Source of the DNA: a virus
Length of the DNA: 64,000 nucleotides
Virus record (IMG/VR): IMGVR_UViG_3300037261_000033
Span: 1-64,000 of that record
Reading direction: 5' to 3' (one strand)
Every line of letters begins with the position of its first letter. Position 1 is the stretch's first letter. Made by a program: the position numbers and the translations under genes. The notes under the pieces were generated by a model, which made no database searches, was not told the DNA's origin, and saw only the letters and a list, made by a program, of their open reading frames with translations. Positions 1 through 64,000 of the stretch are shown here, one piece after another.

Positions 1-144
1 GGCTACCGTGTAAACCGTTGCGTCCGGCGCGACCAGCGAGAACCACGACGCGCCCGCGACAACTTGCGTCCAATCACAGTTAACGTCACCGATGACGCGC
101 GCGCTGCCGCTCGTGACCGTGACCGTTCCAATTTTCAGTTGCAT
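1..144 (-). CDS. tail-fibre-like protein, N-terminal fragment (cut by window edge)
   Basis: An ATG at 144 opens a frame that stays open to the window edge, giving 48 visible residues beginning MQLKIGTVTVTSGSARVIGD. It starts one base after the stop of the gpJ-like gene, so the two are translationally coupled. The pattern of a short beta-rich start, a 'TSGSARV' strand, a conserved Trp and a closing 'YTVA' resembles the N-terminal attachment segment of small tail-fibre or hook proteins that follow the tail-tip hub in many siphophages. The rest of the protein is outside the window, so function is inferred from position and this short segment only. Confidence 0.55.
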   Translation of the reverse strand, partial: MQLKIGTVTVTSGSARVIGDVNCDWTQVVAGASWFSLVAPDATVYTVA

Positions 145-145
145 T

Positions 146-3100
146 TTAAGGAGGAAGATGGCCGCCGCCGCCCGGCGCGCCCGGAGTCTGTGACACCGTG
201 TAATCCGCGCTAGTTACCGCGCTGTCCGTCCATCCTGATTTGTAAGCTAGGACTGATATTCTCCATCGTCCCGCTGTCATCGAGAAGATAGCGCTTGCGC
301 CAGTGATGCGAATTGTTCCCCCAGTTGCATTCGGCGGCGTAGCTCCGTCGTGCGTCGGCGTTGCGGGAGCCGAGCCGTTGGTGGTCTTGGTATAGAACAT
401 ATAATCAGCAGCCGTAGGCGTTGAGATTGTTACGTCCTGTGTTCCGTCGGTGGTTTGGTAAATCCCCGGCACTGGTGAAAAACTTGGAGCAACGACGTTC
501 GTAGCTACTTGCGTGAATACCCACGTAGTGATCGGCCCCATGAAACCTAAATAGAAAGCAGCCGCCTTGACCGTCACTGCGCCGCCGCTCGCGTCAACGT
601 TGAACAGGCTTGCGTAAAGCGCGCTAGAAGCCATAGGTGCCGATCCGTCCGTCGTGTATCGGATTTGCACGTTAGGCGATGGGCAAGCCAAGCTCACGCT
701 GACAATCCCCGGCACGTTCCCGCCCGCTGGCGATGCGACACAAGCGAGAAGATCATTACTGATCGCACTGAGTGGTATTGGAGGTGTTCCGGCATTAGCC
801 GGATTCTGCATCAACATTTGATAGGTTTGGTTCCCGATTGCAGTTCCGCCCGCATAAGCCGTCTTGTTCCCAAAAACATCCTCGCAATCGCAGAAAAAGG
901 CGAAAGTTCCTCCCATCCGCAGATTCCCGAAGTCAACCGTGATCTGTTTTCCGCTCGAAGCCGCCACGGTTCGAAAATCAGAGCTCCCGTAGCTGTCTCG
1001 GTAAAAATTGACCTTCGCCAAACTCGGATCAATGGGGCAAGTGCATGACAGCGTTGCGTATCCCGGTCCCGGCGTAACCACTGGATTAAGGGGCGCGCCC
1101 GGAGCGTTCTTAGTCACCGTGAATTTCGCTTCCGCCGACAAGTTGTTGAAGGAGTCGAGAATCTTGACGCCTATCGTGAAGCTCGAAAACGGCGCGCCCG
1201 TAACCAGTGAACGTTTGTTCGCTTCTAAAGTAAAGTTGTAGCGCGGCGCAGAAAGAAGAACTGGGTCTTGAATTACTGTAACGCCGTCCGCCTTATACAT
1301 CGTCACAACGAACGCCTGAAAGAACGGGTCAAACCTTCCCCCCAACAACCCTGTTGGATCAGGGCCGCCAAGATCAGCATTCCACGTAGGGGAATTGATT
1401 CGCCATCCAAACTCGACATCCGGCGTTCCGAAGGTCGCGGTACTTCCCTGCCCTACAATCTCAAGACCGCTGACAGTTGCGCCAGCCAACGGGTTCTCCC
1501 CGAATAGAACGGTGTATCCCGGTTGGGTTCCAGTTATCACGTTCCCTGATCCAGCCGAACCAGTTCCGCCCGTGCATCCCGTGAACTGCGTAGCCGTTTT
1601 CCCGGTGTAAGTTATTAACTGTTGACTCCCGCCCGAAGTATTGATGTAAAATGAGCCTGCTATTGGGAATCCATCAGTGTCCGCCGAAACGGTTCCCGCA
1701 GGAAGCGTCACTGGCACGTCCAACGCCGTCACTGGATAAACCAGAACCGGCGTGCTGGTTTTCCCAAAGTTGTTTATCGCTACGACGCTGACTTCATAGA
1801 AGCCGGGGATCGCCCCGACGATGATATTCTCCGTCGCGGGACTCTCCGGCAACGCCACCCAATTCCCGCTGTTAAAACGGTAGGCAACGCGATAACCGCG
1901 TAGCCATTTGTCTTGGCTCTTTATCCAAGAAATGTGCAAGTCGCGGCTGACTCCCGTCGCGTCGTTCACGGCGACTTGATCTATCACCACCGCGCCCGGC
2001 GCCAAGACTTGTCCTGCTGATGGGAACGAGTAGGTGGGAGGAGTGATCAGCGCCGCGTCATCATCAATATGGTCGTAGAGGCTGGCGTTGTATTGCAGCG
2101 CGACTACCGAGACAGTCGCATTATCCTTCGGTGTAACGTTGAGGATACGGAATAGCTCTGGAACAACATCATCGTTCGCCAGTTGCCACAGCCCTCCTAC
2201 TTCCGGCAGGTTAGCCATAGCCGCCACACTGATCGTCGTCGTGTCTCCAACTCCATTTGTGGCTTGCACCGCGATTACCTTACTTTTCAAGGTCGGGTCT
2301 GGTTCCGCAGAGTCGAGATAGGTGAATGCGATGTAATAGGTTTTCCCGGCTTCAATGGTAACCGAGCGATCTAGTGTTATCAGCGTCGAGGTGCGCGCCA
2401 GTATCCGCCCCGACCAACCACGTCCCGACCTGAACGGGTTCGTGATCTGCGCTATCCAGCCGGGCCTGCACCTGAATCCTTCCGCGCCAGTATCGAAGCT
2501 CACCGTGTCGGTGAGAAGCTGCTCCGCCGCCAGCATCCAGCGCCCCGTTCTGCGCGCCGCCATCTGGCTCGTGCAGCCCATGTTCGTAACGATCAGCGCG
2601 TTATATCCGTACTTCAGGATGGCGTCTCCGTCTTCGACTCCTTCTACCGTCGCCTGCCCGAAGTTATTGTTGTCGTTCCACGTTACCTGCGCCGCCGTGT
2701 GCCGCGCTTTACGCGCCGTCCCGCTGTAAAGAAACACGCCGTTGATGACGTTCGTTGGACCAAACTGAATATCAGGCGTTCTCGGACTATCCTGAATCGG
2801 CTCCAAAACTCCGTTCGCAAAGTAGTGCATCCCGCGAAAGATCGTCGCCATGTCGGTTAACACCTTCATCGCGTCCTCTTTTTTCTGTAGGTAGAGGTTA
2901 CACATGAAGCGCGGCTCGAATCCGCCATGTCCGTCCGGCACGCCGTTCTTTCCTGTCACGCTGTCATAATCATCGGTTGAGCCACCCGGTCGTGCGTTCC
3001 TCGCATCGGAGTACTTCGCGATGTTATAGAGCGCCCATTTATTGAGGCTGCCTTCCGGCATGTACGGCCCAAGGCCGTAGCGCATGTGCGAATCCATATC

Positions 3101-4300
3101 GTAGTAGCACCACGCCGGGTTATTCGTCCAAGCGTACTTGAACGTCCCATCCCATGTGTTGCTAGGCGACACCCCGCGCGCCGCCGCCGTTCCCGAAGGG
3201 GAATATGATTCGTCGTACGTTCGCGCAATCGGGTCGTAGTTCTTTGGCACCCGGATGATCAGGCCCATCATAAAGTAGGCGCGCGTCGGAATGCTCCCGA
3301 ACTGCACTGCGTCAATCTTGAAGGCCACTAGCGACGTGTTCGGATAGCGCAGCTTCCCGTAGGTGATCTGTGAATAGCTCACCACGTAAGTTTTGTTTTG
3401 CAGGGTGCTCGGCGTCGCGCTATCTGGCGTTATGCGGGTCACGCGTATGTCCCACGGCGCTGGCAGCCCGGACAAGTCCAACCGATAACTTCTGTTGTAC
3501 GGGTTCGTCGCCTTCCCGGTGATCGTATCATTAACGACCGGGACAAAAACGGAGCCGCCCAAGTTTGCGGCGGCTTTGATCTCGATCTTGATTTGAACGC
3601 TCGTTCCAGAGATGTCTCCGTTGTTGTTTACGTTGATGCTTCGCATCTGTGGAAACACCATGTCGATTCGCACCGCGTCGATGCTCGAATCCGAAATTCG
3701 TTGCGTCCAAGGGCCGATGAAAATACTCACCTCTACGCCGCTGCCGCCGCCGACCGGGACTATGCTTTCCGCTGCCTCGAACCCCGGCACATAACTTTGG
3801 TCTTGCGCGCCATCGAGGAAAAAGAAATCGAAGTTCGTGTAGTTGAGTGAGCCACCTAACGACCACTTTTTTGCGGAGCCTGACGCCACCGCGAGGTTGG
3901 ATAATACCAACGTGCGCGCGTCCGTCACCGCCGTTATCGTGGTGTTCGGCGGAAAGTTCTCTACCGCGATCCCAAGCCCGACCATGCCGCTGGTGAAATG
4001 GTCTGCTGACGTGGTTAGGGCTGGAGTATTAACAACTGTAGTTCCGTCGGCAAATACAGCCGTATCACTGTTCTCAATCGGCGTTCCAGACAGCGCCACG
4101 CATCGCAATGGGTGAAGCGGGTCGGCGAACCCGAGTATCTGTCCTTCGGACAATACGTCGATCAGGTTCGCGAGTTGCCGAGACGTTAAGCTGTCCGTGT
4201 CTTCGTGCGCGGCTGTCGCGCCGCTGCCGCTCTTTGTGCCGGAGCCTCTGACAGAGATTCCACTGACTCTTTCGAGTCTCCGTTTCTTTTGCCGGGTCAT
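146..4300 (-). CDS. J: tail tip attachment protein J (central fibre / host specificity)
   Basis: A 1384-residue homologue of lambda gpJ, the hub and central fibre that contacts the receptor at the tail tip. The N-terminal region has the family-typical 'LIDVLSEGQILGF' segment (about residues 50-60), followed by the large beta-rich hub. A fibronectin-III-like domain lies near residues 780-860 (GFYEVSVVAINNFGK). Near residues 1190-1265 there is a segment like the chitobiase/hexosaminidase C-terminal domain (IRYTTDGSAP). It sits last in the lambda-like order M-L-K-I-J. I chose ATG 4300. A TTG at 4309 is also in frame, nine bases further upstream, and neither has a strong Shine-Dalgarno. The C-terminal half is probably the host-range determinant, which is inferred. 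Confidence 0.9.
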   Translation of the reverse strand: MTRQKKRRLERVSGISVRGSGTKSGSGATAAHEDTDSLTSRQLANLIDVLSEGQILGFADPLHPLRCVALSGTPIENSDTAVFADGTTVVNTPALTTSADHFTSGMVGLGIAVENFPPNTTITAVTDARTLVLSNLAVASGSAKKWSLGGSLNYTNFDFFFLDGAQDQSYVPGFEAAESIVPVGGGSGVEVSIFIGPWTQRISDSSIDAVRIDMVFPQMRSINVNNNGDISGTSVQIKIEIKAAANLGGSVFVPVVNDTITGKATNPYNRSYRLDLSGLPAPWDIRVTRITPDSATPSTLQNKTYVVSYSQITYGKLRYPNTSLVAFKIDAVQFGSIPTRAYFMMGLIIRVPKNYDPIARTYDESYSPSGTAAARGVSPSNTWDGTFKYAWTNNPAWCYYDMDSHMRYGLGPYMPEGSLNKWALYNIAKYSDARNARPGGSTDDYDSVTGKNGVPDGHGGFEPRFMCNLYLQKKEDAMKVLTDMATIFRGMHYFANGVLEPIQDSPRTPDIQFGPTNVINGVFLYSGTARKARHTAAQVTWNDNNNFGQATVEGVEDGDAILKYGYNALIVTNMGCTSQMAARRTGRWMLAAEQLLTDTVSFDTGAEGFRCRPGWIAQITNPFRSGRGWSGRILARTSTLITLDRSVTIEAGKTYYIAFTYLDSAEPDPTLKSKVIAVQATNGVGDTTTISVAAMANLPEVGGLWQLANDDVVPELFRILNVTPKDNATVSVVALQYNASLYDHIDDDAALITPPTYSFPSAGQVLAPGAVVIDQVAVNDATGVSRDLHISWIKSQDKWLRGYRVAYRFNSGNWVALPESPATENIIVGAIPGFYEVSVVAINNFGKTSTPVLVYPVTALDVPVTLPAGTVSADTDGFPIAGSFYINTSGGSQQLITYTGKTATQFTGCTGGTGSAGSGNVITGTQPGYTVLFGENPLAGATVSGLEIVGQGSTATFGTPDVEFGWRINSPTWNADLGGPDPTGLLGGRFDPFFQAFVVTMYKADGVTVIQDPVLLSAPRYNFTLEANKRSLVTGAPFSSFTIGVKILDSFNNLSAEAKFTVTKNAPGAPLNPVVTPGPGYATLSCTCPIDPSLAKVNFYRDSYGSSDFRTVAASSGKQITVDFGNLRMGGTFAFFCDCEDVFGNKTAYAGGTAIGNQTYQMLMQNPANAGTPPIPLSAISNDLLACVASPAGGNVPGIVSVSLACPSPNVQIRYTTDGSAPMASSALYASLFNVDASGGAVTVKAAAFYLGFMGPITTWVFTQVATNVVAPSFSPVPGIYQTTDGTQDVTISTPTAADYMFYTKTTNGSAPATPTHDGATPPNATGGTIRITGASAIFSMTAGRWRISVLAYKSGWTDSAVTSADYTVSQTPGAPGGGGHLPP

Positions 4301-4312
4301 GGCCTTCAAGTG

Positions 4313-4981
4313 TTACGGCACAAAACGCTGAGAGGTTATCGGTTGCCCCTCAATAGGGCCGACATTGGAAGTCGTGTTCGGAAATGGATTAGGTGACGTG
4401 CTCCCGGTAGTGATGTCCACGTTTTCGTAACCGGCGCTCACGACGTAGCTGCCGATCCAGAGCGGCCCTCCGTACAAGCACGGAACGCACTCGCCCTCAC
4501 CTATCGTATTGACCACGTTCGAAAATTGGTAGCTTGGTCTTTGAGCGCTAGCTGGCGTAGTCGTGTTTGGAGTCGGAGAAAGAAGTGTGGCAACGCCTCC
4601 GAGCACCAAACTGATGCCCATGCCGATTAAGAAAGGACTAGCAACCCCGAGGGGCGTTCCCGAGAGTAATATACCGGCGGCGATTAACACAACTCCGGCG
4701 ATGACTTCAATCCATCCCTTGGAGTTTCCACTCCCGCGTACGACCGGCGTGATCGTGATCTGTTTCCCTCCCGTTGGAAATTGAAGCAGCCCTGCCCCGA
4801 TCTGTTTCTTTCCCACCTTGACGCCAAAATCCACGTCGCGCATTGAGAGGATTGCGTCGGCGAATCCCGGTCGAAGATGATTGATCGCGTTTACCGCTTG
4901 CGCCGGTGTATTAACGTCAAGTCGCCAGTTGCGCCCGAAACGCTTTCCGAGAGAACCATAGAGCAAAACGGTCGTGACCAT
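4313..4981 (-). CDS. I: tail assembly protein I
   Basis: A 222-residue protein of the lambda gpI tail-assembly family. It has a ubiquitin-like beta-grasp start (VLLYGSLGKRFGRNWRLDV, with 'NAINHLRPGFADAI'), a hydrophobic glycine-rich pair of segments around residues 90-135 (WIEVIAGVVLIAAGILLSG; FLIGMGISLVLGGVATLL), and a conserved tail beginning 'NTIGEGECVPCLYG'. In lambda, I is needed for tail-tip assembly but is not a major component of the mature tail. It lies between K and J in the canonical order, with J starting about 12 bases after its stop. Confidence 0.9.
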   Translation of the reverse strand: MVTTVLLYGSLGKRFGRNWRLDVNTPAQAVNAINHLRPGFADAILSMRDVDFGVKVGKKQIGAGLLQFPTGGKQITITPVVRGSGNSKGWIEVIAGVVLIAAGILLSGTPLGVASPFLIGMGISLVLGGVATLLSPTPNTTTPASAQRPSYQFSNVVNTIGEGECVPCLYGGPLWIGSYVVSAGYENVDITTGSTSPNPFPNTTSNVGPIEGQPITSQRFVP

Positions 4982-4991
4982 GCCTGCTCTT

Positions 4992-5825
4992 CTACATCAA
5001 AGCGCGGTGTCTGACAATCTTATCCACCATCCGCGCGTAACCATGCCCGTCCAAGTAAGGATCGATCTTGCTAATTCTTCCGGGCAAGTGATGGAGTATC
5101 TGGCCGTCGCCTAAATAGACGGCGGCGTGCGCGGGAACGGGCGTGCGCGGTAATTGGATCAATAGCACGTCGTGCTTACGCAGGTCGCTTACTTCCACGA
5201 ATCCCGCTTTCTTAAAGTTGTCGAGGTAGAGGTTCTTTCCTTTCATCCACCATTCGTCTTCGCGCTCGAAGTCCGGCAGGACGATCTTTAATTCTTTCTC
5301 GTAATAATCTCGAATGATCGCCCAACAATCGAGAATCCCGTGGACGAATGGCCGCCCGATCAACTCCGCCTTCCAACCTTTCGGGCTGTAGAAGTCCCAC
5401 GCATCCGCAGGCCAGCCGACTATCAGGAACGGTAGATGTTTCGCTTCCGATTCTGTCTTGTCTCCCGGCGACGGCACGGGCGGTTCATTCACGTGGCTAT
5501 GGTAAACGGCGATTATCTCCCATCCTTTGTCTTCCACTTTCCGCCACGCCTTCGGACATGTCCTGAACGCTCTATGCCGCTCCCGTGATAGGTTCGGTGA
5601 ACGGAACGCCCGCTGACGCTTCCCGTCCGTTGCGATGAATCCGCATACTTCCTGCGGCGGCTTATTCCCCTCAAATCCTTCCCGCGCGTGCGCTCGTATC
5701 TCTTCGCGTACTGAATCGATTATCTGACTGCCTTGTAATGTCCGTTTTTTGGCGTCCGTTAACCTTTCGGTCGCTTTCTGAACGGCTGCCCGTCTCTTCT
5801 TGCCTGCCGTGCTGGTTTTAGGCAT
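4992..5825 (-). CDS. K: tail assembly protein K (JAB/MPN plus NlpC/P60 peptidase)
   Basis: A two-domain tail-tip peptidase of 277 residues like lambda gpK. The N-terminal half carries a complete JAMM zinc-protease signature: Glu59 (PPQEVCGF), His109-Ser-His111 and the HSH-x7-S-x2-D pattern ending at Asp122. The C-terminal half is an NlpC/P60 fold with catalytic Cys167 (GILDCWAII) and His233 (PAHAAVYLGDG). In lambda-like phages this protein is required to build the tip, and the NlpC/P60 domain may cut peptidoglycan during entry. The first about 35 residues are a basic Lys/Arg-rich extension. It lies between L and I. Confidence 0.92.
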   Translation of the reverse strand: MPKTSTAGKKRRAAVQKATERLTDAKKRTLQGSQIIDSVREEIRAHAREGFEGNKPPQEVCGFIATDGKRQRAFRSPNLSRERHRAFRTCPKAWRKVEDKGWEIIAVYHSHVNEPPVPSPGDKTESEAKHLPFLIVGWPADAWDFYSPKGWKAELIGRPFVHGILDCWAIIRDYYEKELKIVLPDFEREDEWWMKGKNLYLDNFKKAGFVEVSDLRKHDVLLIQLPRTPVPAHAAVYLGDGQILHHLPGRISKIDPYLDGHGYARMVDKIVRHRALM

Positions 5826-5835
5826 AGACGGTCGT

Positions 5836-6672
5836 TTATAGGATTCCCGGTATTTTTGAGGCTCCGGGAAAAAAACCTCCGGGCAAAGGATTTGTCGCGC
5901 CGAACCTCGCCTTGCACGCGCTCACGCTTTTCGCGCAAGCGTCCCGCGTCCATTTCGTTATGTCGGCCAGCGCGGAGGTGTTCCCGTCCGCCAACGACAC
6001 GTAGTAAACCCGGATGCCGTTCACCATCACGTAAACGTAATCATGGTTCGCGTAGGTCGTTGCGGAATTGTAAGCTCCGCGATCCGTTATCGCAGTAAGC
6101 GCGTTCTCGCGCGCATCCTGAACTGGCGGCCCCGTGTAGGTGCATTCCGCGCCTCGATAAAGCCACGGACAGTATCCGGCCAGCACTTGCCGCCGTGGAA
6201 GTGATACGCCTTCCGAGTCGAACAGTGTTGCTAACTCGAATTGAATAACCGTACTCGACTCGGACGCTTTGCGGTCGATCACGTAAATGTCCGGTGTGTA
6301 TTCCTGATAATTTCCGGGTGAACCCGGTTCGGCCCCGTCATCCAAATAATCTCGGTATGTCCTATGCCTTATTAGTTTGCAGCCGACGAAATCTCCGTAC
6401 TGCCGGAGCAGCGCCGTCACTACCCCATTGATGTTGCCAACCGATATGATCGGACGCGGCAACGTTCCCTTCGTATTCCAATCCCATCCGCTCGACTGGA
6501 TAGGCCACGGATTGTAGACGTTCGTTTGAAACGTGAACACGTTCGCCCCCCGGTCAGTGTAGGGATGAAGATAAAGAATGTCCCCGCCGTAGAGCGACAC
6601 GTCGAGGTCGTATAGCTCCATCAGTACTCCCGGCGTCGATAACCGGCTGCGCTCGTCAACCGTGGTGCTCAT
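5836..6672 (-). CDS. L: minor tail protein L (Fe-S tail-tip protein)
   Basis: A 278-residue lambda gpL homologue. The N-terminal domain begins with the family-typical 'PGVLMELYDLDVSLYGGD' region. The C-terminal domain has four cysteines (168, 177, 246, 253) in the contexts YCPW, ECTY, DACAKS and SACKARFG. These match the residues that bind an iron-sulfur cluster in lambda gpL. The protein ends in the usual 'NPLPGGFFPG' motif. An extra module of about 60 residues (about 185-243) sits between the second and third cysteines and looks like a small carbohydrate-binding fold (TTYANHDYVYV ... YYVSLADG ... W). The start overlaps the stop of M by ATGA. Confidence 0.92.
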   Translation of the reverse strand: MSTTVDERSRLSTPGVLMELYDLDVSLYGGDILYLHPYTDRGANVFTFQTNVYNPWPIQSSGWDWNTKGTLPRPIISVGNINGVVTALLRQYGDFVGCKLIRHRTYRDYLDDGAEPGSPGNYQEYTPDIYVIDRKASESSTVIQFELATLFDSEGVSLPRRQVLAGYCPWLYRGAECTYTGPPVQDARENALTAITDRGAYNSATTYANHDYVYVMVNGIRVYYVSLADGNTSALADITKWTRDACAKSVSACKARFGATNPLPGGFFPGASKIPGIL

Positions 6673-7022
6673 ACCGCTGGCCGCTGCGAGAATGTAGCTT
6701 TTAAATTAACGACGTTTGCACCCTGATAAACCCAATCCCATGTCCCGATGACTCGAAATACTTTTGGCCCTTCAACGTCGTAAGGCCAGAGCGCCGTCCA
6801 TAAAAACCGCTGGCCTACGTGCGCTTCGAAGAAATCCGTGAATGTTTTCATCTGCGTCGTCGTGATGTTATTCCACTGCAACGGCCAATCCCGCTGCGCT
6901 GGCATAGGGCCGTCCTGCGTACTCTGCTCGTAGCCTTCGCCAAACTGCGCTACTAACTCTCGCGGAGTAACGGTAGCGCCGCTCTGGATGCTCGGCGCTG
7001 GCGTTGCCGGGAATGTGTCCAT
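6669..7022 (-). CDS. M: minor tail protein M
   Basis: A 117-residue protein of the lambda gpM (phage minor tail protein) family. The defining region is the run 'RDWPLQWNNITTTQMKTF' followed by 'FFEAHVGQRFLWT' and a C-terminal 'NLKATFSQRP'. These match the family's 'W.L.....s..e...i..F...h.G...F.W' pattern. It acts at the distal end of the tail tube during tip assembly. It starts five bases after the tape-measure stop and overlaps L by four bases. Confidence 0.9.
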   Translation of the reverse strand: MDTFPATPAPSIQSGATVTPRELVAQFGEGYEQSTQDGPMPAQRDWPLQWNNITTTQMKTFTDFFEAHVGQRFLWTALWPYDVEGPKVFRVIGTWDWVYQGANVVNLKATFSQRPAV

Positions 7023-7026
7023 AGAA

Positions 7027-10000
7027 TTACGCCGTCGCTCCGGTTTGAGAACGATACAACGAACCGCCGCGCCGCTTCTGCGTTTGGAGTGTCTGCAAGG
7101 CGATGTTACTCATCATCTGCGCTGCCTGCGCCCACTCTTCCTTAGTCATCCCGCCGCCGCTCGCGCTCGACCGCGCCGATTGACTTCCGTCCGCGTTATT
7201 CGTTACCGAGATACTGATACTGACGGGTGAGTTTCCTCCACTCATTCCCGCGCCGATTGCGGCCATCTGCCCTTGCGTGAACACGCCCTCGCCGGGCTGC
7301 GCGTTAATGGGCTGATTTACCGATCCGCCACCCGCGAGATATTGGAATCCGCCTTCCATTCCAACGATGCCGCCTGCATGAAACTTAGGCAGATGCGACA
7401 AATTAGACGGGCCTTGGAGAACCGGGCCAAAGCTGTTACCGCTGAATGTAGAACCCATTGAACGCTGCCCCGGTGTTTCTCGCGCCATGATCGCAGCGTT
7501 AAAGGCATCCGAGCCGCCGACGTTTGTGGATACCGTCGGGTCGCCCTGTTGCGGATGCGCGTTAGCCCACATTGAGGAATCGAACTTTCCGCGCGCGCCG
7601 AACTGCGCTGCGAAGACTCTCTCCTCATCATTTACAAAATTCCGGTTTGGATTGCCTCCATATCCGCCCCCGAGTAGAAAAGACTTAGTTGATGCGTCCA
7701 TGTTGGACGTGTAAAGCGATCCTGCTGACCAATCGTTAACGATTCCGGCCTGTCCCGTTCTGCTCCATACAGATTGTCCGGCATCGCCGCTCGTTCCGCC
7801 GCCCGGCGCAGCAGGAGACGGGCCGCCTAGAACCGGCTTGTCGGCATTCGCCGTGAATGAACCGTCGTTGTTCCATGTCCCTTGCGTGCCGTTAAACCAA
7901 TCGCGCCCCGGATTATTTTCGTATGTCGGGCCGTAATCAACGTGCGCGGCGAAATCTGGTGATGAAGGAATATTACCTAAGCTTGTATTACCAATATCTC
8001 GGAATGCTTGAATGTCCGGTTGACCGGAGCCGATTCCGCCCGTCTCGGTTGACTGAGGTGAATAGTCATTGTTGGCTCCGAAATCATAAAACGACGTATT
8101 CCCTGCCATCGTATTATCGTATGGGCCGTAAACGTCAGAACCGGACGGCAGTGAAAGGTTAATAGGGTCATAGCCGCCCTGTGGAATGCCGTAGCCTATT
8201 TGTCCTGAAATGCTATTCCCGGCCCAAAGCGTGTCTGCGTTACTAGCTACCCATGAGGCCGTCTCTCTGAGAAATGGATTTGTAGAAGTTCCGCCCGTTA
8301 GTCCCCACGGACTAACCGCCTGTCCGGTTGGCGGTTGAAAATCCATTGGCGGCCCCGGCTGATTCAAATCCATTTCTCCCGGTAATCCGCCGCCGTACGC
8401 GTCGCGCATTACCGCGTTGTAATGAGCTTGCTCTTCCGGTGTCATTCCACTGCCGGGTAAGAACCGTCTGTCACCCGGCGAAGTTGTCCACTCAATGTCG
8501 CTAGCTTTATGGACTCCGCTAGACTGACTGTTGCCGGGATCGTTCTGATTCCATACGTCCACTCTATTACTTAAACGGGGATTAGTGGTGTCCGTGAATC
8601 GCCCTGTAACTCCGCCTCTCGTTACTGTATCACCGTAGTGCGCTCCGTGAACTTGATCTGGTGATAAGGAGATGTCACCGGATTGATGGGGGTTCCCTTG
8701 ACTGTCGTAATACCCGTCACGCCACAGTAGGTATGGAAGACTGTTATGAGGTGCGTTTGGATTGCCTTCGTATGGCCCGAAGTTTGTGCGCTGAACTCCA
8801 CCGCCCGCCGTGAAATGAGCTACTCCCTGATTGTAGGTTGCGCCGCCCGTGCCGTGCTTCCAAGCGTCGAGAGCTTGAGTCCCGCCTGCGCGCGCTACGT
8901 CTTGCTTTGACAGCACGTATTCGCCGCCCGTTAGCATCGCTGGCACGTCATCCTTTGTCCCGCTGCCGCCATAGATAGGGCCACCCGTTGCCATGCCCGC
9001 GCCGCCGCCTGCACCTCCTCCACCTGATACGGTTGTGCCTCCCCCAACACCGAAGCCGCCCATCAAGAGCTTCAACAGATACTCGACCTCCATCTTGATG
9101 ATGATGCGCTCGATATCCTTGATGATCGACAACGCCATGTCAGTGAAGCCTTGCGAGACGCTCTTCGTTCCGTCGATGATGTCAGAAAGGCCGGTCGAAA
9201 TATCGTTGCTTAGTGCGTTCGCTATATCAGTGACGCCTTTCTCTACCGCTTGCTGCCAGTTACCGAACGCTGCTTTCGCTTTATCAAGTCCACGTAGGAT
9301 TGCATCAGTCGCGGATGCCGAACCATTCTTTATCGCCTCGTCAATCTCCTTGTTCTTCCGTTCTCTTTCTGCCTCTGCAACCGCTACTTGTCCGAGCGCT
9401 CCTAAATACGGTTCGAATTGAGATGGGTCGTAAAGTTCTTTGGCGGTAGAAGTCGTTAACTCCATGATGCGGCGCTCTTTTTCCGTCGTGTCCGTTACCT
9501 TCGATTCGATGATGTCGCGCTGCTGCCAGTAATCATTAATGATCGCTAGGTCTGTCTTGTATTTATCCCAGTCGCTGTCCTTAACTGGTTTTGCGATTTG
9601 ATTTAGCGGTGTATCACCGGCCTGCAATCCTCCGGCTCCAACCCCCGCCGTAGTTACATTAAACGGTTGTCGATTTAATATTCCGCCAATCAATTGATCT
9701 CCGAATGTTGGCGCTGGCTTCCAAATATTATCTAGCGCCTGTTTCAGTGTCGCCTTGTCCTGATCAAGTTTTGAAACGGCTCCCTTAGTGTAATCATCTG
9801 CTGCTTGTTTCCCGGTGTCTCCAGTTACGAACGCATTCCACATTCCCTTTAGCGCTCCCATAACCGGCGGCGTCTCATCCTTAACGGCTTTATCAAACCC
9901 GGCGCGCCAACCTTCCATCATGGTGTGCGTATCGCTTGTAAAGTCGATGCCTTTAATAATGGTGCTCCCTGACGCCGTAAACGCGCCGGAAATGGCGTCA

Positions 10001-11610
10001 TGGATAATAAGGCCAATCTCGTCCATTAGAACGCTCCACGCGGCTTTTAACGCAGTCTTCCAGCCGTCTTCCTTGGCGATTTTAGCGAAAGCGTCAACCA
10101 GTCCGGCCACTCTCTTTCCGGCTTCCTCCGCGAGCGGAATCATCCCAATAAGTTTATCGCTCGCTAGGGTAAGTAGTGTTACTAGAGAATTTGCTATAGG
10201 TGTACCGAACGTAACTTTTATTTGCTCCCATCGGTTCGCTAACTGTTCGGTAGCTCCCGGAAGCGTTTTCAGATAATCGGAAAGCGTTTTTCCAAACTTC
10301 CCGCCGCTCGCGGATGCGTCGAGCAGCGCCTTATTCACCATCTCGATGCTGATCTGCCCTTTCTTGAACATGGACTGTACTTGGTCTTGCGACTTGCCTA
10401 AGTCCATCATCAAAGCCAACAGGATTATCCGGCTCCCGTTCATCCCGCGCGTCATCAACTCCGTGCTGTTCATGATCGCTTGCTGCGTGCGGCTGTAGGC
10501 CGTTGTCATGCTATCGATGCTCTCACCGCTAGCCGCCGCGAGTGCTGCCATCGCCTTTAGTCGCGGAACTAAATTATCCGCGCCTGTGTTAAGAACAATG
10601 AGTTGTTCCGCGCCTTTTACGAACTGCGAGAAATCGAATGAACCTTGCGAATTGGTTAGGTCATGAATTTCTTTCAGTTTCGCCTCCGCAAGCGTGGCGT
10701 TCGCCACCATCTGAATGAACGGGAACTCCGCCTTTTGCTCCGCGCCCGCCGCCTTAATACTCTCCGTGAAAAAGTCCCACGCTTTTTTTACCGCGTAGAA
10801 CGTTACGGCTAGAACTACAAGCACGGCGATTAAAGCGGTTACAATTGCCGCCGTTCCCGCGAACCCGAGACCGCCCGTAACAGCACCATCATTAACGAGC
10901 TTTTGCGCTGCGGCTGCTTCCTTGTTCGCGGTCGTTAATTGCTGCTTCAAAGCTAACTCCTCCGCTTGCGCACCCCGCAATGCGTTGCTAGCCACGACCG
11001 CTTCGCCTTGCACTCTATTCAAATCCTTTTGTGATTTAGCCGCCGCATCAGATTCCGCAGAAAATACTCCAGAGCCTACTGCCGCTCCGGTAGCGGCGGA
11101 TGTAACCACGCGCTGTTCGCGTACGTTCATTGCCGCGATCTGCGCTTCCTCTTGCGCGATTTGGGTTGCTGCTACGGCACGCGCGTAAGCTTGCTCAATA
11201 GCGATAGCTGTGTTGCGCGCCGCCATCAGCCGCGTAGTAGCCGCTTCCATCGTCGCCGCTGAAATAGCTCCGGCGTTGAACGCGGTGTTCAATGCTTGCT
11301 GGCCCGCCGCTGTTTTGCTCGCATTCTGCGCCAGCCGTTCGATTTGAAGCCCGGCCCGCTCGAACCTTACGCCAAGCTCCGCCGCGCCGCCGCCCAACCC
11401 GCCCAACGTTTGTAGCATCCGCGTCGCGATGGACGACTGCCGCACCATCGAGCCAGTGAGCTTGTCGAAGCTGCCAGCGTGTCCCTCGACCGCTTGCGTC
11501 GCCCGCTGCGACGCGGATGTGATCTGGCCGAACGCTGAAACGGTATCCTGCGTCCCTTCCGGGGCGGCGATCCTAATTCCGTACGTTGCTACGTTAGCTT
11601 CTCCGGCCAT
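7027..11610 (-). CDS. H: tape measure protein
   Basis: A 1527-residue tape measure that sets tail length and is ejected on infection. The N-terminal third is Ala/Gln-rich and helical. A strongly hydrophobic segment lies near residues 250-275 (TAAIVTALIAVLVVLAVTF). A second helical region follows to about residue 865. The usual C-terminal motif 'TGGPIYGGSGTKDDVPAML ... GGEYVLSKQDV' begins at about residue 873. A second such motif (HAGGIVG ... PGEGVFTQGQMAA) begins near 1411. Between them lie about 500 residues rich in Gly, Asn, Ser, Pro and Tyr with little helix-forming character, which is unusual for a tape measure. A sigma70-like promoter lies directly before the start codon. Confidence 0.92.
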   Translation of the reverse strand: MAGEANVATYGIRIAAPEGTQDTVSAFGQITSASQRATQAVEGHAGSFDKLTGSMVRQSSIATRMLQTLGGLGGGAAELGVRFERAGLQIERLAQNASKTAAGQQALNTAFNAGAISAATMEAATTRLMAARNTAIAIEQAYARAVAATQIAQEEAQIAAMNVREQRVVTSAATGAAVGSGVFSAESDAAAKSQKDLNRVQGEAVVASNALRGAQAEELALKQQLTTANKEAAAAQKLVNDGAVTGGLGFAGTAAIVTALIAVLVVLAVTFYAVKKAWDFFTESIKAAGAEQKAEFPFIQMVANATLAEAKLKEIHDLTNSQGSFDFSQFVKGAEQLIVLNTGADNLVPRLKAMAALAAASGESIDSMTTAYSRTQQAIMNSTELMTRGMNGSRIILLALMMDLGKSQDQVQSMFKKGQISIEMVNKALLDASASGGKFGKTLSDYLKTLPGATEQLANRWEQIKVTFGTPIANSLVTLLTLASDKLIGMIPLAEEAGKRVAGLVDAFAKIAKEDGWKTALKAAWSVLMDEIGLIIHDAISGAFTASGSTIIKGIDFTSDTHTMMEGWRAGFDKAVKDETPPVMGALKGMWNAFVTGDTGKQAADDYTKGAVSKLDQDKATLKQALDNIWKPAPTFGDQLIGGILNRQPFNVTTAGVGAGGLQAGDTPLNQIAKPVKDSDWDKYKTDLAIINDYWQQRDIIESKVTDTTEKERRIMELTTSTAKELYDPSQFEPYLGALGQVAVAEAERERKNKEIDEAIKNGSASATDAILRGLDKAKAAFGNWQQAVEKGVTDIANALSNDISTGLSDIIDGTKSVSQGFTDMALSIIKDIERIIIKMEVEYLLKLLMGGFGVGGGTTVSGGGGAGGGAGMATGGPIYGGSGTKDDVPAMLTGGEYVLSKQDVARAGGTQALDAWKHGTGGATYNQGVAHFTAGGGVQRTNFGPYEGNPNAPHNSLPYLLWRDGYYDSQGNPHQSGDISLSPDQVHGAHYGDTVTRGGVTGRFTDTTNPRLSNRVDVWNQNDPGNSQSSGVHKASDIEWTTSPGDRRFLPGSGMTPEEQAHYNAVMRDAYGGGLPGEMDLNQPGPPMDFQPPTGQAVSPWGLTGGTSTNPFLRETASWVASNADTLWAGNSISGQIGYGIPQGGYDPINLSLPSGSDVYGPYDNTMAGNTSFYDFGANNDYSPQSTETGGIGSGQPDIQAFRDIGNTSLGNIPSSPDFAAHVDYGPTYENNPGRDWFNGTQGTWNNDGSFTANADKPVLGGPSPAAPGGGTSGDAGQSVWSRTGQAGIVNDWSAGSLYTSNMDASTKSFLLGGGYGGNPNRNFVNDEERVFAAQFGARGKFDSSMWANAHPQQGDPTVSTNVGGSDAFNAAIMARETPGQRSMGSTFSGNSFGPVLQGPSNLSHLPKFHAGGIVGMEGGFQYLAGGGSVNQPINAQPGEGVFTQGQMAAIGAGMSGGNSPVSISISVTNNADGSQSARSSASGGGMTKEEWAQAAQMMSNIALQTLQTQKRRGGSLYRSQTGATA

Positions 11611-11618
11611 CTGCGCTC

Positions 11619-11647
11619 ATCATAGCGAGCAATCAGATTTGTTTCAA
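11619..11647 (-). promoter_or_regulatory. sigma70-like promoter before the tape measure gene
   Basis: On the minus strand TTGAAA (11647-11642) is followed by a 17-bp spacer and TATGAT (11624-11619), both close to consensus. The expected transcription start falls within a few bases of the tape-measure ATG at 11610, so the message would be leaderless or nearly so. No Shine-Dalgarno is evident in the remaining leader. Confidence 0.4.
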
Positions 11648-11651
11648 CGTT

Positions 11652-11795
11652 TCATTTTCGCCTGAAAATACCTACTGGAACGCATACGACTATTGTCAGG
11701 AGCAGAAACAGGGCAATCGCCACGACAGCCAACGGCCCCTCCCACCATTCGAGAGGATCATCGTAACTCGCGGGCGGTATATTGGAGGGTTTCAT
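11652..11795 (-). CDS. small single-span membrane protein
   Basis: A 47-residue frame starting at ATG 11795, which overlaps the stop of the chaperone T frame by ATGA. After about 20 polar/acidic residues (including DDPLEWWEG) there is one clear transmembrane segment (LAVVAIALFLLLTIVVCVPVG) and a basic end (IFRRK), as expected for a small N-out/C-in protein. It lies between the tail chaperones and the tape measure. I do not recognise a family. The coupling, clean hydrophobic segment and basic end make it likely to be a real gene. Confidence 0.6.
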   Translation of the reverse strand: MKPSNIPPASYDDPLEWWEGPLAVVAIALFLLLTIVVCVPVGIFRRK

Positions 11796-12139
11796 TTCCC
11801 GGTCGGCCCGCGCTCAGCGTGGAAGGTTATGAGAGCGCTGTCTAGGTGCAGCATTATTTTCACGTAATCAATAAGCTCCATCTCCGCCGCAGCCCAATCT
11901 TCTGCTTCGAATAAGGTTACGATGTCACTGAGCCTCAACGCGCCGGGACCGCTAAACCCCGGCACTCGGGTTTGGTTTAGCATTAGGAAGTTACCGAGCA
12001 GCCGCTCTAAGTCGGGGTCTTCCCCGAGATACGGTTTGTTCTCAAGCGCCGGAACGCTATCCAACGTCCCTTCATCTAGCTGCGCTTGCAGCCAACTCTC
12101 ATTTCTCCCGAACTCGAGGATCCAAAGAAGCGCTGCTTT
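11792..12139 (-). CDS. T: tail assembly chaperone, T reading frame (expressed by frameshift)
   Basis: This frame is open from just after a TGA at 12142-12140 down to 11792, but has no good start codon. The only internal start is a TTG at 12064 with no ribosome site. It overlaps the end of the G-like gene in the +1 frame and continues as '...LEFGRNESWLQAQL ... DSVPALENKPYLGEDPDLERLLG'. Position and size match the T extension of lambda G-GT. The fused G-T protein would bind the tape measure during tail assembly. I infer that it is made only as the C-terminal part of a frameshift fusion. Confidence 0.65.
   Translation of the reverse strand, partial: KAALLWILEFGRNESWLQAQLDEGTLDSVPALENKPYLGEDPDLERLLGNFLMLNQTRVPGFSGPGALRLSDIVTLFEAEDWAAAEMELIDYVKIMLHLDSALITFHAERGPTGK
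12099..12110 (-). promoter_or_regulatory. candidate +1 frameshift site at the G stop codon
   Basis: The minus-strand sequence reads CGG GAG AAA TGA in the G frame. The T frame is +1 (or -2) to G and is open across this stop, while the -1 frame closes at a TAG shortly downstream. A slow TGA with AAA in the P site, next to a Shine-Dalgarno-like GGGAG, resembles other +1 recoding sites in layout. The exact slip codon is inferred; the shift could occur anywhere between 12139 and 12099. Confidence 0.45.
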
Positions 12140-12563
12140 TCATCGCGCCCTTGGCAGTATCCTCCTCATCCGCGTCCAACTTGCCGCCGAAGTTCTCGAT
12201 GTCGCCGGACTCTTCCGCCACAAAGTCGCGGATCACTGTGCTGTCCGTTAAGAGGCGCTGGCAGTTCTCGCGGCTGTAAGGGAACGGAATGCTCTGGCCG
12301 GGATTCTCCGGGTCGTCCTGTTCCCACCCTTTCCAGTCGAGCACGACGAGCTTGTAGAGCATCTCCAACGTCAAATCTTGCTGCTTGTCGAACGGGATGT
12401 TGCCGCGATGTTTCTGGCGCAGCTTGCTCAGCCCTTTCTGGAAAAAGTCGCGCGGCTTCCCTTTTGCGGAAAAGATCAGCTTGAAGCTAATGCCCGGCTT
12501 GAACTCGATCCACTCGCCTTCCGCTTGCGCGGCCTTATCGCCAATCACGTCGTCAATTTTCAT
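12099..12563 (-). CDS. G: tail assembly chaperone G
   Basis: A 154-residue protein in the position of lambda G, between the tail tube protein and the tape measure. It has no obvious enzymatic motif. The mid region (SKLRQKHRGNIPFDKQQDL, then KLVVLDWKGW) fits the common G-chaperone pattern of a beta-rich start followed by a helical 'V.dW.g' segment. It ends in a TGA (12101-12099), where a +1 change of frame would join it to the T frame. The main unshifted product should be the abundant chaperone. Confidence 0.7.
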   Translation of the reverse strand: MKIDDVIGDKAAQAEGEWIEFKPGISFKLIFSAKGKPRDFFQKGLSKLRQKHRGNIPFDKQQDLTLEMLYKLVVLDWKGWEQDDPENPGQSIPFPYSRENCQRLLTDSTVIRDFVAEESGDIENFGGKLDADEEDTAKGAMKSSASLDPRVREK

Positions 12564-12602
12564 GTTCGTTTCGCCTCGTTTTTCCTGTTCGTTGACCGCA
12601 GG

Positions 12603-12620
12603 TAGCGCCTTTCGGCGCTA
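12603..12620 (-). other. short GNRA hairpin between tail tube and chaperone genes
   Basis: A perfect 7-bp stem (TAGCGCC/GGCGCTA) capped by GAAA in the minus-strand RNA, about 40 bases before the chaperone G start and about 30 after the tail tube stop. It has no U tract, so it is not a standard terminator. An mRNA-stabilising or processing role is possible. Confidence 0.4.
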
Positions 12621-12652
12621 ACTGAAAATTCGCCTATCACCCGCCGCTTTCT

Positions 12653-13831
12653 TTAGCTCGCCAGCGTGACCAAACCTCTCTTCACGTCCACACTGTAACC
12701 CACAGCCGGGTCAAGCAGCGCGCGCCAGTTGAAGGTCTGCATCACGTCCGCCGTGTTCCCCGGAATCGGCACGGGAGCAGCCGACACCTTCATTGTCGGG
12801 AAAGTGAACTGATAGGTGTTCGGCAAGCCGATGATTCCCAAGTCCGCAGCATTGACACGCACGGCGAAGAGTCCATTCGCGAGGAACGCTTGCAGAAGCG
12901 TGATGTCTTGGAAGTAAGTCTCGATCGTTCCCATGATCTCCATCACGTTCCGGCCCGGCTCCGCCGCGAACTCGCTCGTAGCAAGGTCGCGCGCGCGCAG
13001 CGCATTGGTGAAGTCAATAGTGATACGCTTCGCCACTACGCCGACCATCTCGGTATGGCTCGTACCCGCGCTCAGAATCGAGATACCCGATCCGGCGCGC
13101 ATCGGTGCGTTCCCGCCCGGTTCCGTAGGTGTCGTACTTCCCGCCACGCTTGTAGCTGCCGGGATGCCGTTCTTCCCGCTGAACGTGGTTTGCAATTTGA
13201 TGATCGCGCGCGCCGTGATGTCGAGAGCGAGTTTCGAGGGAATGCAGCCTGCGAAATACATGTACTTCCCGATGTCAAGGAAGCCCGCTTCGATTCCGAA
13301 GCTCCGATTCGTAACTCCGTTTCTCAGCGTAGCCGCGCGGCCAACAACTGTTAGAGCGATGGTCGTTCCGTCCGCCGTCGCGTTCGCGGGAGTGTTCGCG
13401 GTCGCGCTGCTGCTCAGTCCGATGCTTGTGGGGCTGTTGATGATGCCGATGAAACTGTTTGCCGGAATGCCGGTGCCGCTGATTCCATGATGCAAGTCCG
13501 CCGCGCTGAATGCCGCCGTCGCGCTTGTGACGGTTGGGGAAGAGTTAGTTGTCACGCCGTCCGTGATCGCCGCTGGCGCTGCCCATGTCCCGCAGAGCGC
13601 CGCCTCCATAAGCGTGTCAAACTCCGGCCCAAAGATCGCTTCCTGCATGATGTCGCCCGCCGCGTCAATGCCGACGAGTGGCATGTCCGTAATCTGCCGG
13701 TCGCTCCGAATCTCCTGACTGACGACGGTCGCGTTATTTACGCTCAGGGTTTCGCCCGTGAAACGTTGCCGCACCGTTGCGGCGTTGGAAGGTGCGGCTT
13801 CACCCCACGTACTTTCCGGTCTTAGGAGCAA
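12653..13831 (-). CDS. V: major tail (tube) protein
   Basis: A tail tube protein of about 392 residues. The N-terminal pattern 'STWGEAAPSNAATVRQRFTGETLS' followed by 'RSDRQITDMPLVGIDAAGDI' and 'FDTLMEAALCGTW' is characteristic of phage tail tube proteins of the Phage_tube type. The middle contains a variable Thr/Ala-rich insertion of about 90 residues. The start is uncertain. TTG 13831 has no ribosome site. A strong AAGGGGGA lies further upstream, and the frame is open to 13873, but the only well-spaced codon there is ATC (13855-13853). It has its own TTGACA promoter directly upstream. Confidence 0.85.
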   Translation of the reverse strand: MLLRPESTWGEAAPSNAATVRQRFTGETLSVNNATVVSQEIRSDRQITDMPLVGIDAAGDIMQEAIFGPEFDTLMEAALCGTWAAPAAITDGVTTNSSPTVTSATAAFSAADLHHGISGTGIPANSFIGIINSPTSIGLSSSATANTPANATADGTTIALTVVGRAATLRNGVTNRSFGIEAGFLDIGKYMYFAGCIPSKLALDITARAIIKLQTTFSGKNGIPAATSVAGSTTPTEPGGNAPMRAGSGISILSAGTSHTEMVGVVAKRITIDFTNALRARDLATSEFAAEPGRNVMEIMGTIETYFQDITLLQAFLANGLFAVRVNAADLGIIGLPNTYQFTFPTMKVSAAPVPIPGNTADVMQTFNWRALLDPAVGYSVDVKRGLVTLAS

Positions 13832-13879
13832 GCGAGTTCTTGATGCGTCTGAGATAAATCCCCCTTGGTTAAACTAGAC

Positions 13880-13909
13880 GTTATTCACTCTTATCCTCGC
13901 CACTGTCAA
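13880..13909 (-). promoter_or_regulatory. promoter for the major tail protein
   Basis: A consensus TTGACA (13909-13904) on the minus strand is followed at 17-18 bp by GAATAA/AATAAC. It lies in the short gap after the HNH gene stop. A start of transcription near 13875 leaves a short leader containing AAGGGGGA, as expected for a highly expressed tube protein. Confidence 0.5.
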
Positions 13910-13920
13910 CTAAATAAATT

Positions 13921-14874
13921 TCACAATAGCGGAATTTGCGCATCTCTTAATACCTTGGCGCGCTTACTGCGATTCTCTGTTACAAATAATGCCTGTTGGT
14001 TGCTGAAATGGAAACAGCTTCTCTGATGCTGCGGTCTTGATAGATCAAAAAGGGCGCACGGTATGATGTGATCAATCTCCCAAACCGCGCCGTGATTCTC
14101 TAACGTCATCCCTGCCTTGAATGTACTTTCAAGGTAGATTGCGAAATTCTTAATCGAACAACCCAGTAGCTCGACCGTTTTCGCTGTCTTTTTAATTCTG
14201 CCTTTCAGCGCGCCGGTGATTCTGCTCCTTAACGCCATCTCGATTTTGAAATTAACATCCTCTCGTAATCGCTTTTGAAAATAGCGCTGCGCAATCTCGT
14301 TACGTCTGGCTCGATATTGTTCTGGATTTCTAGCACGCCAAATTTTGTTATACCTCCGGCATCGAGCGTTATGCTTCTCACGGCGGCTGGCGGCGCGTTG
14401 CTGCTTTAGGTCACTCTCCCATGTCGGATTGTCGATCAAGAATTGGGCCTTCTTGGCTTCCCGCCGCTCGCGAAGTTTAGCGCAATATTTAGCGTTGTTT
14501 TTAGCGATTCTTGCCCGGCGCTCAGACTCGCTTAGGATTCTGCGCGGAGGATTATTTTGCCGGTACCGCTCTCTACGTTTAACGAGATTAGTATCTCTGT
14601 TTTTGAGTCGCCCCTTGCGATCATAGGCGCGATATTGTTCTCTGTTTTGCGCCCTGTGCTGCCGTTGATACGCTGTTTTCTTGGCGCGATTCTTCTTTGC
14701 CGACCTGCGCGCCATCTCCCTGACTTTCTCTTTATTCTTCGCCGCCCACCGTTTATTTTCCGCCCTGTGTTCCTCGGCATGCGTCGCGCGATATCGACGC
14801 TTAGATTTTGAAATACGCTCTCTGTTTTTAATGCGGTATAACCGTATGTATTCGCGTTGCGCTTCCGTTTTCAC
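13921..14874 (-). CDS. HNH homing-type endonuclease, free-standing
   Basis: A 317-residue protein, GTG start at 14874. Roughly the first 200 residues are extremely rich in Arg and Lys (e.g. REYIRLYRIKNRERISKSKR), with YRxxN/REKxRxR repeats that probably contact DNA. The C-terminal 60 residues form an HNH nuclease domain: 'WEIDHIIPCALFDLS' (DH plus P), a Cys/His pair, 'FSNQQALFVTENRSK' and a final Lys. This is the arrangement of free-standing homing endonucleases in phages. It separates the tail tube gene from the upstream head-tail genes, consistent with insertion into the virion operon. Confidence 0.85.
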   Translation of the reverse strand: MKTEAQREYIRLYRIKNRERISKSKRRYRATHAEEHRAENKRWAAKNKEKVREMARRSAKKNRAKKTAYQRQHRAQNREQYRAYDRKGRLKNRDTNLVKRRERYRQNNPPRRILSESERRARIAKNNAKYCAKLRERREAKKAQFLIDNPTWESDLKQQRAASRREKHNARCRRYNKIWRARNPEQYRARRNEIAQRYFQKRLREDVNFKIEMALRSRITGALKGRIKKTAKTVELLGCSIKNFAIYLESTFKAGMTLENHGAVWEIDHIIPCALFDLSRPQHQRSCFHFSNQQALFVTENRSKRAKVLRDAQIPLL

Positions 14875-14939
14875 TCTGCCGGAAGTTTCCGCTTTTCCCT
14901 GATTCGCGTAAAGCCTTGATTGCCTAACGCGAGGAAATT

Positions 14940-15347
14940 CTACAGGTCGCGCACTGCCTCTTCAAGCCGCTGGTCTTGCGCTGCCATTGCGAGCTTAGTC
15001 ATCCCGGCAGGTGCCTTCCCGGAAGAACCCTCATCAAGAAACTGGATGTACGAAATATTCGAGATTATGTAGCTGTCCCTCGTCCCATCAATCTCCAACT
15101 CTGGCGGTATCGGCATCGGAATCACTTCGCCCTTGTTCGCTTCCGGTGGAACTTCCGTGCTCGGCTCCCCTACGCTCGCGAACCATGACGCCCTCGCCCT
15201 GCCCGTAAGAACAGGCGTGCGCTCCATGATGTCCTTGTGCAAATCGAACGTGATTTTCTTCTGCAACTTCCCGGCCTTGATACCCAACTGCTTTGCGAAG
15301 TCCGCTATCGTACTACTGAACTGCGCTTGGTTTGTTGTCGCGTTCAA
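14940..15347 (-). CDS. HK97 gp10-like head-tail / tail completion protein
   Basis: A 135-residue protein with the HK97 gp10 family pattern: a helical start (DFAKQLGIKAGKLQKKITFDL), 'RTPVLTGRARASWFASVG', a central loop, and a C-terminal 'NISYIQFLDEGSSGKAPAGMTKLA' that matches the family's 'Y...le.G.S..aP.Gm'. Members join the tail to the head or complete the tail. It overlaps the downstream end of the membrane coiled-coil gene by ATGA and precedes the HNH insertion. Confidence 0.8.
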   Translation of the reverse strand: MNATTNQAQFSSTIADFAKQLGIKAGKLQKKITFDLHKDIMERTPVLTGRARASWFASVGEPSTEVPPEANKGEVIPMPIPPELEIDGTRDSYIISNISYIQFLDEGSSGKAPAGMTKLAMAAQDQRLEEAVRDL

Positions 15348-16120
15348 CTTAATGCCGCCACCTTGTTTACTATTTCGGCGGCCAGCTTTTTTCGCTCCTC
15401 GATTGCTGTCATCAAGTCCTTAATTTGTTGCTCCGTTTTTGTAATTTCAGCTAAAGTCGCTTCGGTAAGGGTGATGTCCCTATCAGTTCGCTTCAACTCT
15501 GCGTTCTCCCTTATTTTGAAAACTAGAAGGATTTTTGTATCAAGCGCATTTTGCATCATCGCGGTCATCTGGCCGTTTACCATGTGATGAATTTCATCGA
15601 TTTGATGCCCCGTTATATCAGCAACGTCGGCGACATGTTTGTTCGATACTTCGAGTCTATCCGCTGTTTCCTGAACCTTGACGGCAGTTTCTTCCGCGCG
15701 AAGGGCAACTTGCTGAACTTTCGCGGCAGCTTCTTCAGCGCGCCGGGCAACTTCATCTTGTCGCGCCCAATCCGCGACTTTCTCTGCGTGTCTTATTTTT
15801 GCCGCCTCGACTTGCTCGGAACGCCTGCGCCGCCCGTTCCAAAATGCAAGTATCGACGGAGCGACAACAGAGGTGATGAGCACCAGTATTATCGTGGTCG
15901 TAGTCGCGTTAGTGTCGATTATCCTTACCGCCTCGGGTCGCTCGACTCTTACTGACGCAGGTTCATTTATTGCGTTAGGAACCTGCCCATAAGTGAGAGT
16001 AACGAAAAGCGCGATAGCGAACGCCGCGCCCATCATCATGCCGATAAGTTCGCCCAAAGGCGGAACGCATTTCTTGCGAAGCGCGCGCCAATTTATTTTG
16101 GAGAAATCAATGTGGAGCAT
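15344..16120 (-). CDS. membrane-anchored coiled-coil protein
   Basis: A 258-residue protein when started at ATG 16120; a GTG at 16147 is also in frame but overlaps the upstream gene. Two hydrophobic segments lie at about residues 24-45 (LIGMMMGAAFAIALFVTLTYG) and 75-95 (TTTIILVLITSVVAPSILAFW). A long Ala/Glu/Lys/Gln coiled coil follows, to the end. Near residue 170 the phrase 'IDEIHHMVNGQMTAMMQNALD' resembles a 'vHtLVNsnm' segment seen in various phage membrane proteins. It sits among head-tail genes. A lysis role (holin/spanin type) or an infection-stage membrane role is possible, and neither is demonstrated. Confidence 0.65.
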   Translation of the reverse strand: MLHIDFSKINWRALRKKCVPPLGELIGMMMGAAFAIALFVTLTYGQVPNAINEPASVRVERPEAVRIIDTNATTTTIILVLITSVVAPSILAFWNGRRRRSEQVEAAKIRHAEKVADWARQDEVARRAEEAAAKVQQVALRAEETAVKVQETADRLEVSNKHVADVADITGHQIDEIHHMVNGQMTAMMQNALDTKILLVFKIRENAELKRTDRDITLTEATLAEITKTEQQIKDLMTAIEERKKLAAEIVNKVAALS

Positions 16121-16125
16121 AGGAT

Positions 16126-16902
16126 TTAATTCGTCGTTACCGCCCACGTCTTGCTTTCGAGCGTGGTCTTGTCCGCGTTCTGGATGAACGGTTGCCCGGC
16201 TGCGGTATCGGCGATGGTCAAGTTAGTCGCGCTATCGCCGCCCGCCGTAAGAGGCAGTGAAGCGTCTGCCGTTACAGTAACCGTTATAACACCACTTGCT
16301 GCGCTCGCCGTCCAACCTGCGAAGGCTAATCCGTTGATGAAGTTCGCAGTGTTAGTCGCAATGGTGGTCGCGTCCGCGCTCGTTACGTCGATATCAGTTC
16401 CGAACGCCGGAGTCGTCGTATTGGCATTAGCATCCGCGAGCGTAATCGTCCCTACGGGCGTACCGGTAATCGTGATCGTCCATCGCCCGTTAATTCGAGA
16501 TTGAACCGGAGTAGGAATCGCGTTTGTCCCTCCCGTTAAGTTGAGCGTACCGGTCGAGTTACCGTTCACCGCCAACTGCGCTAGTATTCCGTTCACGTCG
16601 GCGAGCGGAAGCGCGCAGCCGGAGAAGTTGATGTTCGCGCCCGTACCGACAGCGAACTGCGCGATCTTGTCGAACGTCGCTACCGACGCCGGAGCGATAT
16701 GACTGATGTACGGATCGCTTATCGCTATCGCGCCAGTGTCGCCGCGCGCGAACTTCCCGATGTTGTCAACGAAAGCCTGCGCAGGCTGAATCGGTGCAGC
16801 GTCCGGCACTAACGCATTGAACGGATTCCGAATGTCGCCGCCGACTTGAGACGTGACTGCCGTTAACGCGGCGACAATCGACAGAGTGAGTTTGCTTCGC
16901 AT
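16126..16902 (-). CDS. beta-rich virion protein with signal-like N-terminus
   Basis: 258 residues. It starts MRSKLTLSIVAALTAVTSQ, a hydrophobic signal-like segment, and continues as a Thr/Ala/Gly-rich beta-strand sequence with 'TITITGTPVGTITLADANANT' and 'VITVTVTADASLPLTAGG'. Such sequences are common in phage appendage or surface proteins. I do not recognise a specific family. Its position between tail terminator genes and tail completion genes suggests a virion component, but the signal-like start could also mean secretion or membrane association. Confidence 0.6.
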   Translation of the reverse strand: MRSKLTLSIVAALTAVTSQVGGDIRNPFNALVPDAAPIQPAQAFVDNIGKFARGDTGAIAISDPYISHIAPASVATFDKIAQFAVGTGANINFSGCALPLADVNGILAQLAVNGNSTGTLNLTGGTNAIPTPVQSRINGRWTITITGTPVGTITLADANANTTTPAFGTDIDVTSADATTIATNTANFINGLAFAGWTASAASGVITVTVTADASLPLTAGGDSATNLTIADTAAGQPFIQNADKTTLESKTWAVTTN

Positions 16903-16908
16903 AGCGGT

Positions 16909-17268
16909 TTAGTATTCTTTCGCGATGAATTTCTTCCCGGTCGTGGCTCCAATAATCGTGATGGTTCCGTTCGGACAAAACAATCCGCCTGTTATGTAAC
17001 TCGCTCCGGCGACAAGCTTGAATGAATTGCCGTCCACTGTAGCAGCCGCGCTAAAGTTGATATACATCGTGATGTCCGAGATATTCTGAAACTCGAAGTA
17101 GAGTCTGCCGGGCAACGCGGGCGCGAGAACTTGTGATGCGCCGCCCGCCGTGATCGTTCCGCTCCGGTCAACCGGGTCGGCGCGCGTCGGTAAGTTGATC
17201 GTCGCTTCCGCGAGGATGGTGAGTTGTAGCACGAGCGTGATAAGCACGATTGAGATTACCTTTTTCAT
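16909..17268 (-). CDS. small virion-associated protein with signal-like N-terminus
   Basis: 119 residues from ATG 17268, whose start MKKVISIVLITLVLQLTILA is a textbook signal or anchor segment. A GTG at 17316 is also in frame. The rest is a compact beta protein (SGTITAGGASQVLAPALPGR; YFEFQNISDITMYINFSA). It resembles the small phage proteins that form one jelly-roll-like domain with a 'FQN.S...mYI' strand. It lies six bases upstream of the next signal-containing gene, so the two may act together. Confidence 0.6.
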   Translation of the reverse strand: MKKVISIVLITLVLQLTILAEATINLPTRADPVDRSGTITAGGASQVLAPALPGRLYFEFQNISDITMYINFSAAATVDGNSFKLVAGASYITGGLFCPNGTITIIGATTGKKFIAKEY

Positions 17269-17325
17269 AGGAGTGATTGCCTTCGTTCCGATTCTAATTG
17301 CCTTTGCTCGTAACACAATAAATTT

Positions 17326-17787
17326 TCACGTCATTGCGTCTGATAAAAATTCCACCGTGCATCTGAACTGATCCCATCCGTCCGCCTGAATCCCGACGTA
17401 ACCCGGAACGGCTCGGTTGAACCGGAGAGTCTCGCCCGCAAGCACCACGGTCTGCCGTCCGAAGATTCTCTCCATCTCGTCGCTCATTTTCATTGCCGGG
17501 AGTGAACCCGTTTCCGCTGGACAGAATATTTGCAACCATACAACCCCAGTAACTCTGCGCGCCCTTGCATCAGCGCTAGTATCAATGCTCGTAGCGACCC
17601 TTATGCTCAACCTTCCCCACGCTTTATCCGTAGGCTGCTTCGCCCCCGTCGTCGCCCAAGCTTGATTCTCTGCTACGACCGGGTAAGCGGCTTGATTCCA
17701 TCCGCCCGTTGGCGGAGTACCGGAAACGAACGCCGCGCCGAACCGCGCATATATCGCCGCCTGAACTGTAGCGAGTGACGCGCTCAT
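17326..17787 (-). CDS. U: tail terminator protein
   Basis: A 153-residue protein that I assign to the phage tail terminator-like group (DUF4128/lambda gpU role). The N-terminal helix 'ATVQAAIYARFGAAF' is followed by 'WGRLSIRVATSIDTSADARARRVTGVVWLQIFCPAETG' and 'MSDEMERIFGRQTV', and the end includes a beta strand 'WDQFRCTVEFLSD'. Terminators stop tube polymerisation and join the tail to the head connector. It overlaps the upstream connector gene by ATGA. Confidence 0.75.
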   Translation of the reverse strand: MSASLATVQAAIYARFGAAFVSGTPPTGGWNQAAYPVVAENQAWATTGAKQPTDKAWGRLSIRVATSIDTSADARARRVTGVVWLQIFCPAETGSLPAMKMSDEMERIFGRQTVVLAGETLRFNRAVPGYVGIQADGWDQFRCTVEFLSDAMT

Positions 17788-18149
17788 TTCCGAAGCCCTA
17801 AAATATAAACCGCTTTCCCCGGCACCGGCATTACGTCAATGATGTTCCACTTCACTCCGTCGATTGTTAACCAATCGGCTTCGTCGATTCCCGATGGAAC
17901 GTCCGTGCCTTTGATTACAAACTGCGCATCGAACTGTGATGCCTGCGCTGTTTGAAGTTGCTTCGCGCGGTAGAAAATTCCCTCGACGCTCGCGGTTGTC
18001 CCCGTTGTCGTAGTAGTAACATCCGTAGCCCAATTGAAAGCGTTTACATTCGCAGTGTGCAGGATCGCGGTTGTCTTGGCGTTTCCCGCTAAGTCAAAAG
18101 CTAGCGCTGTCACGTCCGCTGAGAGTCCGGCGATATCGAGCGCCACCAT
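17784..18149 (-). CDS. head closure / neck protein candidate
   Basis: 121 residues. The sequence 'FDAQFVIKGTDVPSGIDEADWLTIDGVKWNIIDVMPVPGKAVYILGLRK' has the beta-barrel pattern of head-closure proteins (lambda FII/HK97-type), which form the ring between connector and terminator. Family identification is by pattern and position between adaptor and terminator, not by a strong motif. Confidence 0.6.
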   Translation of the reverse strand: MVALDIAGLSADVTALAFDLAGNAKTTAILHTANVNAFNWATDVTTTTTGTTASVEGIFYRAKQLQTAQASQFDAQFVIKGTDVPSGIDEADWLTIDGVKWNIIDVMPVPGKAVYILGLRK

Positions 18150-18153
18150 TGTC

Positions 18154-18729
18154 TTATGCTCTCGATGTCGGAATGAACCGTGTCCCTCTTCCGGTTGTGA
18201 CCGCTCCGAATGGCATCAACAAAAGGTAAACAACGTCGGGGATTATCTGACGCGCGTCCGCCGGGTCAAATGTTACCTGCACAGCGTTTTGTCCAACGCC
18301 AAATGATTTGATTCCTTTTCCCGGCGCATCCGCCGTCCTGTCGGATTTCAAAAGTAAAATCGCTAGTTCGCACGTCGCATCTTTGATTCCCTTTGGAACG
18401 CTCGCGTTGTCGTAAAATTCAGCACCCATTTGGTACGGGTAAAATCCATACGAAAACCCGAACCCAAACCCCACTACCGGGCGCGTAGATTTGATGACAT
18501 AGTTCCTCGGCCATCCGAGTGCCTGAGTGGTTGTCAATAGCTGGCCGTTCCACGTAGTGCATGCCTCGATGACGCGAGTTGCCATCATTAACGCCGTATC
18601 TTTGTCGCCTGCACTCGCGTTCGTCCAATCCGTGCTGAAAAGTCGAGCGGCGGCGTAGTCATCTCCCTCAGAAGCGTCCGCATAGGAATTGGATGTGCTC
18701 ATGCCGCTGCCATCTTCCAATGTCAACAT
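18154..18729 (-). CDS. head-tail connector adaptor (DnaT_2-like)
   Basis: 191 residues with the conserved start 'NSYADASEGDDYAAARLFSTDWTNASAGDKDTALMMATRVIEAC' and 'QALGWPRNYV'. This is the pattern of proteins often labelled 'DnaT-like ssDNA-binding' in databases but located in phage head-tail connector operons as gp6/gp15-type adaptors. The remainder (DATCELAILLLKSDR, 'IIPDVVYLLLMPFG') is typical of the family. It ends a few bases before the head-closure candidate. Confidence 0.75.
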   Translation of the reverse strand: MLTLEDGSGMSTSNSYADASEGDDYAAARLFSTDWTNASAGDKDTALMMATRVIEACTTWNGQLLTTTQALGWPRNYVIKSTRPVVGFGFGFSYGFYPYQMGAEFYDNASVPKGIKDATCELAILLLKSDRTADAPGKGIKSFGVGQNAVQVTFDPADARQIIPDVVYLLLMPFGAVTTGRGTRFIPTSRA

Positions 18730-18739
18730 AGCGTTATAT

Positions 18740-19057
18740 CTAACTCACTTTCATCATTGCATCAACGATTAAGCGTTCATTCGTGCCGTAGTTTATAGTT
18801 AATGTAAAATTGTAAACTCCGACGACTGGAATCTCTCCGTCGAGAATTTGCCATGCTATAACTCCGTTCGCAGCGTCTAAAACCGCGTCGGGCAATGTGA
18901 GGTTCCGGGAAATTCCCGGAGTACTTTCCGACGGTCGTTTAACAGCGAGATGTATTTGTGTAACGGATGCGAGCGGTATCGGCCCGGATGACAGAGTGAT
19001 CTCAACCGGGAAACCGAACATCCCGTGTCTAAATACTCCAATTTGTGAGACTGTCAT
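18740..19057 (-). CDS. BppU-type Ig-like virion protein
   Basis: 105 residues of beta-sandwich character. 'VTQIHLAVKRPSESTPGISRNLTLPDAVLDAANGVIAWQILDGEIPVVGVYNFTLTINYG' follows the pattern of the N-terminal domain of phage baseplate upper proteins (BppU_N-like), used to attach appendages to the virion. It overlaps the stop of the giant repeat protein gene by four bases, so the two are translationally coupled and may form one appendage. Confidence 0.65.
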   Translation of the reverse strand: MTVSQIGVFRHGMFGFPVEITLSSGPIPLASVTQIHLAVKRPSESTPGISRNLTLPDAVLDAANGVIAWQILDGEIPVVGVYNFTLTINYGTNERLIVDAMMKVS

Positions 19058-22000
19058 GGCCGTGGTTTCCCCGTCACTTTAACTCGCGTTGCGGCGTTCA
19101 ATACCTGTAACGATTTGTTCGCCGCGTCCAGTAAAATCGAAGATTTATTCGCCGCGTCTAGCGTCACTTTAACTCGCGTTTCGGCGTTCAACGCCTGCAA
19201 CGATTTTGTTGCCGCGTCTAGCGTGAACGCAATCGGCAAATCACTTTCTCTATAGAATCTGGTAACGATTGACGTATCTGAGGCGCTTCCTCTTTCTGTT
19301 ATCACTGCTGACCACAACGCCACTGTTGTTACGGTATCTGTAGCCGACGTCGCTTCTGAAAGCGTGCCGCCTCTTAGTATTCCAGTAGCGAGAACGTCCG
19401 CCGAGGTTCCCGCCTCCGTAATACTTGCGTTGAAGGTAATGCTGGCGTTTACCGAGTCGGACGCGCTAGCGGCTTCCGCGATAGCGGCAACCTCATTAGT
19501 CGTTTCAGAAAGCGTGTCCTGAGCGTTGGCAACCTCTGTGATCTCAGCCGCAAACAGAGCGCTCGTCGAAACATTATCGGTCGCACTTAGCGCCTCTCCT
19601 ATTGCAGCCGCGAAGAGAGCAGTAGCGGACATAGAGTCCGTCGCAGTCTCCGCTTCTGCAATCGCTGCTACGAGGAGTCTGGAAGCGCTTAGATTGTCCG
19701 TGGTCGTAGCAATCTCGTTGATAGTTACGGGGAGCAGCAGGCCCGCCGTCCGAGTGTCCGTCGCTCCTGTCGATTCGGATATTACAACTGGAAGTATTGT
19801 GCCAGCCGCCGTGGTATTTGCTGCGGATGCGGCCTCGGACATCGAAACCGGCAAGAGTGTTCCTGCCGTCAGGTTGTCTGCGGCTGAGCCTATTTCCGAG
19901 ATTGAAACCGGAAGGAGCGTTCCGGCAGTAGGCGTATCCGACGCGTTGGATGCTTCCGCCATCGTAACAGGCAGAATAGTAACCGCTGTAGGTGTATCAG
20001 TAGCACCGACAGACTCAACAACGACAACCGCCCAAATCACTGTTGCATCTGGCGCGTCCGTTGCATTGACAGTCTCGGTAAGCGTTACTGGCAATATCGT
20101 TCCAGCGCTTGGCGAATCAGTCGCCGTGGCCGTTTCAATAAGAGCTACGGGGAAGAGTATCGAAGCTGTTGGAGTATCCGTTAAATTGACCGATTCCGAC
20201 ATACTAACTAGAAGAATAGTTGCGGCAGTGGAAACGTCTGTTGCCGCGCCGGTCTCGGATATATTGGCGACAAATGTTGCTGTCGCGCTAGACGTGTCGG
20301 CGGCACTGGTCGCTTCCGTGAAGCTGACCGCTTCGGTGTCAATTTCTGATGGAGTATCTTGAGCGTTGGCAACTTCGGCAATAGCGCCTATAAAAAGAGC
20401 AGTTGTCGAAATGTTCTCGGTCGCGTTCGCTGACTCAATGATCGCAGATGCAAGCAGTGCCGTGGCCGAAGGGGTATCAGTGGCCGACCCCGCTTCCGAC
20501 ACAGCAACCGACAAAAGCGTCCCCGCCGTAGGGCTGTCGGTCGCGCTGGCAGTTTCGGCGAGAGATACCGGCAACACAGTTGCGGCGCTTGGAACGTCAA
20601 TCGCGCTGGCTGATTCTGTTATTGAGACTGGAAGAATAGTTGCGGCGGCAGGAACGTCCTGACCGGCCCCGGCCTCGGAAACGCTGACAGGGAATATGAT
20701 TGTAGCGCTCGCTGAATCGACCGCGCTACCCGCTTCCATGATACTCACTGCTTCAACGGCAACCTCAGATGGCGTATCCTGAGTATTAGCACCCTCGCCA
20801 ATGGCAACCGCAAATAAGGCGGTTGTAGAAACATTATCGGTAACGGCAGCGGCCTCGATTATTGCGGCTGCGAACAAGACGATATTGGACGGAGAATCGG
20901 TTGCGCTTCCAATCTCGGATATGGCAACCGGGAATAAGGTTCCCGCAGTTGGCGTGTCCGAAGCTACGCCTGATTCCGCGATTGAAACCGGGAGTACCGT
21001 CGCGGCACTTAGCGTATCTAATGCACTGGCCGCTTCTGATATGGCAACTGACAGAAGCGTTGTTGCGCTAGGAGTATCCGTTGCGGAGCCGGTCTCAGAT
21101 ATGCTGACGTTAAACGTAGCCGCCGCGCTTGGTGAGTCTAATGCGCTCGCAGTTTCCGCTATAACAGCGGTTTCAATAGCGACCTCAGACGGTATATCTA
21201 AAGCGTTGGCAGCTTCGACGACGGTAGGCGTCCAAATTGCTGTGGCGTTAAGTGTATCAGTCGCCACGCCTGTCTCGGACATGGTAACAGATGCAAAATA
21301 GGTCACCGATGGACTGTCTGTTGCGGTTACCGCTTCCGAGATCGCCGTCGGTGTGAGAATCCCCGCTGATGGCGTGTCCGTTGGAGAACCAACCTCGGTG
21401 ATAGTCACCGGCGAGAGGAATGTTGCAGACGGAGTATCTACCGCCGTAACGGATTCTATAACAGCAACCGTAGCTAAATATGTCACTGCCGGAGAGTCCG
21501 TGGCCGTAGCCGCTTCGGTGAGAGCGGCTAACTGAATTACGGTTGCGGTTGGCGTGTCCGTTGCCGTAGCGGATTCGACGAGAGCGACCACTGCAATGAA
21601 TGTCGCAGCGGGTGTATCACTCGCCGTAGCAGTCTCGACCGTGGCGACTACGGCTAGGTAGATTTCGGACGGGTTATCCGTTGCGCTCGCTATCTCGGCG
21701 ATAGCAGCAGATGCAAGGATTGTCGCGGATGTACTGTCAACGGCGCTCGCGGATTCTGATATTGTAGCAAACTGGACGGTTCCCGCTGATAGAATCTCGA
21801 TGGCTGTTGCAGCTTCGGTTATTGCAACTAGCGCGAGGTAGGTCGCAGAAGACGTATCAGTGGCCGTAGCGGCCTCGGCTACGGCGACCACCGCGAGATA
21901 AGTATTGGACGGAGTATCCGCCGCCGTGCCAGCTTCGGTGATAACTACTAGAGCAAGAAATGTCGAACTTAGTGTGTCAGTGGCCGCACCTGCCTCGGCG

Positions 22001-22392
22001 ATAGCAACTAACGCTAAGAATGTTGCGCTCGGCGTATCAGTCGCGCTAGCAGCTCCCGTGGTGATGGCTGCAAATAGAGCGGTAGTAGACGGGGAATCTG
22101 TCGCGCTCCCAGCCTCCGAGATGATAACCGCTGCGAGAACTGTCGCGCTCGGTAAGTCGGCGGCTGCCCCCGCCTCAGTAATAGTCCCGACATAAATCGC
22201 GGTTGTGGATGGACTATCCGCAGCCGCGCCCGACTCGATTAACAGAGACGGAGAAAAATCCGCCAACAACCTCGGCTTAACTATCTGTTGAGCTAGCGGC
22301 GCAACATCGCTAAGCATTTCCGGCCCGATGCCGGTAATGCCGCCAGTCGTGCGGCTACTTTGGCCGGGGATGCCGCCGACCAGCGAGGGCAT
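19054..22392 (-). CDS. giant 20-residue-repeat virion protein
   Basis: 1112 residues: a 50-residue non-repetitive head (PSLVGGIPGQSSRTTGGI...), exactly fifty consecutive 20-residue units, and a 62-residue tail. Consensus unit: I-S/T-E-A-x-S-A-T-D-T-P-S-A-T-x-L-x-x-V-A. Glu at unit position 3 and Asp (or Glu) at position 9 are almost invariant. There is no Cys or Lys and almost no Arg in the array, so it is strongly acidic. No unit is shortened or lengthened. A regular beta-solenoid or extended fibre is the likely shape, which is inferred. It is flanked by connector genes on one side and small virion proteins on the other, so a head, neck or whisker-type appendage is plausible. No enzymatic motif is visible. 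Confidence 0.75.
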   Translation of the reverse strand: MPSLVGGIPGQSSRTTGGITGIGPEMLSDVAPLAQQIVKPRLLADFSPSLLIESGAAADSPSTTAIYVGTITEAGAAADLPSATVLAAVIISEAGSATDSPSTTALFAAITTGAASATDTPSATFLALVAIAEAGAATDTLSSTFLALVVITEAGTAADTPSNTYLAVVAVAEAATATDTSSATYLALVAITEAATAIEILSAGTVQFATISESASAVDSTSATILASAAIAEIASATDNPSEIYLAVVATVETATASDTPAATFIAVVALVESATATDTPTATVIQLAALTEAATATDSPAVTYLATVAVIESVTAVDTPSATFLSPVTITEVGSPTDTPSAGILTPTAISEAVTATDSPSVTYFASVTMSETGVATDTLNATAIWTPTVVEAANALDIPSEVAIETAVIAETASALDSPSAAATFNVSISETGSATDTPSATTLLSVAISEAASALDTLSAATVLPVSIAESGVASDTPTAGTLFPVAISEIGSATDSPSNIVLFAAAIIEAAAVTDNVSTTALFAVAIGEGANTQDTPSEVAVEAVSIMEAGSAVDSASATIIFPVSVSEAGAGQDVPAAATILPVSITESASAIDVPSAATVLPVSLAETASATDSPTAGTLLSVAVSEAGSATDTPSATALLASAIIESANATENISTTALFIGAIAEVANAQDTPSEIDTEAVSFTEATSAADTSSATATFVANISETGAATDVSTAATILLVSMSESVNLTDTPTASILFPVALIETATATDSPSAGTILPVTLTETVNATDAPDATVIWAVVVVESVGATDTPTAVTILPVTMAEASNASDTPTAGTLLPVSISEIGSAADNLTAGTLLPVSMSEAASAANTTAAGTILPVVISESTGATDTRTAGLLLPVTINEIATTTDNLSASRLLVAAIAEAETATDSMSATALFAAAIGEALSATDNVSTSALFAAEITEVANAQDTLSETTNEVAAIAEAASASDSVNASITFNASITEAGTSADVLATGILRGGTLSEATSATDTVTTVALWSAVITERGSASDTSIVTRFYRESDLPIAFTLDAATKSLQALNAETRVKVTLDAANKSSILLDAANKSLQVLNAATRVKVTGKPRP
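19073..19240 (-). repeat. 90-bp direct repeat in the C-terminal coding part
   Basis: The segments beginning GTCACTTTAACTCGCGTT at 19073 and 19163 on the plus strand repeat each other with a 90-bp period. They encode two imperfect 30-residue repeats (LNAxTRVKVT / LDAAxKS...). This repeat is different in length and composition from the 60-bp array it follows; it is basic rather than acidic. Confidence 0.7.
19243..22242 (-). repeat. array of fifty 60-bp (20-codon) tandem repeats
   Basis: Residues 51-1050 of the repeat protein divide into fifty 20-residue units without any insertion or deletion, 3000 bp in all. Units differ at many codons and are not near-identical copies, so the array is old and kept in register by selection. 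A longer cycle of seven units (420 bp) is visible within units 22-33 and again in units 43-47. Confidence 0.9.
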
Positions 22393-22845
22393 TTAATCCT
22401 CCCAGACCGCGTAGTAACGGAACAAAGAAGGAGCTACCGCAACAAGATTCGCGATACAGATTTCTCCGATTGCAACGCCATTACCGACAATGAGCGGGTC
22501 ATCCGCAGGCCATGTCCAGATAAAGCCAGCGCCAATCGCGGCAGGCAGAACTATCTGCCGAAAGAAGTTTGCTGGAATCACCGGCACAGTTCCCCACGAT
22601 GAGACCAGCAGTGTTCCTGATGCCGGAGCGAGCGGATGTTTCGCTTGTCCAGCGATAGTGGTGCCGGGCGTAACAGAAATAGTCGTGGCTCTCGCTAATC
22701 CGAGGAGCGTCGATGTGGCGGCGATGAGCGTTACGCCCAACTCGCGCAACGCGCAGCGTTCAGTCGCAGGCGCGCGAATCGCGACGAGCGGCGCACCCGC
22801 GCTGGCAGTGACGAGCGTAGAAATATTGCCTGCTTCGAACCTCAT
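22393..22845 (-). CDS. small beta-rich virion protein
   Basis: 150 residues, Ala/Val/Gly-rich and almost entirely beta-predicted ('GAPLVAIRAPATERCALRELGVTLIAAT', 'ASGTLLVSSWGTVPVIPANFF', 'VAIGEICIANLVAVAPSLFRYYAVWED'). It starts nine bases after the stop of the upstream gene and abuts the giant repeat protein. Similar single-domain jelly-roll-like proteins decorate capsids or necks in many siphophages. I do not recognise the exact family. Confidence 0.6.
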   Translation of the reverse strand: MRFEAGNISTLVTASAGAPLVAIRAPATERCALRELGVTLIAATSTLLGLARATTISVTPGTTIAGQAKHPLAPASGTLLVSSWGTVPVIPANFFRQIVLPAAIGAGFIWTWPADDPLIVGNGVAIGEICIANLVAVAPSLFRYYAVWED

Positions 22846-22853
22846 GGCTTGGC

Positions 22854-23450
22854 TTACAGCGATGTGGAATACGAAACTTGGAGCGTATCGCCTGCGGCTA
22901 CTATTTTATCGCCGCCCGTGAACAATCCCACCGACCATAGCTTGCCGTTCACGTCCGCAATCGTGGAAACTGCTCCCGTTCCAAAGATGATAAATACGCC
23001 TTTGACCGTACCGCCAGTGGTGATGATCGGAAAACTTAGCGCGGCTGAAAGCGCCTTTGCGCCCGCAGCAGCGGCACTCCATACGCAGGTTTTGCGAGGC
23101 GTGGTGTAAAGCGGGAAGTTAGTGGAGCTTCCGGCTTCCTTCCATCCGTTTGTGCCGTTGATCTGTGCGGCTGTGTCACCGACTGCGACAGCCGTGTAAC
23201 CTACCGAGCTAATAAGGCCCATGAACGGGCCGACCACGGCCACGTTTGCTCCAAGGGCGCAGTCCAACATGAGATTCTTACCCTCGGTGCAAACTATGTT
23301 GTCAATTGTGTCTTCCCATTTCAGGTTTCCATCCTTATCGATGCAACGGAAATGGTAGTGTCCTTTCGCCTTGCAAATTTCGTCGAGCCGTGAGCCTCGA
23401 AGGACTACTGCACCAGTGGATTCTTGAGCGGCTGCGTTTTCAGTCTTCAT
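22854..23450 (-). CDS. virion structural protein, decoration/tail-fibre type
   Basis: 198 residues. The stretch 'RCIDKDGNLKWEDTIDNIVCTEGKNLMLDCAL ... GPFMGLISS' follows a pattern recurrent in phage structural proteins ('DG.lkW.d...NlV...GkN.lLd..l...... lGLi'). The C-terminal half is beta-rich ('KLWSVGLFTGGDKIVAAGDTLQVSYS'). Members are annotated as minor capsid or tail-associated. It lies at the start of the block leading to the repeat protein. Confidence 0.65.
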   Translation of the reverse strand: MKTENAAAQESTGAVVLRGSRLDEICKAKGHYHFRCIDKDGNLKWEDTIDNIVCTEGKNLMLDCALGANVAVVGPFMGLISSVGYTAVAVGDTAAQINGTNGWKEAGSSTNFPLYTTPRKTCVWSAAAAGAKALSAALSFPIITTGGTVKGVFIIFGTGAVSTIADVNGKLWSVGLFTGGDKIVAAGDTLQVSYSTSL

Positions 23451-23536
23451 AATGTTTTGTTCGGTTTGTCTTTGGGCGTCGGCGATGCTTTAATTGAAGT
23501 TTTAGTAGCGTTTACTGTTTTGGCAAAGTTGCGATT

Positions 23537-23719
23537 TTACCGTCGCGCGTTCTTTTTCTTCGGCGGCGCTTCCTTCACGGATGGTTGAACCGCGCCCGCT
23601 GCTGGCGTTTCCTTTTTCACACCTGCGGCATGTTTCGCAGCCGCTTCCTCACGCCGGTTATGCTCCGCGATCTGTTCCGGTGAATACGTGATCGCGTCCT
23701 GTGGATTCTGGTTAGCCAT
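23537..23719 (-). CDS. small charged protein
   Basis: 60 residues with a good ribosome site (AAGGAGATAAATC) before ATG 23719. The C-terminal half is Lys/Pro/Ala-rich (SVKEAPPKKKNARR). No family recognised. It lies in the capsid block after a terminator. Low complexity and charge suggest a disordered head-internal or assembly accessory protein, which is inferred. The following 86 bases to the next gene hold no clear signal beyond an A/T-rich stretch. Confidence 0.55.
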   Translation of the reverse strand: MANQNPQDAITYSPEQIAEHNRREEAAAKHAAGVKKETPAAGAVQPSVKEAPPKKKNARR

Positions 23720-23750
23720 GATGATTTATCTCCTTTGGTTGGTTAGTTAG

Positions 23751-23801
23751 AAAAAACACGCCCGCGCTGCTCACTTTCAACGGTGAAACGTGCGCGGGCG
23801 T
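23751..23801 (-). terminator. rho-independent terminator
   Basis: On the minus strand a perfect 10-bp stem (ACGCCCGCGC / GCGCGGGCGT) is followed by GTTTTTT. It lies just after the 130-residue charged-protein gene, and so would end or attenuate the scaffold-capsid transcript before the downstream virion genes. Confidence 0.8.
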
Positions 23802-23824
23802 AAATTTGTGTTCCCTCTGTGCGG

Positions 23825-24217
23825 TTAAGCCTTTTTCTTGCGGCCCTTCTTTTGCTTTTCCGGCGCGGCGACTGGCAACAGCGGATCGACTTCCGCCGTG
23901 CTTGCAGCGCTGTGCGGGTCAAAAGGAGCCGGGCCTTCGCGCTTCAAGAGTTCTGCGGACTGTCCCGCCTTTCCCTGATGCACGTCGTCCGTGGCGTCTG
24001 TGTCCGCGTGCGACTCTTCGTGCTCTCTCTGCCTGTCAGCCTTGTCCTTGAGAGTCCGCTTCGCGGCGGCGAACTGTTTTATAGCTTCCGCGTCCGATAC
24101 CGTTTTCAACTCTTCGGCGGTGAGCGGGACTTCGTCCGGCACGGTAATTACGCGACGCTGCTCGGCGATGCCGTACGGCGTGACGTGCTGCTTAACTGTC
24201 AAGACTCTTTGCGGCAT
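23825..24217 (-). CDS. charged virion-block protein
   Basis: 130 residues. The N-terminal part looks folded ('RVLTVKQHVTPYGIAEQRRVITVPDEVPLTAEELKTVSD'). The rest is a Lys/Glu/Asp/Ala-rich helical and disordered tail ending KQKKGRKKKA. Its place directly after the capsid gene and another charged protein suggests a head-associated role. No family recognised. Confidence 0.55.
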   Translation of the reverse strand: MPQRVLTVKQHVTPYGIAEQRRVITVPDEVPLTAEELKTVSDAEAIKQFAAAKRTLKDKADRQREHEESHADTDATDDVHQGKAGQSAELLKREGPAPFDPHSAASTAEVDPLLPVAAPEKQKKGRKKKA

Positions 24218-24222
24218 GTGGC

Positions 24223-24528
24223 CTACGCTTCCTTCTTTTTTGGTTCTGCCGCTTCCTCGCCGCCCGTCATCCCTTTCGGATTTTTCTTCGCCGTCAGTGA
24301 AGACTGCGCGCCCTTGTGTTCCTTGCCTTTCGCGTTGTCGAGCGCCGCTTCATCCGCGTCTCCGACGTGCCCGCCATCCGTTTCGGCGATGTTCGTAATC
24401 GCGGCCACGTTCTCCTTCACCTTCTCTTCTTTCCGGGTCTTTACGCGTTCAACTGACTTGAATTGCGACTTCGCTTCACCCGCCTGTTCGCTCTTACTGG
24501 GAGCGTCCTTTTCAGAATCTTTAGCCAT
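24223..24528 (-). CDS. charged low-complexity protein after the capsid gene
   Basis: 101 residues dominated by Lys, Glu, Ala and Asp (MAKDSEKDAPSKSEQAGEAK...), predicted largely disordered or helical, with no cysteine or tryptophan. It begins with an AGGGAATAACTCATT leader before ATG 24528 and follows the major capsid protein. A head-internal or assembly role is possible, and no family is recognised. Confidence 0.55.
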   Translation of the reverse strand: MAKDSEKDAPSKSEQAGEAKSQFKSVERVKTRKEEKVKENVAAITNIAETDGGHVGDADEAALDNAKGKEHKGAQSSLTAKKNPKGMTGGEEAAEPKKKEA

Positions 24529-24588
24529 AATGAGTTATTCCCTCCGTTTTGATTTGTTTACCGCAAACTGATCATTGGTTTCCCTCTC

Positions 24589-24633
24589 ACCGTTACGCTC
24601 TACTTATTTCGTAGAATGTTCAAGCGTAACGGT
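24589..24633 (-). other. long hairpin downstream of the major capsid gene
   Basis: Two perfect 11-base arms (ACCGTTACGCT / AGCGTAACGGT) enclose a 23-base loop that itself contains a CTAC/GTAG pairing. It begins about 16 bases after the capsid stop codon. There is no U tract on either strand, so an mRNA 3'-end stabiliser or processing site fits better than a terminator. Confidence 0.5.
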
Positions 24634-24648
24634 AAAGGAATTTTCGGT

Positions 24649-25722
24649 TTAACCTCCGAGGTTGTTGTGACGAATCCGCACCATTGGCACGTTCTTCGCT
24701 TGGAAGACGCGCAGCCAGTTCGCCTGATTTGCCAGTTCCGCGTTCGTCGGGCTGATCCCGGCCATCGCGTAGTCCAAGAACTTCAAGCCGCGCGGGTGAA
24801 GGATCATCCGGCGACGGTTGATGAAGATGTTCTGCCCGGCCAGCGACTCACGCGCGCGCTCTGCCGCCCATGTGCTACCCGGTGCCGCACCGTAGATCGG
24901 CCCGTCCATGCTGCCGACGCCATAACCGAAAGCGCCCGCCGCAAACAGGAAGGTCGAGTAAACGTTGCTCGGACTGGATGTGCCGCTCTCGATGTCAACG
25001 GTCATCGTGTCGTCGAGAATGACGCGCTTCCCGCTGAACGTACGGATCAACTGGCCTTGCTCAGCCGCAGGCACGAAGACGATCTCGTTCGTCTTCTCCA
25101 AGGCCGCTTCCGTCTTGGAATGCATGATGACTGCCGTCAGTTTCTCCTTCGCATCACCGAGCAACTGCTTCGCGTCGATGAACGTGTCCAGCGTGAGGTA
25201 GTTCGCGCTCGTGAAGCTTGAACCGCTGGTCAAGTGAATGTCGGACGAGTTGCCGGACATCGAGGCCGCGCCGAACACGCCAGCGAGAGTCGAGAGCGCC
25301 ATTTGCTGCAAACGCTCCGCCCAATACTTCCCGAGCAGTTCGCCGAGCGCCGTCGCCGGGTCGCTGTTCGAGAGGATAGCCGCCATGTCGTTGTGGCTCC
25401 ATGCCTTCGCGCGGTTGTGGATGACGGCTTTCTCGTTCGAGCTTGTCATCTTGCCGGTCGTCAGCGAACTCGTGTCGCTGATAACTTCGTCCGCGCCCGT
25501 CAATGCCTGCCAGAAGGGCATGGACGTAAACTGTCCGCCTTGCCCAACCGTATCCGCCGTCAGATTGACATCGAAGCCGACATCGGCTCGCGCATCCAAC
25601 TGCGGGTCGGGCGCGATGATGCCCGACGTAATCAATTCCGAAAGGACTGCGGTCTGCTCCACGGCGTAAGGGAGGAACGTCTCCGGGATCAGCGCCAAGT
25701 CCGCCACTAATGTCTCAGCCAT
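24649..25722 (-). CDS. major capsid protein
   Basis: 357 residues, directly downstream of the scaffold-type gene. Features fitting an HK97-fold coat protein are the early 'IPETFLPYAVEQTAVLSELITSG' helix region, 'GFDVNLTADTVGQGGQFTSMPFWQ', the long central helix 'LLGKYWAERLQQMALSTLAGVFG', 'AVIMHSKTEAALEK' and a C-terminal 'FLFAAGAFGYG ... INRRRMILHPRGLKFLDY'. The last part is the usual P-domain/end motif ('...HP.G..w') of this coat-protein group. The leader contains a strong hairpin and GGAG. It should be the most abundant head protein. Confidence 0.88.
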   Translation of the reverse strand: MAETLVADLALIPETFLPYAVEQTAVLSELITSGIIAPDPQLDARADVGFDVNLTADTVGQGGQFTSMPFWQALTGADEVISDTSSLTTGKMTSSNEKAVIHNRAKAWSHNDMAAILSNSDPATALGELLGKYWAERLQQMALSTLAGVFGAASMSGNSSDIHLTSGSSFTSANYLTLDTFIDAKQLLGDAKEKLTAVIMHSKTEAALEKTNEIVFVPAAEQGQLIRTFSGKRVILDDTMTVDIESGTSSPSNVYSTFLFAAGAFGYGVGSMDGPIYGAAPGSTWAAERARESLAGQNIFINRRRMILHPRGLKFLDYAMAGISPTNAELANQANWLRVFQAKNVPMVRIRHNNLGG

Positions 25723-25807
25723 ATTGTTAAAGTCTCCGTTTGGTTTGTTGGTTTGCTGCCAGCAACCACGGAGCCTAAAAAGAATCAGCGGTCGCTGTTA
25801 CTTTTCC

Positions 25808-25828
25808 TCCGACTTCCCCGAAGTCAGA
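25808..25828 (-). other. stable hairpin in the capsid gene leader
   Basis: A 9-bp stem (TCTGACTTC / GAAGTCGGA, one G-U pair) with a GGG loop on the minus strand. It lies in the 190-bp gap between scaffold stop and capsid start. A short CAGC/GCTG hairpin followed by ATTCTTTTT lies just downstream and could act as a weak attenuator. Otherwise the gap holds only the GGAG leader. Confidence 0.45.
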
Positions 25829-25912
25829 CTGCCTTTAGCGCCCCGCGCGTACAGTCCTGAGAATTGTTACGAGATACGCTTTAGCAGCGCTCTGAAATCT
25901 CGTCAATGAAAA

Positions 25913-26746
25913 TTATCGAGAAAGATTCGACACCGGCTCTTTCAGTGTGAACCCGTGCTTTTTCGCGAGCCGTTGCGCGCGCGAAAAATCCGTCGCCATT
26001 ATCTTGCCTTGCTCTGACCGATTCGGCGCTACCGGGTTCCACGGATTGTAACCGTCTTCACGTTGCTGCCCGCCGCCGCCGCCGCGCGCGCCCGCCCCGC
26101 CACCGCCGCCCTGATTCTCCGCGAACAAATGTTTACCGAACTCGTCATTCGCCGTGTCCTTCGCGAACTGCTCCACGGTGTAAGGTTCCGAACCGAGATG
26201 ATATTTGACCGTCTTACCGTCCGACTCGTACGCGACCACTTCCATGTCCTCATTCAGTTTGAAGACTTTCCTCGCGCGCTCGATCAAGTCCGGCCCCGCG
26301 CCTTTCTTTAGTCCGAGCGGGATCGCTGCTTGCACGACGCCGTTCGCGATCATTTCCGTTTCGAGCCGATTGCGAAGAACTGCGTTGTTCGCTCTCTCGG
26401 TTTTCAACTCGGCTTGAGGCTGCTTCAACGCTTCCTCCACGCGCGGCTTTACGATCGCTTCCAGTTCGCCGCGCTTGAGAAGCTTCCCGTCTTCCAAATC
26501 TTTTGAGCGCGCCTTCAAGTCCTTGTATTCATCGACATCGACGCCCTCGAACTTTTTGAGCGCATCCTCATGCTCTTGTCGCTCGCGGATGTTCGTATCG
26601 CGCATCTCGTTCACTTTCTGAACGGGCACGAGTCCGTCGATGGTTACGTCGAGGGTATGCTTCCCGTCTTTCTCGACGAAGAACGGTTGGAATGTTTCAG
26701 GAATCTCTTCCGAGGTGGCGTATAAGCGTTTGAGTACTGTTGGCAT
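25913..26746 (-). CDS. capsid scaffold protein
   Basis: 277 residues immediately upstream of the major capsid gene. It has the layout typical of scaffolds: a short folded start (VLKRLYATSEEIPETFQPFFVEKDGKH), a long charged coiled-coil (about residues 45-130, 'EHEDALKKFEGVDVDEYKDLKARSKDLEDGK'), a small domain, a Gly/Arg-rich linker (about 210-230) and a basic helical C-terminus (DFSRAQRLAKKHGFTL) that would bind coat protein. No protease motif is visible. It has its own promoter. Confidence 0.75.
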   Translation of the reverse strand: MPTVLKRLYATSEEIPETFQPFFVEKDGKHTLDVTIDGLVPVQKVNEMRDTNIRERQEHEDALKKFEGVDVDEYKDLKARSKDLEDGKLLKRGELEAIVKPRVEEALKQPQAELKTERANNAVLRNRLETEMIANGVVQAAIPLGLKKGAGPDLIERARKVFKLNEDMEVVAYESDGKTVKYHLGSEPYTVEQFAKDTANDEFGKHLFAENQGGGGGAGARGGGGGQQREDGYNPWNPVAPNRSEQGKIMATDFSRAQRLAKKHGFTLKEPVSNLSR

Positions 26747-26783
26747 CGTTTTATTTCTCTCTGTTTACCTACTTCCTTCCGCG

Positions 26784-26812
26784 AGGTTTACACCTGCCGC
26801 CGCTAGTGTCAA
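26784..26812 (-). promoter_or_regulatory. promoter of the scaffold-capsid operon
   Basis: A consensus TTGACA (26812-26807) is followed at 16 bp by TAAACC, with TG just before it (TGTAAAC). It lies between the stop of the 87-residue gene and the scaffold start. It would let scaffold and capsid be expressed independently of the accessory block upstream. Confidence 0.5.
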
Positions 26813-27072
26813 CGATTTTTTAAGAGCGTGCTTCGGACGAACTTCTGCCACCGCGACCACTTGTCTATGAACCAACAGTAAGTCCGGCTGCGCCCGTACA
26901 GTTGTATGGCCGCTTTCGCGAAAGCTACGCGGATCGCCCACTTGATAATGTATCGCTCCGCGTTAGCGATTCTATCCTTCTCCGTTTCACCTTTGATATG
27001 GACGTAATGTGCGTTCGGCCTTTGCGCGTCCGCGATCAACTTCATCGCCCAAGATGGAACTGTCTCGCTCAT
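26809..27072 (-). CDS. conserved-type small phage protein
   Basis: 87 residues from ATG 27072, which overlaps the HNH gene stop by ATGA. It contains 'ADAQRPNAHYVHIKGETEKDRIANAERYIIKWAIRVAFAKAAIQLYGRSRTYCWFIDKW', an amphipathic helical protein with a Tyr/Trp/Arg-rich end. It has no recognised domain. The upstream in-frame start at 27102 would lie inside the HNH gene and is less likely. Confidence 0.55.
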   Translation of the reverse strand: MSETVPSWAMKLIADAQRPNAHYVHIKGETEKDRIANAERYIIKWAIRVAFAKAAIQLYGRSRTYCWFIDKWSRWQKFVRSTLLKNR

Positions 27073-27755
27073 ATTTGAACGTGCTTCCACCGTAGCCCGC
27101 AAAGTATGTTTTTAATCGCGGCCTTCGAAACTCCGAATCGTTTCGCGGTTGATATTATAAACCCGCGTTTGCGGGTCAGCGCCGCCGTCTTTATCTCACG
27201 GACATTTTCTTCGGTGAGCTTCGCGTTGTAACGCGCCTCTCCGTATTCTTGATTGCGCCTTCCCTTCGCGTTGCAATCCGCGTTATTTTCAGCCTGTGTA
27301 CCGAGAAATAAATGCGTCGGGTTCACGCATGACGGGTTATCGCAATGATGGCAGACGTGTTTATCCACGTTCCCGTAAACAATGAACGCAGCGAATTGAT
27401 GCGCGCACCATCTCCGTTCGAAAGCCCAAAAACTTCCGTAGTTATATGACGGATTACTACCCGATGCTCCCGCCATCCAAGGCCAGCATTCATCCGATTC
27501 CTTAATATTAACGCGAGACCAAAAATCCTCTATGAATTGCTCAGGTTTCTTTGTTTTGATGCAACCGCATGAACGTGTTCTTCCCATTGAAAGGCGGCAT
27601 CCTAGAATAATTACGTTGGCACCGCACTCACATTGGCAGCGCCATAAGTAATTACTGCCTTGACGCCCAACAGTTTCAAGCACGGTAAGTCGTCCGAAGA
27701 TTTGATGCGTTAAATCTTTGAAATTGCCGTGATGCTTAATACCAAATCCAGCCAT
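27069..27755 (-). CDS. HNH homing endonuclease with zinc-ribbon DNA-binding head
   Basis: 228 residues. The N-terminal about 60 residues ('FGRLTVLETVGRQGSNYLWRCQCECG ... RSCGC') form the Cys-rich DNA-binding module common in phage homing endonucleases. The middle is an HNH_3 nuclease core: 'HVCHHCDNPSCVNPTHLFLGT', then 'NNADCNAKGRR'. The C-terminus has a helix-turn-helix-like 'STAKRFGVSKAAIKNIL'. It overlaps the preceding gene by 20 bp. It is related in its core to the HNH gene at 42340-42804. Confidence 0.88.
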   Translation of the reverse strand: MAGFGIKHHGNFKDLTHQIFGRLTVLETVGRQGSNYLWRCQCECGANVIILGCRLSMGRTRSCGCIKTKKPEQFIEDFWSRVNIKESDECWPWMAGASGSNPSYNYGSFWAFERRWCAHQFAAFIVYGNVDKHVCHHCDNPSCVNPTHLFLGTQAENNADCNAKGRRNQEYGEARYNAKLTEENVREIKTAALTRKRGFIISTAKRFGVSKAAIKNILCGLRWKHVQI

Positions 27756-28197
27756 ACTCTCGCGCCTCGTTCTTGTGATCTTCGACCCAAGTATGGCACC
27801 GCCTGCATACAGGAAGAAAGATTAAAATAGACCCGCCTTGCTGCCTCGCTGGGTGATGCCCTTCCGTCGCGCGCCTTTCCTTGCAGCACCGACACATCGG
27901 ATCGAGGCTTATCAAGAAACGCAGCCCGGCGAGGTAAAGCAACGCCCATTCCGTCTTTTTCGCGCTCCGCCGCTTTAGCGGTGTCCGTTTTAAGCCGGTC
28001 GGCCCGCGCGCTTGCGCCCCGTGGCGCGTGTTTTCCTGCTCCCGGCTACTTCTCTTCGGTTCCGCTGCCCGCTTGCGCTCTCGCGCCGTCCGGCGCTCGT
28101 TCGCTTCCGTCCGTTTCATCGCGCGCCAAGCTGGTGTATTCCGTTCCGGTTTCCGCTCCGGCTTCGGCGGCATTGAACGGGGACGGATGATTGACAT
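27736..28197 (-). CDS. HNH-like nuclease with basic N-terminus
   Basis: 153 residues. The first 80 are Arg/Lys/Glu-rich and disordered-looking. The C-terminal domain reads 'PMCRCCKERRATEGHHPARQQGGSILIFLPVCRRCHTWVEDHKNEAREYGW', a Cys4 zinc site with a His-His pair, as in small HNH/recombination nucleases of phages. Substrate unknown. It lies directly downstream of the methyltransferase gene. Confidence 0.65.
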   Translation of the reverse strand: MSIIRPRSMPPKPERKPERNTPAWRAMKRTEANERRTARERKRAAEPKRSSREQENTRHGAQARGPTGLKRTPLKRRSAKKTEWALLYLAGLRFLISLDPMCRCCKERRATEGHHPARQQGGSILIFLPVCRRCHTWVEDHKNEAREYGWIWY

Positions 28198-28199
28198 TT

Positions 28200-29183
28200 T
28201 CAGTTAGCGCCGGAAGGTGCTACCCGCTCAAAAAGTGATGATTCTTCTATGCGTTCGGTTAGCGCCGCCGCTACGTTTTTTTGCGCCTGCTTATAGTACG
28301 ACGATTTTAATTCCGCCCCGACTCCTTTTCTGCCAAGTGTCACGGCCCCGTAAACTTCCGAGCCAACTCCCATGAACGGGGTAAACACTACTTCGCCGAC
28401 GTTACTCCAAAGGATGATGCAACGCTCGATCACGTCAAGTTGAAGCGGGTGAACGTGCCGCTCATCATCTGGGTCTTTTGATTCTCGATATGGAAGCACG
28501 CGATCAATTCGCACGTCATCCCAAAACGCGCTAGCGTATTGTCTCCAAACCCAATGATTATAGCGGTTCCCGGTTTGTTTCCCCGTCCAGTCCCGATAAC
28601 TCAATAACTCATGCGGGACTTGACGCTCGCCTGCGTAATTCGTTAAGCCAGAGGGGTGCGCTACTGGCACTTTGTTCTCTCCCTTCTTTCGGAACATTAA
28701 AAGGTAGTCCGCGCTCGCGGTATCACAGAGCGTTGAATCCTCCGTTAGTTGCCGATGCGCTAATCCTTTCGCCATTGTTCGGTTGCGAACGCCCAGCGGT
28801 TCCTTCCAGACATGATACCTAGCGCAATATTGAAATCCGAGTTTCTCGTGTAGCCTGATTATATCACCCGGAAAATCAGTCAGTCCGCCGCCCGCGTTTG
28901 CACCGGCTTTCGGGATGTCCATGCAGTGAACCGCCGTTATCCTGCCCGGCTTCGTAAGCCGATAAATCTCGCGTGCGACAAACTCGTAATGCTCGAAAAA
29001 TTCCTCGTAACTCCGGCAGTTCGAAAGGTCGCGCTCGGATGAACTATAGTTGAACAGCCCGCAAAACGGCGGGGAGTAAACTGAGAGGTCAATCGCGCCG
29101 TCCGGCATATCCCGCATCACTTCGATGCAGTCCCCTTGATAAAGCGCGTAGTTATCCGTGATGTCTTGATTCGCTATTGCCAT
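28200..29183 (-). CDS. DNA amino-methyltransferase (N6-adenine or N4-cytosine)
   Basis: 327 residues of the beta-class DNA methylase family. Catalytic motif IV is SPPF at residues 37-40 ('DLSVYSPPFCGLF'). The S-adenosylmethionine motif I is near residue 280 (FTPFMGVGSEVYGA ... GVGAELKSSYY), the order expected of the beta class. SPPF favours N4-cytosine, but N6-adenine cannot be excluded. Pairing with the helicase immediately upstream is common in large phages. The likely role is marking phage DNA against restriction, or preparing it for packaging. Confidence 0.88.
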   Translation of the reverse strand: MAIANQDITDNYALYQGDCIEVMRDMPDGAIDLSVYSPPFCGLFNYSSSERDLSNCRSYEEFFEHYEFVAREIYRLTKPGRITAVHCMDIPKAGANAGGGLTDFPGDIIRLHEKLGFQYCARYHVWKEPLGVRNRTMAKGLAHRQLTEDSTLCDTASADYLLMFRKKGENKVPVAHPSGLTNYAGERQVPHELLSYRDWTGKQTGNRYNHWVWRQYASAFWDDVRIDRVLPYRESKDPDDERHVHPLQLDVIERCIILWSNVGEVVFTPFMGVGSEVYGAVTLGRKGVGAELKSSYYKQAQKNVAAALTERIEESSLFERVAPSGAN

Positions 29184-29190
29184 ATTTCTC

Positions 29191-30621
29191 CTAAAGCCAC
29201 GCAGGCTTTTTTTGTTTAACCGTGAACTGGTTCTCTTGCCTGATGTTCAATTCATCATTCATTAACTCGACAAGTCGCGCGAACATTACGTCCGCTGCTT
29301 TCGTTTTACGTTGCAGATTGGCTAGCACATTCGCTTCGCCCTCGGATGTTACCACGTCGATTGTCACCTTATGCTTTTGTCCGAACCGCCATGACCGGCG
29401 CGTGCCTTGGTAGAACTGTTCAAAGCTATGAGACGGAAAGAATGTTTGATGCGCGCAGTGCTGCCAGTTTAACCCGAGGCCAGCGATTGACGCTTTAGAA
29501 ATCATTACGCGAATTTTCCCGGCTGAAAAAGCTGCGAACGATTCCTCTTTCTTTTCATCTGAGTCATCCCCCGAAACTTGAACCGCGTCAGGTATCAGCT
29601 TTTCAAGAAGATCGCCCTCGTCATTTAGATTACACCACGCTACGGCGGCTCGTTTCTTTTTCGCGTTAATCAGTTCCGCTACTTTCTCGCATCGCTCTTC
29701 GATGGTGCGCCTACGTTCTTTGCGTTGCTCGTCGAGTCCGTGCGCTGGCATGTCGAAAAGAAATCCATCCGGTAATGTCCGCGCCTTTATGACGTGCTGC
29801 TGAATAATTAACTCCGGCAAAATAAAGTCGCCGTCATCGAATCCTAAATCTGATGGCTTACGGATCGCCCGCGCCCATGAACATACCCAGCGCCAGTAAT
29901 CTCGTTCGGCGTGCCCTCGAAAACGAAACTTCCCGCCTAACTCATTTTTGCCAAATCGTCCATGCGCTCCCCCGGCCCGGTTACTTCCACCGCCGCCCTG
30001 CGCGTAACTTCCATCATCTGACTTAAAGAACATCTTCACCATGTCCATGTAGCCCATCTCTCCGAGCGCTTCGCTCGCCGTCCCAAGTTCAATGTAATCG
30101 TTCGGAGCAGCGGTCGCGGTGCAGAGATTCCGATATGGTAACTTGCGCATGAAATCCGTAATCGCCTGTTTAGTCGCGCCCTTAAAGTTTTTCAGGATCG
30201 AGGATTCATCACAGACCGCACCAATAAAGTCCGTCGAATTGAAATGATGCAGTTGCTCATAATTCGTGATTACGATTTTCGCTCCGCTCGGAAACGCCCC
30301 GTCTCGTGATTGCACGCACTCGATTCCAAACTTCTCTCCCTCGCGCACCGTCTGACTTCCAACTGCGAGCGGTGTCATTATCAAAACCGACTTGTTCGTT
30401 TTCTGAACGACGTTTTGCGCCCACGCGAGTTGCATCGGTGTCTTACCTAAACCGCAATCAGCGAAAAGCGCGCCGCGCCCCTTCTTACAGGCCCATTCAA
30501 CAAGCGCCTTTTGAAAATCAAAAAGGAAGTCGGGTATCCAAATGGCTTGAAATCCTGAGTCGCCGCCTATCTGCGTCTTGCGATCAAGAAAGCTGTCGTA
30601 TCCGTCCTTGCTTCGTTTCAT
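29191..30621 (-). CDS. SNF2/DEAD-type helicase
   Basis: 476 residues from ATG 30621; TTG 30657 is an alternative start without better support. Walker A is 'ADCGLGKTPMQLAWA' (Gly57-Thr61), the DExx box is 'CDESSILKNF', motif III-like 'ATAAPND' and motif VI 'FYQGTRRSWRFGQ'. The start 'LFDFQKALVEWACKKGRGAL' is typical of phage SNF2 proteins. It probably translocates on double-stranded DNA. It ends eight bases before the methyltransferase start, so the two are co-expressed and may act together. Confidence 0.88.
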   Translation of the reverse strand: MKRSKDGYDSFLDRKTQIGGDSGFQAIWIPDFLFDFQKALVEWACKKGRGALFADCGLGKTPMQLAWAQNVVQKTNKSVLIMTPLAVGSQTVREGEKFGIECVQSRDGAFPSGAKIVITNYEQLHHFNSTDFIGAVCDESSILKNFKGATKQAITDFMRKLPYRNLCTATAAPNDYIELGTASEALGEMGYMDMVKMFFKSDDGSYAQGGGGSNRAGGAHGRFGKNELGGKFRFRGHAERDYWRWVCSWARAIRKPSDLGFDDGDFILPELIIQQHVIKARTLPDGFLFDMPAHGLDEQRKERRRTIEERCEKVAELINAKKKRAAVAWCNLNDEGDLLEKLIPDAVQVSGDDSDEKKEESFAAFSAGKIRVMISKASIAGLGLNWQHCAHQTFFPSHSFEQFYQGTRRSWRFGQKHKVTIDVVTSEGEANVLANLQRKTKAADVMFARLVELMNDELNIRQENQFTVKQKKPAWL

Positions 30622-30690
30622 GCTCGTGCCGCAACTCTCCGGTGTCACTCTAACCAAGTAAAGCCTTTTCAGGCAGCGCGGCCCCGCCGA

Positions 30691-31128
30691 TTACCGACGC
30701 GAGCCGCGTCCCTGTGACACGAAATTATTATTCCCTCCAACGTTCAGCATAAGTCGCGTCGCTGGTTCTGCTTTTTTCTCGATCATACCCGCGACGGTCG
30801 GATGCATCGCTTCCCTCATCTTATCGAGGAGCGTATCCGTAACGTCTTGCTCGATGCCCGTAAGCACTACGTCACGAAGTTGTAAATGGATTGAGGCTAT
30901 TACGTCACGTAAGGCATCATCGTTGTCGAACTGATCGCGCCATATTCGGCGCTGCTTTGGCGTCGCCGGTTTGCCGTGGATGTCGAGCTTGAGCATCTGG
31001 CGAACTTTTGGCGTAGCCGCGATGTAATACGGTACGCCGAACTCCGTCACTAAAATGAAGAACGGCGCGCGCGCCCTCAAGTGCTTCGAGAGGGTAACGT
31101 GCCTCGGGATTTTCTTGACGATTTGCAT
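30691..31128 (-). CDS. AAA+ ATPase partner protein
   Basis: 145 residues from ATG 31128, which overlaps the AAA+ gene stop (TAATG). It reads 'RHVTLSKHLRARAPFFILVTEFGVPYYIAATPKVRQMLKLDIHG', then a helical middle and a Gly/Asn-rich C-terminus (VGGNNNFVSQGRGSRR). No catalytic motif. Tight coupling to the AAA+ ATPase suggests a partner or substrate adaptor, which is inferred. A longer frame to 31338 exists but runs inside the ATPase gene. Confidence 0.6.
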   Translation of the reverse strand: MQIVKKIPRHVTLSKHLRARAPFFILVTEFGVPYYIAATPKVRQMLKLDIHGKPATPKQRRIWRDQFDNDDALRDVIASIHLQLRDVVLTGIEQDVTDTLLDKMREAMHPTVAGMIEKKAEPATRLMLNVGGNNNFVSQGRGSRR

Positions 31129-32765
31129 TAGTCCGGCGCTTTGGCTAAATCGATGAACTTCGTCACGTAAAGTAGGTCGTCCACATCGACCGCTTTCTTC
31201 GTCTTGTTCGCCATAATCGACGCCAGCTTTAGGATGTTCTTCACGTTGCGGCCGGAAAGTGTAGGCAGTTCTTTCACGAGCCGGGCTAGCTGCTTGGCGT
31301 CGAGTTTCACCTTGTAGTTTGTGGAAAGCACTTGCCAAAGCTTTTTCAGTTCTTCCGGTGTCGGTAGCGTGTAGCGCACATGCGCGATGGCGCGCGATAT
31401 AACCGCGTCGTCAATCGTGGTCGCCCGGTTGCTCGTTAGGAATAGGATGCCACGGTAGCGTTCGAGTAAGCGCAGGAACACGCCGACGATAGCGTTCTGT
31501 TGAATGTCGTTTCCACGTTCGCGCACGTAAACATCTGCTTCATCAATCAGTAGGATCGCCCCCCATCGACTCGCACGGCTCAGCGTTAACATGAGTTTCT
31601 TTTCCAGTTCCTCTTCGTCCGTCCCAAGCTGCGAGCATTGCACTGAATAGAGCGGTCGCTCGATCTGTTCGCTGTAGCATTCCGCCGTGAGTGTCTTTCC
31701 GGTTCCCGGTTCGCCGGTTGCGATAACGACCGTGCCGCCCGTTTTCCCGGCGATGATGTCTTCCATTATTTCCGCGCTCGATTCCATTAACACGTTGACG
31801 AGTTGCTTCGTTTTCTCCGGCAGGACTAGCTTCGTGGCTATCTCGTGATCGTATTTATAAGGTTCAATCTGGTTTACGTGGATGCCGACGTATTGATGCA
31901 GTCCCAAGTCGAACGCTTGCACGTAAGGGTGAACCGGAATTGGAAGCACATCTTCCTCTTCGCTATCCTCTACGTTACGCGCGCTGCCCTTACTCCAAAA
32001 TTGTGCGGACGCGGCCCGGCGTAATTCTTTCTCGCTTTTTTCGGTATCATCCCCTTTCCGGTCGATGACTAAGCGCGCTTTGACTCCGTCGCGTTCCATC
32101 GCGATCATCCCGTAGTTATAGCGGCCCCCTCGATTAAACGCTTCCCCGGTTCCACTGTATTGCTTGCCGAGTTGATCTACGATGCCATTGAAGCGCGCCA
32201 CTTCTTTGATGTAAGCCGCGTATGCATCCGCCGTCTCACGGTGAATGCCCGCCTCTCTCAGAATTTGTGGCACCGTCTTGCGCCCGCAAAGGTCTGCCGT
32301 GTACCAAGTCTTGTGATGATTGTCCTCTTCGTCTAATGAGCTAGCTAATCCCTTCAGGGTAACGCTCGCCGGGTCGTCTCGGTGCGGCGGTTTATAGCTT
32401 ATATCGCTCACGTAGTACGGGCACATCTGGCCGTCCTGCTGTTCGATGAAAATGAATTTGTGCGGCGCGGGTCGCAGGTATTCGATCATCGCTGTCGCGA
32501 GCCTGTCGAGTCTTCCAACCGGCGCGCCGCCCGGATCGGCGAGCAACGTCCGATACGAATCAATCCGCTTCACTATCATCTTGGCCGCAGGATCGTCGGG
32601 AAACTTCTTAGCGTAATTATAGATGTAGCCGATGTGCTCTTCGTCCAAGTCGTCGGTGTCCACGACGCCTTCATTGTCGTCCCTGCGATAAATCCATTCC
32701 CTTAGAACGTGGTCGGGAAGTTTGCCCGCTTTTTTGAAGAATGAAACGGTGTGCCTTAGTTGCAT
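31128..32765 (-). CDS. AAA+ ATPase (remodelling type)
   Basis: 545 residues. The first about 300 residues are a non-AAA domain. A single AAA+ module follows, with Walker A GEPGTGKT (351-358), Walker B 'AILLIDEADVY' (Asp-Glu at 408-409), sensor-1-like 'FLTSNRATTIDDAVISRAIAHVRY' with arginine-finger candidates, and a C-terminal helical lid. This resembles FtsH/p97-class or 'MoxR-like' phage AAA proteins rather than replicative clamp loaders. The target is unknown. The N-terminal domain probably recognises it. Confidence 0.85.
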   Translation of the reverse strand: MQLRHTVSFFKKAGKLPDHVLREWIYRRDDNEGVVDTDDLDEEHIGYIYNYAKKFPDDPAAKMIVKRIDSYRTLLADPGGAPVGRLDRLATAMIEYLRPAPHKFIFIEQQDGQMCPYYVSDISYKPPHRDDPASVTLKGLASSLDEEDNHHKTWYTADLCGRKTVPQILREAGIHRETADAYAAYIKEVARFNGIVDQLGKQYSGTGEAFNRGGRYNYGMIAMERDGVKARLVIDRKGDDTEKSEKELRRAASAQFWSKGSARNVEDSEEEDVLPIPVHPYVQAFDLGLHQYVGIHVNQIEPYKYDHEIATKLVLPEKTKQLVNVLMESSAEIMEDIIAGKTGGTVVIATGEPGTGKTLTAECYSEQIERPLYSVQCSQLGTDEEELEKKLMLTLSRASRWGAILLIDEADVYVRERGNDIQQNAIVGVFLRLLERYRGILFLTSNRATTIDDAVISRAIAHVRYTLPTPEELKKLWQVLSTNYKVKLDAKQLARLVKELPTLSGRNVKNILKLASIMANKTKKAVDVDDLLYVTKFIDLAKAPD

Positions 32766-32766
32766 T

Positions 32767-32997
32767 TTATGCGCGCCTCTCTACTCTGCCGCCAAGCGCA
32801 TACCAAGAGTTGTTATAGCACTCGCGATGACTCACGGTTCTACCGCGTCGCACCACGTCCGTATCATATCCGCTCACTTCTTTTCCGCAGACGTGACAAG
32901 TCTCTGCGGTTGGCGCGTTCCGCTCCGTCAGGCGCGCTATCGCCGCCGTCACTCCGATTGGCTCCGCTGCGTCTAGCTTAGCTTGGTCGGTTCTCAT
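32767..32997 (-). CDS. small zinc-finger-like protein
   Basis: 76 residues with 'CHVCGKEVSGYDTDVVRRGRTVSHRECYNN', a likely Cys/Cys...His/Cys zinc site. It starts in an ATGA overlap with the upstream gene and ends one base before the AAA+ start. A small accessory protein, function unknown. Confidence 0.6.
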   Translation of the reverse strand: MRTDQAKLDAAEPIGVTAAIARLTERNAPTAETCHVCGKEVSGYDTDVVRRGRTVSHRECYNNSWYALGGRVERRA

Positions 32998-33221
32998 GGC
33001 TTTACGATTTCGTCCTCCATGAACTTTCCGATGACGGTTAGACCGCGCTTGCCGAACTTCTTGCCTTCTTGGAGCGCGGTGATTTGCGCGTCAACGTCCG
33101 CTTCGGTAAGACCGCTGTAACCAAACGCGCGTAAGTTTTTGGTTTTCGCCGTGACGTATACGCGACGCGGAACTTCACCCGCCTTGCCGTTGATGATTAC
33201 TTTTAGCATTTCTGTTTTCAT
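32994..33221 (-). CDS. small conserved-type phage protein
   Basis: 75 residues from ATG 33221. Sequence 'MLKVIINGKAGEVPRRVYVTAKTKNLRAFGYSGLTEADVDAQITALQEGKKFGKRGLTVIGKFM' is a compact alpha/beta protein. The ORF could extend to 33320, but that overlaps the upstream gene. No function recognised. Confidence 0.6.
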   Translation of the reverse strand: MKTEMLKVIINGKAGEVPRRVYVTAKTKNLRAFGYSGLTEADVDAQITALQEGKKFGKRGLTVIGKFMEDEIVKP

Positions 33222-33247
33222 ATTCGTGTCTCGTTTCGTGGTTCCAA

Positions 33248-33577
33248 TTAAGCGCCCTTCGCGGCGCAATGTAAAGCGTTTAGTTTCCGCGCGTTCATTT
33301 CGGCTACCTTCGCCGCCCATGCCGCATCAGTTGGGGCTGAGATGACTCCCATCGCGGCAAACACCTTTAACTGTAAATCCCTCGCGCCACGGCATAGCTT
33401 CGGCTTCTTACCGGTGCGCCGGTTGATCGCGTTGTTCGAGCCGGTGGAATGGCAGATGCGCGAGCGGTCGTTCATCGCGCTGCGGGAAAGATCATCCTGT
33501 AAGTACGCGTATGGACTTCCGTAGCGAAAGGGACACGTGGCGCACATACTGGCGCGTACTGGCATCGGGCGCATCAT
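33248..33577 (-). CDS. Cys-rich small protein (DUF6283-like)
   Basis: 109 residues with 'CATCPFRYGSPYAYLQDDLSRSAM ... RICHSTG ... KLCRGARDLQ'. This three-part cysteine pattern (CxxCP, CH, CxGA) is found in a family of small phage proteins often called DUF6283 and may bind metal. The assignment is tentative. The first Met-rich residues give several possible starts; ATG 33577 overlaps the upstream gene stop by ATGA. Confidence 0.6.
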   Translation of the reverse strand: MMRPMPVRASMCATCPFRYGSPYAYLQDDLSRSAMNDRSRICHSTGSNNAINRRTGKKPKLCRGARDLQLKVFAAMGVISAPTDAAWAAKVAEMNARKLNALHCAAKGA

Positions 33578-33825
33578 GATAATAACCGGCTAAGGTTTTT
33601 GAATGAAGGATGGTTGCTCAGGAAAAGGTTGCTCCATTTCTCCGACATCGTCTCCGCGTGCGCCATCGCTTCCTCACGCGTCTTGAATCCCGCTGTCGCT
33701 TTCGGTGGCCGGATTCCCTTAGTGAGTTGCACCGTCCAGCATCCGGTATCATGGAATCCGAATCGCTTCGCGTTCGTTGATGTCGGGTAACTCCACTCGA
33801 CTGACTTGAATCGCTCTTCGCTCAT
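33574..33825 (-). CDS. hypothetical protein, single small alpha/beta domain
   Basis: 83 residues. 'CWTVQLTKGIRPPKATAGFKTREEAMAHAETMSEKW' is the pattern of small phage proteins with a beta-hairpin and one helix ('...G.f.t.eeA..hA......W'). Coupled by ATGA overlaps on both sides. Function unknown. Confidence 0.55.
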   Translation of the reverse strand: MSEERFKSVEWSYPTSTNAKRFGFHDTGCWTVQLTKGIRPPKATAGFKTREEAMAHAETMSEKWSNLFLSNHPSFKNLSRLLS

Positions 33826-34052
33826 TGTGTCGCCTCATCTAAGAGTCCGGTCACTTCCTCAACGGCTTCCGCCGCGCTCTGTAGGGCATCTGCCGCTTCG
33901 CTTGCACGGTCGCCCTTCTCTCCGGCCTGAATCGCTTCCGGCATGTTGTCGTAGTAGTCCTGCTCTTCGCCTTGAAGGCTCTCGATGTCACTCTTCGCTT
34001 CCTCAAGCTTGGTCTTGATCGCTTCGATCTGTTTACGGCGTTGCGCGTTCAT
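33822..34052 (-). CDS. small helical coiled-coil phage protein
   Basis: 76 residues from ATG 34052 (NAQRRKQIEAIKTKLEEAK...). It is almost wholly helical and acidic, with 'EQDYYDNMPEAIQAGEKGDRASEAADALQSA', a sequence type widespread as a conserved hypothetical protein in tailed phages. The partner and role are unknown. I rejected the in-frame upstream start at 34091, which lies in the preceding gene. Confidence 0.7.
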   Translation of the reverse strand: MNAQRRKQIEAIKTKLEEAKSDIESLQGEEQDYYDNMPEAIQAGEKGDRASEAADALQSAAEAVEEVTGLLDEATQ

Positions 34053-34057
34053 GTGGG

Positions 34058-34537
34058 TTATTCCTCCGATCCTTTGCCGCAATGCGGGCAAATGAAATCC
34101 ATTTCAGGATTGTGCGGTGTCGTAACGATGAACTTCCAACCGCAGCCGTCGCACCTATTTTCTTTCGACGCTGCCATCTTCTCAATGGCCCGGTCGATTC
34201 CCGTCGCCTTATCTACCGCGTCGCTGTCACAGAACTTCTCGATGAAGTCGGATAGAATTTGCTCCGCGTGCGCCGGTGTCGCCCACTCTATCTTTCCGAG
34301 TGCTGCGCTAATTGCTTGGCGCTCACTAAACAACTTCGACGCTGCGCTGATTAACCGTCCATTGGCTTCCGCGTCCGGGCCGAATAGTTTCGCTACGCTA
34401 TTCGATTGATTAGCTGTCGCTAGTCCGTCTTCATCGCGAGCGACAACGTGTTCCCCTTCCAAAACCCAATCTCCCGGCGAGTGCGTCGCTTTCACGTGCC
34501 GTTGGGATATCGACTCTTGCTTGCTCGTCGTGCTCAT
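34058..34537 (-). CDS. protein with C-terminal zinc ribbon
   Basis: 159 residues. The N-terminal part resembles a common small phage domain ('HSPGDWVLEGEHVVARDEDGLATA ... EANGRLISAASKLF'). The C-terminus carries a rubredoxin-like zinc ribbon 'CDGCGWKFIV ... FICPHCGKG'. It lies two bases after the GHKL gene and may bind nucleic acid or act as an adaptor. Function unknown. Confidence 0.6.
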   Translation of the reverse strand: MSTTSKQESISQRHVKATHSPGDWVLEGEHVVARDEDGLATANQSNSVAKLFGPDAEANGRLISAASKLFSERQAISAALGKIEWATPAHAEQILSDFIEKFCDSDAVDKATGIDRAIEKMAASKENRCDGCGWKFIVTTPHNPEMDFICPHCGKGSEE

Positions 34538-34538
34538 C

Positions 34539-36002
34539 TTAGATGTCCCCCTTTCGCGCCGCCGCGATCATCCGCGCGCCGATCTTGGTCAGCGCCTTGT
34601 AGTATTCCTCGCTCAGATGGTCTCCGCTGTACTCATGCCCTAACTCGTGGATGAGCAAGTCGTCGATCCGTTCGCGGTTCGCTTCAAGGTTGAACCACGC
34701 TGAGCCTAGCCGCGACTTGTTGAAGCTTAGGCTGCGGCTCCCGTAGCACGCCGCCGCCAGCATCGCCAGCGTAGCGTAAAACTCCACCGTGATGTGCGCG
34801 CCGATTGCTAACCTCGCAAATCGCTCTGCGTAAATCGCGGTCTGCCGCATGTCGTCCGTCCACTTTTCGAACGGTATCGGTGTGGCCGCAGCCGCGTCCG
34901 GGTTGTCCTCACCGTTCCACGCCTTCGCGCTTGGCGTTACTTGTCCAGCCGGTTTGATGGCTTCGAACGTCCGCACATTGCTCCACGCGTCCGCGCTCAA
35001 CATCCCGCCGTGAACTACTGTGTAACCTTCGGACACCGCGCGCTTGTTCGCTTCTAAGTCGCTCGGGTCGTAACTAACGCGGCGCTCGCCGAACCGCTTC
35101 GTCATGTAATCCGCGACGGCCAGCGGTTGCGCGTCCGCTGATTCGATTGCGGTCTGCGCCCATTCCGCCGTTGCCTGCTCCGGCGTCACAAGTTCGTGCG
35201 CCGCGTTGAATACCGCCGTCCGTAGCGCCCGCAGGAATCGCGGCGTCACGTTCTCGCGGTCAAGCGTGATTGGAACCTTCTGTTGAACGTCGCAGTGGAA
35301 CGCGCAGTCGTGTTCGACTACCGGAATGCCCATCTCATAGATTAACGCTACTTCACCCGGCTCTGGTTTGTAAAGCCGCACCGCTGTATTGCGCCGCGCT
35401 TTTCTTAACGCGCCTTCACTGTCCGCAATCTCCGTTGGCAGCGATGCGAAAACCTCGCGGATAACTTCGCGCGGCAGGAGCGTTGTGCCGTTGTAAACCG
35501 TCTCGATTCCCGCTGGCGAAATCAGTTTATAGATTTCCTCGTTCACTTCCGCGATTTCCTCGCGGTTCATCTTCAACCGCATGAAGCAATCCGTGCCGCG
35601 CACCGTAGCCGCCACGCGCGAAACTCTCCGGCCCGTGCCGTTGAACTTCACGCTCCCGGTCATGCTGTAGATCGCCGCGCTCTCGCACAACGCCAGCACC
35701 AGCTTTTCGCCAAGGTTGAATCGTCCGCGCTTCTCTGCGTCACTCTTTTTTGCGCTCTCCGCGAATAGTGTAAATGCGTGCGACAAATCCTTGAATCCTT
35801 CGGGCGCATCGTCGCTGATTTTCAACACCGCGTGCCCGCGCTTTTCTTCGTCCGGCGCGAGCGTCACCTCAACGCGCGTCACCCCGTCTTCGTCCCAAGC
35901 GTTTTGAATCAACTCGAAAACCGCGAACTCGATACCGCGTCTGCGGAGAATTTTCCCAAGCCCCGCGCGATCTACTGCGAACCATTCCTTATTAGCGCTC
36001 AT
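34539..36002 (-). CDS. GHKL ATPase fused to an HExxH metallopeptidase-like C-terminus
   Basis: 487 residues from ATG 36002. The N-terminus is a GHKL (Hsp90/MutL/histidine-kinase-type) ATPase: N-box 'FELIQNAWDEDG' (Glu30, Asn34, Asp37), G1 box 'ISDDAPEGF' (62-70) and a G2-like 'GRFNLGEKLVLAL' (93-105). The last 40 residues contain 'LLIHELGHEYSGDH' with HELGH at 452-456, a gluzincin/zincin HExxH site with a following His as possible third ligand. An ATPase clamp joined to a protease-like end is unusual. Substrate and role are unknown. Anti-host function or protein remodelling are possibilities only. Confidence 0.8.
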   Translation of the reverse strand: MSANKEWFAVDRAGLGKILRRRGIEFAVFELIQNAWDEDGVTRVEVTLAPDEEKRGHAVLKISDDAPEGFKDLSHAFTLFAESAKKSDAEKRGRFNLGEKLVLALCESAAIYSMTGSVKFNGTGRRVSRVAATVRGTDCFMRLKMNREEIAEVNEEIYKLISPAGIETVYNGTTLLPREVIREVFASLPTEIADSEGALRKARRNTAVRLYKPEPGEVALIYEMGIPVVEHDCAFHCDVQQKVPITLDRENVTPRFLRALRTAVFNAAHELVTPEQATAEWAQTAIESADAQPLAVADYMTKRFGERRVSYDPSDLEANKRAVSEGYTVVHGGMLSADAWSNVRTFEAIKPAGQVTPSAKAWNGEDNPDAAAATPIPFEKWTDDMRQTAIYAERFARLAIGAHITVEFYATLAMLAAACYGSRSLSFNKSRLGSAWFNLEANRERIDDLLIHELGHEYSGDHLSEEYYKALTKIGARMIAAARKGDI

Positions 36003-36193
36003 CAATTTCTCTCCTTGATGTTGAGTTTCGCTAAAACGGTTCCCATCGTCGCGCCGCCTGCAATTAGTTTTGTAACGGTCTTCATTTGTCGGCGGAACTT
36101 CATCAAGTCCGCATAGCGCTTGTCGAATTTGCGCTGCTCTCTTTCTTCCATGCCGGAATAGGCGTCCAACATCTCATTTGCATTTCGTGTCAT
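36002..36193 (-). CDS. small helical protein at the head of the accessory operon
   Basis: 63 residues (MTRNANEMLDAYSGMEEREQRKFDKRYADLMKFRRQM...), helical and basic. The final segment 'KTVTKLIAGGATMGTVLAKLNIKERN' has no motif I recognise. It is the first gene after the duplicated promoter-operator cassette. Its first codons (ATGACACGAA) match those of the gene at 63719, which is downstream of the other copy. Such a position is often held by a regulator, but no DNA-binding motif is evident. Confidence 0.6.
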   Translation of the reverse strand: MTRNANEMLDAYSGMEEREQRKFDKRYADLMKFRRQMKTVTKLIAGGATMGTVLAKLNIKERN

Positions 36194-36293
36194 GCCCCAA
36201 TGTCCGCTTTACCTTGCGCCGTGTAAAGCTCTTTTTAGAAGATTCTTGGAGATAATTTACGCGCGAGTTTGCCTAGGCAAAACGCGACGTAAA
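36194..36293 (-). promoter_or_regulatory. promoter-operator cassette, copy 1
   Basis: Contains a 38-bp dyad (36256-36293): TTTACG-N6-TTTGCCTAGGCAAA-N6-CGTAAA. A second conserved block, AAAGAGCTTTACACGGCGCA, ends 22 bases before the start codon. TTTACA lies exactly 34 bases upstream of the ATG, as in copy 2 at 63720-63819, and the distance from block to dyad is also identical. This is a probable early-type promoter bound by a dimeric repressor or activator. Which hexamers are -35/-10 is not settled: TTTACA would place transcription start at the ATG. Confidence 0.65.
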
Positions 36294-36297
36294 CCGA

Positions 36298-36519
36298 TCA
36301 GGCGATGAATTTCGCCACCGAAAGCGCGTTCCCCGGCTGCTTGAGGAGCGCGACTTGAGTGATTGCGCCGCTCTGCCATCGCTTCGCATTTTTCTCGCCG
36401 AAGAGCGCCGCCTGCTCATCCGGCGTCTGTGCATTCATCCATGCCGTGAACGTTTGCGGCTCCGCGCCCTTGCCGTCCATCTCCGCGCGCACGTCGTCGG
36501 GAATGTCAGATGCTTTCAT
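36298..36519 (-). CDS. separate C-terminal domain of a MuF-type head protein
   Basis: 73 residues from ATG 36519, coupled by ATGA to the upstream gene. It reads 'IPDDVRAEMDGKGAEPQTF', then 'FTAWMNAQTPDEQAALFGEKNAKRWQSGAITQ', then 'LLKQPGNALSV'. This is the pattern that ends MuF/SPP1-gp7 head morphogenesis proteins ('...mdG......tf..Wl..Q....q...lG..ra.lwrsG.it'). The main MuF gene at 37769-38647 lacks it. I infer a MuF protein whose last domain is now a separate gene. Confidence 0.6.
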   Translation of the reverse strand: MKASDIPDDVRAEMDGKGAEPQTFTAWMNAQTPDEQAALFGEKNAKRWQSGAITQVALLKQPGNALSVAKFIA

Positions 36520-37130
36520 GCAGCCTTTCGTAATCGCTGACGTTCGTGCATCCCCTTCATTACGGCCTGCCTTTTTGGTGATCGCGCCATCATTATTTTG
36601 CACCAACCTTTATGGCCGCGTGGTTTACCGCAAGCACATCCGTTTACCACGCCGGAAATTATTCGCTTAATTTTCATAACCGTGTTGCGATTTATTTTCA
36701 GCGCACGCTCAACTTCGCGGTCGGCGTGACCTTTGCGAATCATGTCTAGTGCTAATGAAACTTTTTTAGGGCGATAAAATCCGAACGGTAATTGACCACG
36801 CTTTGCAATTAACGTCGTCTCGGGCGCTGACGTATCCAGTTGTCCGGTCGCTCGCATATTCCAACGGAATGAATGCTTCGCACGATTTACTGATTCCACG
36901 AATGCCGCGAACTCTTCTGCGTTACCGCCCGTATCAGGATGAAGTTCCCGATAACGTGTTCGCGCTTCTGAAATAAACTCAGCGTAAATCTCGCGCAGAC
37001 TGAATCGGTTCGCGTGCCAAAAACTTTGCTCCTTAACTTTCCGAAACTCGATTCCTAAACTTCGGAGCAATACTGGCACGGATGTCTTGCTATCGCGGAA
37101 CTTCCATCGCGACTCGATTATTTCGTTCAT
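36516..37130 (-). CDS. HTH / zinc-knuckle protein in the MuF insertion
   Basis: 204 residues. Near residues 60-85 'RYRELHPDTGGNAEEFAAFVESVNRAKHSF' carries a J-domain-like HPD segment. Near 135-160 'MIRKGHADREVERALKINRNTVMKIKRI' is a resolvase-type helix-turn-helix. The end has 'GCACGKPRGHKGWC', a small Cys/His knuckle common in phage DNA-binding proteins. Probably DNA-binding. No nuclease motif is clear. It is the last gene of a four-gene cassette that separates MuF from its C-terminal domain, so it may be linked to how that cassette moved. Confidence 0.6.
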   Translation of the reverse strand: MNEIIESRWKFRDSKTSVPVLLRSLGIEFRKVKEQSFWHANRFSLREIYAEFISEARTRYRELHPDTGGNAEEFAAFVESVNRAKHSFRWNMRATGQLDTSAPETTLIAKRGQLPFGFYRPKKVSLALDMIRKGHADREVERALKINRNTVMKIKRIISGVVNGCACGKPRGHKGWCKIMMARSPKRQAVMKGMHERQRLRKAA

Positions 37131-37300
37131 CCAGTTCCTTCTTCGTCATCATTATCGTTCGCGGCTTTTTCGATGGCGTAAATCTTTAAGTGCAAAACTC
37201 CAATCGCGCCAGCGACGCTCAGGTTAAATTCCTTCTCGTATCGCGCCACGAGATTGTCCAGTTCTCCGGCGAATGCGGTAATCTGTTCCTTATCGGTCAT
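37127..37300 (-). CDS. small hypothetical protein in the MuF insertion
   Basis: 57 residues from ATG 37300, ATGA overlaps on both sides (MTDKEQITAFAGELDNLVARYEKEFNLSVAGAIGVLHLKIYAIEKA...). It has an acidic C-terminus (NDNDDEEGTG). The pattern '...ia..i..lv.ryr.ef.lt.a..iGvLe..k..l' is frequent in small phage proteins of unknown function. Confidence 0.6.
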   Translation of the reverse strand: MTDKEQITAFAGELDNLVARYEKEFNLSVAGAIGVLHLKIYAIEKAANDNDDEEGTG

Positions 37301-37500
37301 GCTTGTTCGCGCCACTCTTCGCCGTCTTTGTCCGGCTTGAATGAGCAGCAACTTTCCGTTCCAAGAAGTATCGTCGCCGACTCGAAGATTGTTTTTTCAC
37401 CTTCACTCCAAACATGGTCATGATCCGCTAGCGCGCTTCCGAGCGTATCGAGCGCGCCCTGCACGATGCCCGCGTCAATCTCGTTAAGCGTGATTGTCAT
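37297..37500 (-). CDS. small hypothetical protein in the MuF insertion
   Basis: 67 residues from ATG 37500 (MTITLNEIDAGIVQGALDTLGSALADHDHVWSEGEKTIFESATILLGTESCCS...). An alpha-helical small domain of the kind found next to other small phage genes. Coupled by ATGA on both sides. Function unknown. The longer frame to 37563 is rejected because it lies inside the preceding gene. Confidence 0.6.
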   Translation of the reverse strand: MTITLNEIDAGIVQGALDTLGSALADHDHVWSEGEKTIFESATILLGTESCCSFKPDKDGEEWREQA

Positions 37501-37772
37501 TTTATCCCCGGAAAATCTCCGCAGTCGTAATCTAACAACTTTAGGAATACGTGCCACTCGCATCCTTTCGTATCCTCTGGCGGGACGTTACCGCGCTTGT
37601 GATAAAACGATGCCGTCACTGTTCCGTCCGCGTGAACGTGATGCAGTCCGATGCCGGTGATTCTTCCACACTGGCATTTTATTAACGGCTTCGCGTTTGA
37701 GCCGTCTTGATTCTTGGTTGGAATCCAGCATGGCGCGGGACTATTCCATGTTCCTTTTGGAATCTCCGTCAT
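37497..37772 (-). CDS. small metal-binding-type protein in the MuF insertion
   Basis: 91 residues. 'KCQCGRITGIGLHHVHADGTVTASFYHK ... CEWHVFLKLLDY' has a CxC and several His/Cys and is recognisable as a conserved phage hypothetical protein. It begins in an ATGA overlap with the end of the MuF gene, so the insertion cassette is translationally coupled to MuF. Function unknown. Confidence 0.6.
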   Translation of the reverse strand: MTEIPKGTWNSPAPCWIPTKNQDGSNAKPLIKCQCGRITGIGLHHVHADGTVTASFYHKRGNVPPEDTKGCEWHVFLKLLDYDCGDFPGIK

Positions 37773-38647
37773 GCGCTCGCCTCCATCGCCGCTAATTCTT
37801 TGAAGCTATAGGTAATCGGCACGACTACGCACCGGCAGTTAAAGTGCGCGATTCCACCGGGGAACGGAAGGTTGTGGCCCTCGGGGATGTAGTCGCTGTC
37901 TTTGTCGCCGGTCTCTGGTAATCTCCAAATCTTGCCGTTGAGTTCACGGCACACTTCACAAGTTTTAGTATCCTCCAAAGTCGCGATCCACTCGACCGCC
38001 CTAACAACATCACGATTATTTAGATAACTCGCGAGTTTGCTTTCGTTGGCTACACTCATCACGCCAGTTCTCACCAGCGCCTCTGCTTGATAGCGCGGCG
38101 CGTTCATAACTCCGTCCGTGAATCCGTTCGCCTTCGTCCCGCGCACCCGCCTCACTAGTTCATCGACGCCCTCGCCGCGATACTGCCCCTGCCGCATTTG
38201 TTGCGCGAATTTGTTCCGTAACGACGTGGCCTGACTCGCCCACCACTTCGCTTGAATATGTCCCTCGATTACGGTCTTGCCCGCGATGTATTCAATCTGC
38301 TCTTTCGTCATCCCGACGCTCATCAACTCTACGCGCACGACCGCGTTTACGCCCTCGATTGTTTTCCGTGCGATAGCGATGGCAACTTCTTTGAGCGCCG
38401 GGGTGAAGCTGACTGCGATGTTATCGTAAGCAGTGTTAATCGTCGCCCGCGTCTGCGCCAGTAACGCTTGGAGTCGCGCGAGTGATAAATCTGATTTACC
38501 CGCCGCCCGGCTTAGATCGTCGATCAGGTCTGATTCGAGTGTGTTGAGATCGCTTAGGATTTGTTCGCGCAGGCTCGCTTCCACTCTCAAGAGTTGTACT
38601 GTCTGGCTCGTCACCTTATCTGCAATACGCGTGCTGACGTTCGGCAT
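37769..38647 (-). CDS. MuF / SPP1 gp7-type head morphogenesis protein (C-terminal domain missing)
   Basis: 292 residues. The long helical N-terminal part (VTSQTVQLLRVEASLREQIL...) is followed by a MuF domain: 'RTGVMSVANESKLASYLNN', 'TKTCEVCRELNGKIW' (CxxC from about residue 230) and 'HFNCRCVVVPITYSF' (from about 268). These proteins enter the procapsid and act in head assembly or DNA ejection. It sits downstream of the portal as usual. It stops soon after the HxNCRC motif. The extra C-terminal domain common in this family is found 1.3 kb away at 36298-36519. Confidence 0.85.
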   Translation of the reverse strand: MPNVSTRIADKVTSQTVQLLRVEASLREQILSDLNTLESDLIDDLSRAAGKSDLSLARLQALLAQTRATINTAYDNIAVSFTPALKEVAIAIARKTIEGVNAVVRVELMSVGMTKEQIEYIAGKTVIEGHIQAKWWASQATSLRNKFAQQMRQGQYRGEGVDELVRRVRGTKANGFTDGVMNAPRYQAEALVRTGVMSVANESKLASYLNNRDVVRAVEWIATLEDTKTCEVCRELNGKIWRLPETGDKDSDYIPEGHNLPFPGGIAHFNCRCVVVPITYSFKELAAMEASA

Positions 38648-38648
38648 A

Positions 38649-38870
38649 TTAATCTGTTGTCCAACACGTCCATCCCTTGTCTATATCGAGCGATTCACCT
38701 AGTAACCGTTCAACGGCCTCGCGCCCATCCGCTGAGTTGTGAATTATTAGCGGCCCGGCCGCAAACTCGACGCCCGTTTCCTCATTCCGATAATCGACTC
38801 GCGGCGCACACCAACAGTAAACGTCGCTGATGTGCTTCCGTTCGTCGTTATTTGGTTCGACGTTGACCAA
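38649..38870 (-). CDS. small protein upstream of MuF
   Basis: 73 residues (DERKHISDVYCWCAPRVDYRNEETGVEFAAGPLIIHNSADGREAVERLLGE...). 'DVYCWCAPRVD ... G..iiHn.' resembles a small domain of unknown function found beside phage head genes. It ends one base before the MuF start. Confidence 0.6.
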   Translation of the reverse strand: MVNVEPNNDERKHISDVYCWCAPRVDYRNEETGVEFAAGPLIIHNSADGREAVERLLGESLDIDKGWTCWTTD

Positions 38871-38873
38871 GCG

Positions 38874-39041
38874 TTAACAGTTTTGGCAAACGCTCTTCGC
38901 TTCTGCCGCGTGATCTGCCATCGCTTTCACCATCCCCGGATGTCTCCACGCTGGCGCTTGCGCTTTTGCATTCGCGTCAGCCTCTTCCGTTCCCGCCGTG
39001 CCGACCACTTTTACTACTTTACTTTTTTTCGCGGTAGTCAT
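38874..39041 (-). CDS. tiny Lys/Ala-rich protein
   Basis: 55 residues from ATG 39041 to a TAA at 38876-38874. The N-terminal half is Lys/Val/Ala-rich (TTAKKSKVVKVVGTAGTEEADANAK), the second half helical with a 'CQNC' end (EAKSVCQNC). It lies in the portal-MuF interval and is in frame for the full gap. Small size, but even spacing and protein-like composition support it. Confidence 0.45.
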   Translation of the reverse strand: MTTAKKSKVVKVVGTAGTEEADANAKAQAPAWRHPGMVKAMADHAAEAKSVCQNC

Positions 39042-39046
39042 TTGGG

Positions 39047-39223
39047 TTAAACATGCCCCTTGTGGATGTCGATTCCCTTCGATGGAGAGGGGGACGACGC
39101 CGGGCCGGGTGTTCCGCCGCCTGCCTTCAACTTGCGACTAGCGCCTTTAGCTCCGAATACTTTCTTCGGCGCCGTCGGCGCTGTGAATGCTTTTGCCTTA
39201 CCTACCTTTTTTGTGAATGCCAT
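39047..39223 (-). CDS. tiny basic protein after the portal
   Basis: 58 residues from ATG 39223, preceded by AAGGAGGA at a spacing of about ten bases, the strongest ribosome site in this region. The sequence is basic and Gly/Pro/Ala-rich (AFTKKVGKAKAFTAPTAPKK ... GPASSPSPSKG) and probably disordered. It immediately follows the portal gene. A head-internal or assembly role is possible but unproven. Confidence 0.55.
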   Translation of the reverse strand: MAFTKKVGKAKAFTAPTAPKKVFGAKGASRKLKAGGGTPGPASSPSPSKGIDIHKGHV

Positions 39224-39238
39224 AACCGCCTATCCTCC

Positions 39239-40798
39239 TTATTGATTTTGCTGCTGCTGTTGACCGCCTTGTGATTGTTGTGCTGGCGGATGCGCCGCCG
39301 CGTCTACTGCCGCTTGCATTTTCATCTGCGCTAAGCGCACGGGATCATTTTCAATTGCAGCGACTTCCTCATCTTGCTCGCGCTCGGTTGAAATGATACC
39401 ACCTTTTTGTAGCTTGGAAAAGAACGTATCGAAGCTGATGCCGCCGCCCATGTAGAGTGTCCAGAGCGCCGTCACCATCGGACTATCCAAGATCATCTCG
39501 ACGTATTCGGTGTTCAGTTCAGTCTTAATGTCGTCGCTCAAATCTTCTGGCCGCTCAACGCTTCTATCCATCCACCATCCTACCCATTGCAGGATGTCTG
39601 ACAGGCTTTGCGTACAAGCGATGGTCGCTGACATTAGCGCACTATGATCGCCGCTTTGCCGCGCCAACACGGTCTGAAACGCTTCCGGGTTTCCGCCGCC
39701 GCGACTTACTTGCTTGTCTAACATGCGAGCGCCAAGCGCGGCCATCTGCGCTTCCTCGTTTGCCATGTCATCAACGAGCGGTTTTAATTTGTTAGCGTCG
39801 TAAGCGAGAAAATATGCTTTCGCGTCCGCCTTGGGCGTTACTATCGACTTGTTCGTTCCGAGATAAAGTTCGTTTTGTTTTAAGTCTTCGAAGCCGCAGA
39901 AGATTGGTGTCGGAACTCCGGCGACGTGAAGCGCGTTCTTCAAATCCGCGCTTGTCCGGTAATGACTGAGGTTGATGTCCGCGATTGATTCCAACGGTAC
40001 TTCCGTCACGTCCAAGTCGTTCACTTCCGGCCCGTGCACCACGAAGGGTATTCGTGTCAATGATTGCACGCCGCGCATCGGTAGAAACTCGTCAATGATG
40101 CGCCATTCGGGTGATAGCGTCGGCTGCTTTGTTCCGTTGCCTTTCCCCTTCACGACCGGCTGACCTTTCCGACGTTTCACTCTGACGCGGACATACGGCA
40201 AGCCTGCGTCGTCGTTGATCAGTTCGTATTCCCGTAGCTGCTCATATTCGGCGTAGTCGTATGCGTCCGGCGCGTCTATTTTCACGCCGTCCTCTGGAAT
40301 GAACTCGTTGCTCGTTTCCTTGAATACGATCAATGCCAGAACTGTCGCGTGGTTTATCCGGCGATATTGCCAGTTGAGGATTTCTTCTGCCTCGTAGGTG
40401 AGCAGGTAAGCGCGATCCTCTTCTTTGTGCCAGTCGATCACCGTCCCGCGCTTCCCGACCGACATTACGCTTCTGACTACTTCTTTGCTTACGTCGTAGA
40501 AACTCTTACCCGTCATAGTCGCGTCACGCAGGAACTCAGACATTGTGTCCGGCGTCACTACTTCCGGGTCGTTCCTGAAAATAAGTCCAACGAACGCCTG
40601 CAATGTCCGTTTCAGCGCGTTGAAAAATACCGCGCGCATGATGTAACTGAAATACTCCGGCCCGCTCTGAACTCCGAGCGGTGGAAGGTATTTTACGCCG
40701 CGCTTTTTAATTTGTCGCGAGCCCGCGATACAGTCGCGAACCATCGTCCACGCATCAATACACGCTTCGTGAGAAGGGTGGCAAGAATCATCGGCCAT
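39239..40798 (-). CDS. portal protein (DUF4055 family)
   Basis: 519 residues with the DUF4055 portal layout. The N-terminus is 'WTMVRDCIAGSRQIKKRGVKYLPPL'. It continues 'Y..Y..RA.FFNALKRTLQAFVGLIFRNDPEV', 'YDVSKEVVRSVMSVGKRGTVIDW', 'ITRPFVVHGPEV'-type wing strands, and a C-terminal helical crown ending in a Gln-rich tail (QQSQGGQQQQQNQ). The portal forms the 12-fold ring through which DNA is packaged and ejected. It lies 13 kb from the large terminase. Confidence 0.88.
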   Translation of the reverse strand: MADDSCHPSHEACIDAWTMVRDCIAGSRQIKKRGVKYLPPLGVQSGPEYFSYIMRAVFFNALKRTLQAFVGLIFRNDPEVVTPDTMSEFLRDATMTGKSFYDVSKEVVRSVMSVGKRGTVIDWHKEEDRAYLLTYEAEEILNWQYRRINHATVLALIVFKETSNEFIPEDGVKIDAPDAYDYAEYEQLREYELINDDAGLPYVRVRVKRRKGQPVVKGKGNGTKQPTLSPEWRIIDEFLPMRGVQSLTRIPFVVHGPEVNDLDVTEVPLESIADINLSHYRTSADLKNALHVAGVPTPIFCGFEDLKQNELYLGTNKSIVTPKADAKAYFLAYDANKLKPLVDDMANEEAQMAALGARMLDKQVSRGGGNPEAFQTVLARQSGDHSALMSATIACTQSLSDILQWVGWWMDRSVERPEDLSDDIKTELNTEYVEMILDSPMVTALWTLYMGGGISFDTFFSKLQKGGIISTEREQDEEVAAIENDPVRLAQMKMQAAVDAAAHPPAQQSQGGQQQQQNQ

Positions 40799-40845
40799 TC
40801 CGACCTATCTAAACGGCGGAACGGTTTCTTGCAATTCCTTTTATT

Positions 40846-40932
40846 CGGATGGGGTAGGATTCGAACCTACGGCGCGTTACCGCGCGTCAGTTTTCGGGAC
40901 TGTTGCGATAAACCGGACTCCGCCACCCATCC
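40846..40932 (-). tRNA. tRNA-Ser (CGA)
   Basis: An 87-nt class II tRNA. Acceptor stem GGATGGG/CCCATCC pairs fully. The D stem is GCG/CGC. Anticodon arm ACAGT-CCCGAAA-ACTGA gives anticodon CGA (reads UCG). The long variable arm has a CGCG/CGCG stem, and the T arm is GTAGG-TTCGAAT-CCTAC. The discriminator base is G, as in bacterial tRNA-Ser. CCA is not encoded. Position 33 is C, where U is nearly universal. Confidence 0.85.
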
Positions 40933-41134
40933 TTATTTGTAGCGGCCCCGGCGCTGTAATACCATCGAGACCGTAAGGGAAAGCCCTCTCTGTCTCTCAG
41001 TGCGCACAAATTATTACAACCGCCAAGGCCGCGTCCGAAACTTACGGTGCGTTTTCGTTAGAGCTAATGCTTTTTACGAAGGCTGCGGCTGTTTGTGTGT
41101 CCGCGAATGGATCGATTCCGAGGGGCTGGTTACA
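40933..41134 (-). other. 202-bp gap upstream of tRNA-Ser
   Basis: I see no supported gene here. On the minus strand only an 11-codon frame exists, overlapping the tRNA leader. No clear promoter hexamers or terminator hairpin were found. It may serve as a processing leader for the tRNA. Confidence 0.4.
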
Positions 41135-41242
41135 CTATACGCCATCACGACCTGCGTAGGCAGCGCCGAATTTCCCGCGCTTGCCATTGTAGTCGGCGAC
41201 AATGAAGCCTTTACCGTACTTTTCGATTGCGAAGTGTTCCAT
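41135..41242 (-). CDS. 35-residue protein
   Basis: ATG 41242 follows the stop of the upstream gene directly (TAAATG) and the frame ends at TAG 41137-41135. It encodes EHFAIEKYGKGFIVADYNGK and RGKFGAAYAGRDGV, a compact hydrophobic/charged pattern that looks protein-like and not random. Function unknown. Coupling is the main support. Confidence 0.5.
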   Translation of the reverse strand: MEHFAIEKYGKGFIVADYNGKRGKFGAAYAGRDGV

Positions 41243-41494
41243 TTATTTCCCTTCCCTCACCGTTACGCGCTTACCGGAAACTGGATCGATAAAGACGATT
41301 GCCTTTTCAGACATAGCCATGTTCACGCAGGTTACGCAGCGCGGACTCTCCGGTGTCGCGCCGCTTCGCCATGTCAGCCGCGCTCTATTATTACAAATCG
41401 CCGCCGCTCGCACCCTGCCCTCATCTCGATTGATGACGCATAGGTGTGCGTCACGATCTTGGTCGCTCAAGAGCCATTGCATTTCCGCGTTCAT
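41243..41494 (-). CDS. small hypothetical protein
   Basis: 83 residues from ATG 41494, in an ATGA overlap with the preceding gene. Sequence 'DRDAHLCVINRDEGRVRAAAICNNRARLTWRSGATPESPRCVTCVNMAMSEKAIVFIDPVSGKRVTVREGK' contains CVTC and a beta-hairpin end. No family recognised. Longer upstream start at 41539 lies within the neighbour and is rejected. Confidence 0.5.
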   Translation of the reverse strand: MNAEMQWLLSDQDRDAHLCVINRDEGRVRAAAICNNRARLTWRSGATPESPRCVTCVNMAMSEKAIVFIDPVSGKRVTVREGK

Positions 41495-41754
41495 CGCGCA
41501 GCGCCTTTCGACAAATGATAACCAGCGCAGAACGGACATGGGTAAATATGAAGCTGCTCCGCTCTCCCATGCCGCCCTCTTCGTCGCATTGCTAGATTAA
41601 AAACTGTGCGCGCTTCTTTCTTATCCGCGTAGCGTTTTTTGCCCGTGCACATCCGCTCCCGGCGCGCTTCGTCTGCGTCCGTAGCGTCCTGTAATGGCGG
41701 GTATTCGTTCATGCCGGTAGAACTTGATCTAGCTGGTAGCGCTTGCGCAGCCAT
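41491..41754 (-). CDS. small zinc-finger-like protein
   Basis: 87 residues from ATG 41754 (TAATG overlap with the lipoprotein stop). 'CTGKKRYADKKEARTVFNLAMRRRGRHGRAEQLHIYPCPFCAGYHLSKG' matches a recurrent small phage protein pattern ('C..K..y.....A..........l..Y.CP.C..wHl.k'), with one Cys upstream and CPxC-x2-H downstream as probable zinc ligands. Function unknown. Confidence 0.65.
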   Translation of the reverse strand: MAAQALPARSSSTGMNEYPPLQDATDADEARRERMCTGKKRYADKKEARTVFNLAMRRRGRHGRAEQLHIYPCPFCAGYHLSKGAAR

Positions 41755-42305
41755 TATTTCGGCTGAACGGTCGGTGTCGGTTGCGGTGTAGCGCTCGCAT
41801 TTACTGCTTCGCCCCGCATTGGTGGCGCTGTCTTTCCGGGGCCGGGGTCTTGCCCTGTAGGAACTGGCGTAGAAGCGGCGCGAATATGCCAGCGCACGTT
41901 CCATCCGTCCGCTTCCCGCGTCGCGATTGGTTCGTAGTCCCCGCTGTTCAACGTTGTCCCCTCAACCGGCAGTCCCTTCGTTACTTCTGCGCCGTCATCC
42001 CGAATGATTTTTCCCCAAGCGTTGCCTTTCTCGTCTGTAAGGAAAAAGCCTTTGCGCGCTATCCGCGCCGCGCGTTCTTGCTCCGTCTCGTACGGATTAA
42101 TGATCTCGGGTATCGGTATCGGCGTCACGCTCGGCGCGATGATAGCGTTGATCGCTTTCTCGATTCGCTCAAGCCGCGCCATAGCGTCCGGCGTTGGTGA
42201 TACGGGTTGTGTCGTTACCGGCGTTGGACTTGGTGCGTTTGATTGTGGCGCTTTGCCGCACGCTACTAAAAGCGCAGCGGCGATGATCATGACTATCGTT
42301 TTCAT
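41754..42305 (-). CDS. phage-encoded lipoprotein
   Basis: 183 residues. The N-terminus MKTIVMIIAAALLVAC-GK is a signal peptide with a lipobox (LVAC), so the mature protein should start at the Cys and be lipidated. Pro/Thr-rich linkers (PSPTPVTTQPVSPTP; a similar run at the C-terminus) flank a small central domain (residues about 75-150, 'FFLTDEKGNAWGKIIRDDGAEVTKGLPVEGTTLNSGDYEPI'). A spanin, superinfection-exclusion or other envelope role is possible. Its neighbours are not clearly lysis genes. This is the best evidence in the window for a diderm host. Confidence 0.75.
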   Translation of the reverse strand: MKTIVMIIAAALLVACGKAPQSNAPSPTPVTTQPVSPTPDAMARLERIEKAINAIIAPSVTPIPIPEIINPYETEQERAARIARKGFFLTDEKGNAWGKIIRDDGAEVTKGLPVEGTTLNSGDYEPIATREADGWNVRWHIRAASTPVPTGQDPGPGKTAPPMRGEAVNASATPQPTPTVQPK

Positions 42306-42339
42306 TTTTGTTCCCCCTATAGTTTGCGTGCTTTTCTTC

Positions 42340-42804
42340 CTAAATACACTTCCATGTTGTCCGAGAACGGATATATGAAATCGCTGTTCGACTCATTTTA
42401 AATCGCTCAGATAACTGTTGAATATTATCGCCTGAATTACGTATTTCCAAAACGTCAGTTGCGTTCAACTTTGCCCTCGCGTGTTCCTCTCCTGACTGAT
42501 CACCTCTGCGGCCCTTAGCTATACAATCTCTTATGTTGTCTAGCTGTGTTCCGAGGAACAAATGCTTCGGATTAACGCAAGGAGGAGTATCGCAGGAATG
42601 TAGCACATTTACCCCCTGCGGAATTTCTCCAAAATGGATAATCCATGATGCCCGATGCGCTTGCATGTTTTTACCATCAACCCTAATTATTCCGTAATCG
42701 TTTACATCTCTACATGCCGTCCAGAGCCAACAATTAGAGAAAGGTTCCGGCGTGAATTTATCACGAAAACGTTCAGGGAATGTTTGAGGCCATCTCTTAG
42801 ACAT
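42340..42804 (-). CDS. HNH homing endonuclease
   Basis: 154 residues. N-terminal 'CWLWTACRDVNDYGIIRVDGKNMQAHRASWIIHFGEIP', then the HNH_3 core 'VLHSCDTPPCVNPKHLFLGTQLDNIRDCIAKGRRGDQ', then 'SGEEHARAKLNATDVLEIRNS' and a C-terminal helix-turn-helix-like region (LSERFKMSRTAISYIRSRTTW). This is the usual architecture of free-standing phage homing endonucleases. It stands between the lipoprotein and a small hypothetical gene. Confidence 0.88.
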   Translation of the reverse strand: MSKRWPQTFPERFRDKFTPEPFSNCWLWTACRDVNDYGIIRVDGKNMQAHRASWIIHFGEIPQGVNVLHSCDTPPCVNPKHLFLGTQLDNIRDCIAKGRRGDQSGEEHARAKLNATDVLEIRNSGDNIQQLSERFKMSRTAISYIRSRTTWKCI

Positions 42805-42808
42805 TTTC

Positions 42809-43144
42809 CTAGTCCGTGGAAATTACTAACTTCGGTTCGCTTTCCGGCAATCTCTTGCCGTCTTTATCTGTGAAAATCAAGATTACCTTTTTCTCTTTCG
42901 CGTCGTGTTCAACGCTCACGATGCAATCCTCGTCCGGCATCGACATCGCTGCGCGGTAGTCGCCCTCGTCCATCTCGATGCGCCCGCCAGATTTGAACAC
43001 CGCCGTCCATAGCATTCGTTGCACCTTGTTCAGCACGCGTTTCAACTCCTGATTGTTCTCTCGGAGTATCCGGTTCTGAACCGGGTATGGCATCGACGGC
43101 GCTGGCATTGTCTTGTGCGCCCGGTTTTTGAATTTACTACCCAT
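42809..43144 (-). CDS. hypothetical protein
   Basis: 111 residues with a helical N-terminal half (NRILRENNQELKRVLNKVQRMLWTAV) and a beta-rich end (EDCIVSVEHDAKEKKVILIFTDKDGKRLPE). It has the form of a small coiled-coil plus beta domain found in many phages. Function unknown. Confidence 0.55.
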   Translation of the reverse strand: MGSKFKNRAHKTMPAPSMPYPVQNRILRENNQELKRVLNKVQRMLWTAVFKSGGRIEMDEGDYRAAMSMPDEDCIVSVEHDAKEKKVILIFTDKDGKRLPESEPKLVISTD

Positions 43145-43149
43145 TTCTG

Positions 43150-43479
43150 TTATGCCGCTTTCTTAATACTCATCGGCGCTAAACTGTAAATTGCTACCGG
43201 CTCACCAAATGTACCGTCTGTTTCAAATCTGAGCGCGTATCCGTTCTTTCGGACAATCCTCTCCATTTGAGCAAGAGGGTTAACGACTTCGCAAATGAAT
43301 CCGTTCGCATGAATCGCCTCGACTAAACGTCGAAAGTCGCCGCGCCCGCGATGCTGCGATACTATCAAGCAAACTCGGATAGCGTTACCGGTTTTCCAAA
43401 GATAGCCATTAAACTTATCGCGTGTGAATCCGAACTGCGCGGCGCGCTTCGTGTCTAAGTCGATGATGCCGTCCTTCAT
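43150..43479 (-). CDS. GNAT-like small protein
   Basis: 109 residues from ATG 43479 (TAATG overlap). 'GNAIRVCLIVSQHRGRGDFRRLVEAIHANGFICEVVNPLAQMERIVRKNGYALRF' resembles a minimal acetyltransferase-like fold seen in phage genomes ('iS....G.G.f..Ll..i...G..v.v..P...m..il.k.GF'). The full acetyl-CoA loop is not complete, so an enzymatic role is uncertain. Confidence 0.55.
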   Translation of the reverse strand: MKDGIIDLDTKRAAQFGFTRDKFNGYLWKTGNAIRVCLIVSQHRGRGDFRRLVEAIHANGFICEVVNPLAQMERIVRKNGYALRFETDGTFGEPVAIYSLAPMSIKKAA

Positions 43480-43670
43480 TACGGTTTCTGAGGTTGGTTC
43501 ATATCCCAAATGCGAGGCGGGAAAATGTCGATGTTGATTTTCCCCCACGGCGTCGGTAATCCAAACCAAAGCGCCCAAAGGAAAAGAATAGTTAAGACGA
43601 TTGACGGAATACAACCGCATCCGCCGAAACAACAGTCGGAACTACAGCTATTAGATTCTGATTCGCTCAT
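43479..43670 (-). CDS. small Cys-rich membrane protein
   Basis: 63 residues. The N-terminus is Cys/Ser-rich (SESESNSCSSDCCFGGCGC), followed by one hydrophobic segment (IPSIVLTILFLWALWFGLP) and a short C-terminal tail. It probably spans the inner membrane once. Overlaps its neighbours by ATGA and TAATG. Function unknown. Confidence 0.65.
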   Translation of the reverse strand: MSESESNSCSSDCCFGGCGCIPSIVLTILFLWALWFGLPTPWGKINIDIFPPRIWDMNQPQKP

Positions 43671-43894
43671 AATCCGTCTCCCGGTCGCGGTTTATTGTTG
43701 TGGCGCGCCAGCATATCGAGCACGTCGATCTTCACCGCTTCCAATGCTCCTACTACGCCGAACACGGTAAGCTTGTCGCTCTCGTTTATGTAGCGCCTCA
43801 CGACCGCGTGTAATTCGTAATAAACCATTTCCGCTTCTGCTCCCGAATCGCTCACGACTTCCCTTGTTTCTCTTGGCATTTCGGGCGGCGTCAT
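43667..43894 (-). CDS. small helical hypothetical protein
   Basis: 75 residues, 'EAEMVYYELHAVVRRYINESDKLTVFGVVGALEAVKIDVLDMLARHNNK', a common small phage protein type consisting of two helices around a 'T.f.v.GaLe.vk.dvl' turn. It has ATGA overlaps on both sides. Function unknown. Confidence 0.6.
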   Translation of the reverse strand: MTPPEMPRETREVVSDSGAEAEMVYYELHAVVRRYINESDKLTVFGVVGALEAVKIDVLDMLARHNNKPRPGDGL

Positions 43895-44178
43895 TCCATT
43901 GCGTTCCCGACGTAATCTTTGGGAATGTGTCCCCGCGTGTGGCCGACTACATAGAATGGAGCGCCGTTCCTTCCGCCTCTTACCTCAACCCATTTGTAGT
44001 GCATCTTGCTCAAGCCAGTTTCGAATAAGGCGTTTGTCCGGGCCAAACCTACGTCATCGCATCTACCCGTTATCTCTCCAATGACCTCAATATGGTCACG
44101 GAACTCCGACCGAACCATCAGCGCAACAATGAGAATCACCGTAACGGTGGCGATGACTTGAAGAGTTGTTGTTTTCAT
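43891..44178 (-). CDS. membrane-anchored small protein
   Basis: 95 residues from ATG 44178; TTG 44190 is possible. The N-terminus KTTTLQVIATVTVILIVALMV is a membrane anchor, followed by a soluble domain with 'DDVGLARTNALFETGLSKMHYKWVEVRGGRNGAPFYVVGH'. No family recognised. Confidence 0.6.
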   Translation of the reverse strand: MKTTTLQVIATVTVILIVALMVRSEFRDHIEVIGEITGRCDDVGLARTNALFETGLSKMHYKWVEVRGGRNGAPFYVVGHTRGHIPKDYVGNAME

Positions 44179-44186
44179 TTCCCTAC

Positions 44187-44528
44187 TCAACCCTCCGCCT
44201 CATCCTTGGAATTGGAAAGCTCTTTCTCTAGCGCGTATTCGGCTAATTGCGCTACGCAAATCTGCTCCGTGCTGCAATTCTCGCAGATCGTAATTGCGTG
44301 GGCATGATTCATCAGGTTTTCAGTCATTTCCTCGTCTGGCCCCATAACTGATGCGAGCCGTCCGTTACCGCCAAGCATCATTGCCAGTCCGTTCTGTCGT
44401 TGGAGCGCAGGAAGGTCGAGCATGTGCCGATTGATTGTGACGCGATAAAACAACGGTACTCGCGCCTCGCCGATTTTCTTTTTGCAATGCGCGCATATCG
44501 CCGCCGCTCTTAGCTCTGCTTCTTTCAT
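44187..44528 (-). CDS. protein with two CxxC zinc sites
   Basis: 113 residues with 'CAHCKKKIGEA' near the start and 'CENCSTEQIC' in the second half, a split zinc ribbon like those in small phage proteins. The linker is hydrophobic and helical. It overlaps the recombinase-like gene by ATGA. Function unknown. Confidence 0.6.
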   Translation of the reverse strand: MKEAELRAAAICAHCKKKIGEARVPLFYRVTINRHMLDLPALQRQNGLAMMLGGNGRLASVMGPDEEMTENLMNHAHAITICENCSTEQICVAQLAEYALEKELSNSKDEAEG

Positions 44529-45133
44529 CCCTGCCCTTCCCCTTTTTTCTCCGCCACGTATTCGCGCAGAAGTTCACTCGCTTTTGTATTCCCGCAGCCT
44601 ACGGCCTTAGCGAGATCGCGAGTACTCGGTAACGTGTCATCCTTCGCGTCCGTTAACCTTTCTATGGTTTTCCGTGTCGCTTTAAGCGTAAAGGTGCGCG
44701 GACGGCCGATAATCGCGCCACCGGCCTTCGCGTTTGCGAGTCCTAGCTTGCGGTTTTCGCGGATGTAATGAACGTGCGCCGCCGCCAGCGCCCTTATTAC
44801 TTGCGGCTCGACCGTCTTCGGTTTGTCGGCGTAGAACCATAGCCCGGTCGCGATTGAATGCACGCTGACGCCCGCGTCAAGGAGCGCGGTAATCTGCTTC
44901 ACCAACCCCGGCACGTCGCGCCCCAAGTCCGAGAGCTTATCGATGACGATTACTTTCGGCACGCCTTCGCCTTGCTCCGTCCACCGCAACGCCTGCGCTA
45001 GTCCGCGCTGGCCGCTCGTCGCGTCCCATGAGAAGCCGCCGAACTGCTGCGCGCTCGTCCCCCTGATCGCTCGCTCAAGAAATTCCTTCGCGCTCTCCTC
45101 GTTCTCCGTCCGTGTGTAGCAGAAGTAAAACAT
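44525..45133 (-). CDS. serine-recombinase homologue lacking the catalytic serine
   Basis: 202 residues with a resolvase/invertase fold: N-terminal 'YFCYTRTENEESAKEFLERAI' in place of the usual 'gYaRvSt.eQ', 'KVIVIDKLSDLGRDVPGLV' in place of 'kLDRLgR', and 'IIGRPRTF' followed by a C-terminal helix-turn-helix (STRDLAKAVGCGNTKASELL). The residue aligned with the active-site serine is Glu10, and no nearby Ser fits. It cannot cut DNA by the normal mechanism, and is probably a DNA-binding regulator or a repurposed fold. It lies inside an accessory block and not beside any attachment site. Confidence 0.75.
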   Translation of the reverse strand: MFYFCYTRTENEESAKEFLERAIRGTSAQQFGGFSWDATSGQRGLAQALRWTEQGEGVPKVIVIDKLSDLGRDVPGLVKQITALLDAGVSVHSIATGLWFYADKPKTVEPQVIRALAAAHVHYIRENRKLGLANAKAGGAIIGRPRTFTLKATRKTIERLTDAKDDTLPSTRDLAKAVGCGNTKASELLREYVAEKKGEGQG

Positions 45134-45134
45134 C

Positions 45135-45416
45135 TCAGTTGATCGAAACGTGCAATTCCGCGTAGCAAACCCAACGACGCAGCCCTTGAAGCGGTTCCGC
45201 CTCTAGCACTGTTGGGCACGCGAACCAAGCATCTCGCCGCGCCCCTGCCTCATGTATTATTCTATCGCCCTCTTCCCGAAACGGAATATCTGTCGCCTCT
45301 AATTCTTGCTCGGTTTTGCACCGCTTACACGTTACGACTTTCCCCGCCCACCAATGGCGCGCAGTTACTGGCGGTCTCTCGCCGTTTTTCAATTGTTTCA
45401 TCTTATCGTCTTTCAC
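45135..45416 (-). CDS. small Cys-containing protein
   Basis: 93 residues; GTG 45416 overlaps the HerA-like stop, and ATG 45401 (KQLKNGERP) is an alternative. 'VTCKRCKTEQELEATDIPFREEGDRIIHE' holds a CxxC, but no second pair is close, so zinc binding is uncertain. Function unknown. Confidence 0.55.
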   Translation of the reverse strand: MKDDKMKQLKNGERPPVTARHWWAGKVVTCKRCKTEQELEATDIPFREEGDRIIHEAGARRDAWFACPTVLEAEPLQGLRRWVCYAELHVSIN

Positions 45417-47239
45417 TGATAAAACTCTTCACTGATTCGTATTGGTTGGCCGCGCGTGATTAGTTCCAGTGTCCGCAGTCTGGAAAGTGAATTGTTGAAT
45501 CCACCGCTGCTAGCGGAGTAACCCGTTACGGCTCCAATCTCATCCGCCGTCATTCCGTTCGGATAATTCGCGGCGAGCGTTTCGAGAATTGTCCGCTCGC
45601 ATTTGCTGCTCCGCCCAAGCCAGTGATCGAGCAATCCTTGACCTGTCGGTAATGGCTTCCAATCTCCGAGCGTTGAAAGTCCCCCCTCTGTAATCTGAAT
45701 TGGATTGCCGCGAGTGATGCAATTTCCAAACGGTTTATCATCACTCGGGGCTGATCTTAGCCTACTTAATGAGTTATTGAAGCCGCCCGATGTTCCTGAA
45801 TAGCCAGTAAGGATCGCTACCTGAGTCGAGGATCGGCCTTGTGGATATTGCGCCAGCGCGGAGAGAATTGTTCTTTCGCACTTTGACAGTCCATTTTCTA
45901 TTCTCGGGACAGTAACGCGCGGTCGAGACGGCGGCGTAATCGTGAATGGCTCATTATGTCGGACGTGCACCGCTATTGGAATCTCTTCATCGATCATGCC
46001 TTTCATGACCTTCACCGCATTAGCTGCGTCGGCCCTTAACTTTTCAAATGTTTTCGTGCGCGCCTCGATTATTCCTTGCACCTTGCTCATAGCCGATTGC
46101 ACGGCGCTGTCTATCGCTGCCTTTAGTTCTTCCTGCGGGACTTCCTTGAAGTCGTGAGCGATAACGTTGACTAAGATTTTCATAGCTTGTTGAAGTGCTC
46201 TTTTAGTCCGGCGTAGTTCTTCGGCTTTCGGAGCGGTTTCGATTGATGGTGACGGCTGGCGCTGCGCCTTTTCTAACTGCCGCCGTAATACCGTGAGTTG
46301 CTCTTTTAGTTCGCGCGGATCATTTGCTTTTGCTTCCTCGATAACTGAGGCCAATTTTGCGGTGACTTCGGCTAGGTCAACGTCGGCCCAACTTCGGTTG
46401 TTTACCTTTTTCTGTAACTGCGGCGGCGCGAAGGAATCGAATGTCTTGAATATCGGAAAATCCGTTATGATCGGGCCGAAGTCTATTTCAGGTGACCAAA
46501 TCCACGCGCTTCCGCGCGCTAGTCGCGCCAGCGTGTCGAGAACTTCTTTCCCTTGTTCCTTATCACCGCATCCCTTTATCCAATCTTCAACCGCGCCGCG
46601 ATCTGCCGCGTGAATTACGCGCATCGCGACTAACGTTTCGCACGAAGTCAGCGTGTCGTTGTGAACTTTCTGCGGTCGCTGCGATGCGATTAAGCAAACG
46701 ATCCCAAGTCCGCGCCCCTCACTCAATAGTCGATTCGACCAATGCAGGCATTTGCCCGCTTGCGGGTCGAGAATCTTACCCTTCGGAGCGAAGTTATGGA
46801 ACTCGTCACCCACGAGATAAAGCTCGCCGGAATTGGCGTTGAAAATGCCGGACGCGAAGTCAATCCAGAATTGCACCATGTGCGCAGTCATCCAGCCACG
46901 AAAACCGATGATCGCTGGCCGGTTCCCGCTCGTTATCAGTTCGGCTACGTGCTTGCCCGACTGCTGGTTAATCGGAACGTCTGTCGCGTTTTCCTTTTTG
47001 AAATCACCGAAAGTGATAATTGGATAGCCCGGCCCTTTGCCGTCCGCCGATGCTTTCAGTCCCCACCAATCTCCCTTTGGGTCGATGATGCAGACGCGCT
47101 TCCCGCGCGATAGTAAGTGCTCGACGATATGGCGAAGCGCGGATGACTTACCCGCCCCGGTCTTACCAAGTACGACAAGATGTTGATCTAGTATCTCGTC
47201 TGGAAAGCATAACTTCACCGCGCGTGGCGTTACGCTCAT
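45413..47239 (-). CDS. HerA/VirD4-like ATPase with two winged-helix repeats
   Basis: 608 residues. The N-terminal ATPase of the DUF87/HerA group has Walker A 'LGKTGAGKSSAL' (24-35), 'VCIIDPKGDWWGL', Walker B 'ELYLVGDEFHNFAP', and 'GIVCLIASQRPQKVHNDTLTSCETLVAMRV', the typical translocase sensor region. A coiled coil spans about 270-330. The C-terminus holds two near-identical winged-helix repeats starting at about 452 and 545 (SKCERTIL..., each with GGFNNSLSRLR). It is a DNA-translocating ATPase. The wHTH pair may bind DNA or regulate transcription. Confidence 0.85.
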   Translation of the reverse strand: MSVTPRAVKLCFPDEILDQHLVVLGKTGAGKSSALRHIVEHLLSRGKRVCIIDPKGDWWGLKASADGKGPGYPIITFGDFKKENATDVPINQQSGKHVAELITSGNRPAIIGFRGWMTAHMVQFWIDFASGIFNANSGELYLVGDEFHNFAPKGKILDPQAGKCLHWSNRLLSEGRGLGIVCLIASQRPQKVHNDTLTSCETLVAMRVIHAADRGAVEDWIKGCGDKEQGKEVLDTLARLARGSAWIWSPEIDFGPIITDFPIFKTFDSFAPPQLQKKVNNRSWADVDLAEVTAKLASVIEEAKANDPRELKEQLTVLRRQLEKAQRQPSPSIETAPKAEELRRTKRALQQAMKILVNVIAHDFKEVPQEELKAAIDSAVQSAMSKVQGIIEARTKTFEKLRADAANAVKVMKGMIDEEIPIAVHVRHNEPFTITPPSRPRVTVPRIENGLSKCERTILSALAQYPQGRSSTQVAILTGYSGTSGGFNNSLSRLRSAPSDDKPFGNCITRGNPIQITEGGLSTLGDWKPLPTGQGLLDHWLGRSSKCERTILETLAANYPNGMTADEIGAVTGYSASSGGFNNSLSRLRTLELITRGQPIRISEEFYQ

Positions 47240-47580
47240 GTGTTTGACTTAGCGCCTTCCGGCGCCAACTGACCGGCCAGCGCGATATCCTGCGCCGTCT
47301 GCCGCTTTATTCGCGCTAACATCTTGCGCAGGATCGCTTCCAGTTCGCCGATGCGCGCCATCAACTCGCAATTGTGTTGCTCTGTTGCGTTAAACGGCGT
47401 CACCCGGTTCATGACTTTCGGTAAATGACAAATCAGTTTCCGCAATTCGTCGTGCGTGGCGTGGTCGCGGATACCGATTGCCAGCGCGTGTAGCAAACTC
47501 TCTGCGTCTGTCGGCTTGCGCGTTCGGTTGCGCGGTAGCGGGAAGAGTGTTTCGCGCGGTTGTTTCTTTTTCGTGCTCAT
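47236..47580 (-). CDS. hypothetical helical protein
   Basis: 114 residues, basic N-terminus (STKKKQPRETLFPLPRNRTRK) then helical with 'AIGIRDHATHDELRKLICHLPKVMNRV'. It overlaps HerA-like and the 75-residue gene by ATGA. No family recognised; possibly an accessory of the ATPase. Confidence 0.5.
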   Translation of the reverse strand: MSTKKKQPRETLFPLPRNRTRKPTDAESLLHALAIGIRDHATHDELRKLICHLPKVMNRVTPFNATEQHNCELMARIGELEAILRKMLARIKRQTAQDIALAGQLAPEGAKSNT

Positions 47581-47804
47581 ATCTTCTCGAAGATGTAAGA
47601 GTGCGGGGACGTTTCTTCGGTCGCTCCGATTGATTCAACCTTTAATCCGTTCTCGGTTGCCCACTGCGTTACTTTCTCTATTCGCTTCGCCGGGTTCCGT
47701 ACGTCGCGAAATTCGCTGTGAATTGGCTGAGATAGAACGCGCAGCTTCCCCTTCGGTTGCGCCGCGAAGTAAGCCGCGATCTCGTCTGTCGCTTTCCTGC
47801 TCAT
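47577..47804 (-). CDS. small hypothetical protein
   Basis: 75 residues (DEIAAYFAAQPKGKLRVLSQPIHSEFRDVRNPAKRIEKVTQWATENGLKVE). An alpha/beta mini-domain without catalytic motif. Coupled by ATGA on both sides. Function unknown. Confidence 0.5.
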   Translation of the reverse strand: MSRKATDEIAAYFAAQPKGKLRVLSQPIHSEFRDVRNPAKRIEKVTQWATENGLKVESIGATEETSPHSYIFEKI

Positions 47805-49078
47805 GATGCGCCCGGAATTGCCGCGTGGTATTCATCCCTGAATTTCGCAGCGGCGATTTGCCAGTCCCAAGTTTGCGTTTCCCAGTTTCCGCCGCTCGCG
47901 TTCGCGATTATACCCCACGCTTGTTCAAGAAGTAATGCCGCAGTCTTCGCGTCCGCTTTCGCTTCTTCACGTGCTTCGCGCGTTAATCCGATGCAGTAAC
48001 TGAGTGTAACTTCCTGTCGTTTTAGCCGTCCGTTTTCGAGTAGGCACTCAGCTCTTTGCTGGCACGCGAGCTTCAAATCTGCGGCGAGTTGATCGCGCTC
48101 CTTTACTAACTCTGAATTTCGAGCGTGCATCGCTCTCGCCTCATCGCGCCACAATTCTTTAATAATCGGTTCACTTGCGCGTTTTATCTGCGCGGCGCTA
48201 TCGCCCGGCGCGTGAAACACTGGTGGCGACGAAAGCAGGTTCGCGATTTGATCTGCATTTTCTTTCGTAATCCATCTCCCGTCGCCGAGTAGGTCATGCT
48301 TAACGGTTTCATCCCATAGCTTCCGCAACTCCGCGATCACTCGTTCCTTGTGGCCGGTGAACTCTTCGATGATGTGTACGACTCGTGTCATAAACTTATT
48401 ATCTCCGAGAGTCGGAACAATCGAGGCGTAATACATCTCGCGCGCCTCACCCATGATTCTCCGCGCCGCTTCCCTTACCGAGAATGGCGGTTTATGCGTA
48501 GGCATTCGCCCGCCTTCCGTGAACGCTTTCTTGCGCACGCTCCAAGTTTGTAAATGACTACCGGGCCACGCTGGTTGTTGGATTTGCACTATCTCATCCG
48601 GCTGGCATCCGTACTTCGCGATGAACGCTTCCATGATTTCGTCCCGCTGCTCCATCACCCTATGCCACGCATCTTGAGCGCGCTCGAAGAACTGCAAGAA
48701 CGGTGTCTTCGCGGCAGGCGTTTTTGAATCGTGCCGGGGTTCCAATCCAGCAATTGCGTGTGGTTTTTCGAAAGTAATAACGCAGCCGCCCACTGTTTCG
48801 CGCGTGTTATGCGCGGTGATCTTCGCAATCTTACCGTCCGCGTCGCGCTCGACCGTTACGCCGTCGAACTGCTTCAATGTAACAGCCTGATTCGAAAGCC
48901 GCTCCGGTATCGTCGTGAACTTGTGCTTAGGGTCTTCCTGAATAGCCACAACACTCGGAAGACTATTTTCGACTATAGCCTTCACCCCCTGCGGATACAC
49001 TGTTCTGTACGGCCCGCCGAATGGCACCGTGATAAGAAATATTCCGTCGTGCGTTTTCTGTATCGTGATTGCGTTCAT
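47801..49078 (-). CDS. hypothetical protein, mosaic with coiled coil
   Basis: 425 residues from ATG 49078. The N-terminal about 115 residues are beta-rich. A middle section 'WHRVMEQRDEIMEAFIAKYGCQPDEIVQIQQPAWPG' resembles a small phage domain. A coiled coil runs from about 310. The end 'GNWETQTWDWQIAAAKFRDEYHAAI' matches a C-terminal segment frequent in phage hypotheticals. It looks like several small phage domains joined together. Role unknown. Confidence 0.55.
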   Translation of the reverse strand: MNAITIQKTHDGIFLITVPFGGPYRTVYPQGVKAIVENSLPSVVAIQEDPKHKFTTIPERLSNQAVTLKQFDGVTVERDADGKIAKITAHNTRETVGGCVITFEKPHAIAGLEPRHDSKTPAAKTPFLQFFERAQDAWHRVMEQRDEIMEAFIAKYGCQPDEIVQIQQPAWPGSHLQTWSVRKKAFTEGGRMPTHKPPFSVREAARRIMGEAREMYYASIVPTLGDNKFMTRVVHIIEEFTGHKERVIAELRKLWDETVKHDLLGDGRWITKENADQIANLLSSPPVFHAPGDSAAQIKRASEPIIKELWRDEARAMHARNSELVKERDQLAADLKLACQQRAECLLENGRLKRQEVTLSYCIGLTREAREEAKADAKTAALLLEQAWGIIANASGGNWETQTWDWQIAAAKFRDEYHAAIPGAS

Positions 49079-49097
49079 AATCGTTGAAAGCAAATCG

Positions 49098-49115
49098 TCC
49101 GTTAAGTCTAACGGA
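49098..49115 (-). promoter_or_regulatory. perfect 18-bp inverted repeat upstream of an ORF
   Basis: TCCGTTA-GACT-TAACGGA on the minus strand, 20 bases upstream of ATG 49078. Could be an operator or an mRNA hairpin. No confident -35/-10 pair overlaps it. No second copy was noticed in the window. Confidence 0.35.
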
Positions 49116-49126
49116 AAGTAAAGGCT

Positions 49127-49312
49127 TTATTTCTGTTCGAATCCCGCGCGCCGTTTGATCCGCCGCTTGCAGTGCTCTAACGCGATATATTCTCTCGCCG
49201 CGCGCTGATGATCTTTTGCTTTAACGGTTTCCGGCAACGCTGAATTACAACTCATGCACGCTCCGTTCGCGAATAACGCCGAGACTTGATGTCCGCACGT
49301 TTCGCAACGCAC
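49127..49312 (-). CDS. small zinc-ribbon protein
   Basis: 61 residues: 'MRCETCGHQVSALFANGACMSCNSALPE' gives two CxxC pairs (a treble-clef-like zinc site), then a basic helical tail (HQRAAREYIALEHCKRRIKRRAG). Lies three bases after the metallopeptidase gene. Function unknown. Confidence 0.6.
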   Translation of the reverse strand: MRCETCGHQVSALFANGACMSCNSALPETVKAKDHQRAAREYIALEHCKRRIKRRAGFEQK

Positions 49313-49315
49313 GGC

Positions 49316-49897
49316 TTACGCTCCGGCTGGCACTAACTCATCAACGATATGGAGCGTCGCCTGATCTGCTCCTGCGAAGTCGAAAAGTAATTGCCCGCTC
49401 TTCTGCCGAATCATTACCGCTTGCTGAACTTCAATGCTCGCTATGCCGTGCCGCGCTGCTATCGCCGTAAACCAGCCGAACTGATAGTCGTGGTCGCGCA
49501 TCTTAAACATCGGCCTGTTCAAATCATCCGTCTTCGCTTTCTCCGTTCCCGCCAGCATCATCGGGTTAAGATGGTATAGCTCGTGGTCAAGGAGCGCGGT
49601 CTGTTGCGGCGGCGTAAACGTTTCCCAAAGTTCTCCGTCGATCTTGATGAGCACGTCGCCTTCGCCTAACGCGCGGTGAATCAGGCTCGTGACGTTGATC
49701 GTCGCTGCCGCCGCCGTGCCGTGCAGCTTCAACGCCGGGCCGGTTGGGTTGCCCGCTTCATCCTCTGACGCGTAGCACATTAGGAAGTCGATGCGCGGTT
49801 TGATCTTCGCTAGCGTCGTCGGGTAGAACTTACGCATGATCTTCCCGGCCAGTTGTTCGACTTCTTTCTTCGCGCGAATAAATCTGTGATGCGTCAT
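49316..49897 (-). CDS. putative phage metallopeptidase
   Basis: 193 residues. 'TPPQQTALLDHELYHLNPM' supplies an HExxH zinc site (HELYH). 'FLMCYASEDEAGNPTGPALKLHG ... A..I....' before it and 'RDHDYQFGWFTAIAARHG' after it match the PhageMetallopep pattern, where a downstream Glu/His completes the site. Substrates of this family are unknown. Confidence 0.75.
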   Translation of the reverse strand: MTHHRFIRAKKEVEQLAGKIMRKFYPTTLAKIKPRIDFLMCYASEDEAGNPTGPALKLHGTAAAATINVTSLIHRALGEGDVLIKIDGELWETFTPPQQTALLDHELYHLNPMMLAGTEKAKTDDLNRPMFKMRDHDYQFGWFTAIAARHGIASIEVQQAVMIRQKSGQLLFDFAGADQATLHIVDELVPAGA

Positions 49898-50235
49898 TGG
49901 TTTTCTTCCTTATCTTCGATTGCTGCGGTCGCGCCCTTCGGGTAAAATTTTACTTTGGCGGTTCCAGAATGAAAACCGGTGTAAGGCGGCGTGCTCATTT
50001 CAATTACTCCGTCGATCCGCGTGCCGTTTTCCAAAAATAATCCGCTACCTGCGTGCGATCCGTCGAGGCGCATAGATAGCTTACGCGTTAAGTAATATTC
50101 CATCTCGCATTCTTCAAGTTCTAACACCGCGACTGTGATAGCTAAACTGCGAAGCATTAGCTGCATCCCATCGGGTAGAAACACTTTCGTGCCTTTGCTC
50201 GTGCCATCCGATTGAACTCGCAGGTAGTTCTTCAT
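49894..50235 (-). CDS. hypothetical beta-rich protein
   Basis: 113 residues from ATG 50235 (KNYLRVQSDGTSKGTKVFLPDGMQLMLRSLAITVAVLEL...). Beta-rich with 'ENGTRIDGVIEMSTP'. Coupled by ATGA to both neighbours. No family recognised. Confidence 0.55.
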   Translation of the reverse strand: MKNYLRVQSDGTSKGTKVFLPDGMQLMLRSLAITVAVLELEECEMEYYLTRKLSMRLDGSHAGSGLFLENGTRIDGVIEMSTPPYTGFHSGTAKVKFYPKGATAAIEDKEENQ

Positions 50236-50426
50236 TGGTTGCCCGGCCACTCCACTGCGTCAGCTTCACCGCGAAATACTTTCCACGCTATCCGTAGGCG
50301 CTCTCGGAATGAGACGTAACCGGACTGGCGTGACGGATACCATTGATGCCAGATACAAACCTTCGCCCCCGTTTGGTAATGCCGGACAAGTTCAATCAAC
50401 TTCCAGAGCTTCGGTGCTTTTTTCAT
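50232..50426 (-). CDS. small hypothetical protein
   Basis: 64 residues, Trp- and Arg-rich (KLWKLIELVRHYQTGAKVCIWHQWYPSRQSGYVSFRERLRIAWKVFRGEADAVEW). It starts after the terminator at 50441-50490. Function unknown. Confidence 0.5.
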   Translation of the reverse strand: MKKAPKLWKLIELVRHYQTGAKVCIWHQWYPSRQSGYVSFRERLRIAWKVFRGEADAVEWPGNQ

Positions 50427-50440
50427 TTCATTTTCGTTTC

Positions 50441-50490
50441 TAAAAAAGTGCTGCCCGGCGGGTTCCCTTTAAGCCCCGCGCCGGGCAGCG
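50441..50490 (-). terminator. rho-independent terminator
   Basis: Perfect 11-bp stem (GCTGCCCGGCG / CGCCGGGCAGC) on the minus strand followed by ACTTTTTTAG. It lies 70 bases after the stop of the 66-residue gene and would close the terminase-helicase transcript. Confidence 0.85.
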
Positions 50491-50557
50491 GCCCCTTTAT
50501 GTCTCCTACTATTTATCTCTCCGAATCCGCAAGATGGAAAGCTTTTTCTTTCCCGGC

Positions 50558-50758
50558 TTAGCGTCCTTGGATGCTAACTGAAATTGGCGGCGTATGTCCC
50601 TTGTGTCGCCTCGGGTTAATCCCGTGCCTACGCTCAAACTCCGCGTCGGCTTCTAATATTCCATCTGCTTCGATCTGTTCCATCTTTGGTAGCTTAATGA
50701 AATCCGCGTAATGTTTGTCGCTTTGGATCGCGAACGTCGTGTAGGTGAACGTTTTCAT
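50558..50758 (-). CDS. small hypothetical protein
   Basis: 66 residues (KTFTYTTFAIQSDKHYADFIKLPKMEQIEADGILEADAEFERRHG...), coupled by ATGA to the SNF2 gene and ending before the terminator. It is basic at its C-terminus. Function unknown. Confidence 0.55.
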   Translation of the reverse strand: MKTFTYTTFAIQSDKHYADFIKLPKMEQIEADGILEADAEFERRHGINPRRHKGHTPPISVSIQGR

Positions 50759-53604
50759 TTTCGACGTTCCAAATAGTCTCGCGCCAATTGCTTCACCCGT
50801 TCCCCGGCGCTCTGTGAGAAGTCCGGCGCGACCCGCGCCTTATCCGGGTCAACTACGCTTCGTGCCTGCGCGCTCTTTAATCCTAGCACGCTCGCTATTG
50901 TCGGGTCGCTCCCTGCGTCGCTGATTAAGAAATACGCGATCACGCCGCCGATAAGTCCATCCCGGTTGAGGCGACCAATACAGTTGCCAACTATCGCGAC
51001 GCGTCCATTGCGGCGTGTCACTAATGTTCCCAACTCGTTTGTCACGCACCACACTTGCTCGTTTGGATAGCTTTGCGTTTTAGAGAATGCGTTTGCCTTA
51101 CTTCCTCTCGGTAAGCTCGCCTCCTTAGCTGACGCGATGTAAATGTCGAATACGTCCCTTCCGTTTTTCGTCTTCTGTTTTCGTTCCGAAATGTTCGCGC
51201 TGAACCCGCGCCGAACGCACAGCGATTGCAAGCGGTCTAAGAATTTCTTGTTTGTGTTCGTTACGCGAATGACGTTTTTGAGTTGTTGGCTTTTCGCTCC
51301 GTCCCCCATGCGGACTCCGTGTAAGAAATGCGTTAGCTGCGCGCGGGTCATTCCGTCGAGTAATGGGCTCATGTTTTTGTCGAAGTACGCTTCGAGATGT
51401 TGGCAGCCTTTTTCGGTGCGCTTGATTACCGGCTCCATCACGCCATCACCGGCTCTCAACTTCTTCCTCTTTTTATACACTGCGCTTGCCGTGCGATCTA
51501 ATCGCTCTCCGATGATTGCTTTACTGTGACCAGCGGAAATCATTTCCTCCAATGTTGCGATTTCGGAGGCACTCCAACGCTGCAAGTTGCCTTTAGGAAT
51601 TTGGTAAATGTTCATCAACGTCCCGTTTTGGTTCCGATGTTGATACCGTGCCCATGTCACTCCGCAATCGTTGAGACATCCTACTAAGTCTGCATTCCAA
51701 GGTTGGTGCGCGGCTTGGTAAATGCATAATTGTCGCCCGTTGAAATAGCCATCTGTTATGAACCATCCTAAAAGGCGTAGCTCGCTGTCTGACAGCGGTA
51801 ATCCTGCCGCGCGCTCGTCACCGCTCACTGGAATGAACCGTCGCGCCTGACACGACAGTTTACTCGCTTCTTGAAAGTCCCAGTCAGACCTACCAACGCC
51901 CATGACGGTGCGCGTTTTTCGCCTAACGACCATGCGGTGATTGCCAGTCACTCGAATATCCGTCTTTTCCGTTTTCGTTGCGAACATCTCCTCGTTGTCA
52001 GCAAGCGGGCGCGTTATTTTATCCGTTGCTTTTACCCATCGAATACTTCCGTCAGATGCATTAAACCCTGCCACTTCATCTCCGATATTTACCCGATCAG
52101 GCCCGACGAATCCTGTTCGCGTTAATATTTCTGTATCGCTTGATAGGCATTGATCGTGAACGCCCGGCGACCAATCTAGTTCGCCGAACACGCACGTCCG
52201 GCTTACCGTCTGCAAACCGTCGATCCCGAGTCCAGAACGGAGCGACATTATCAGTACGTCGCAGCCGTCGCGACCTTTACTCTTGAACCGCCGTATCGCT
52301 TCTGCTTTCTGCGCAGGTGATTCGCTTCCCGTGTAAAGAAGTGGTCTGCAATCCGCCAAGCGTTCGAGATACACGCTGTAAACTTCCCGGTGCCATCCGA
52401 ACAAGACGATCTTCTCTCCGCTCTCCGCTAGCATTCGCACGAAGTCCGCCACGAACGGCGCTTTCGATACGCCCGTCGCCTGCCTCAACTTTATGTCAAA
52501 CTCGCGCGCTGCTTGTCCGCTTTGCAAGAATGTTCCTTCAAGCACGAGCCGAGCTAATTCCGTAGCGTCACTTTGCACTTCTTTTAGCGCGTCGGCGTTG
52601 TGCGGTATCGTTGCGATATCTCGCTGCACTTGCGGCAGTTCTAATCCTACTTCTTCGCGCCGCCGCCGCAACATCAGGAACTCGTCTCGCAAGTATTGGC
52701 CGAACGCTTCCGGTTCTTTGATCGCGTAATTGTTTTTCCCTATCGGCGTACACCATTCCCGGTTGAACTCGCTCCAATTCGGTACGCGGTCGGGTGAAAG
52801 TAGTTTCAAGATGCTGTAAATCTCACCGCCGTAGTTGTAGATTGGAGTCGCGCTCAACCCCATCGCGTAATCGCACGTCTCACGGATCGCGGTCGCCGCG
52901 AAGTATTTCCCAGTCCCTTGATGTCGTAATTCTTGAACCTCGTCGAAGACGATTGATTTGTAACCGCGCTCGCGTAGCACGTCCGCCCACTTCGCAAGCT
53001 TCGAATACGTGATAATCATTACTGATACGCTCGGCAGCGAGTAGAGCGGCCCGCGCCTTATGATGTGAGTTGTCGCTGTTGGTAAAAAGACTTTAATGAA
53101 ATCGTTCCGCCATTGCTGCGCCAAGTGTGTCGGGCAAACCACGAGTGCCGGTAACGTCCCTTTCGCCGCGAACGATCCAAGCGCAGTCACGGTCTTTCCC
53201 AACCCTAGCTCGTCCGTCAACAGTAAGCTCTTCGTCCTCATGTGAAGATCGACTGCGACTGCTTGATAATGCCGAAGCGGTTTCGCGAGGCGATAGGTCT
53301 TCGGCTTATAGTCTCGCGCTAGCACCCGTTCCATTTCATCTTGCACTTCGCGGTGTCCGGCGCTGCCGTCGCGTATCAGCCACGCCGTCGCGTCGTCTAT
53401 CTCCATCGGGAAACGTTCGAAGAACCAATCCAAATCCCGGCACGTCTCCGGCGTATTCTCAATCGTAATCGCGCTGAACTCGAATTTGTTGATACGCGGG
53501 AACAGCGCCTTCAATCGTATCCGCGTGTTAGCGCCGCAGAGGATGACGAACTTATTCTCCGTCGTCGTTACTTGTCCGAACGTCTTCACGCGAAGTTCTT
53601 CCAA
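50755..53604 (-). CDS. SNF2-type helicase interrupted by an intein
   Basis: 949-residue precursor. The helicase part has Walker A 'DELGLGKTVTALGSF' (131-145), DExx box 'FDEVQELRH' (220-228), 'SATP' (251-254) and motif IV 'VLFGWHREV'. Motif VI is 'HDQ-CIGRLNRDG', split after Gln485 by a 389-residue intein (486-874). After splicing the helicase should be about 560 residues. It probably remodels or unwinds DNA. It sits between a nuclease and small genes, in the same transcript as terminase. Splicing restores the arginine-containing motif, so activity depends on it. Confidence 0.88.
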   Translation of the reverse strand: MEELRVKTFGQVTTTENKFVILCGANTRIRLKALFPRINKFEFSAITIENTPETCRDLDWFFERFPMEIDDATAWLIRDGSAGHREVQDEMERVLARDYKPKTYRLAKPLRHYQAVAVDLHMRTKSLLLTDELGLGKTVTALGSFAAKGTLPALVVCPTHLAQQWRNDFIKVFLPTATTHIIRRGPLYSLPSVSVMIITYSKLAKWADVLRERGYKSIVFDEVQELRHQGTGKYFAATAIRETCDYAMGLSATPIYNYGGEIYSILKLLSPDRVPNWSEFNREWCTPIGKNNYAIKEPEAFGQYLRDEFLMLRRRREEVGLELPQVQRDIATIPHNADALKEVQSDATELARLVLEGTFLQSGQAAREFDIKLRQATGVSKAPFVADFVRMLAESGEKIVLFGWHREVYSVYLERLADCRPLLYTGSESPAQKAEAIRRFKSKGRDGCDVLIMSLRSGLGIDGLQTVSRTCVFGELDWSPGVHDQCLSSDTEILTRTGFVGPDRVNIGDEVAGFNASDGSIRWVKATDKITRPLADNEEMFATKTEKTDIRVTGNHRMVVRRKTRTVMGVGRSDWDFQEASKLSCQARRFIPVSGDERAAGLPLSDSELRLLGWFITDGYFNGRQLCIYQAAHQPWNADLVGCLNDCGVTWARYQHRNQNGTLMNIYQIPKGNLQRWSASEIATLEEMISAGHSKAIIGERLDRTASAVYKKRKKLRAGDGVMEPVIKRTEKGCQHLEAYFDKNMSPLLDGMTRAQLTHFLHGVRMGDGAKSQQLKNVIRVTNTNKKFLDRLQSLCVRRGFSANISERKQKTKNGRDVFDIYIASAKEASLPRGSKANAFSKTQSYPNEQVWCVTNELGTLVTRRNGRVAIVGNCIGRLNRDGLIGGVIAYFLISDAGSDPTIASVLGLKSAQARSVVDPDKARVAPDFSQSAGERVKQLARDYLERRK
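50983..52149 (-). mobile_element. intein with LAGLIDADG-type endonuclease
   Basis: Codes residues 486-874 of the helicase. It starts with Cys486 (CLSSDTEILTRTGFV, block A), has 'VTGNHRM' with the block-B Thr/His, two dodecapeptide motifs of a LAGLIDADG endonuclease ('LRLLGWFITDGYF' and 'HFLHGVRMGDGAK'), and a Myb/SANT-like helix-turn-helix between them (SASEIATLEEMISAGHSK). The C-terminus is 'VAIVGN' followed by Cys+1 of the host motif. The penultimate residue is Gly and not the usual His. Confidence 0.85.
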
Positions 53605-53987
53605 ATCTCAGCGTTATAGATCGGCTTGCCCGATAGCGTCGCCGGAATCGCGAGCGGCTGGCGGCTCATTACAATTACACCGCGCACGTCAGCTTCGTCC
53701 GCATACGCCTTTATCTGTCGTAGTACCTTCGCTCTACCGTCTTTTGTTTTCGTCTCTATCGCGATGCCTAACTCGTAAACGTAAAAGTCGAGCCTGCCGA
53801 CGCCCGGCAACATGAACTCGCGATGATGCTTTATTCCAGCCTCGGTTAGCACTTTCGCGACGCGATCTTGTAGCTCGCGCTCGCTATTGCATTGCGCGCT
53901 GACTCTCGAAAGCAGCAAAAGAAGGGTCGGCACGCCAGCTAGTTCATTCAGTAATGACCGCTGACATTTCTCTTCGCTTCGTTTCAT
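53586..53987 (-). CDS. PD-(D/E)xK-type nuclease candidate
   Basis: 133 residues from ATG 53987. After a helical start (QRSLLNELAGVPTLLLLLSRV), 'GIKHHREFMLPGVGRLDFYVYELGIAIETKTKDGRAKVLRQIKAYA' supplies the Asp...ExK pattern of small phage nucleases. It ends within the first codons of the helicase gene (19-bp overlap), so the two are coupled. It may nick or process DNA in packaging or replication. Confidence 0.65.
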   Translation of the reverse strand: MKRSEEKCQRSLLNELAGVPTLLLLLSRVSAQCNSERELQDRVAKVLTEAGIKHHREFMLPGVGRLDFYVYELGIAIETKTKDGRAKVLRQIKAYADEADVRGVIVMSRQPLAIPATLSGKPIYNAEIWKNFA

Positions 53988-54025
53988 GCCGTTAAGTATC
54001 ACGCGGCCCGCTTTCGATTGAAAGC

Positions 54026-55552
54026 CTAAATTCCGCCTACCGTGATGCGGCGCGTCTTGCCCATCTTGAATTGTATCCCATAACGACAACCATCGAATGC
54101 GTGGTCAATCGCGTTATCGCTAATGTCTTCCGGGTCTTTTTCATCGCGGAGCAACTGCGGGATTGTTTCTATGGCGCTCTTACAACATTCGAAGAAAACA
54201 AGACCGGGCCGGTCATGAAGTGGTTTGCCATTCGCGTCTAAGATTTGTTTCCCGTTTGGCTTCCCGTTCTCCGTCATGATCGGCGCGTCTTTATTCGGAG
54301 CGAGTAGCCGATGAAAGTTCTGCACGCCAGCAACGCGGCTGCCGGGCCATTTCTGCGCCGGTGTCCATTTGCATCCGAGTCGGTTCATCTGATCGCCACG
54401 TGTGATTTGCTTCTGTCCTTCCTTATCGCTTTGTCCGATGTCCGTGAAAGCGTTGTTATCGTAAAGTCCCTTCAAAGGTTCTTCGTTGTAAAAGGTGTTG
54501 AGTTTCCCGTCCGCGTCGCGCGTTCCGTCTTGCAGAATAATCTGCTTGTCCCTTTCCAGCACGCGGCGCGCGATTTCCTCTGGTAACATTCCTTTGCGAT
54601 ACAGTTCGTCGATGATGTAGATCGTCTTGCGTTCCGGGTCTTGCGTAAGCCAATAGATCGCCGTCTCCGCCGCGTAGCCGTCGTCTCCGCCCCTCCATAG
54701 CGTCCAACCGTTCGGTATGGCAAAGCCGGAGTGAACGTGCCACGGCCTGCCGTGCATCGTTGCGCGCCAAACCTCACCGAACATGCTCCCTGCGACGACA
54801 GACCAATCACCTTCCTTCATCGCGCGAACGAGTACCGCGTCACCCATGCCTTCCAAGCGGTCGAGATAGTTCGGATCGTTCCGCAACAGCGCCGGGTTGT
54901 CCGTATTCCGCGCCGGGATAAACACGCGCTTCATGCCGCCTTCTTTCGGTTCCGTCTGCACGACGTTATACGCGCCATGATCAATGAACGTTTTCTTTAC
55001 AAATGCGTGCGAGATTCCGCCCGGATTCGCGCCGCATAGGATTCTCGGGAAAACTCCTTTCATGTGTTTCGGCGGTATCCAGTTTCCAAGTCGCACTGAG
55101 CCCCGGAGATAGCGGTACTGTTGCTCTGAGAATTGCGTTAGCTCATCGAGTCCTAGAAAATGAATTTCCGGCCCTTGGTATTTCGTAACGTGCCGCTCAA
55201 GCTGTAGATGGTTCAAGAAGATGCGCGCGCCGTTCCAAAAACTGATTTGATGCGACGTAATCCGCGCGTGCTGCCGTTGCACCATCTTTGCAAGCATCAC
55301 GTGGAAGCTGGTCGGCCCTTCCATGTGATTCGCTTTTAGATCGGGATAGAGACGCCGGAAAAGGTAACACTGCAATCCCGGCGCTTCGATACAGCACATG
55401 CACATTGCTGCGCGTATCAAAAAACTTTTCCCCGGCCCCTTCGCTCCGCCGAAGAGCACTTCGTTCGCCTTGGTGGTAAACGCTAAGGTCTGTTGCGGCC
55501 AGAGTGACCAATCAAAGTCATACTCTTCGTTGACGACTTCAACTTGTGGCAT
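54026..55552 (-). CDS. terL: terminase large subunit
   Basis: 508 residues. ATPase: Walker A 'FGGAKGPGKSFL' (34-45), Walker B 'IHFLGLDELTQF' (130-141) and the coupling motif 'CGANPGG'. The nuclease domain starts near 'WTLWRGGDDGYAAETAIYWL', with acidic residues that fit the RNase-H-like fold. It cuts concatemeric DNA and powers packaging into the portal. It overlaps the small-subunit candidate gene by 14 bp. Confidence 0.9.
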   Translation of the reverse strand: MPQVEVVNEEYDFDWSLWPQQTLAFTTKANEVLFGGAKGPGKSFLIRAAMCMCCIEAPGLQCYLFRRLYPDLKANHMEGPTSFHVMLAKMVQRQHARITSHQISFWNGARIFLNHLQLERHVTKYQGPEIHFLGLDELTQFSEQQYRYLRGSVRLGNWIPPKHMKGVFPRILCGANPGGISHAFVKKTFIDHGAYNVVQTEPKEGGMKRVFIPARNTDNPALLRNDPNYLDRLEGMGDAVLVRAMKEGDWSVVAGSMFGEVWRATMHGRPWHVHSGFAIPNGWTLWRGGDDGYAAETAIYWLTQDPERKTIYIIDELYRKGMLPEEIARRVLERDKQIILQDGTRDADGKLNTFYNEEPLKGLYDNNAFTDIGQSDKEGQKQITRGDQMNRLGCKWTPAQKWPGSRVAGVQNFHRLLAPNKDAPIMTENGKPNGKQILDANGKPLHDRPGLVFFECCKSAIETIPQLLRDEKDPEDISDNAIDHAFDGCRYGIQFKMGKTRRITVGGI

Positions 55553-56231
55553 CGGCGTTCATCAGCCGCATCGCTTTCTCGCTCTCAGCGTTGGTCAATA
55601 GCTGTAGCCGGACGCGCGGTTGAACTAACGTCACAGGGATCGGGCCACCATCTGAGCCTTCATGCGCGTGCCGTTGCGTTGCTTTCGGTAATACCCCGGC
55701 GTCCTGCAATAATGAGATTCTGACTTCCGAGATTTTGGTCGCCGTGTTGAGATAGCCTATTTTCTCGTTCCCTTCCGACTCACGAATGCCGTGTAAAGCG
55801 ATAGCGCGCCCCGCTTCTAAGTCGGCAAGCGTTTCATTCAAAATTGCGCTGGCGTGCGTAGCGTCCAGCGTCTCGCACAACGCTTTCTCGATGGCTCGTA
55901 GATCGTTGATGACCGTTTGCTGTCCCGCGCCCAGTTCCGCCGCCATCTCGCGCACGCTGTAACCGAGTAATCGCATCGTATAAACTTTCGTGCGCCGCTG
56001 CTTCTGCGAAAACGTTCCCTCGAAACTCTTCGGATCGATTGCTCTCGTTTGCTCTCTCTTCCCCTTAGCAGCGGTGATTGGAACGCGAACTCGCTTGATG
56101 ATTCTTTTCAGTCGTTTCCGTTCGCTCTCACTGAGGAGTCCGCCCTTAGTCAATCTACTCACACGGTTGAGTTGATCTCGGTCGAGTAACGCTTGCGCGT
56201 CCTTCGGTGTGATTTGTTCTTCTGCGCTCAT
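55539..56231 (-). CDS. terS: terminase small subunit (candidate)
   Basis: 230 residues directly upstream of TerL. A basic region with 'KQRRTKVYTMRLLGYSVREMAAELGAGQQTVINDLRAIEKAL' forms a helix-turn-helix typical of DNA-recognition domains in small terminases, followed by an oligomerisation-type helical section (SAILNETLADLEAGRAIAL). The C-terminus is less structured. It overlaps TerL by 14 bp. A transcription regulator is the alternative; the position decides. Confidence 0.65.
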   Translation of the reverse strand: MSAEEQITPKDAQALLDRDQLNRVSRLTKGGLLSESERKRLKRIIKRVRVPITAAKGKREQTRAIDPKSFEGTFSQKQRRTKVYTMRLLGYSVREMAAELGAGQQTVINDLRAIEKALCETLDATHASAILNETLADLEAGRAIALHGIRESEGNEKIGYLNTATKISEVRISLLQDAGVLPKATQRHAHEGSDGGPIPVTLVQPRVRLQLLTNAESEKAMRLMNADATS

Positions 56232-56260
56232 ATTCGTTTCGTTCCTTCTTTTCTTTCGCG

Positions 56261-57259
56261 TTAGAGTTTCAGGATGCGCTGCTTTACGTGTTCCGCAACT
56301 GCTTTCATAAGAAGCGGTGGGACGCTATTACCCATTCTTGATACGGCTCCGCTCCATGTTTTCTCTACATTCCCTTCGTCCGCGAATTTGAAATCATCTG
56401 GAAATCCGAAAAGTCTTTTGTATTCGTTCGTTGTAAAGCGTCGCTTCTCTCGCCAATGCATTGAGCCGTAAAGTCCGATATTGCCATCACTTTTTCTTAT
56501 TGTTGGTGATGGTTTTTCGGGGTTGGCTTTAACCGCGCCGAATCCTTTTACCTCTTTCCGCGCCCCGCTTACGCTCTGGCCGGGCTTGGTAATTTCCCAA
56601 TCAGTGAAAGCTACGTTATTCGAGCATTCCGAAAGCATCCAGTTCCTTTCAGTTTCTTCTATATTAACTTTGCGTAACGCCTCGCTGCATGAAATAACCC
56701 GCGTTACGTTCGGAGTAGGGAGCGTTGCCTCGCCTACTCGTGTTCCTATTACTATGACTCTATTCCGAGCTTGCGGGGTTCCGTAATGCGCGGCGTTGAG
56801 AACTTCCGCTTTTACGTGATAGCCGCTCGCCCGCAGCGATACCATTAGCGCGAGAAACATTGGCTTCATGTGTCCTTTAATAAGCCCCGTAACATTTTCC
56901 ATTACGAAAGTCTTTGGCTTAAGCGCTTGAAGTAGTCGCACGTATTGATCTGAGAGAGTATTTCTTTGGTCATTTAATTTTCTCTTCCCTGCCGTCGAAA
57001 ACCCCTGACATGGCGGTGAGCCGTCAAGCACGTCCAGTTCGCCTTTCTTAACGCCCGCGAGCTTCATGCACTCCGCGCCGCTTAGCTCCTTTATGTCGCC
57101 GTGATAGACCGGCACGCGTGGAAAGTTTAGCTTGAACGTCGCGACCGCGTTATCATCCCACTCAACCGCGAGCAATTCCTTGAATCCCGCCCATTTGTAA
57201 CCAAGTGAACTTCCGCCACAGCCCGCGAAGAGTGAAATAACGGTCGGCTTCCTGCTCAC
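56261..57259 (-). CDS. C5-cytosine DNA methyltransferase
   Basis: 332 residues with all key motifs: I 'ISLFAGCGGSSLGYKWAG', IV 'DGSPPCQGFS' with the catalytic Cys, VI 'FVMENVTGL', VIII 'QARNRVIVIG', IX 'KPSPTIRKS' and X 'RMGNSVPP'. The target recognition region between VIII and IX is short, as in phage enzymes. It probably protects phage DNA from host restriction. It overlaps the ParB-like gene by ATGA. No cognate restriction nuclease is visible. Confidence 0.92.
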   Translation of the reverse strand: MSRKPTVISLFAGCGGSSLGYKWAGFKELLAVEWDDNAVATFKLNFPRVPVYHGDIKELSGAECMKLAGVKKGELDVLDGSPPCQGFSTAGKRKLNDQRNTLSDQYVRLLQALKPKTFVMENVTGLIKGHMKPMFLALMVSLRASGYHVKAEVLNAAHYGTPQARNRVIVIGTRVGEATLPTPNVTRVISCSEALRKVNIEETERNWMLSECSNNVAFTDWEITKPGQSVSGARKEVKGFGAVKANPEKPSPTIRKSDGNIGLYGSMHWREKRRFTTNEYKRLFGFPDDFKFADEGNVEKTWSGAVSRMGNSVPPLLMKAVAEHVKQRILKL

Positions 57260-57837
57260 CAGCTAAATCCACATTTAGGGCATTTGTGTGAAACTTTTCC
57301 CAACTTCTCTTCATCAACCGGAGTGTTGCTGTCCGGTATCACTAACTTTTTTAGAAGTGCGTCCATTTCTTCTTTATCGAATCCGAGTAAGTCGATGCTT
57401 ATCGGTTTCTGCGCGCCCTGTAATTCAGCGAGCAGCTTCGCAAGCGCAGTGTCGTTAAACTCTCCGCCGTGCCGGTTCGCCGCGATCATTGCCGCCGCTT
57501 CTTTTTGTTTCGGCCAGTCAACTTCGCGGTAGGCGTAGCGTGTTCCGTTCACTTCGCAGTGGCCGTAGGCAACTGTACCGGTCTTATCCGGTTCCTTAAG
57601 CGCCTCTGTAATCGTTACCTTTGTTTCAGGTGAGTTGAAGGCCGCGATTCTTTGATGTCCGCCGACCAACCTTTCCGTTCTTCGGTTTAGAACGATGCCA
57701 CCTAAGTCTCCGAACTCCGCTAATGCTTTCCCTAGCTTTTCAAGTTGCGCCGGGGAAATAAGGCGTGGGTTTTTCGGGTTCGCGTTGAGCGTGGTCAGTA
57801 AGCGCGCGTCCCCCTTTTTGAGCGGCTTCTTTTTCAT
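57256..57837 (-). CDS. ParB-like protein with C-terminal zinc site
   Basis: 193 residues. The N-terminal ParB/sulfiredoxin-type domain includes 'NPRLISPAQLEKLGKALAEFGDLGGIVLNRRTERLVGGHQRIAAF' (GG-HQR signature), then 'AAAMIAANRHGGEFND'. The C-terminus 'HKCPKCGFSW' is a CxxC end. ParB-like domains beside DNA methyltransferases are common in phages. The protein may guide or regulate the methyltransferase next to it, with which it is coupled by ATGA. Confidence 0.82.
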   Translation of the reverse strand: MKKKPLKKGDARLLTTLNANPKNPRLISPAQLEKLGKALAEFGDLGGIVLNRRTERLVGGHQRIAAFNSPETKVTITEALKEPDKTGTVAYGHCEVNGTRYAYREVDWPKQKEAAAMIAANRHGGEFNDTALAKLLAELQGAQKPISIDLLGFDKEEMDALLKKLVIPDSNTPVDEEKLGKVSHKCPKCGFSW

Positions 57838-58463
57838 GCGGTCAAGAATTTCTTAAACTCGGCGACAGCCGCCCGGCTCAGCCAAGGATAAATCGAGTTG
57901 CTGCCGTGCCGCATCAGCGGCCCCGCCCATCGGATGTTCAACCGAACGAGCCGCGCGTAGTACTCCATCGCCAGCGCGTGATTTATTTTCATCGCGGCAA
58001 TGAAAGTCTCCGGCGTGTCGATGCGGTGCTTCACCGCGAACGCTTTCATCGCGTCGTGGTTTAGCCACTCGCTGTCAAAGCTCACTTGGAAAATCCCTGT
58101 TTCCGCTCCGGTCTTATGCGCCACGCTCGCAGGGTTTGATTTATCAACGCCTTCGTTCCAGTTCCACGATGACTCGAACCCGGCGTGGACGCGCATCGTT
58201 TCAAGCAGCGCCGCTCTCCGGTGAAGCGCGTTGTCCCATTGGTAGATCGGCGTGCCGCTCGCGTCCTTCCCCACTGGCGTTGCTAAGCTTGATTTGATAG
58301 CCGAAAAGATTTCTACCGGGACGGCGTTCGGCGCGAAGATTTCGTCCGGCGCGTCGCTGCCCCAAGCGATCAGTTCTATCAAGAAACCGTCCGGTGGTGC
58401 ACCCTGCTTTGCTACCTTGGACTTGCACGCCGAAAACTGCCGCGCCGCTTCGTGTTCATTCAT
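57834..58463 (-). CDS. endolysin candidate (lysozyme-like)
   Basis: 209 residues. 'TMRVHAGFESSWNWNEGVDKSNPASVAHKTGAETGIFQVSFDSEWLN' has the 'E-S-s-w' and 'E.G.fQvs' phrases of lysozyme-superfamily domains, with Glu in 'FESSW' as the probable catalytic acid. 'HALAMEYYARLVRLNIRWAGPLMRHGSNSIYPWLSRAAV' follows. It has no signal peptide. It stands upstream of the ParB-like and methyltransferase genes. No holin is adjacent. Structural hydrolase is the alternative. Confidence 0.65.
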   Translation of the reverse strand: MNEHEAARQFSACKSKVAKQGAPPDGFLIELIAWGSDAPDEIFAPNAVPVEIFSAIKSSLATPVGKDASGTPIYQWDNALHRRAALLETMRVHAGFESSWNWNEGVDKSNPASVAHKTGAETGIFQVSFDSEWLNHDAMKAFAVKHRIDTPETFIAAMKINHALAMEYYARLVRLNIRWAGPLMRHGSNSIYPWLSRAAVAEFKKFLTA

Positions 58464-58511
58464 CTTTTGAGAGCGTCACGCTTTGCTCGCGCGCTGTCAA
58501 TCCGAAAGTGG

Positions 58512-58625
58512 TCGGGCAGGCAGGACTCGAACCTGCGGTGTGGGTTTGTCGCGCCCCAAACGCGATGTCGAACCGCTGACCTACTGGTTATGAGCCAGTC
58601 GCGCTACCAGACTGCGCTACCCCGA
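58512..58625 (-). tRNA. unusual tRNA-like gene with anticodon CAU
   Basis: Its 5' half reads almost as elongator tRNA-Met: D arm, then anticodon arm ACTGG-CTCATAA-CCAGT with U33 and CAU. After AGGTC an extra stretch of about 41 nt occurs before a good T arm (GCAGG-TTCGAGT-CCTGC). It contains a second T-loop-like GCGGTTCGACATCGC and a TCGCG/CGCGA stem. The acceptor pairs 5 of 7 (TCGGGGT / TGCCCGA). It could be a tRNA with an enlarged variable arm, a fusion of two tRNA halves, or a decaying gene. Confidence 0.55.
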
Positions 58626-58634
58626 TAAAAATAA

Positions 58635-59090
58635 TCACTGCACGACATCGAAGCCGATTACGATCGTACCATTCAACGCCTGCGTCGCGTGCAAGTTCGG
58701 CACGAGGATTACCGCTGAACCGGCTCCCGGCGTTACCGTGGCCCCCGCGAGACTGCCTTGCGAATTTGTTCCGTTCGTAATCGTGACGAAGACCTTGCTC
58801 GTTGCGGTAATCAAGCTGTCCGTCAGCGTGAACGTGTAGGTCGCCAATCCCGCCGTGGTCAGCGCCTCGGTCGTGATGGTTCCGCTATCCGTGTTCAGGG
58901 TCGCGGCGTGCACGGTTGAAACCGCGGTGCCAGTCGTCTTTACGGCTGCGATTCCGCCCGTTCCGACTTTGACCGTCAAGCCGGGCGTCAGCCCCTTGAA
59001 CATTGTCACTTGCGCCTGCGCGTTATCCACCGTCGCAAAACTGATCGCGACGAGTGCCAGTAATCCAACGATGAATGATTTGATTCTCAT
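58635..59090 (-). CDS. secreted beta-rich protein
   Basis: 151 residues. The signal peptide MRIKSFIVGLLALVAISFATVDNAQA-Q is followed by Thr/Ala/Gly-rich beta-strand sequence ('VTMFKGLTPGLTVKVGTGGIAAV', 'ITTEALTTAGLATYTFTLTDSLITA', 'VILVPNLHATQALNGTIVIGF'). Similar signal-containing small beta proteins occur at 16126-17268 in the tail block. A virion-appendage or surface protein seems likely. It has its own promoter. Confidence 0.6.
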   Translation of the reverse strand: MRIKSFIVGLLALVAISFATVDNAQAQVTMFKGLTPGLTVKVGTGGIAAVKTTGTAVSTVHAATLNTDSGTITTEALTTAGLATYTFTLTDSLITATSKVFVTITNGTNSQGSLAGATVTPGAGSAVILVPNLHATQALNGTIVIGFDVVQ

Positions 59091-59098
59091 AAGCTCCG

Positions 59099-59127
59099 TT
59101 TCTAATCCTTCTATGCTCCGGTGTCAA
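59099..59127 (-). promoter_or_regulatory. sigma70-like promoter before the secreted protein gene
   Basis: TTGACA (59127-59122) on the minus strand, a 17-bp spacer and TAGAAA (59104-59099), with ATG at 59090. The expected start lies at or beside the ATG, so the message would be nearly leaderless. A GGAG overlapping the -10 region is too early to be on the transcript if this start is right. Confidence 0.45.
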
Positions 59128-59146
59128 CCTTACTTTTCCTCGTCGC

Positions 59147-59497
59147 TTATATTTGTCTCGAAAGAATGTCGTCTCCGTCGTCGAAATGATAAACACAGCG
59201 GAAGCCCATCGCGGCATACGTGGCGCGCGCCGCCTTGTTCTTTTCCACTACGATTAGACTAAGTGATTCCTTTTTCGCGAGGCGCGCGATCCGGGCGCAT
59301 TCCGCGATCATTTTACCGGCCACTCCTTTTCGCCTGTGCCGGTTCGCCACATATACGTTTGACACCAGCGCGTTCGATTTTCCAAGCGTAACAGTAGCGA
59401 CGGCTTTTATGCATAGCGCCGGAGTCACGAGAGTTAATTGCACCGCGTGTTGTCCGTCAATGCGCCGGTCGAATAATATGAGCTTGTCGCGCTTCAT
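59147..59497 (-). CDS. GNAT acetyltransferase
   Basis: 116 residues with the GNAT core: 'NALVSNVYVANRHRRKGVAGKMIAECARIARL' contains the acetyl-CoA loop (R-x-x-G-x-A), followed by 'SLSLIVVEKNKAARATYAAMGFRCVYHF', the conserved motif B region. It likely acetylates a small molecule or protein of the host. Substrate unknown. Family assignment is strong. Confidence 0.88.
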   Translation of the reverse strand: MKRDKLILFDRRIDGQHAVQLTLVTPALCIKAVATVTLGKSNALVSNVYVANRHRRKGVAGKMIAECARIARLAKKESLSLIVVEKNKAARATYAAMGFRCVYHFDDGDDILSRQI

Positions 59498-59541
59498 GCC
59501 GTTTTTTTCACTTTGTCTGCGTTCTTAATGGCGAGATTAAT

Positions 59542-60042
59542 CTAAATCATCGTATCGCTACGATCCGAATACTTCATGCACGTCAATTCAAACTTTGCGG
59601 TTTCCAGCGCCGCCAGCAGTTCATCATGTGAGGCTCGTAGGGCGGAGTAGGATTCAGGCGCTTTGTCCAGTGCCGTATTCAAATCTGTTAGCACTCCGAT
59701 TGCCGTAGCGCGAATGTCTGGGGTGAATGACGTGCCTTCGTGTTCGATCAAGCGCTTCGCTTTTTCGCAAATATCTCGCAGGGCTTCATGTGAGTTGCAG
59801 GCGGAAACGATAAACTCGGCGTTGGCCCATTGGTTGGATAAATCCTCCACGCGTGATATGTCGTGCTCTGAGTCATCGCTAGTGATGAACAGTTGCCCCA
59901 TACCATTGACCGATATTTTCCACGGCAGCGGGGTGTGCGCCTTCTGTCCCTCGCGGGTTGCGTGCTCACTCGGGAGAGGAGTTTTCGCGTTAGCCCCGCC
60001 CTTGTGTGTGAAATTACTGTTCTTGTCGATCACTAGTTTCAT
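59542..60042 (-). CDS. hypothetical phage protein
   Basis: 166 residues. 'AHTPLPWKISVNGMGQLFITSDDSEHDISRV ... NAEFIVSACNSHEALRDICEKAKRLI' is the pattern of a widespread small phage domain ('HTPgPW.v ... An.. iv.acN.h..L') of unknown function, followed by a helical end. It is coupled by ATGA to the next gene. Confidence 0.65.
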   Translation of the reverse strand: MKLVIDKNSNFTHKGGANAKTPLPSEHATREGQKAHTPLPWKISVNGMGQLFITSDDSEHDISRVEDLSNQWANAEFIVSACNSHEALRDICEKAKRLIEHEGTSFTPDIRATAIGVLTDLNTALDKAPESYSALRASHDELLAALETAKFELTCMKYSDRSDTMI

Positions 60043-60218
60043 ATTTTATCCGGTTGAGTTTTCAGATGCGCTTCCGCTTCCTCGCGCGTGTCGAAGAAAT
60101 TCTCGAACGTCGTCCGCTTCTTTCGCCCGCGCCCGCGTATCCAGACCATAGTGGCGCTCTCGCGTTCGACTTCCACCGCCTCGATCTTACCGAGGCAGGT
60201 CTTGTATTTCGTGGTCAT
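60039..60218 (-). CDS. small basic protein
   Basis: 59 residues from ATG 60218 (TTKYKTCLGKIEAVEVERESATMVWIRGRGRKKRTTFENFFDTREEAEAHL). The pattern '...W....r......enFFdT.eeA..hL' resembles small phage beta-beta-alpha domains. Coupled on both sides. Function unknown. Confidence 0.6.
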   Translation of the reverse strand: MTTKYKTCLGKIEAVEVERESATMVWIRGRGRKKRTTFENFFDTREEAEAHLKTQPDKI

Positions 60219-60439
60219 GAAGTTTGATTTTCCCAAGCGGGATTTTCGTCACGCATTTCAGCGTTCCAACGGCGAAGCATATCATCCGGCGGCTGCTTCC
60301 CGTTCATTCGAGAAATAACTACCGCTGCCGTTGCTTCGCTTTTGAATGGCCCCTCTCGTTTGGGTTGCCGTCCGTCGTGCCAATCTATATGCCCGGCCCA
60401 CCGCTCGCCGGATTGGTATGTCCAAAGCGTCGGGTTCAT
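60215..60439 (-). CDS. small hypothetical protein
   Basis: 74 residues from ATG 60439 (NPTLWTYQSGERWAGHIDWHDGRQPKREGPFKSEATAAVVISRMNG...). Typical small phage protein of beta-hairpin plus helix type. The long upstream extension to 60673 lies inside the preceding gene and is rejected. Function unknown. Confidence 0.55.
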   Translation of the reverse strand: MNPTLWTYQSGERWAGHIDWHDGRQPKREGPFKSEATAAVVISRMNGKQPPDDMLRRWNAEMRDENPAWENQTS

Positions 60440-60699
60440 AGCGAGCGGCTTAAATCCCGCCCCGGCTTTACCTCGATGCTCGGTCGATCTGGCGGATACT
60501 TGTGACCGAGCGGTGGTTGGAATTGATACTGCGGTTTCGCTGTTGCCGGTTTCCGCTCGAACGCTACCAAATCCGACGCCGGTTCCCGCACGAACGCTTG
60601 CCGGTGCGCCTCGCGTTCCATCAGTATCCCGACGTTGGCGCTCGTGAATACCGTCACGAGCCATCCCGCGCAAAGTATAATTAGGGTTGTCTTTTTCAT
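60436..60699 (-). CDS. small membrane-anchored or secreted protein
   Basis: 87 residues: KKTTLIILCAGWLVTVFTSA is a signal/anchor segment, followed by a Pro/Arg/Lys-rich exported part (PATAKPQYQFQPPLGHKYPPDRPS). Possible envelope or spanin-like component. It overlaps the 628-residue gene by ATGA. Function unknown. Confidence 0.6.
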   Translation of the reverse strand: MKKTTLIILCAGWLVTVFTSANVGILMEREAHRQAFVREPASDLVAFERKPATAKPQYQFQPPLGHKYPPDRPSIEVKPGRDLSRSL

Positions 60700-62582
60700 A
60701 GTTTACTCATTTTTGGATGCCACTGTTCCGCACTAAGCAACGCGCCAGCCCATTGAAGGTATTTCCCCTTCTGCGTGCGGTCGCACAAAAACTGTTTGTA
60801 GTCACCCGGCTGGTAGGCCATCAAGTTGAACACGTATTCGAGCGGTATCCACATGCGCCCCGTATAACTCTTTTCGTGCGAACTCCCCCATCGCGGATAA
60901 ATCGTGCGCACGCCACCGTCCCATTCTATTTCAACGCCAGCTATACCGACGCATTCTTTTTCCCGCCTGCCATCGTGTCCCCCGTAACCGCTCCGCGTGT
61001 AATGCGGTTGCACAACGTCACCCTTGTTCCCGCACCTTATCTTCTTTACCTGAATTATCCGGGGACGGTCTTTTGTCTGGAAGGGTCTACGCCGGTGATC
61101 GTAGTAATCGCTGTAAATAAAGTCGCCTTTTTCAAGACCTGCGTTGCTAGCGTCACGGTATTCTTCCCATGTCTTACTCAGCGTCCCGGCCCCTAACGCG
61201 CCTTCCTCATCTCTTATGAGGTTGAGCCATTCGAGCATGTCGTTCTGGTCTGCTAGATTGATAGGCGGATGCGGATGGAATACTTCGCTCCGGTCGAGTA
61301 ATCCCTGCAAGAGTACGACGACGCGGTTGTATTGCTTTAGGTGGTTGCGCAGCTTTTCAGCGTGCGTGTCGTAATCGAAATTATCCGGCGCGATACGGGT
61401 AGTTTCTTTCTCGTCCGGGATATATCGATTATCTTTCCCGCCAGTCCATCCGCCGTATTTTACGGTGTGCGTTTCGCTGAATGCGTCATCAAACTCTCCC
61501 TTTAATGGTATAAGGCGCGGCTGAAAATCGACGGCGCTCGCGATTCGATAAACTTTCTGGCCGTTCCGAATTAAAAGGTAGGTCGCAAAATTCAGCTTAT
61601 TCATTTCCATGTGCGCCCACGCGTCCCAAATTGTTTCCGGTATCCCGTAATCTTTTTCGTCTCGGCGTACCCGAAAGGCGACGAGGCCGCGCGGTTCTGG
61701 TAACACTCGCGCCATGCTCTCCGGCTTCGCTACCCATTCGTCGAAGTCTCTCAGGTTGCGGAAATCCATCCCGCCCTTGTCGAAGTCGATCAACGTCTCT
61801 TCGTCCATAAAGAGTAGGCTTTGGCGCACCGTTATCTTAGTATCTGGCCCCGCCGCTTCGCCGTCCGCGATCTGCTTCACCTTCTCTTGCAACCCGGCGT
61901 AAACTTCCAGCGTGAAAATCTTATCCTCTACCACGCGCAGTTTTTTCTGCATCGCGTAAAGATTGTTCAATTCGGAAAGCATTAAACCCTTCGCGAGTCC
62001 GGCTTGTTCCTTCGCTAACAACTCGATGCTCTTTACCACTTCGGGTATTTTCTTTTTGAGGCGCGTTAGTCGTCCCTTTTCTTTCGCGGGGTCTAGCGTC
62101 CTGATCGCGAGCGCGAACGGTGCTGATTCGGTTGGCGTGAATTGTGTATTACTCGGCGGGAGCGCGTTAGCTTTCTGCGCGTCCTCGTATAGCCGCCGCG
62201 TCTGTGCTTCCATCTCCTGTCGGACTTCCTCCATCCGGTTTTCTAACGCTACTCTCCACTCCGGCGCTGGACGGCAGTTCATCATGAAATCTTGGAAGCT
62301 GATTTGCTCGGTGTATTCCGACTCTCTCTCGATTCTGTTAAACTGGATGTGATTGCTGGCGACATGTTCGACGCACATCAAATGCTCGTGGAATTTCGGC
62401 TCGGCCTTGCGCTTCTTTCCGCGCCGCTTGCTGATGTGCCGCCCGGCGTGGCGATAGATTGTATCTGACGGGTCTTCCTCCACGCGAACCCAAAACCATT
62501 CGCCGATCTTCGGTAAACCACTCTCGATGCTCTCGGTCTTAACCGGCTCGATAACTGCGAGTGATTTTGATTCCTCGTTCAT
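60696..62582 (-). CDS. large hypothetical accessory protein
   Basis: 628 residues from ATG 62582. The start 'GEWFWVRVEEDPSDTIYRHAG' looks like a small beta domain. A coiled coil spans about residues 120-240 (RMEEVRQEMEAQTRRLYEDAQKA; LKKKIPEVVKSIELLAKEQ). The second half is a mixed alpha/beta region with 'MARVLPEPRGLVAFRVRRDEKDYG', 'NRYIPDEKETTRIAPDNFDYD' and 'SDYYDHRRRPFQTKDRPRIIQ'. It resembles large proteins of unknown function in phage accessory regions. No catalytic motif is evident. Confidence 0.6.
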   Translation of the reverse strand: MNEESKSLAVIEPVKTESIESGLPKIGEWFWVRVEEDPSDTIYRHAGRHISKRRGKKRKAEPKFHEHLMCVEHVASNHIQFNRIERESEYTEQISFQDFMMNCRPAPEWRVALENRMEEVRQEMEAQTRRLYEDAQKANALPPSNTQFTPTESAPFALAIRTLDPAKEKGRLTRLKKKIPEVVKSIELLAKEQAGLAKGLMLSELNNLYAMQKKLRVVEDKIFTLEVYAGLQEKVKQIADGEAAGPDTKITVRQSLLFMDEETLIDFDKGGMDFRNLRDFDEWVAKPESMARVLPEPRGLVAFRVRRDEKDYGIPETIWDAWAHMEMNKLNFATYLLIRNGQKVYRIASAVDFQPRLIPLKGEFDDAFSETHTVKYGGWTGGKDNRYIPDEKETTRIAPDNFDYDTHAEKLRNHLKQYNRVVVLLQGLLDRSEVFHPHPPINLADQNDMLEWLNLIRDEEGALGAGTLSKTWEEYRDASNAGLEKGDFIYSDYYDHRRRPFQTKDRPRIIQVKKIRCGNKGDVVQPHYTRSGYGGHDGRREKECVGIAGVEIEWDGGVRTIYPRWGSSHEKSYTGRMWIPLEYVFNLMAYQPGDYKQFLCDRTQKGKYLQWAGALLSAEQWHPKMSKL

Positions 62583-62830
62583 CCATCCACCTTTCCGAGC
62601 GTGCATTCTTTAGGGTAAAGAAGCGTGTGGTCTTGGCGGCTATCTCCCTTCTGATTCGCGAAGGGGAAGAGCGCTCCGTCAACTTTGCCTTCCGGCAGAT
62701 CGTCCATCTCTATCCACGCTCCGTAGTCCGCCCTACGGCAGCGGCGCACCGTGCCGCTCAATCCCTTTAACGGGCCGTCCTTCACCGTTACGCGAAGTCC
62801 GCTCGTGAATTTTTTGATTTTAATGCTCAT
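62579..62830 (-). CDS. KOW-domain small protein
   Basis: 83 residues. 'GLRVTVKDGPLKGLSGTVRRCRRADYGAWIEMDDL' is a KOW motif of the NusG/ribosomal-protein type that binds RNA or protein. Preceded by a hairpin and GGAGAAAAAACC. It may act in transcription or translation control. It overlaps the following gene by ATGA. Confidence 0.7.
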   Translation of the reverse strand: MSIKIKKFTSGLRVTVKDGPLKGLSGTVRRCRRADYGAWIEMDDLPEGKVDGALFPFANQKGDSRQDHTLLYPKECTLGKVDG

Positions 62831-62843
62831 TGGTTTTTTCTCC

Positions 62844-62872
62844 GCGCGGCCCCGGCTTGAACAGGGCCGCGC
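62844..62872 (-). promoter_or_regulatory. leader hairpin, copy A
   Basis: 9-bp GC-rich stem (GCGCGGCCC / GGGCCGCGC) followed by GGAGAAAAAACCAATG, the ribosome site and start of the KOW gene. The ribosome site begins right after the stem, so folding could influence initiation. Similar structure and the same GGAGAAAAAAC occur in copy B. Confidence 0.5.
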
Positions 62873-62892
62873 TTCGGTTGATTATTCCGTGG

Positions 62893-63183
62893 TTAATTCT
62901 TACTCTGATGCCCCGTTTTCGCTCCCGAATTGGAAGCCGAAATTGTTATGGAAAAAATACGGCGCAGGTATTCCAAGTGCGCCCAGACTTCCTGCGGCGT
63001 CGCCCACGGTCGCAGATCGACGCTCCGGTTGTCGTCCTCTGTCACGTAGCCCTTGTCGCCGCAATACTGGCAGTCGTGGAGCGCGTCGTGATCGCCTTCT
63101 AGCCATCCGTCTCCGCCGCATTCGTCGCACTGGCGCTCGCCTTCTTTAAGGAGGAGCGGTCGCTCGATGGTCGTGTCATTCAT
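62893..63183 (-). CDS. DnaJ-type zinc-finger protein
   Basis: 96 residues from ATG 63183. 'CDECGGDGWLEGDHDALHDCQYCGDKGYV' carries two CxxCxGxG-like knuckles, as in the Cys-rich region of DnaJ, without a J domain. The C-terminal half is helical. Small phage proteins of this type are common and may act as adaptors; function unknown. Confidence 0.7.
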   Translation of the reverse strand: MNDTTIERPLLLKEGERQCDECGGDGWLEGDHDALHDCQYCGDKGYVTEDDNRSVDLRPWATPQEVWAHLEYLRRIFSITISASNSGAKTGHQSKN

Positions 63184-63205
63184 AAAGTTTTTTCTCCGTG
63201 CGTTA

Positions 63206-63233
63206 CCGGAGCGGCCATCGGGCACCGCCCCGG
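63206..63233 (-). promoter_or_regulatory. leader hairpin, copy B
   Basis: 9-bp stem with one G-U pair (CCGGGGCGG / CCGCTCCGG) in the leader of the zinc-finger gene, followed by GGTAACGCACGGAGAAAAAACTTT and ATG. It shares the GGAGAAAAAAC block and hairpin layout with copy A, 360 bp downstream. Confidence 0.45.
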
Positions 63234-63247
63234 CGTTTGACACGATG

Positions 63248-63406
63248 TTAGAGATTCGCTCCGTTATAATTGCGCTTTACGTTTTCCGCCGCGTCTTCAG
63301 TGGCGAACCATTCCGTTTTTCTGTCGCATGGAAAAATAACCGCCCATTTGAGCCACGCCTTGTCCGCCGATTTACGGACTTGCGCTAATCCAACGGTTGC
63401 CGCCAT
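63248..63406 (-). CDS. 52-residue hypothetical protein
   Basis: ATG 63406 starts 35 bases inside the end of the upstream gene and the frame runs to TAA 63250-63248. The sequence 'SADKAWLKWAVIFPCDRKTEWFATEDAAENVKRNYNGAN' looks like a folded small phage protein ('...vf...dr.eWFate..A'). It fills an otherwise empty gap. The ribosome site is weak, so moderate confidence. Confidence 0.5.
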   Translation of the reverse strand: MAATVGLAQVRKSADKAWLKWAVIFPCDRKTEWFATEDAAENVKRNYNGANL

Positions 63407-63719
63407 GTTGATTGATCGGCTCATGCGTCCGCGCGAACTTGACGCACGGCGCGAAGTGAATTTCCATCAATCCGTCTTCCACCGTCATGCTGCCCTCGTC
63501 GATCATGTCGCCCCAAATGCTTTTGGAAATGGACAACGCGCTTTCATGAGTTTCGATGCAGGATGTTTCGTGCGCCAGCTTTTTGCAGTCCGCGCAATCC
63601 GCCGCGTGAACTACGAATACTCCCTTGGATTGGTCGCGGAGATTCGCGCCAAATATTCTAACTTTCAGTCCGCGAGCTTCTGCCGTCGCGCTGGCGTCGT
63701 TGTTTGTGGTTCGTGTCAT
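63372..63719 (-). CDS. Cys-containing small phage protein, first gene after the promoter cassette
   Basis: 115 residues (MTRTTNNDASATAEARGLKVRIFGANLRDQSKGVFVVHAADCADCKKLAHETSC...). 'HAADCADC.KL' and 'EIHFAPC' give possible metal ligands. It resembles a widespread small phage family of unknown function ('G.fhVHa.gCaDc'). It is preceded by GGAG and the duplicated promoter-operator. Its first codons match those of the gene at 36193. Confidence 0.6.
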   Translation of the reverse strand: MTRTTNNDASATAEARGLKVRIFGANLRDQSKGVFVVHAADCADCKKLAHETSCIETHESALSISKSIWGDMIDEGSMTVEDGLMEIHFAPCVKFARTHEPINQHGGNRWISASP

Positions 63720-63819
63720 GCCTTATTCTCCGCCCCACTATGCGCCGTGTAAAGCTCTTTTATGACGATTTATGAAGATTTTTTACGCGCCAGTTTGCCT
63801 AGGCAAAACGTGACGTAAG
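63720..63819 (-). promoter_or_regulatory. promoter-operator cassette, copy 2
   Basis: Dyad at 63782-63819: TTTACG-N6-TTTGCCTAGGCAAA-N6-CGTAAG, one base off perfect symmetry. The block AAAGAGCTTTACACGGCGCA has TTTACA 34 bases before ATG 63719, exactly as in copy 1 at 36194-36293. The two copies also share the 53-bp offset between block and dyad. The spacer between them is diverged, so selection rather than recent duplication keeps the conserved parts. Confidence 0.65.
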
Positions 63820-63837
63820 TTGCACGCCCTGCCAATT

Positions 63838-64000
63838 TCAGTCATTTTTCTCTCCGCGCATCATCGAATCCGCTGCCGCCTCTAGCGCCGCGTCCGCCTC
63901 TCCGTCCGGCTCTGGTTCCGCCGCCTCGACCTTCGGCGCGCTGGCGGTGCGCGCGCGCTCTTTCCTTGACCGCTTCGGTTGCGGTTCCGGCTCGCTCGTT
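63838..64000 (-). CDS. C-terminal end of a charged low-complexity protein (cut by window edge)
   Basis: A frame open from the window edge to TGA 63840-63838. About 53 residues are visible, rich in Glu, Pro, Arg and Ala (SEPEPQPKRSRKERARTASA ... EADAALEAAADSMMRGEKND). It looks like a disordered, mixed-charge tail. The main domain lies outside the window, so no function can be given. Confidence 0.5.
   Translation of the reverse strand, partial: TSEPEPQPKRSRKERARTASAPKVEAAEPEPDGEADAALEAAADSMMRGEKND

Follow-up and report, generated by a model that had tools for sequence, protein, structure and literature searches.

The window, 64,000 nucleotides from a linear IMG/VR viral record 92,202 bases long, encodes a long repeat protein that is probably the extended beta-rich shaft of a virion-carried fibre, attached to the head or neck and adjustable in length. 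Its gene occurs once in the record. The repeat family is widespread, with relatives in more than 100 uncultured phages among the matches listed. Repetitive fibre shafts are known in phages as a kind; the libraries searched appear to contain no description of this repeat family, its scale or its linked partner.

The repeat protein and its predicted fold

The gene lies on the minus strand, which the earlier note had not stated, and its product has three parts.

19054..22392, minus strand: repeat protein, 1112 aa (proposed fibre shaft); open reading frame with translation, ATG start
22243..22392, minus strand: N-terminal head, residues 1-50, a candidate anchor
19243..22242, minus strand: array, residues 51-1050, 50 units of 20 residues (60 bp each)
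19057..19242, minus strand: C-terminal tail, 62 residues, five 10-residue repeats

The division of residues 51-1050 into fifty exact units was confirmed: the units are gap-free, with zero indels. Autocorrelation of the protein peaks at lags 20, 40 and 60 (0.40, 0.37 and 0.36, respectively) and does not exceed 0.15 at other lags. Column counts over the 50 units agree with the conserved positions proposed earlier. Position 3 is Glu in all units except one (49/50, Gly once) and position 9 is Asp in 47 (Glu in two, Asn in one). Hydrophobic residues prevail at position 1 (I/L/V/M/F in 48/50) and position 16 (L/I/V/F in 45/50), and V (30 units) or A (13 units) usually fills position 19. No column rose above 23/50 in 2000 shuffles, for Ala or Thr as the commonest residues, which is far below the real conservation. 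The array is dominated by A, T and S, has no Cys, no Lys and six Arg, and carries a net charge of about -106.

The proposal that constant unit length reflects selection is borne out by the codons, which are randomised beneath the conserved residues. Glu3 is encoded by GAA in 26 units and GAG in 23, and Asp9 by GAT in 25 and GAC in 22. Pairs of units with the same residue use an identical codon in 33.1% of cases, against 32.2% expected. This agreement indicates that synonymous sites are saturated and the residues kept, and hence that the units are old and their residues under selection. A higher-order repeat of seven units also runs through the array (19243-22242), as seen when the DNA is compared at a distance of seven units (z = 6.7 for identity), with 25/32, 27/34 and 21/28 among the best unit pairs. 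This period suggests duplication of unit blocks. The tail has short repeats of its own that had gone unmentioned (LDAATKSLQA, LNAETRVKVT, LDAANKSSIL, LDAANKSLQV and LNAATRVKVT). By inspection, no similarity was found between the N-terminal head and the N-termini of relatives, and no signal peptide is evident in its 50 residues. The repeat protein has no match in Pfam, PHROG or PDB sequences, and no receptor-binding domain was found for it.

Structure prediction of consecutive units, which the earlier note had suggested, started from alignment A2, whose 70 in-register rows each cover ten units of the window protein or a relative. The five AF2 models range in pLDDT from 63.8 to the best, 83.4. 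The model shows regular strands, three per unit at positions 19-3, 7-9 and 12-16, so that a three-stranded coil is predicted for each 20 residues. Over residues 1-12 of the unit profile, conservation falls on the odd positions (1, 3, 5, 7, 9), and Ser/Thr prevails at the even ones. This alternation indicates beta structure independently of AF2, and such structure is likely in the array. Similar folds are predicted for uncharacterised Caudovirales proteins (E 9e-5, TM 0.82). The likeness to beta-solenoid families (left- and right-handed beta-helices) lies in the predicted three strands per 20-residue coil; the repeat protein differs from them in its conserved acidic ladders and in the lack of a significant match to PDB folds (best E 0.19, TM 0.11). 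AF2 gives confident but unrealistic beta-solenoids for repeat sequences, and internal charge stacking is a warning sign (PMC11795689). The solenoid model is therefore taken with caution. By the alternation pattern, Glu3 and Asp9 would share a face with the hydrophobic residues, the kind of stacking flagged in that study. The earlier description as an acidic solenoid or fibre stands for the acidic fibre as the best reading, and a monomeric solenoid is not established by the model.

Relatives and variation in unit number

Relatives were sought in viral contigs with a hand-made DNA pattern spanning three consecutive units. At least 119 stretches matched, and the repeat protein is thus not unique. 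Unit-profile scoring recovered about 1,700 units among the matches listed, with the common consensus [IV]-x-E-x3-A-x-D-x-[VIP]-S. We define the family by tandem 20-residue units with E3, A7 and D9, all of which the window protein has. Among the matches listed, unit number per relative runs from 3-4 to about 51, contig ends having cut some of the proteins. The count of exactly fifty, which had been singled out, is incidental. Homologues whose unit length or number varied freely by out-of-register indels had been named as evidence against the proposal. Number does vary freely, but the units stay in register: among the matches listed, nearly all follow one another directly at a length of 20 residues, and additions of one or two residues per unit are rare. 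The clearest series comes from the FGISSFAAAPFASLAGAF lineage, where near-identical flanks enclose arrays of 300, 480, 580, 660 or 821 residues, which shows that array length changes by whole units. The C-terminal cap in complete members of this lineage is mostly 37 or 59 residues long, the two forms differing by two 11-residue repeats. Relatives begin with a short hydrophobic or Trp-rich N-terminus that is shared within a lineage, and many end in 11-residue Trp repeats, where the window protein has its tail of 10-residue repeats.

Other searches were less productive. A tblastn search of phages with the repeat protein returned nothing, probably owing to the low-complexity filter, and peptide patterns from the repeat protein or the major head protein found nothing in viral contigs, probably because they were short. 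Alignment of 80-residue segments yielded no stretch conserved enough to serve as a search query. In relatives L008, L099 and L112 the arrays match two PHROGs to which no function is assigned, phrog_12240 and phrog_18723 (best E 1e-5 to 6e-9); the window protein itself matches neither. The three-unit pattern also hit 115 stretches in genome contigs, only about 5-7 of which score as real arrays (L222, L133, L225, L128 and L158; probably L170 and L209). The rest were rejected by unit scoring as mostly chance matches. Locus L018 too proved a chance match, and unit-profile scoring recovered no units from L071 or L100. L158, from a Thaumarchaeota MAG, is a 1992-aa open frame with consecutive 20-residue repeats (ETVTASDNLSTSVAKNATLA) of the same E/A/D spacing. 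It looks like a cellular surface protein, and the 20-residue repeat is therefore not limited to phages.

Partner genes and genome setting

The repeat gene lies in a structural block, and its main neighbours are as follows.

24649..25722, minus strand: major head protein, SPP1 gp13 type (phrog_247, E=9.8e-82; tblastn)
22854..23450, minus strand: partner protein, 198 aa (phrog_8123), candidate anchor or adaptor from linkage and a PDB match
22393..22845, minus strand: 150-aa protein, encoded between the partner and repeat genes; L101 has it next to the module too
18740..19057, minus strand: small 105-aa protein (Ig-like?) directly downstream of the repeat gene (weak He_PIG match, E=0.046)
18154..18729, minus strand: head-tail adaptor Ad1 (phrog_477, E=2.9e-28)
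17326..18149, minus strand: head closure Hc1 and tail terminator (phrog_161, phrog_179)
7027..11610, minus strand: tape measure protein, 1527 aa, a separate length ruler (phrog_339, phrog_24)

The structural order is portal (39239), major head (24649), 198-aa protein, 150-aa protein, repeat protein, 105-aa protein, Ad1 (18154), Hc1 (17784), terminator (17326), Neck1 (14940), a phrog_290 minor tail protein (12653) that is possibly the tail tube protein, tape measure (7027) and J (146). The repeat gene is thus close to neck genes, as the earlier note had placed it, with Ad1, Hc1 and the tail terminator nearby. A tape measure, J and neck genes within one block make a long-tailed phage (siphophage) that encodes a tape measure and a tail-tip J of its own the most likely source of the DNA. 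HNH-endonuclease-like genes, recognised by sequence motifs, occur within the block at 13921-14874 and 27069-27755. Two genes match terminase large subunit families, at 45413-47239 and 54026-55552 (phrog_2666, E 3.5e-21; phrog_979, E 1.1e-35).

The 198-aa protein is linked to the repeat gene well beyond the window. Of 105 loci among the matches listed, 66, the window included, have a homologue close to the repeat gene and on its strand; in the window the phrog_8123 family gene is upstream. The homologue is upstream in 65 of these 66 and adjoins the repeat gene in 32 by simple gene calls. Nineteen of the 39 loci without a homologue have at least 1.5 kb of upstream sequence, and the others are short there. 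Some of the 66 loci are closely related, and a k-mer filter leaves 36 distinct homologues. The family matches PDB 26la_U/44nx (E = 1e-17), a chain identical to KPP25 ORF007 over the aligned stretch. Products of the genes beside it are present as well, ORF006 in 44nx and ORF005 in 26gp, 26la and 44nx. Judged by this match, the family has a member in the solved particle assembly of a KPP25-type podophage. The AF2 model of the partner has a pLDDT of 86.5, and Foldseek returned weak neck or connector matches only (Sf14, Bas63; E 0.06 or worse), to which no weight is given here.

Other genes accompany the module. A cluster of putative tail-fibre proteins (MALVLADRVRETT type), which we take to be such from inspection of their sequences, is found in 65 loci among the matches listed, in most cases immediately following the repeat gene. 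Upstream, conserved products of about 219 aa and 138 aa, named by inspection only, are common. The 105-aa protein type may be a third member of the cassette; the 105-aa protein itself has a weak hhalign match (probability 49%) to the L006/L050 group. A small gene of 100-120 aa, possibly Ig-like, directly follows the repeat gene in L006, L029, L050, L051, L065, L086, L087 and L115 too.

Proposed role, alternatives and known systems

In the proposed shaft, each 20-residue unit would add a single layer or turn to a repeating beta structure, and unit length would thereby be fixed by the fold. Recombination would add or remove whole units or unit blocks, changing shaft length in fixed steps of about 0.5 nm per unit if the shaft is a solenoid, or about 24 nm for 50 units. 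Attachment to the particle probably falls to the first 50 residues and the 198-aa partner, perhaps joined by the 105-aa protein, and the short-repeat tail would cap or tip the shaft. Such a fibre would help the particle to reach or hold the host surface and would be distinct from the tail-tip J protein. Since the repeat gene stands after the major head gene and before that of the head-tail adaptor, attachment to the head or neck is the most likely arrangement. A bolder version, which we consider improbable, has Glu3/Asp9 ladders inside the shaft or between chains binding divalent cations, so that stiffness or assembly would depend on Ca or Mg and reach would be tuned by single coils in a new and very common fibre-shaft fold.

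The site of attachment is the point on which another reading comes closest. The protein could be a tail-associated or side fibre of the tail or baseplate, with a gene that stands among the neck genes through an accident of genome order. Putative tail-fibre genes sit beside the repeat gene in many relatives, and in KPP25-type phages the partner homologue adjoins a head-closure/tail-hub gene and occurs together with ORF005 in PDB entries. However, the cassette lies among portal, major head and neck genes in both the window and L050, far from J, and a tail position is possible but doubtful. The fold itself can also be questioned. Composition rich in A, T and S, a net charge of -106 and the bias of AF2 towards solenoids for repeats (PMC11795689) would all suit an acidic linker or brush of the capsid or neck that is flexible and mostly disordered, in which E3 and D9 would be kept for charge spacing and not for a fold. 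This is unlikely, because a near-invariant unit length in about 120 loci and the odd/even alternation would not be expected of it, and because the array consists of natural diverged repeats, a case in which prediction methods agreed (PMC11795689).

Two further readings would remove the protein from the fibres altogether. Display on the cell surface during infection or lysogeny, or another non-virion function, is brought to mind by the same 20-residue repeat in the apparent surface protein of the thaumarchaeal MAG. It is very unlikely for a gene that lies inside a structural block and is linked to a family with a virion member, and whose product has no evident signal peptide in its 50-residue head by inspection. 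The earlier note had considered a length-setting element, and a long array of units of constant length would be in keeping with a ruler for a part of the head or tail. This suggestion found no support: unit number varies widely among relatives and within one lineage, and the phage has a separate tape measure gene, leaving a ruler barely conceivable. The repeat protein was also rejected as the tape measure itself, since it has no PHROG match and variable unit number, and the match to phrog_339/24 belongs to the other gene.

If the fibre-shaft reading is true, many uncultured phages carry a large unnamed family of modular shafts in cassettes of two or three genes, and its recognition would annotate many 'hypothetical' genes. 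The in-register length variation would provide a natural series for relating fibre reach to adsorption, and the solved partner-family structures, 26la and 44nx, could reveal the attachment site.

Several known systems resemble the proposed shaft. PhiCh1 and its relatives have repeat-containing tail fibre proteins (PMC4284463; PMC6471424), reported to vary in length (PMC4284463). In tblastn searches from relatives, the ORF34/ORF36 tail fibres of PhiCh1, PhiH1 and ChaoS9 were matched through a tandem D-x3-A-x-D-x-V motif, and by inspection the E/D-x3-A-x-D-x-V form is contained in the consensus of the window family. Their unit is 10 residues long instead of 20, they have an invertible gene pair with a recombinase whereas the record here has a single gene and no recombinase among the neighbours read, and they are reported to carry a galactose-binding C-terminal domain where the window protein has its 62-residue tail of 10-residue repeats with no Pfam match. 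The head fibres of phages 7-7-1 and phiCbK are long and flexible and make the first contact (PMC12796354); as capsid fibres, they are likened to the proposed shaft by description. The plan of the relatives, a Trp-rich N-terminus, a repetitive shaft and a Trp-repeat C-terminus, is found in the hypothetical protein WJZ48131.1 of phage DSL-LC04 (L125:1150-2280) and in PhiVS14 of Vibrio phage VS-ABTNL-3, which follows the same plan and adjoins a 198-aa family member. Terminal Trp-rich segments common to relatives are present in both phages (L125:1150-2280 and L242:6972-7958). Their shaft repeats differ, being of the VTGVQATGxVG and SLGSKSxM types, respectively, and the combination of shared Trp-rich ends with different shaft repeats suggests that shafts are exchangeable.
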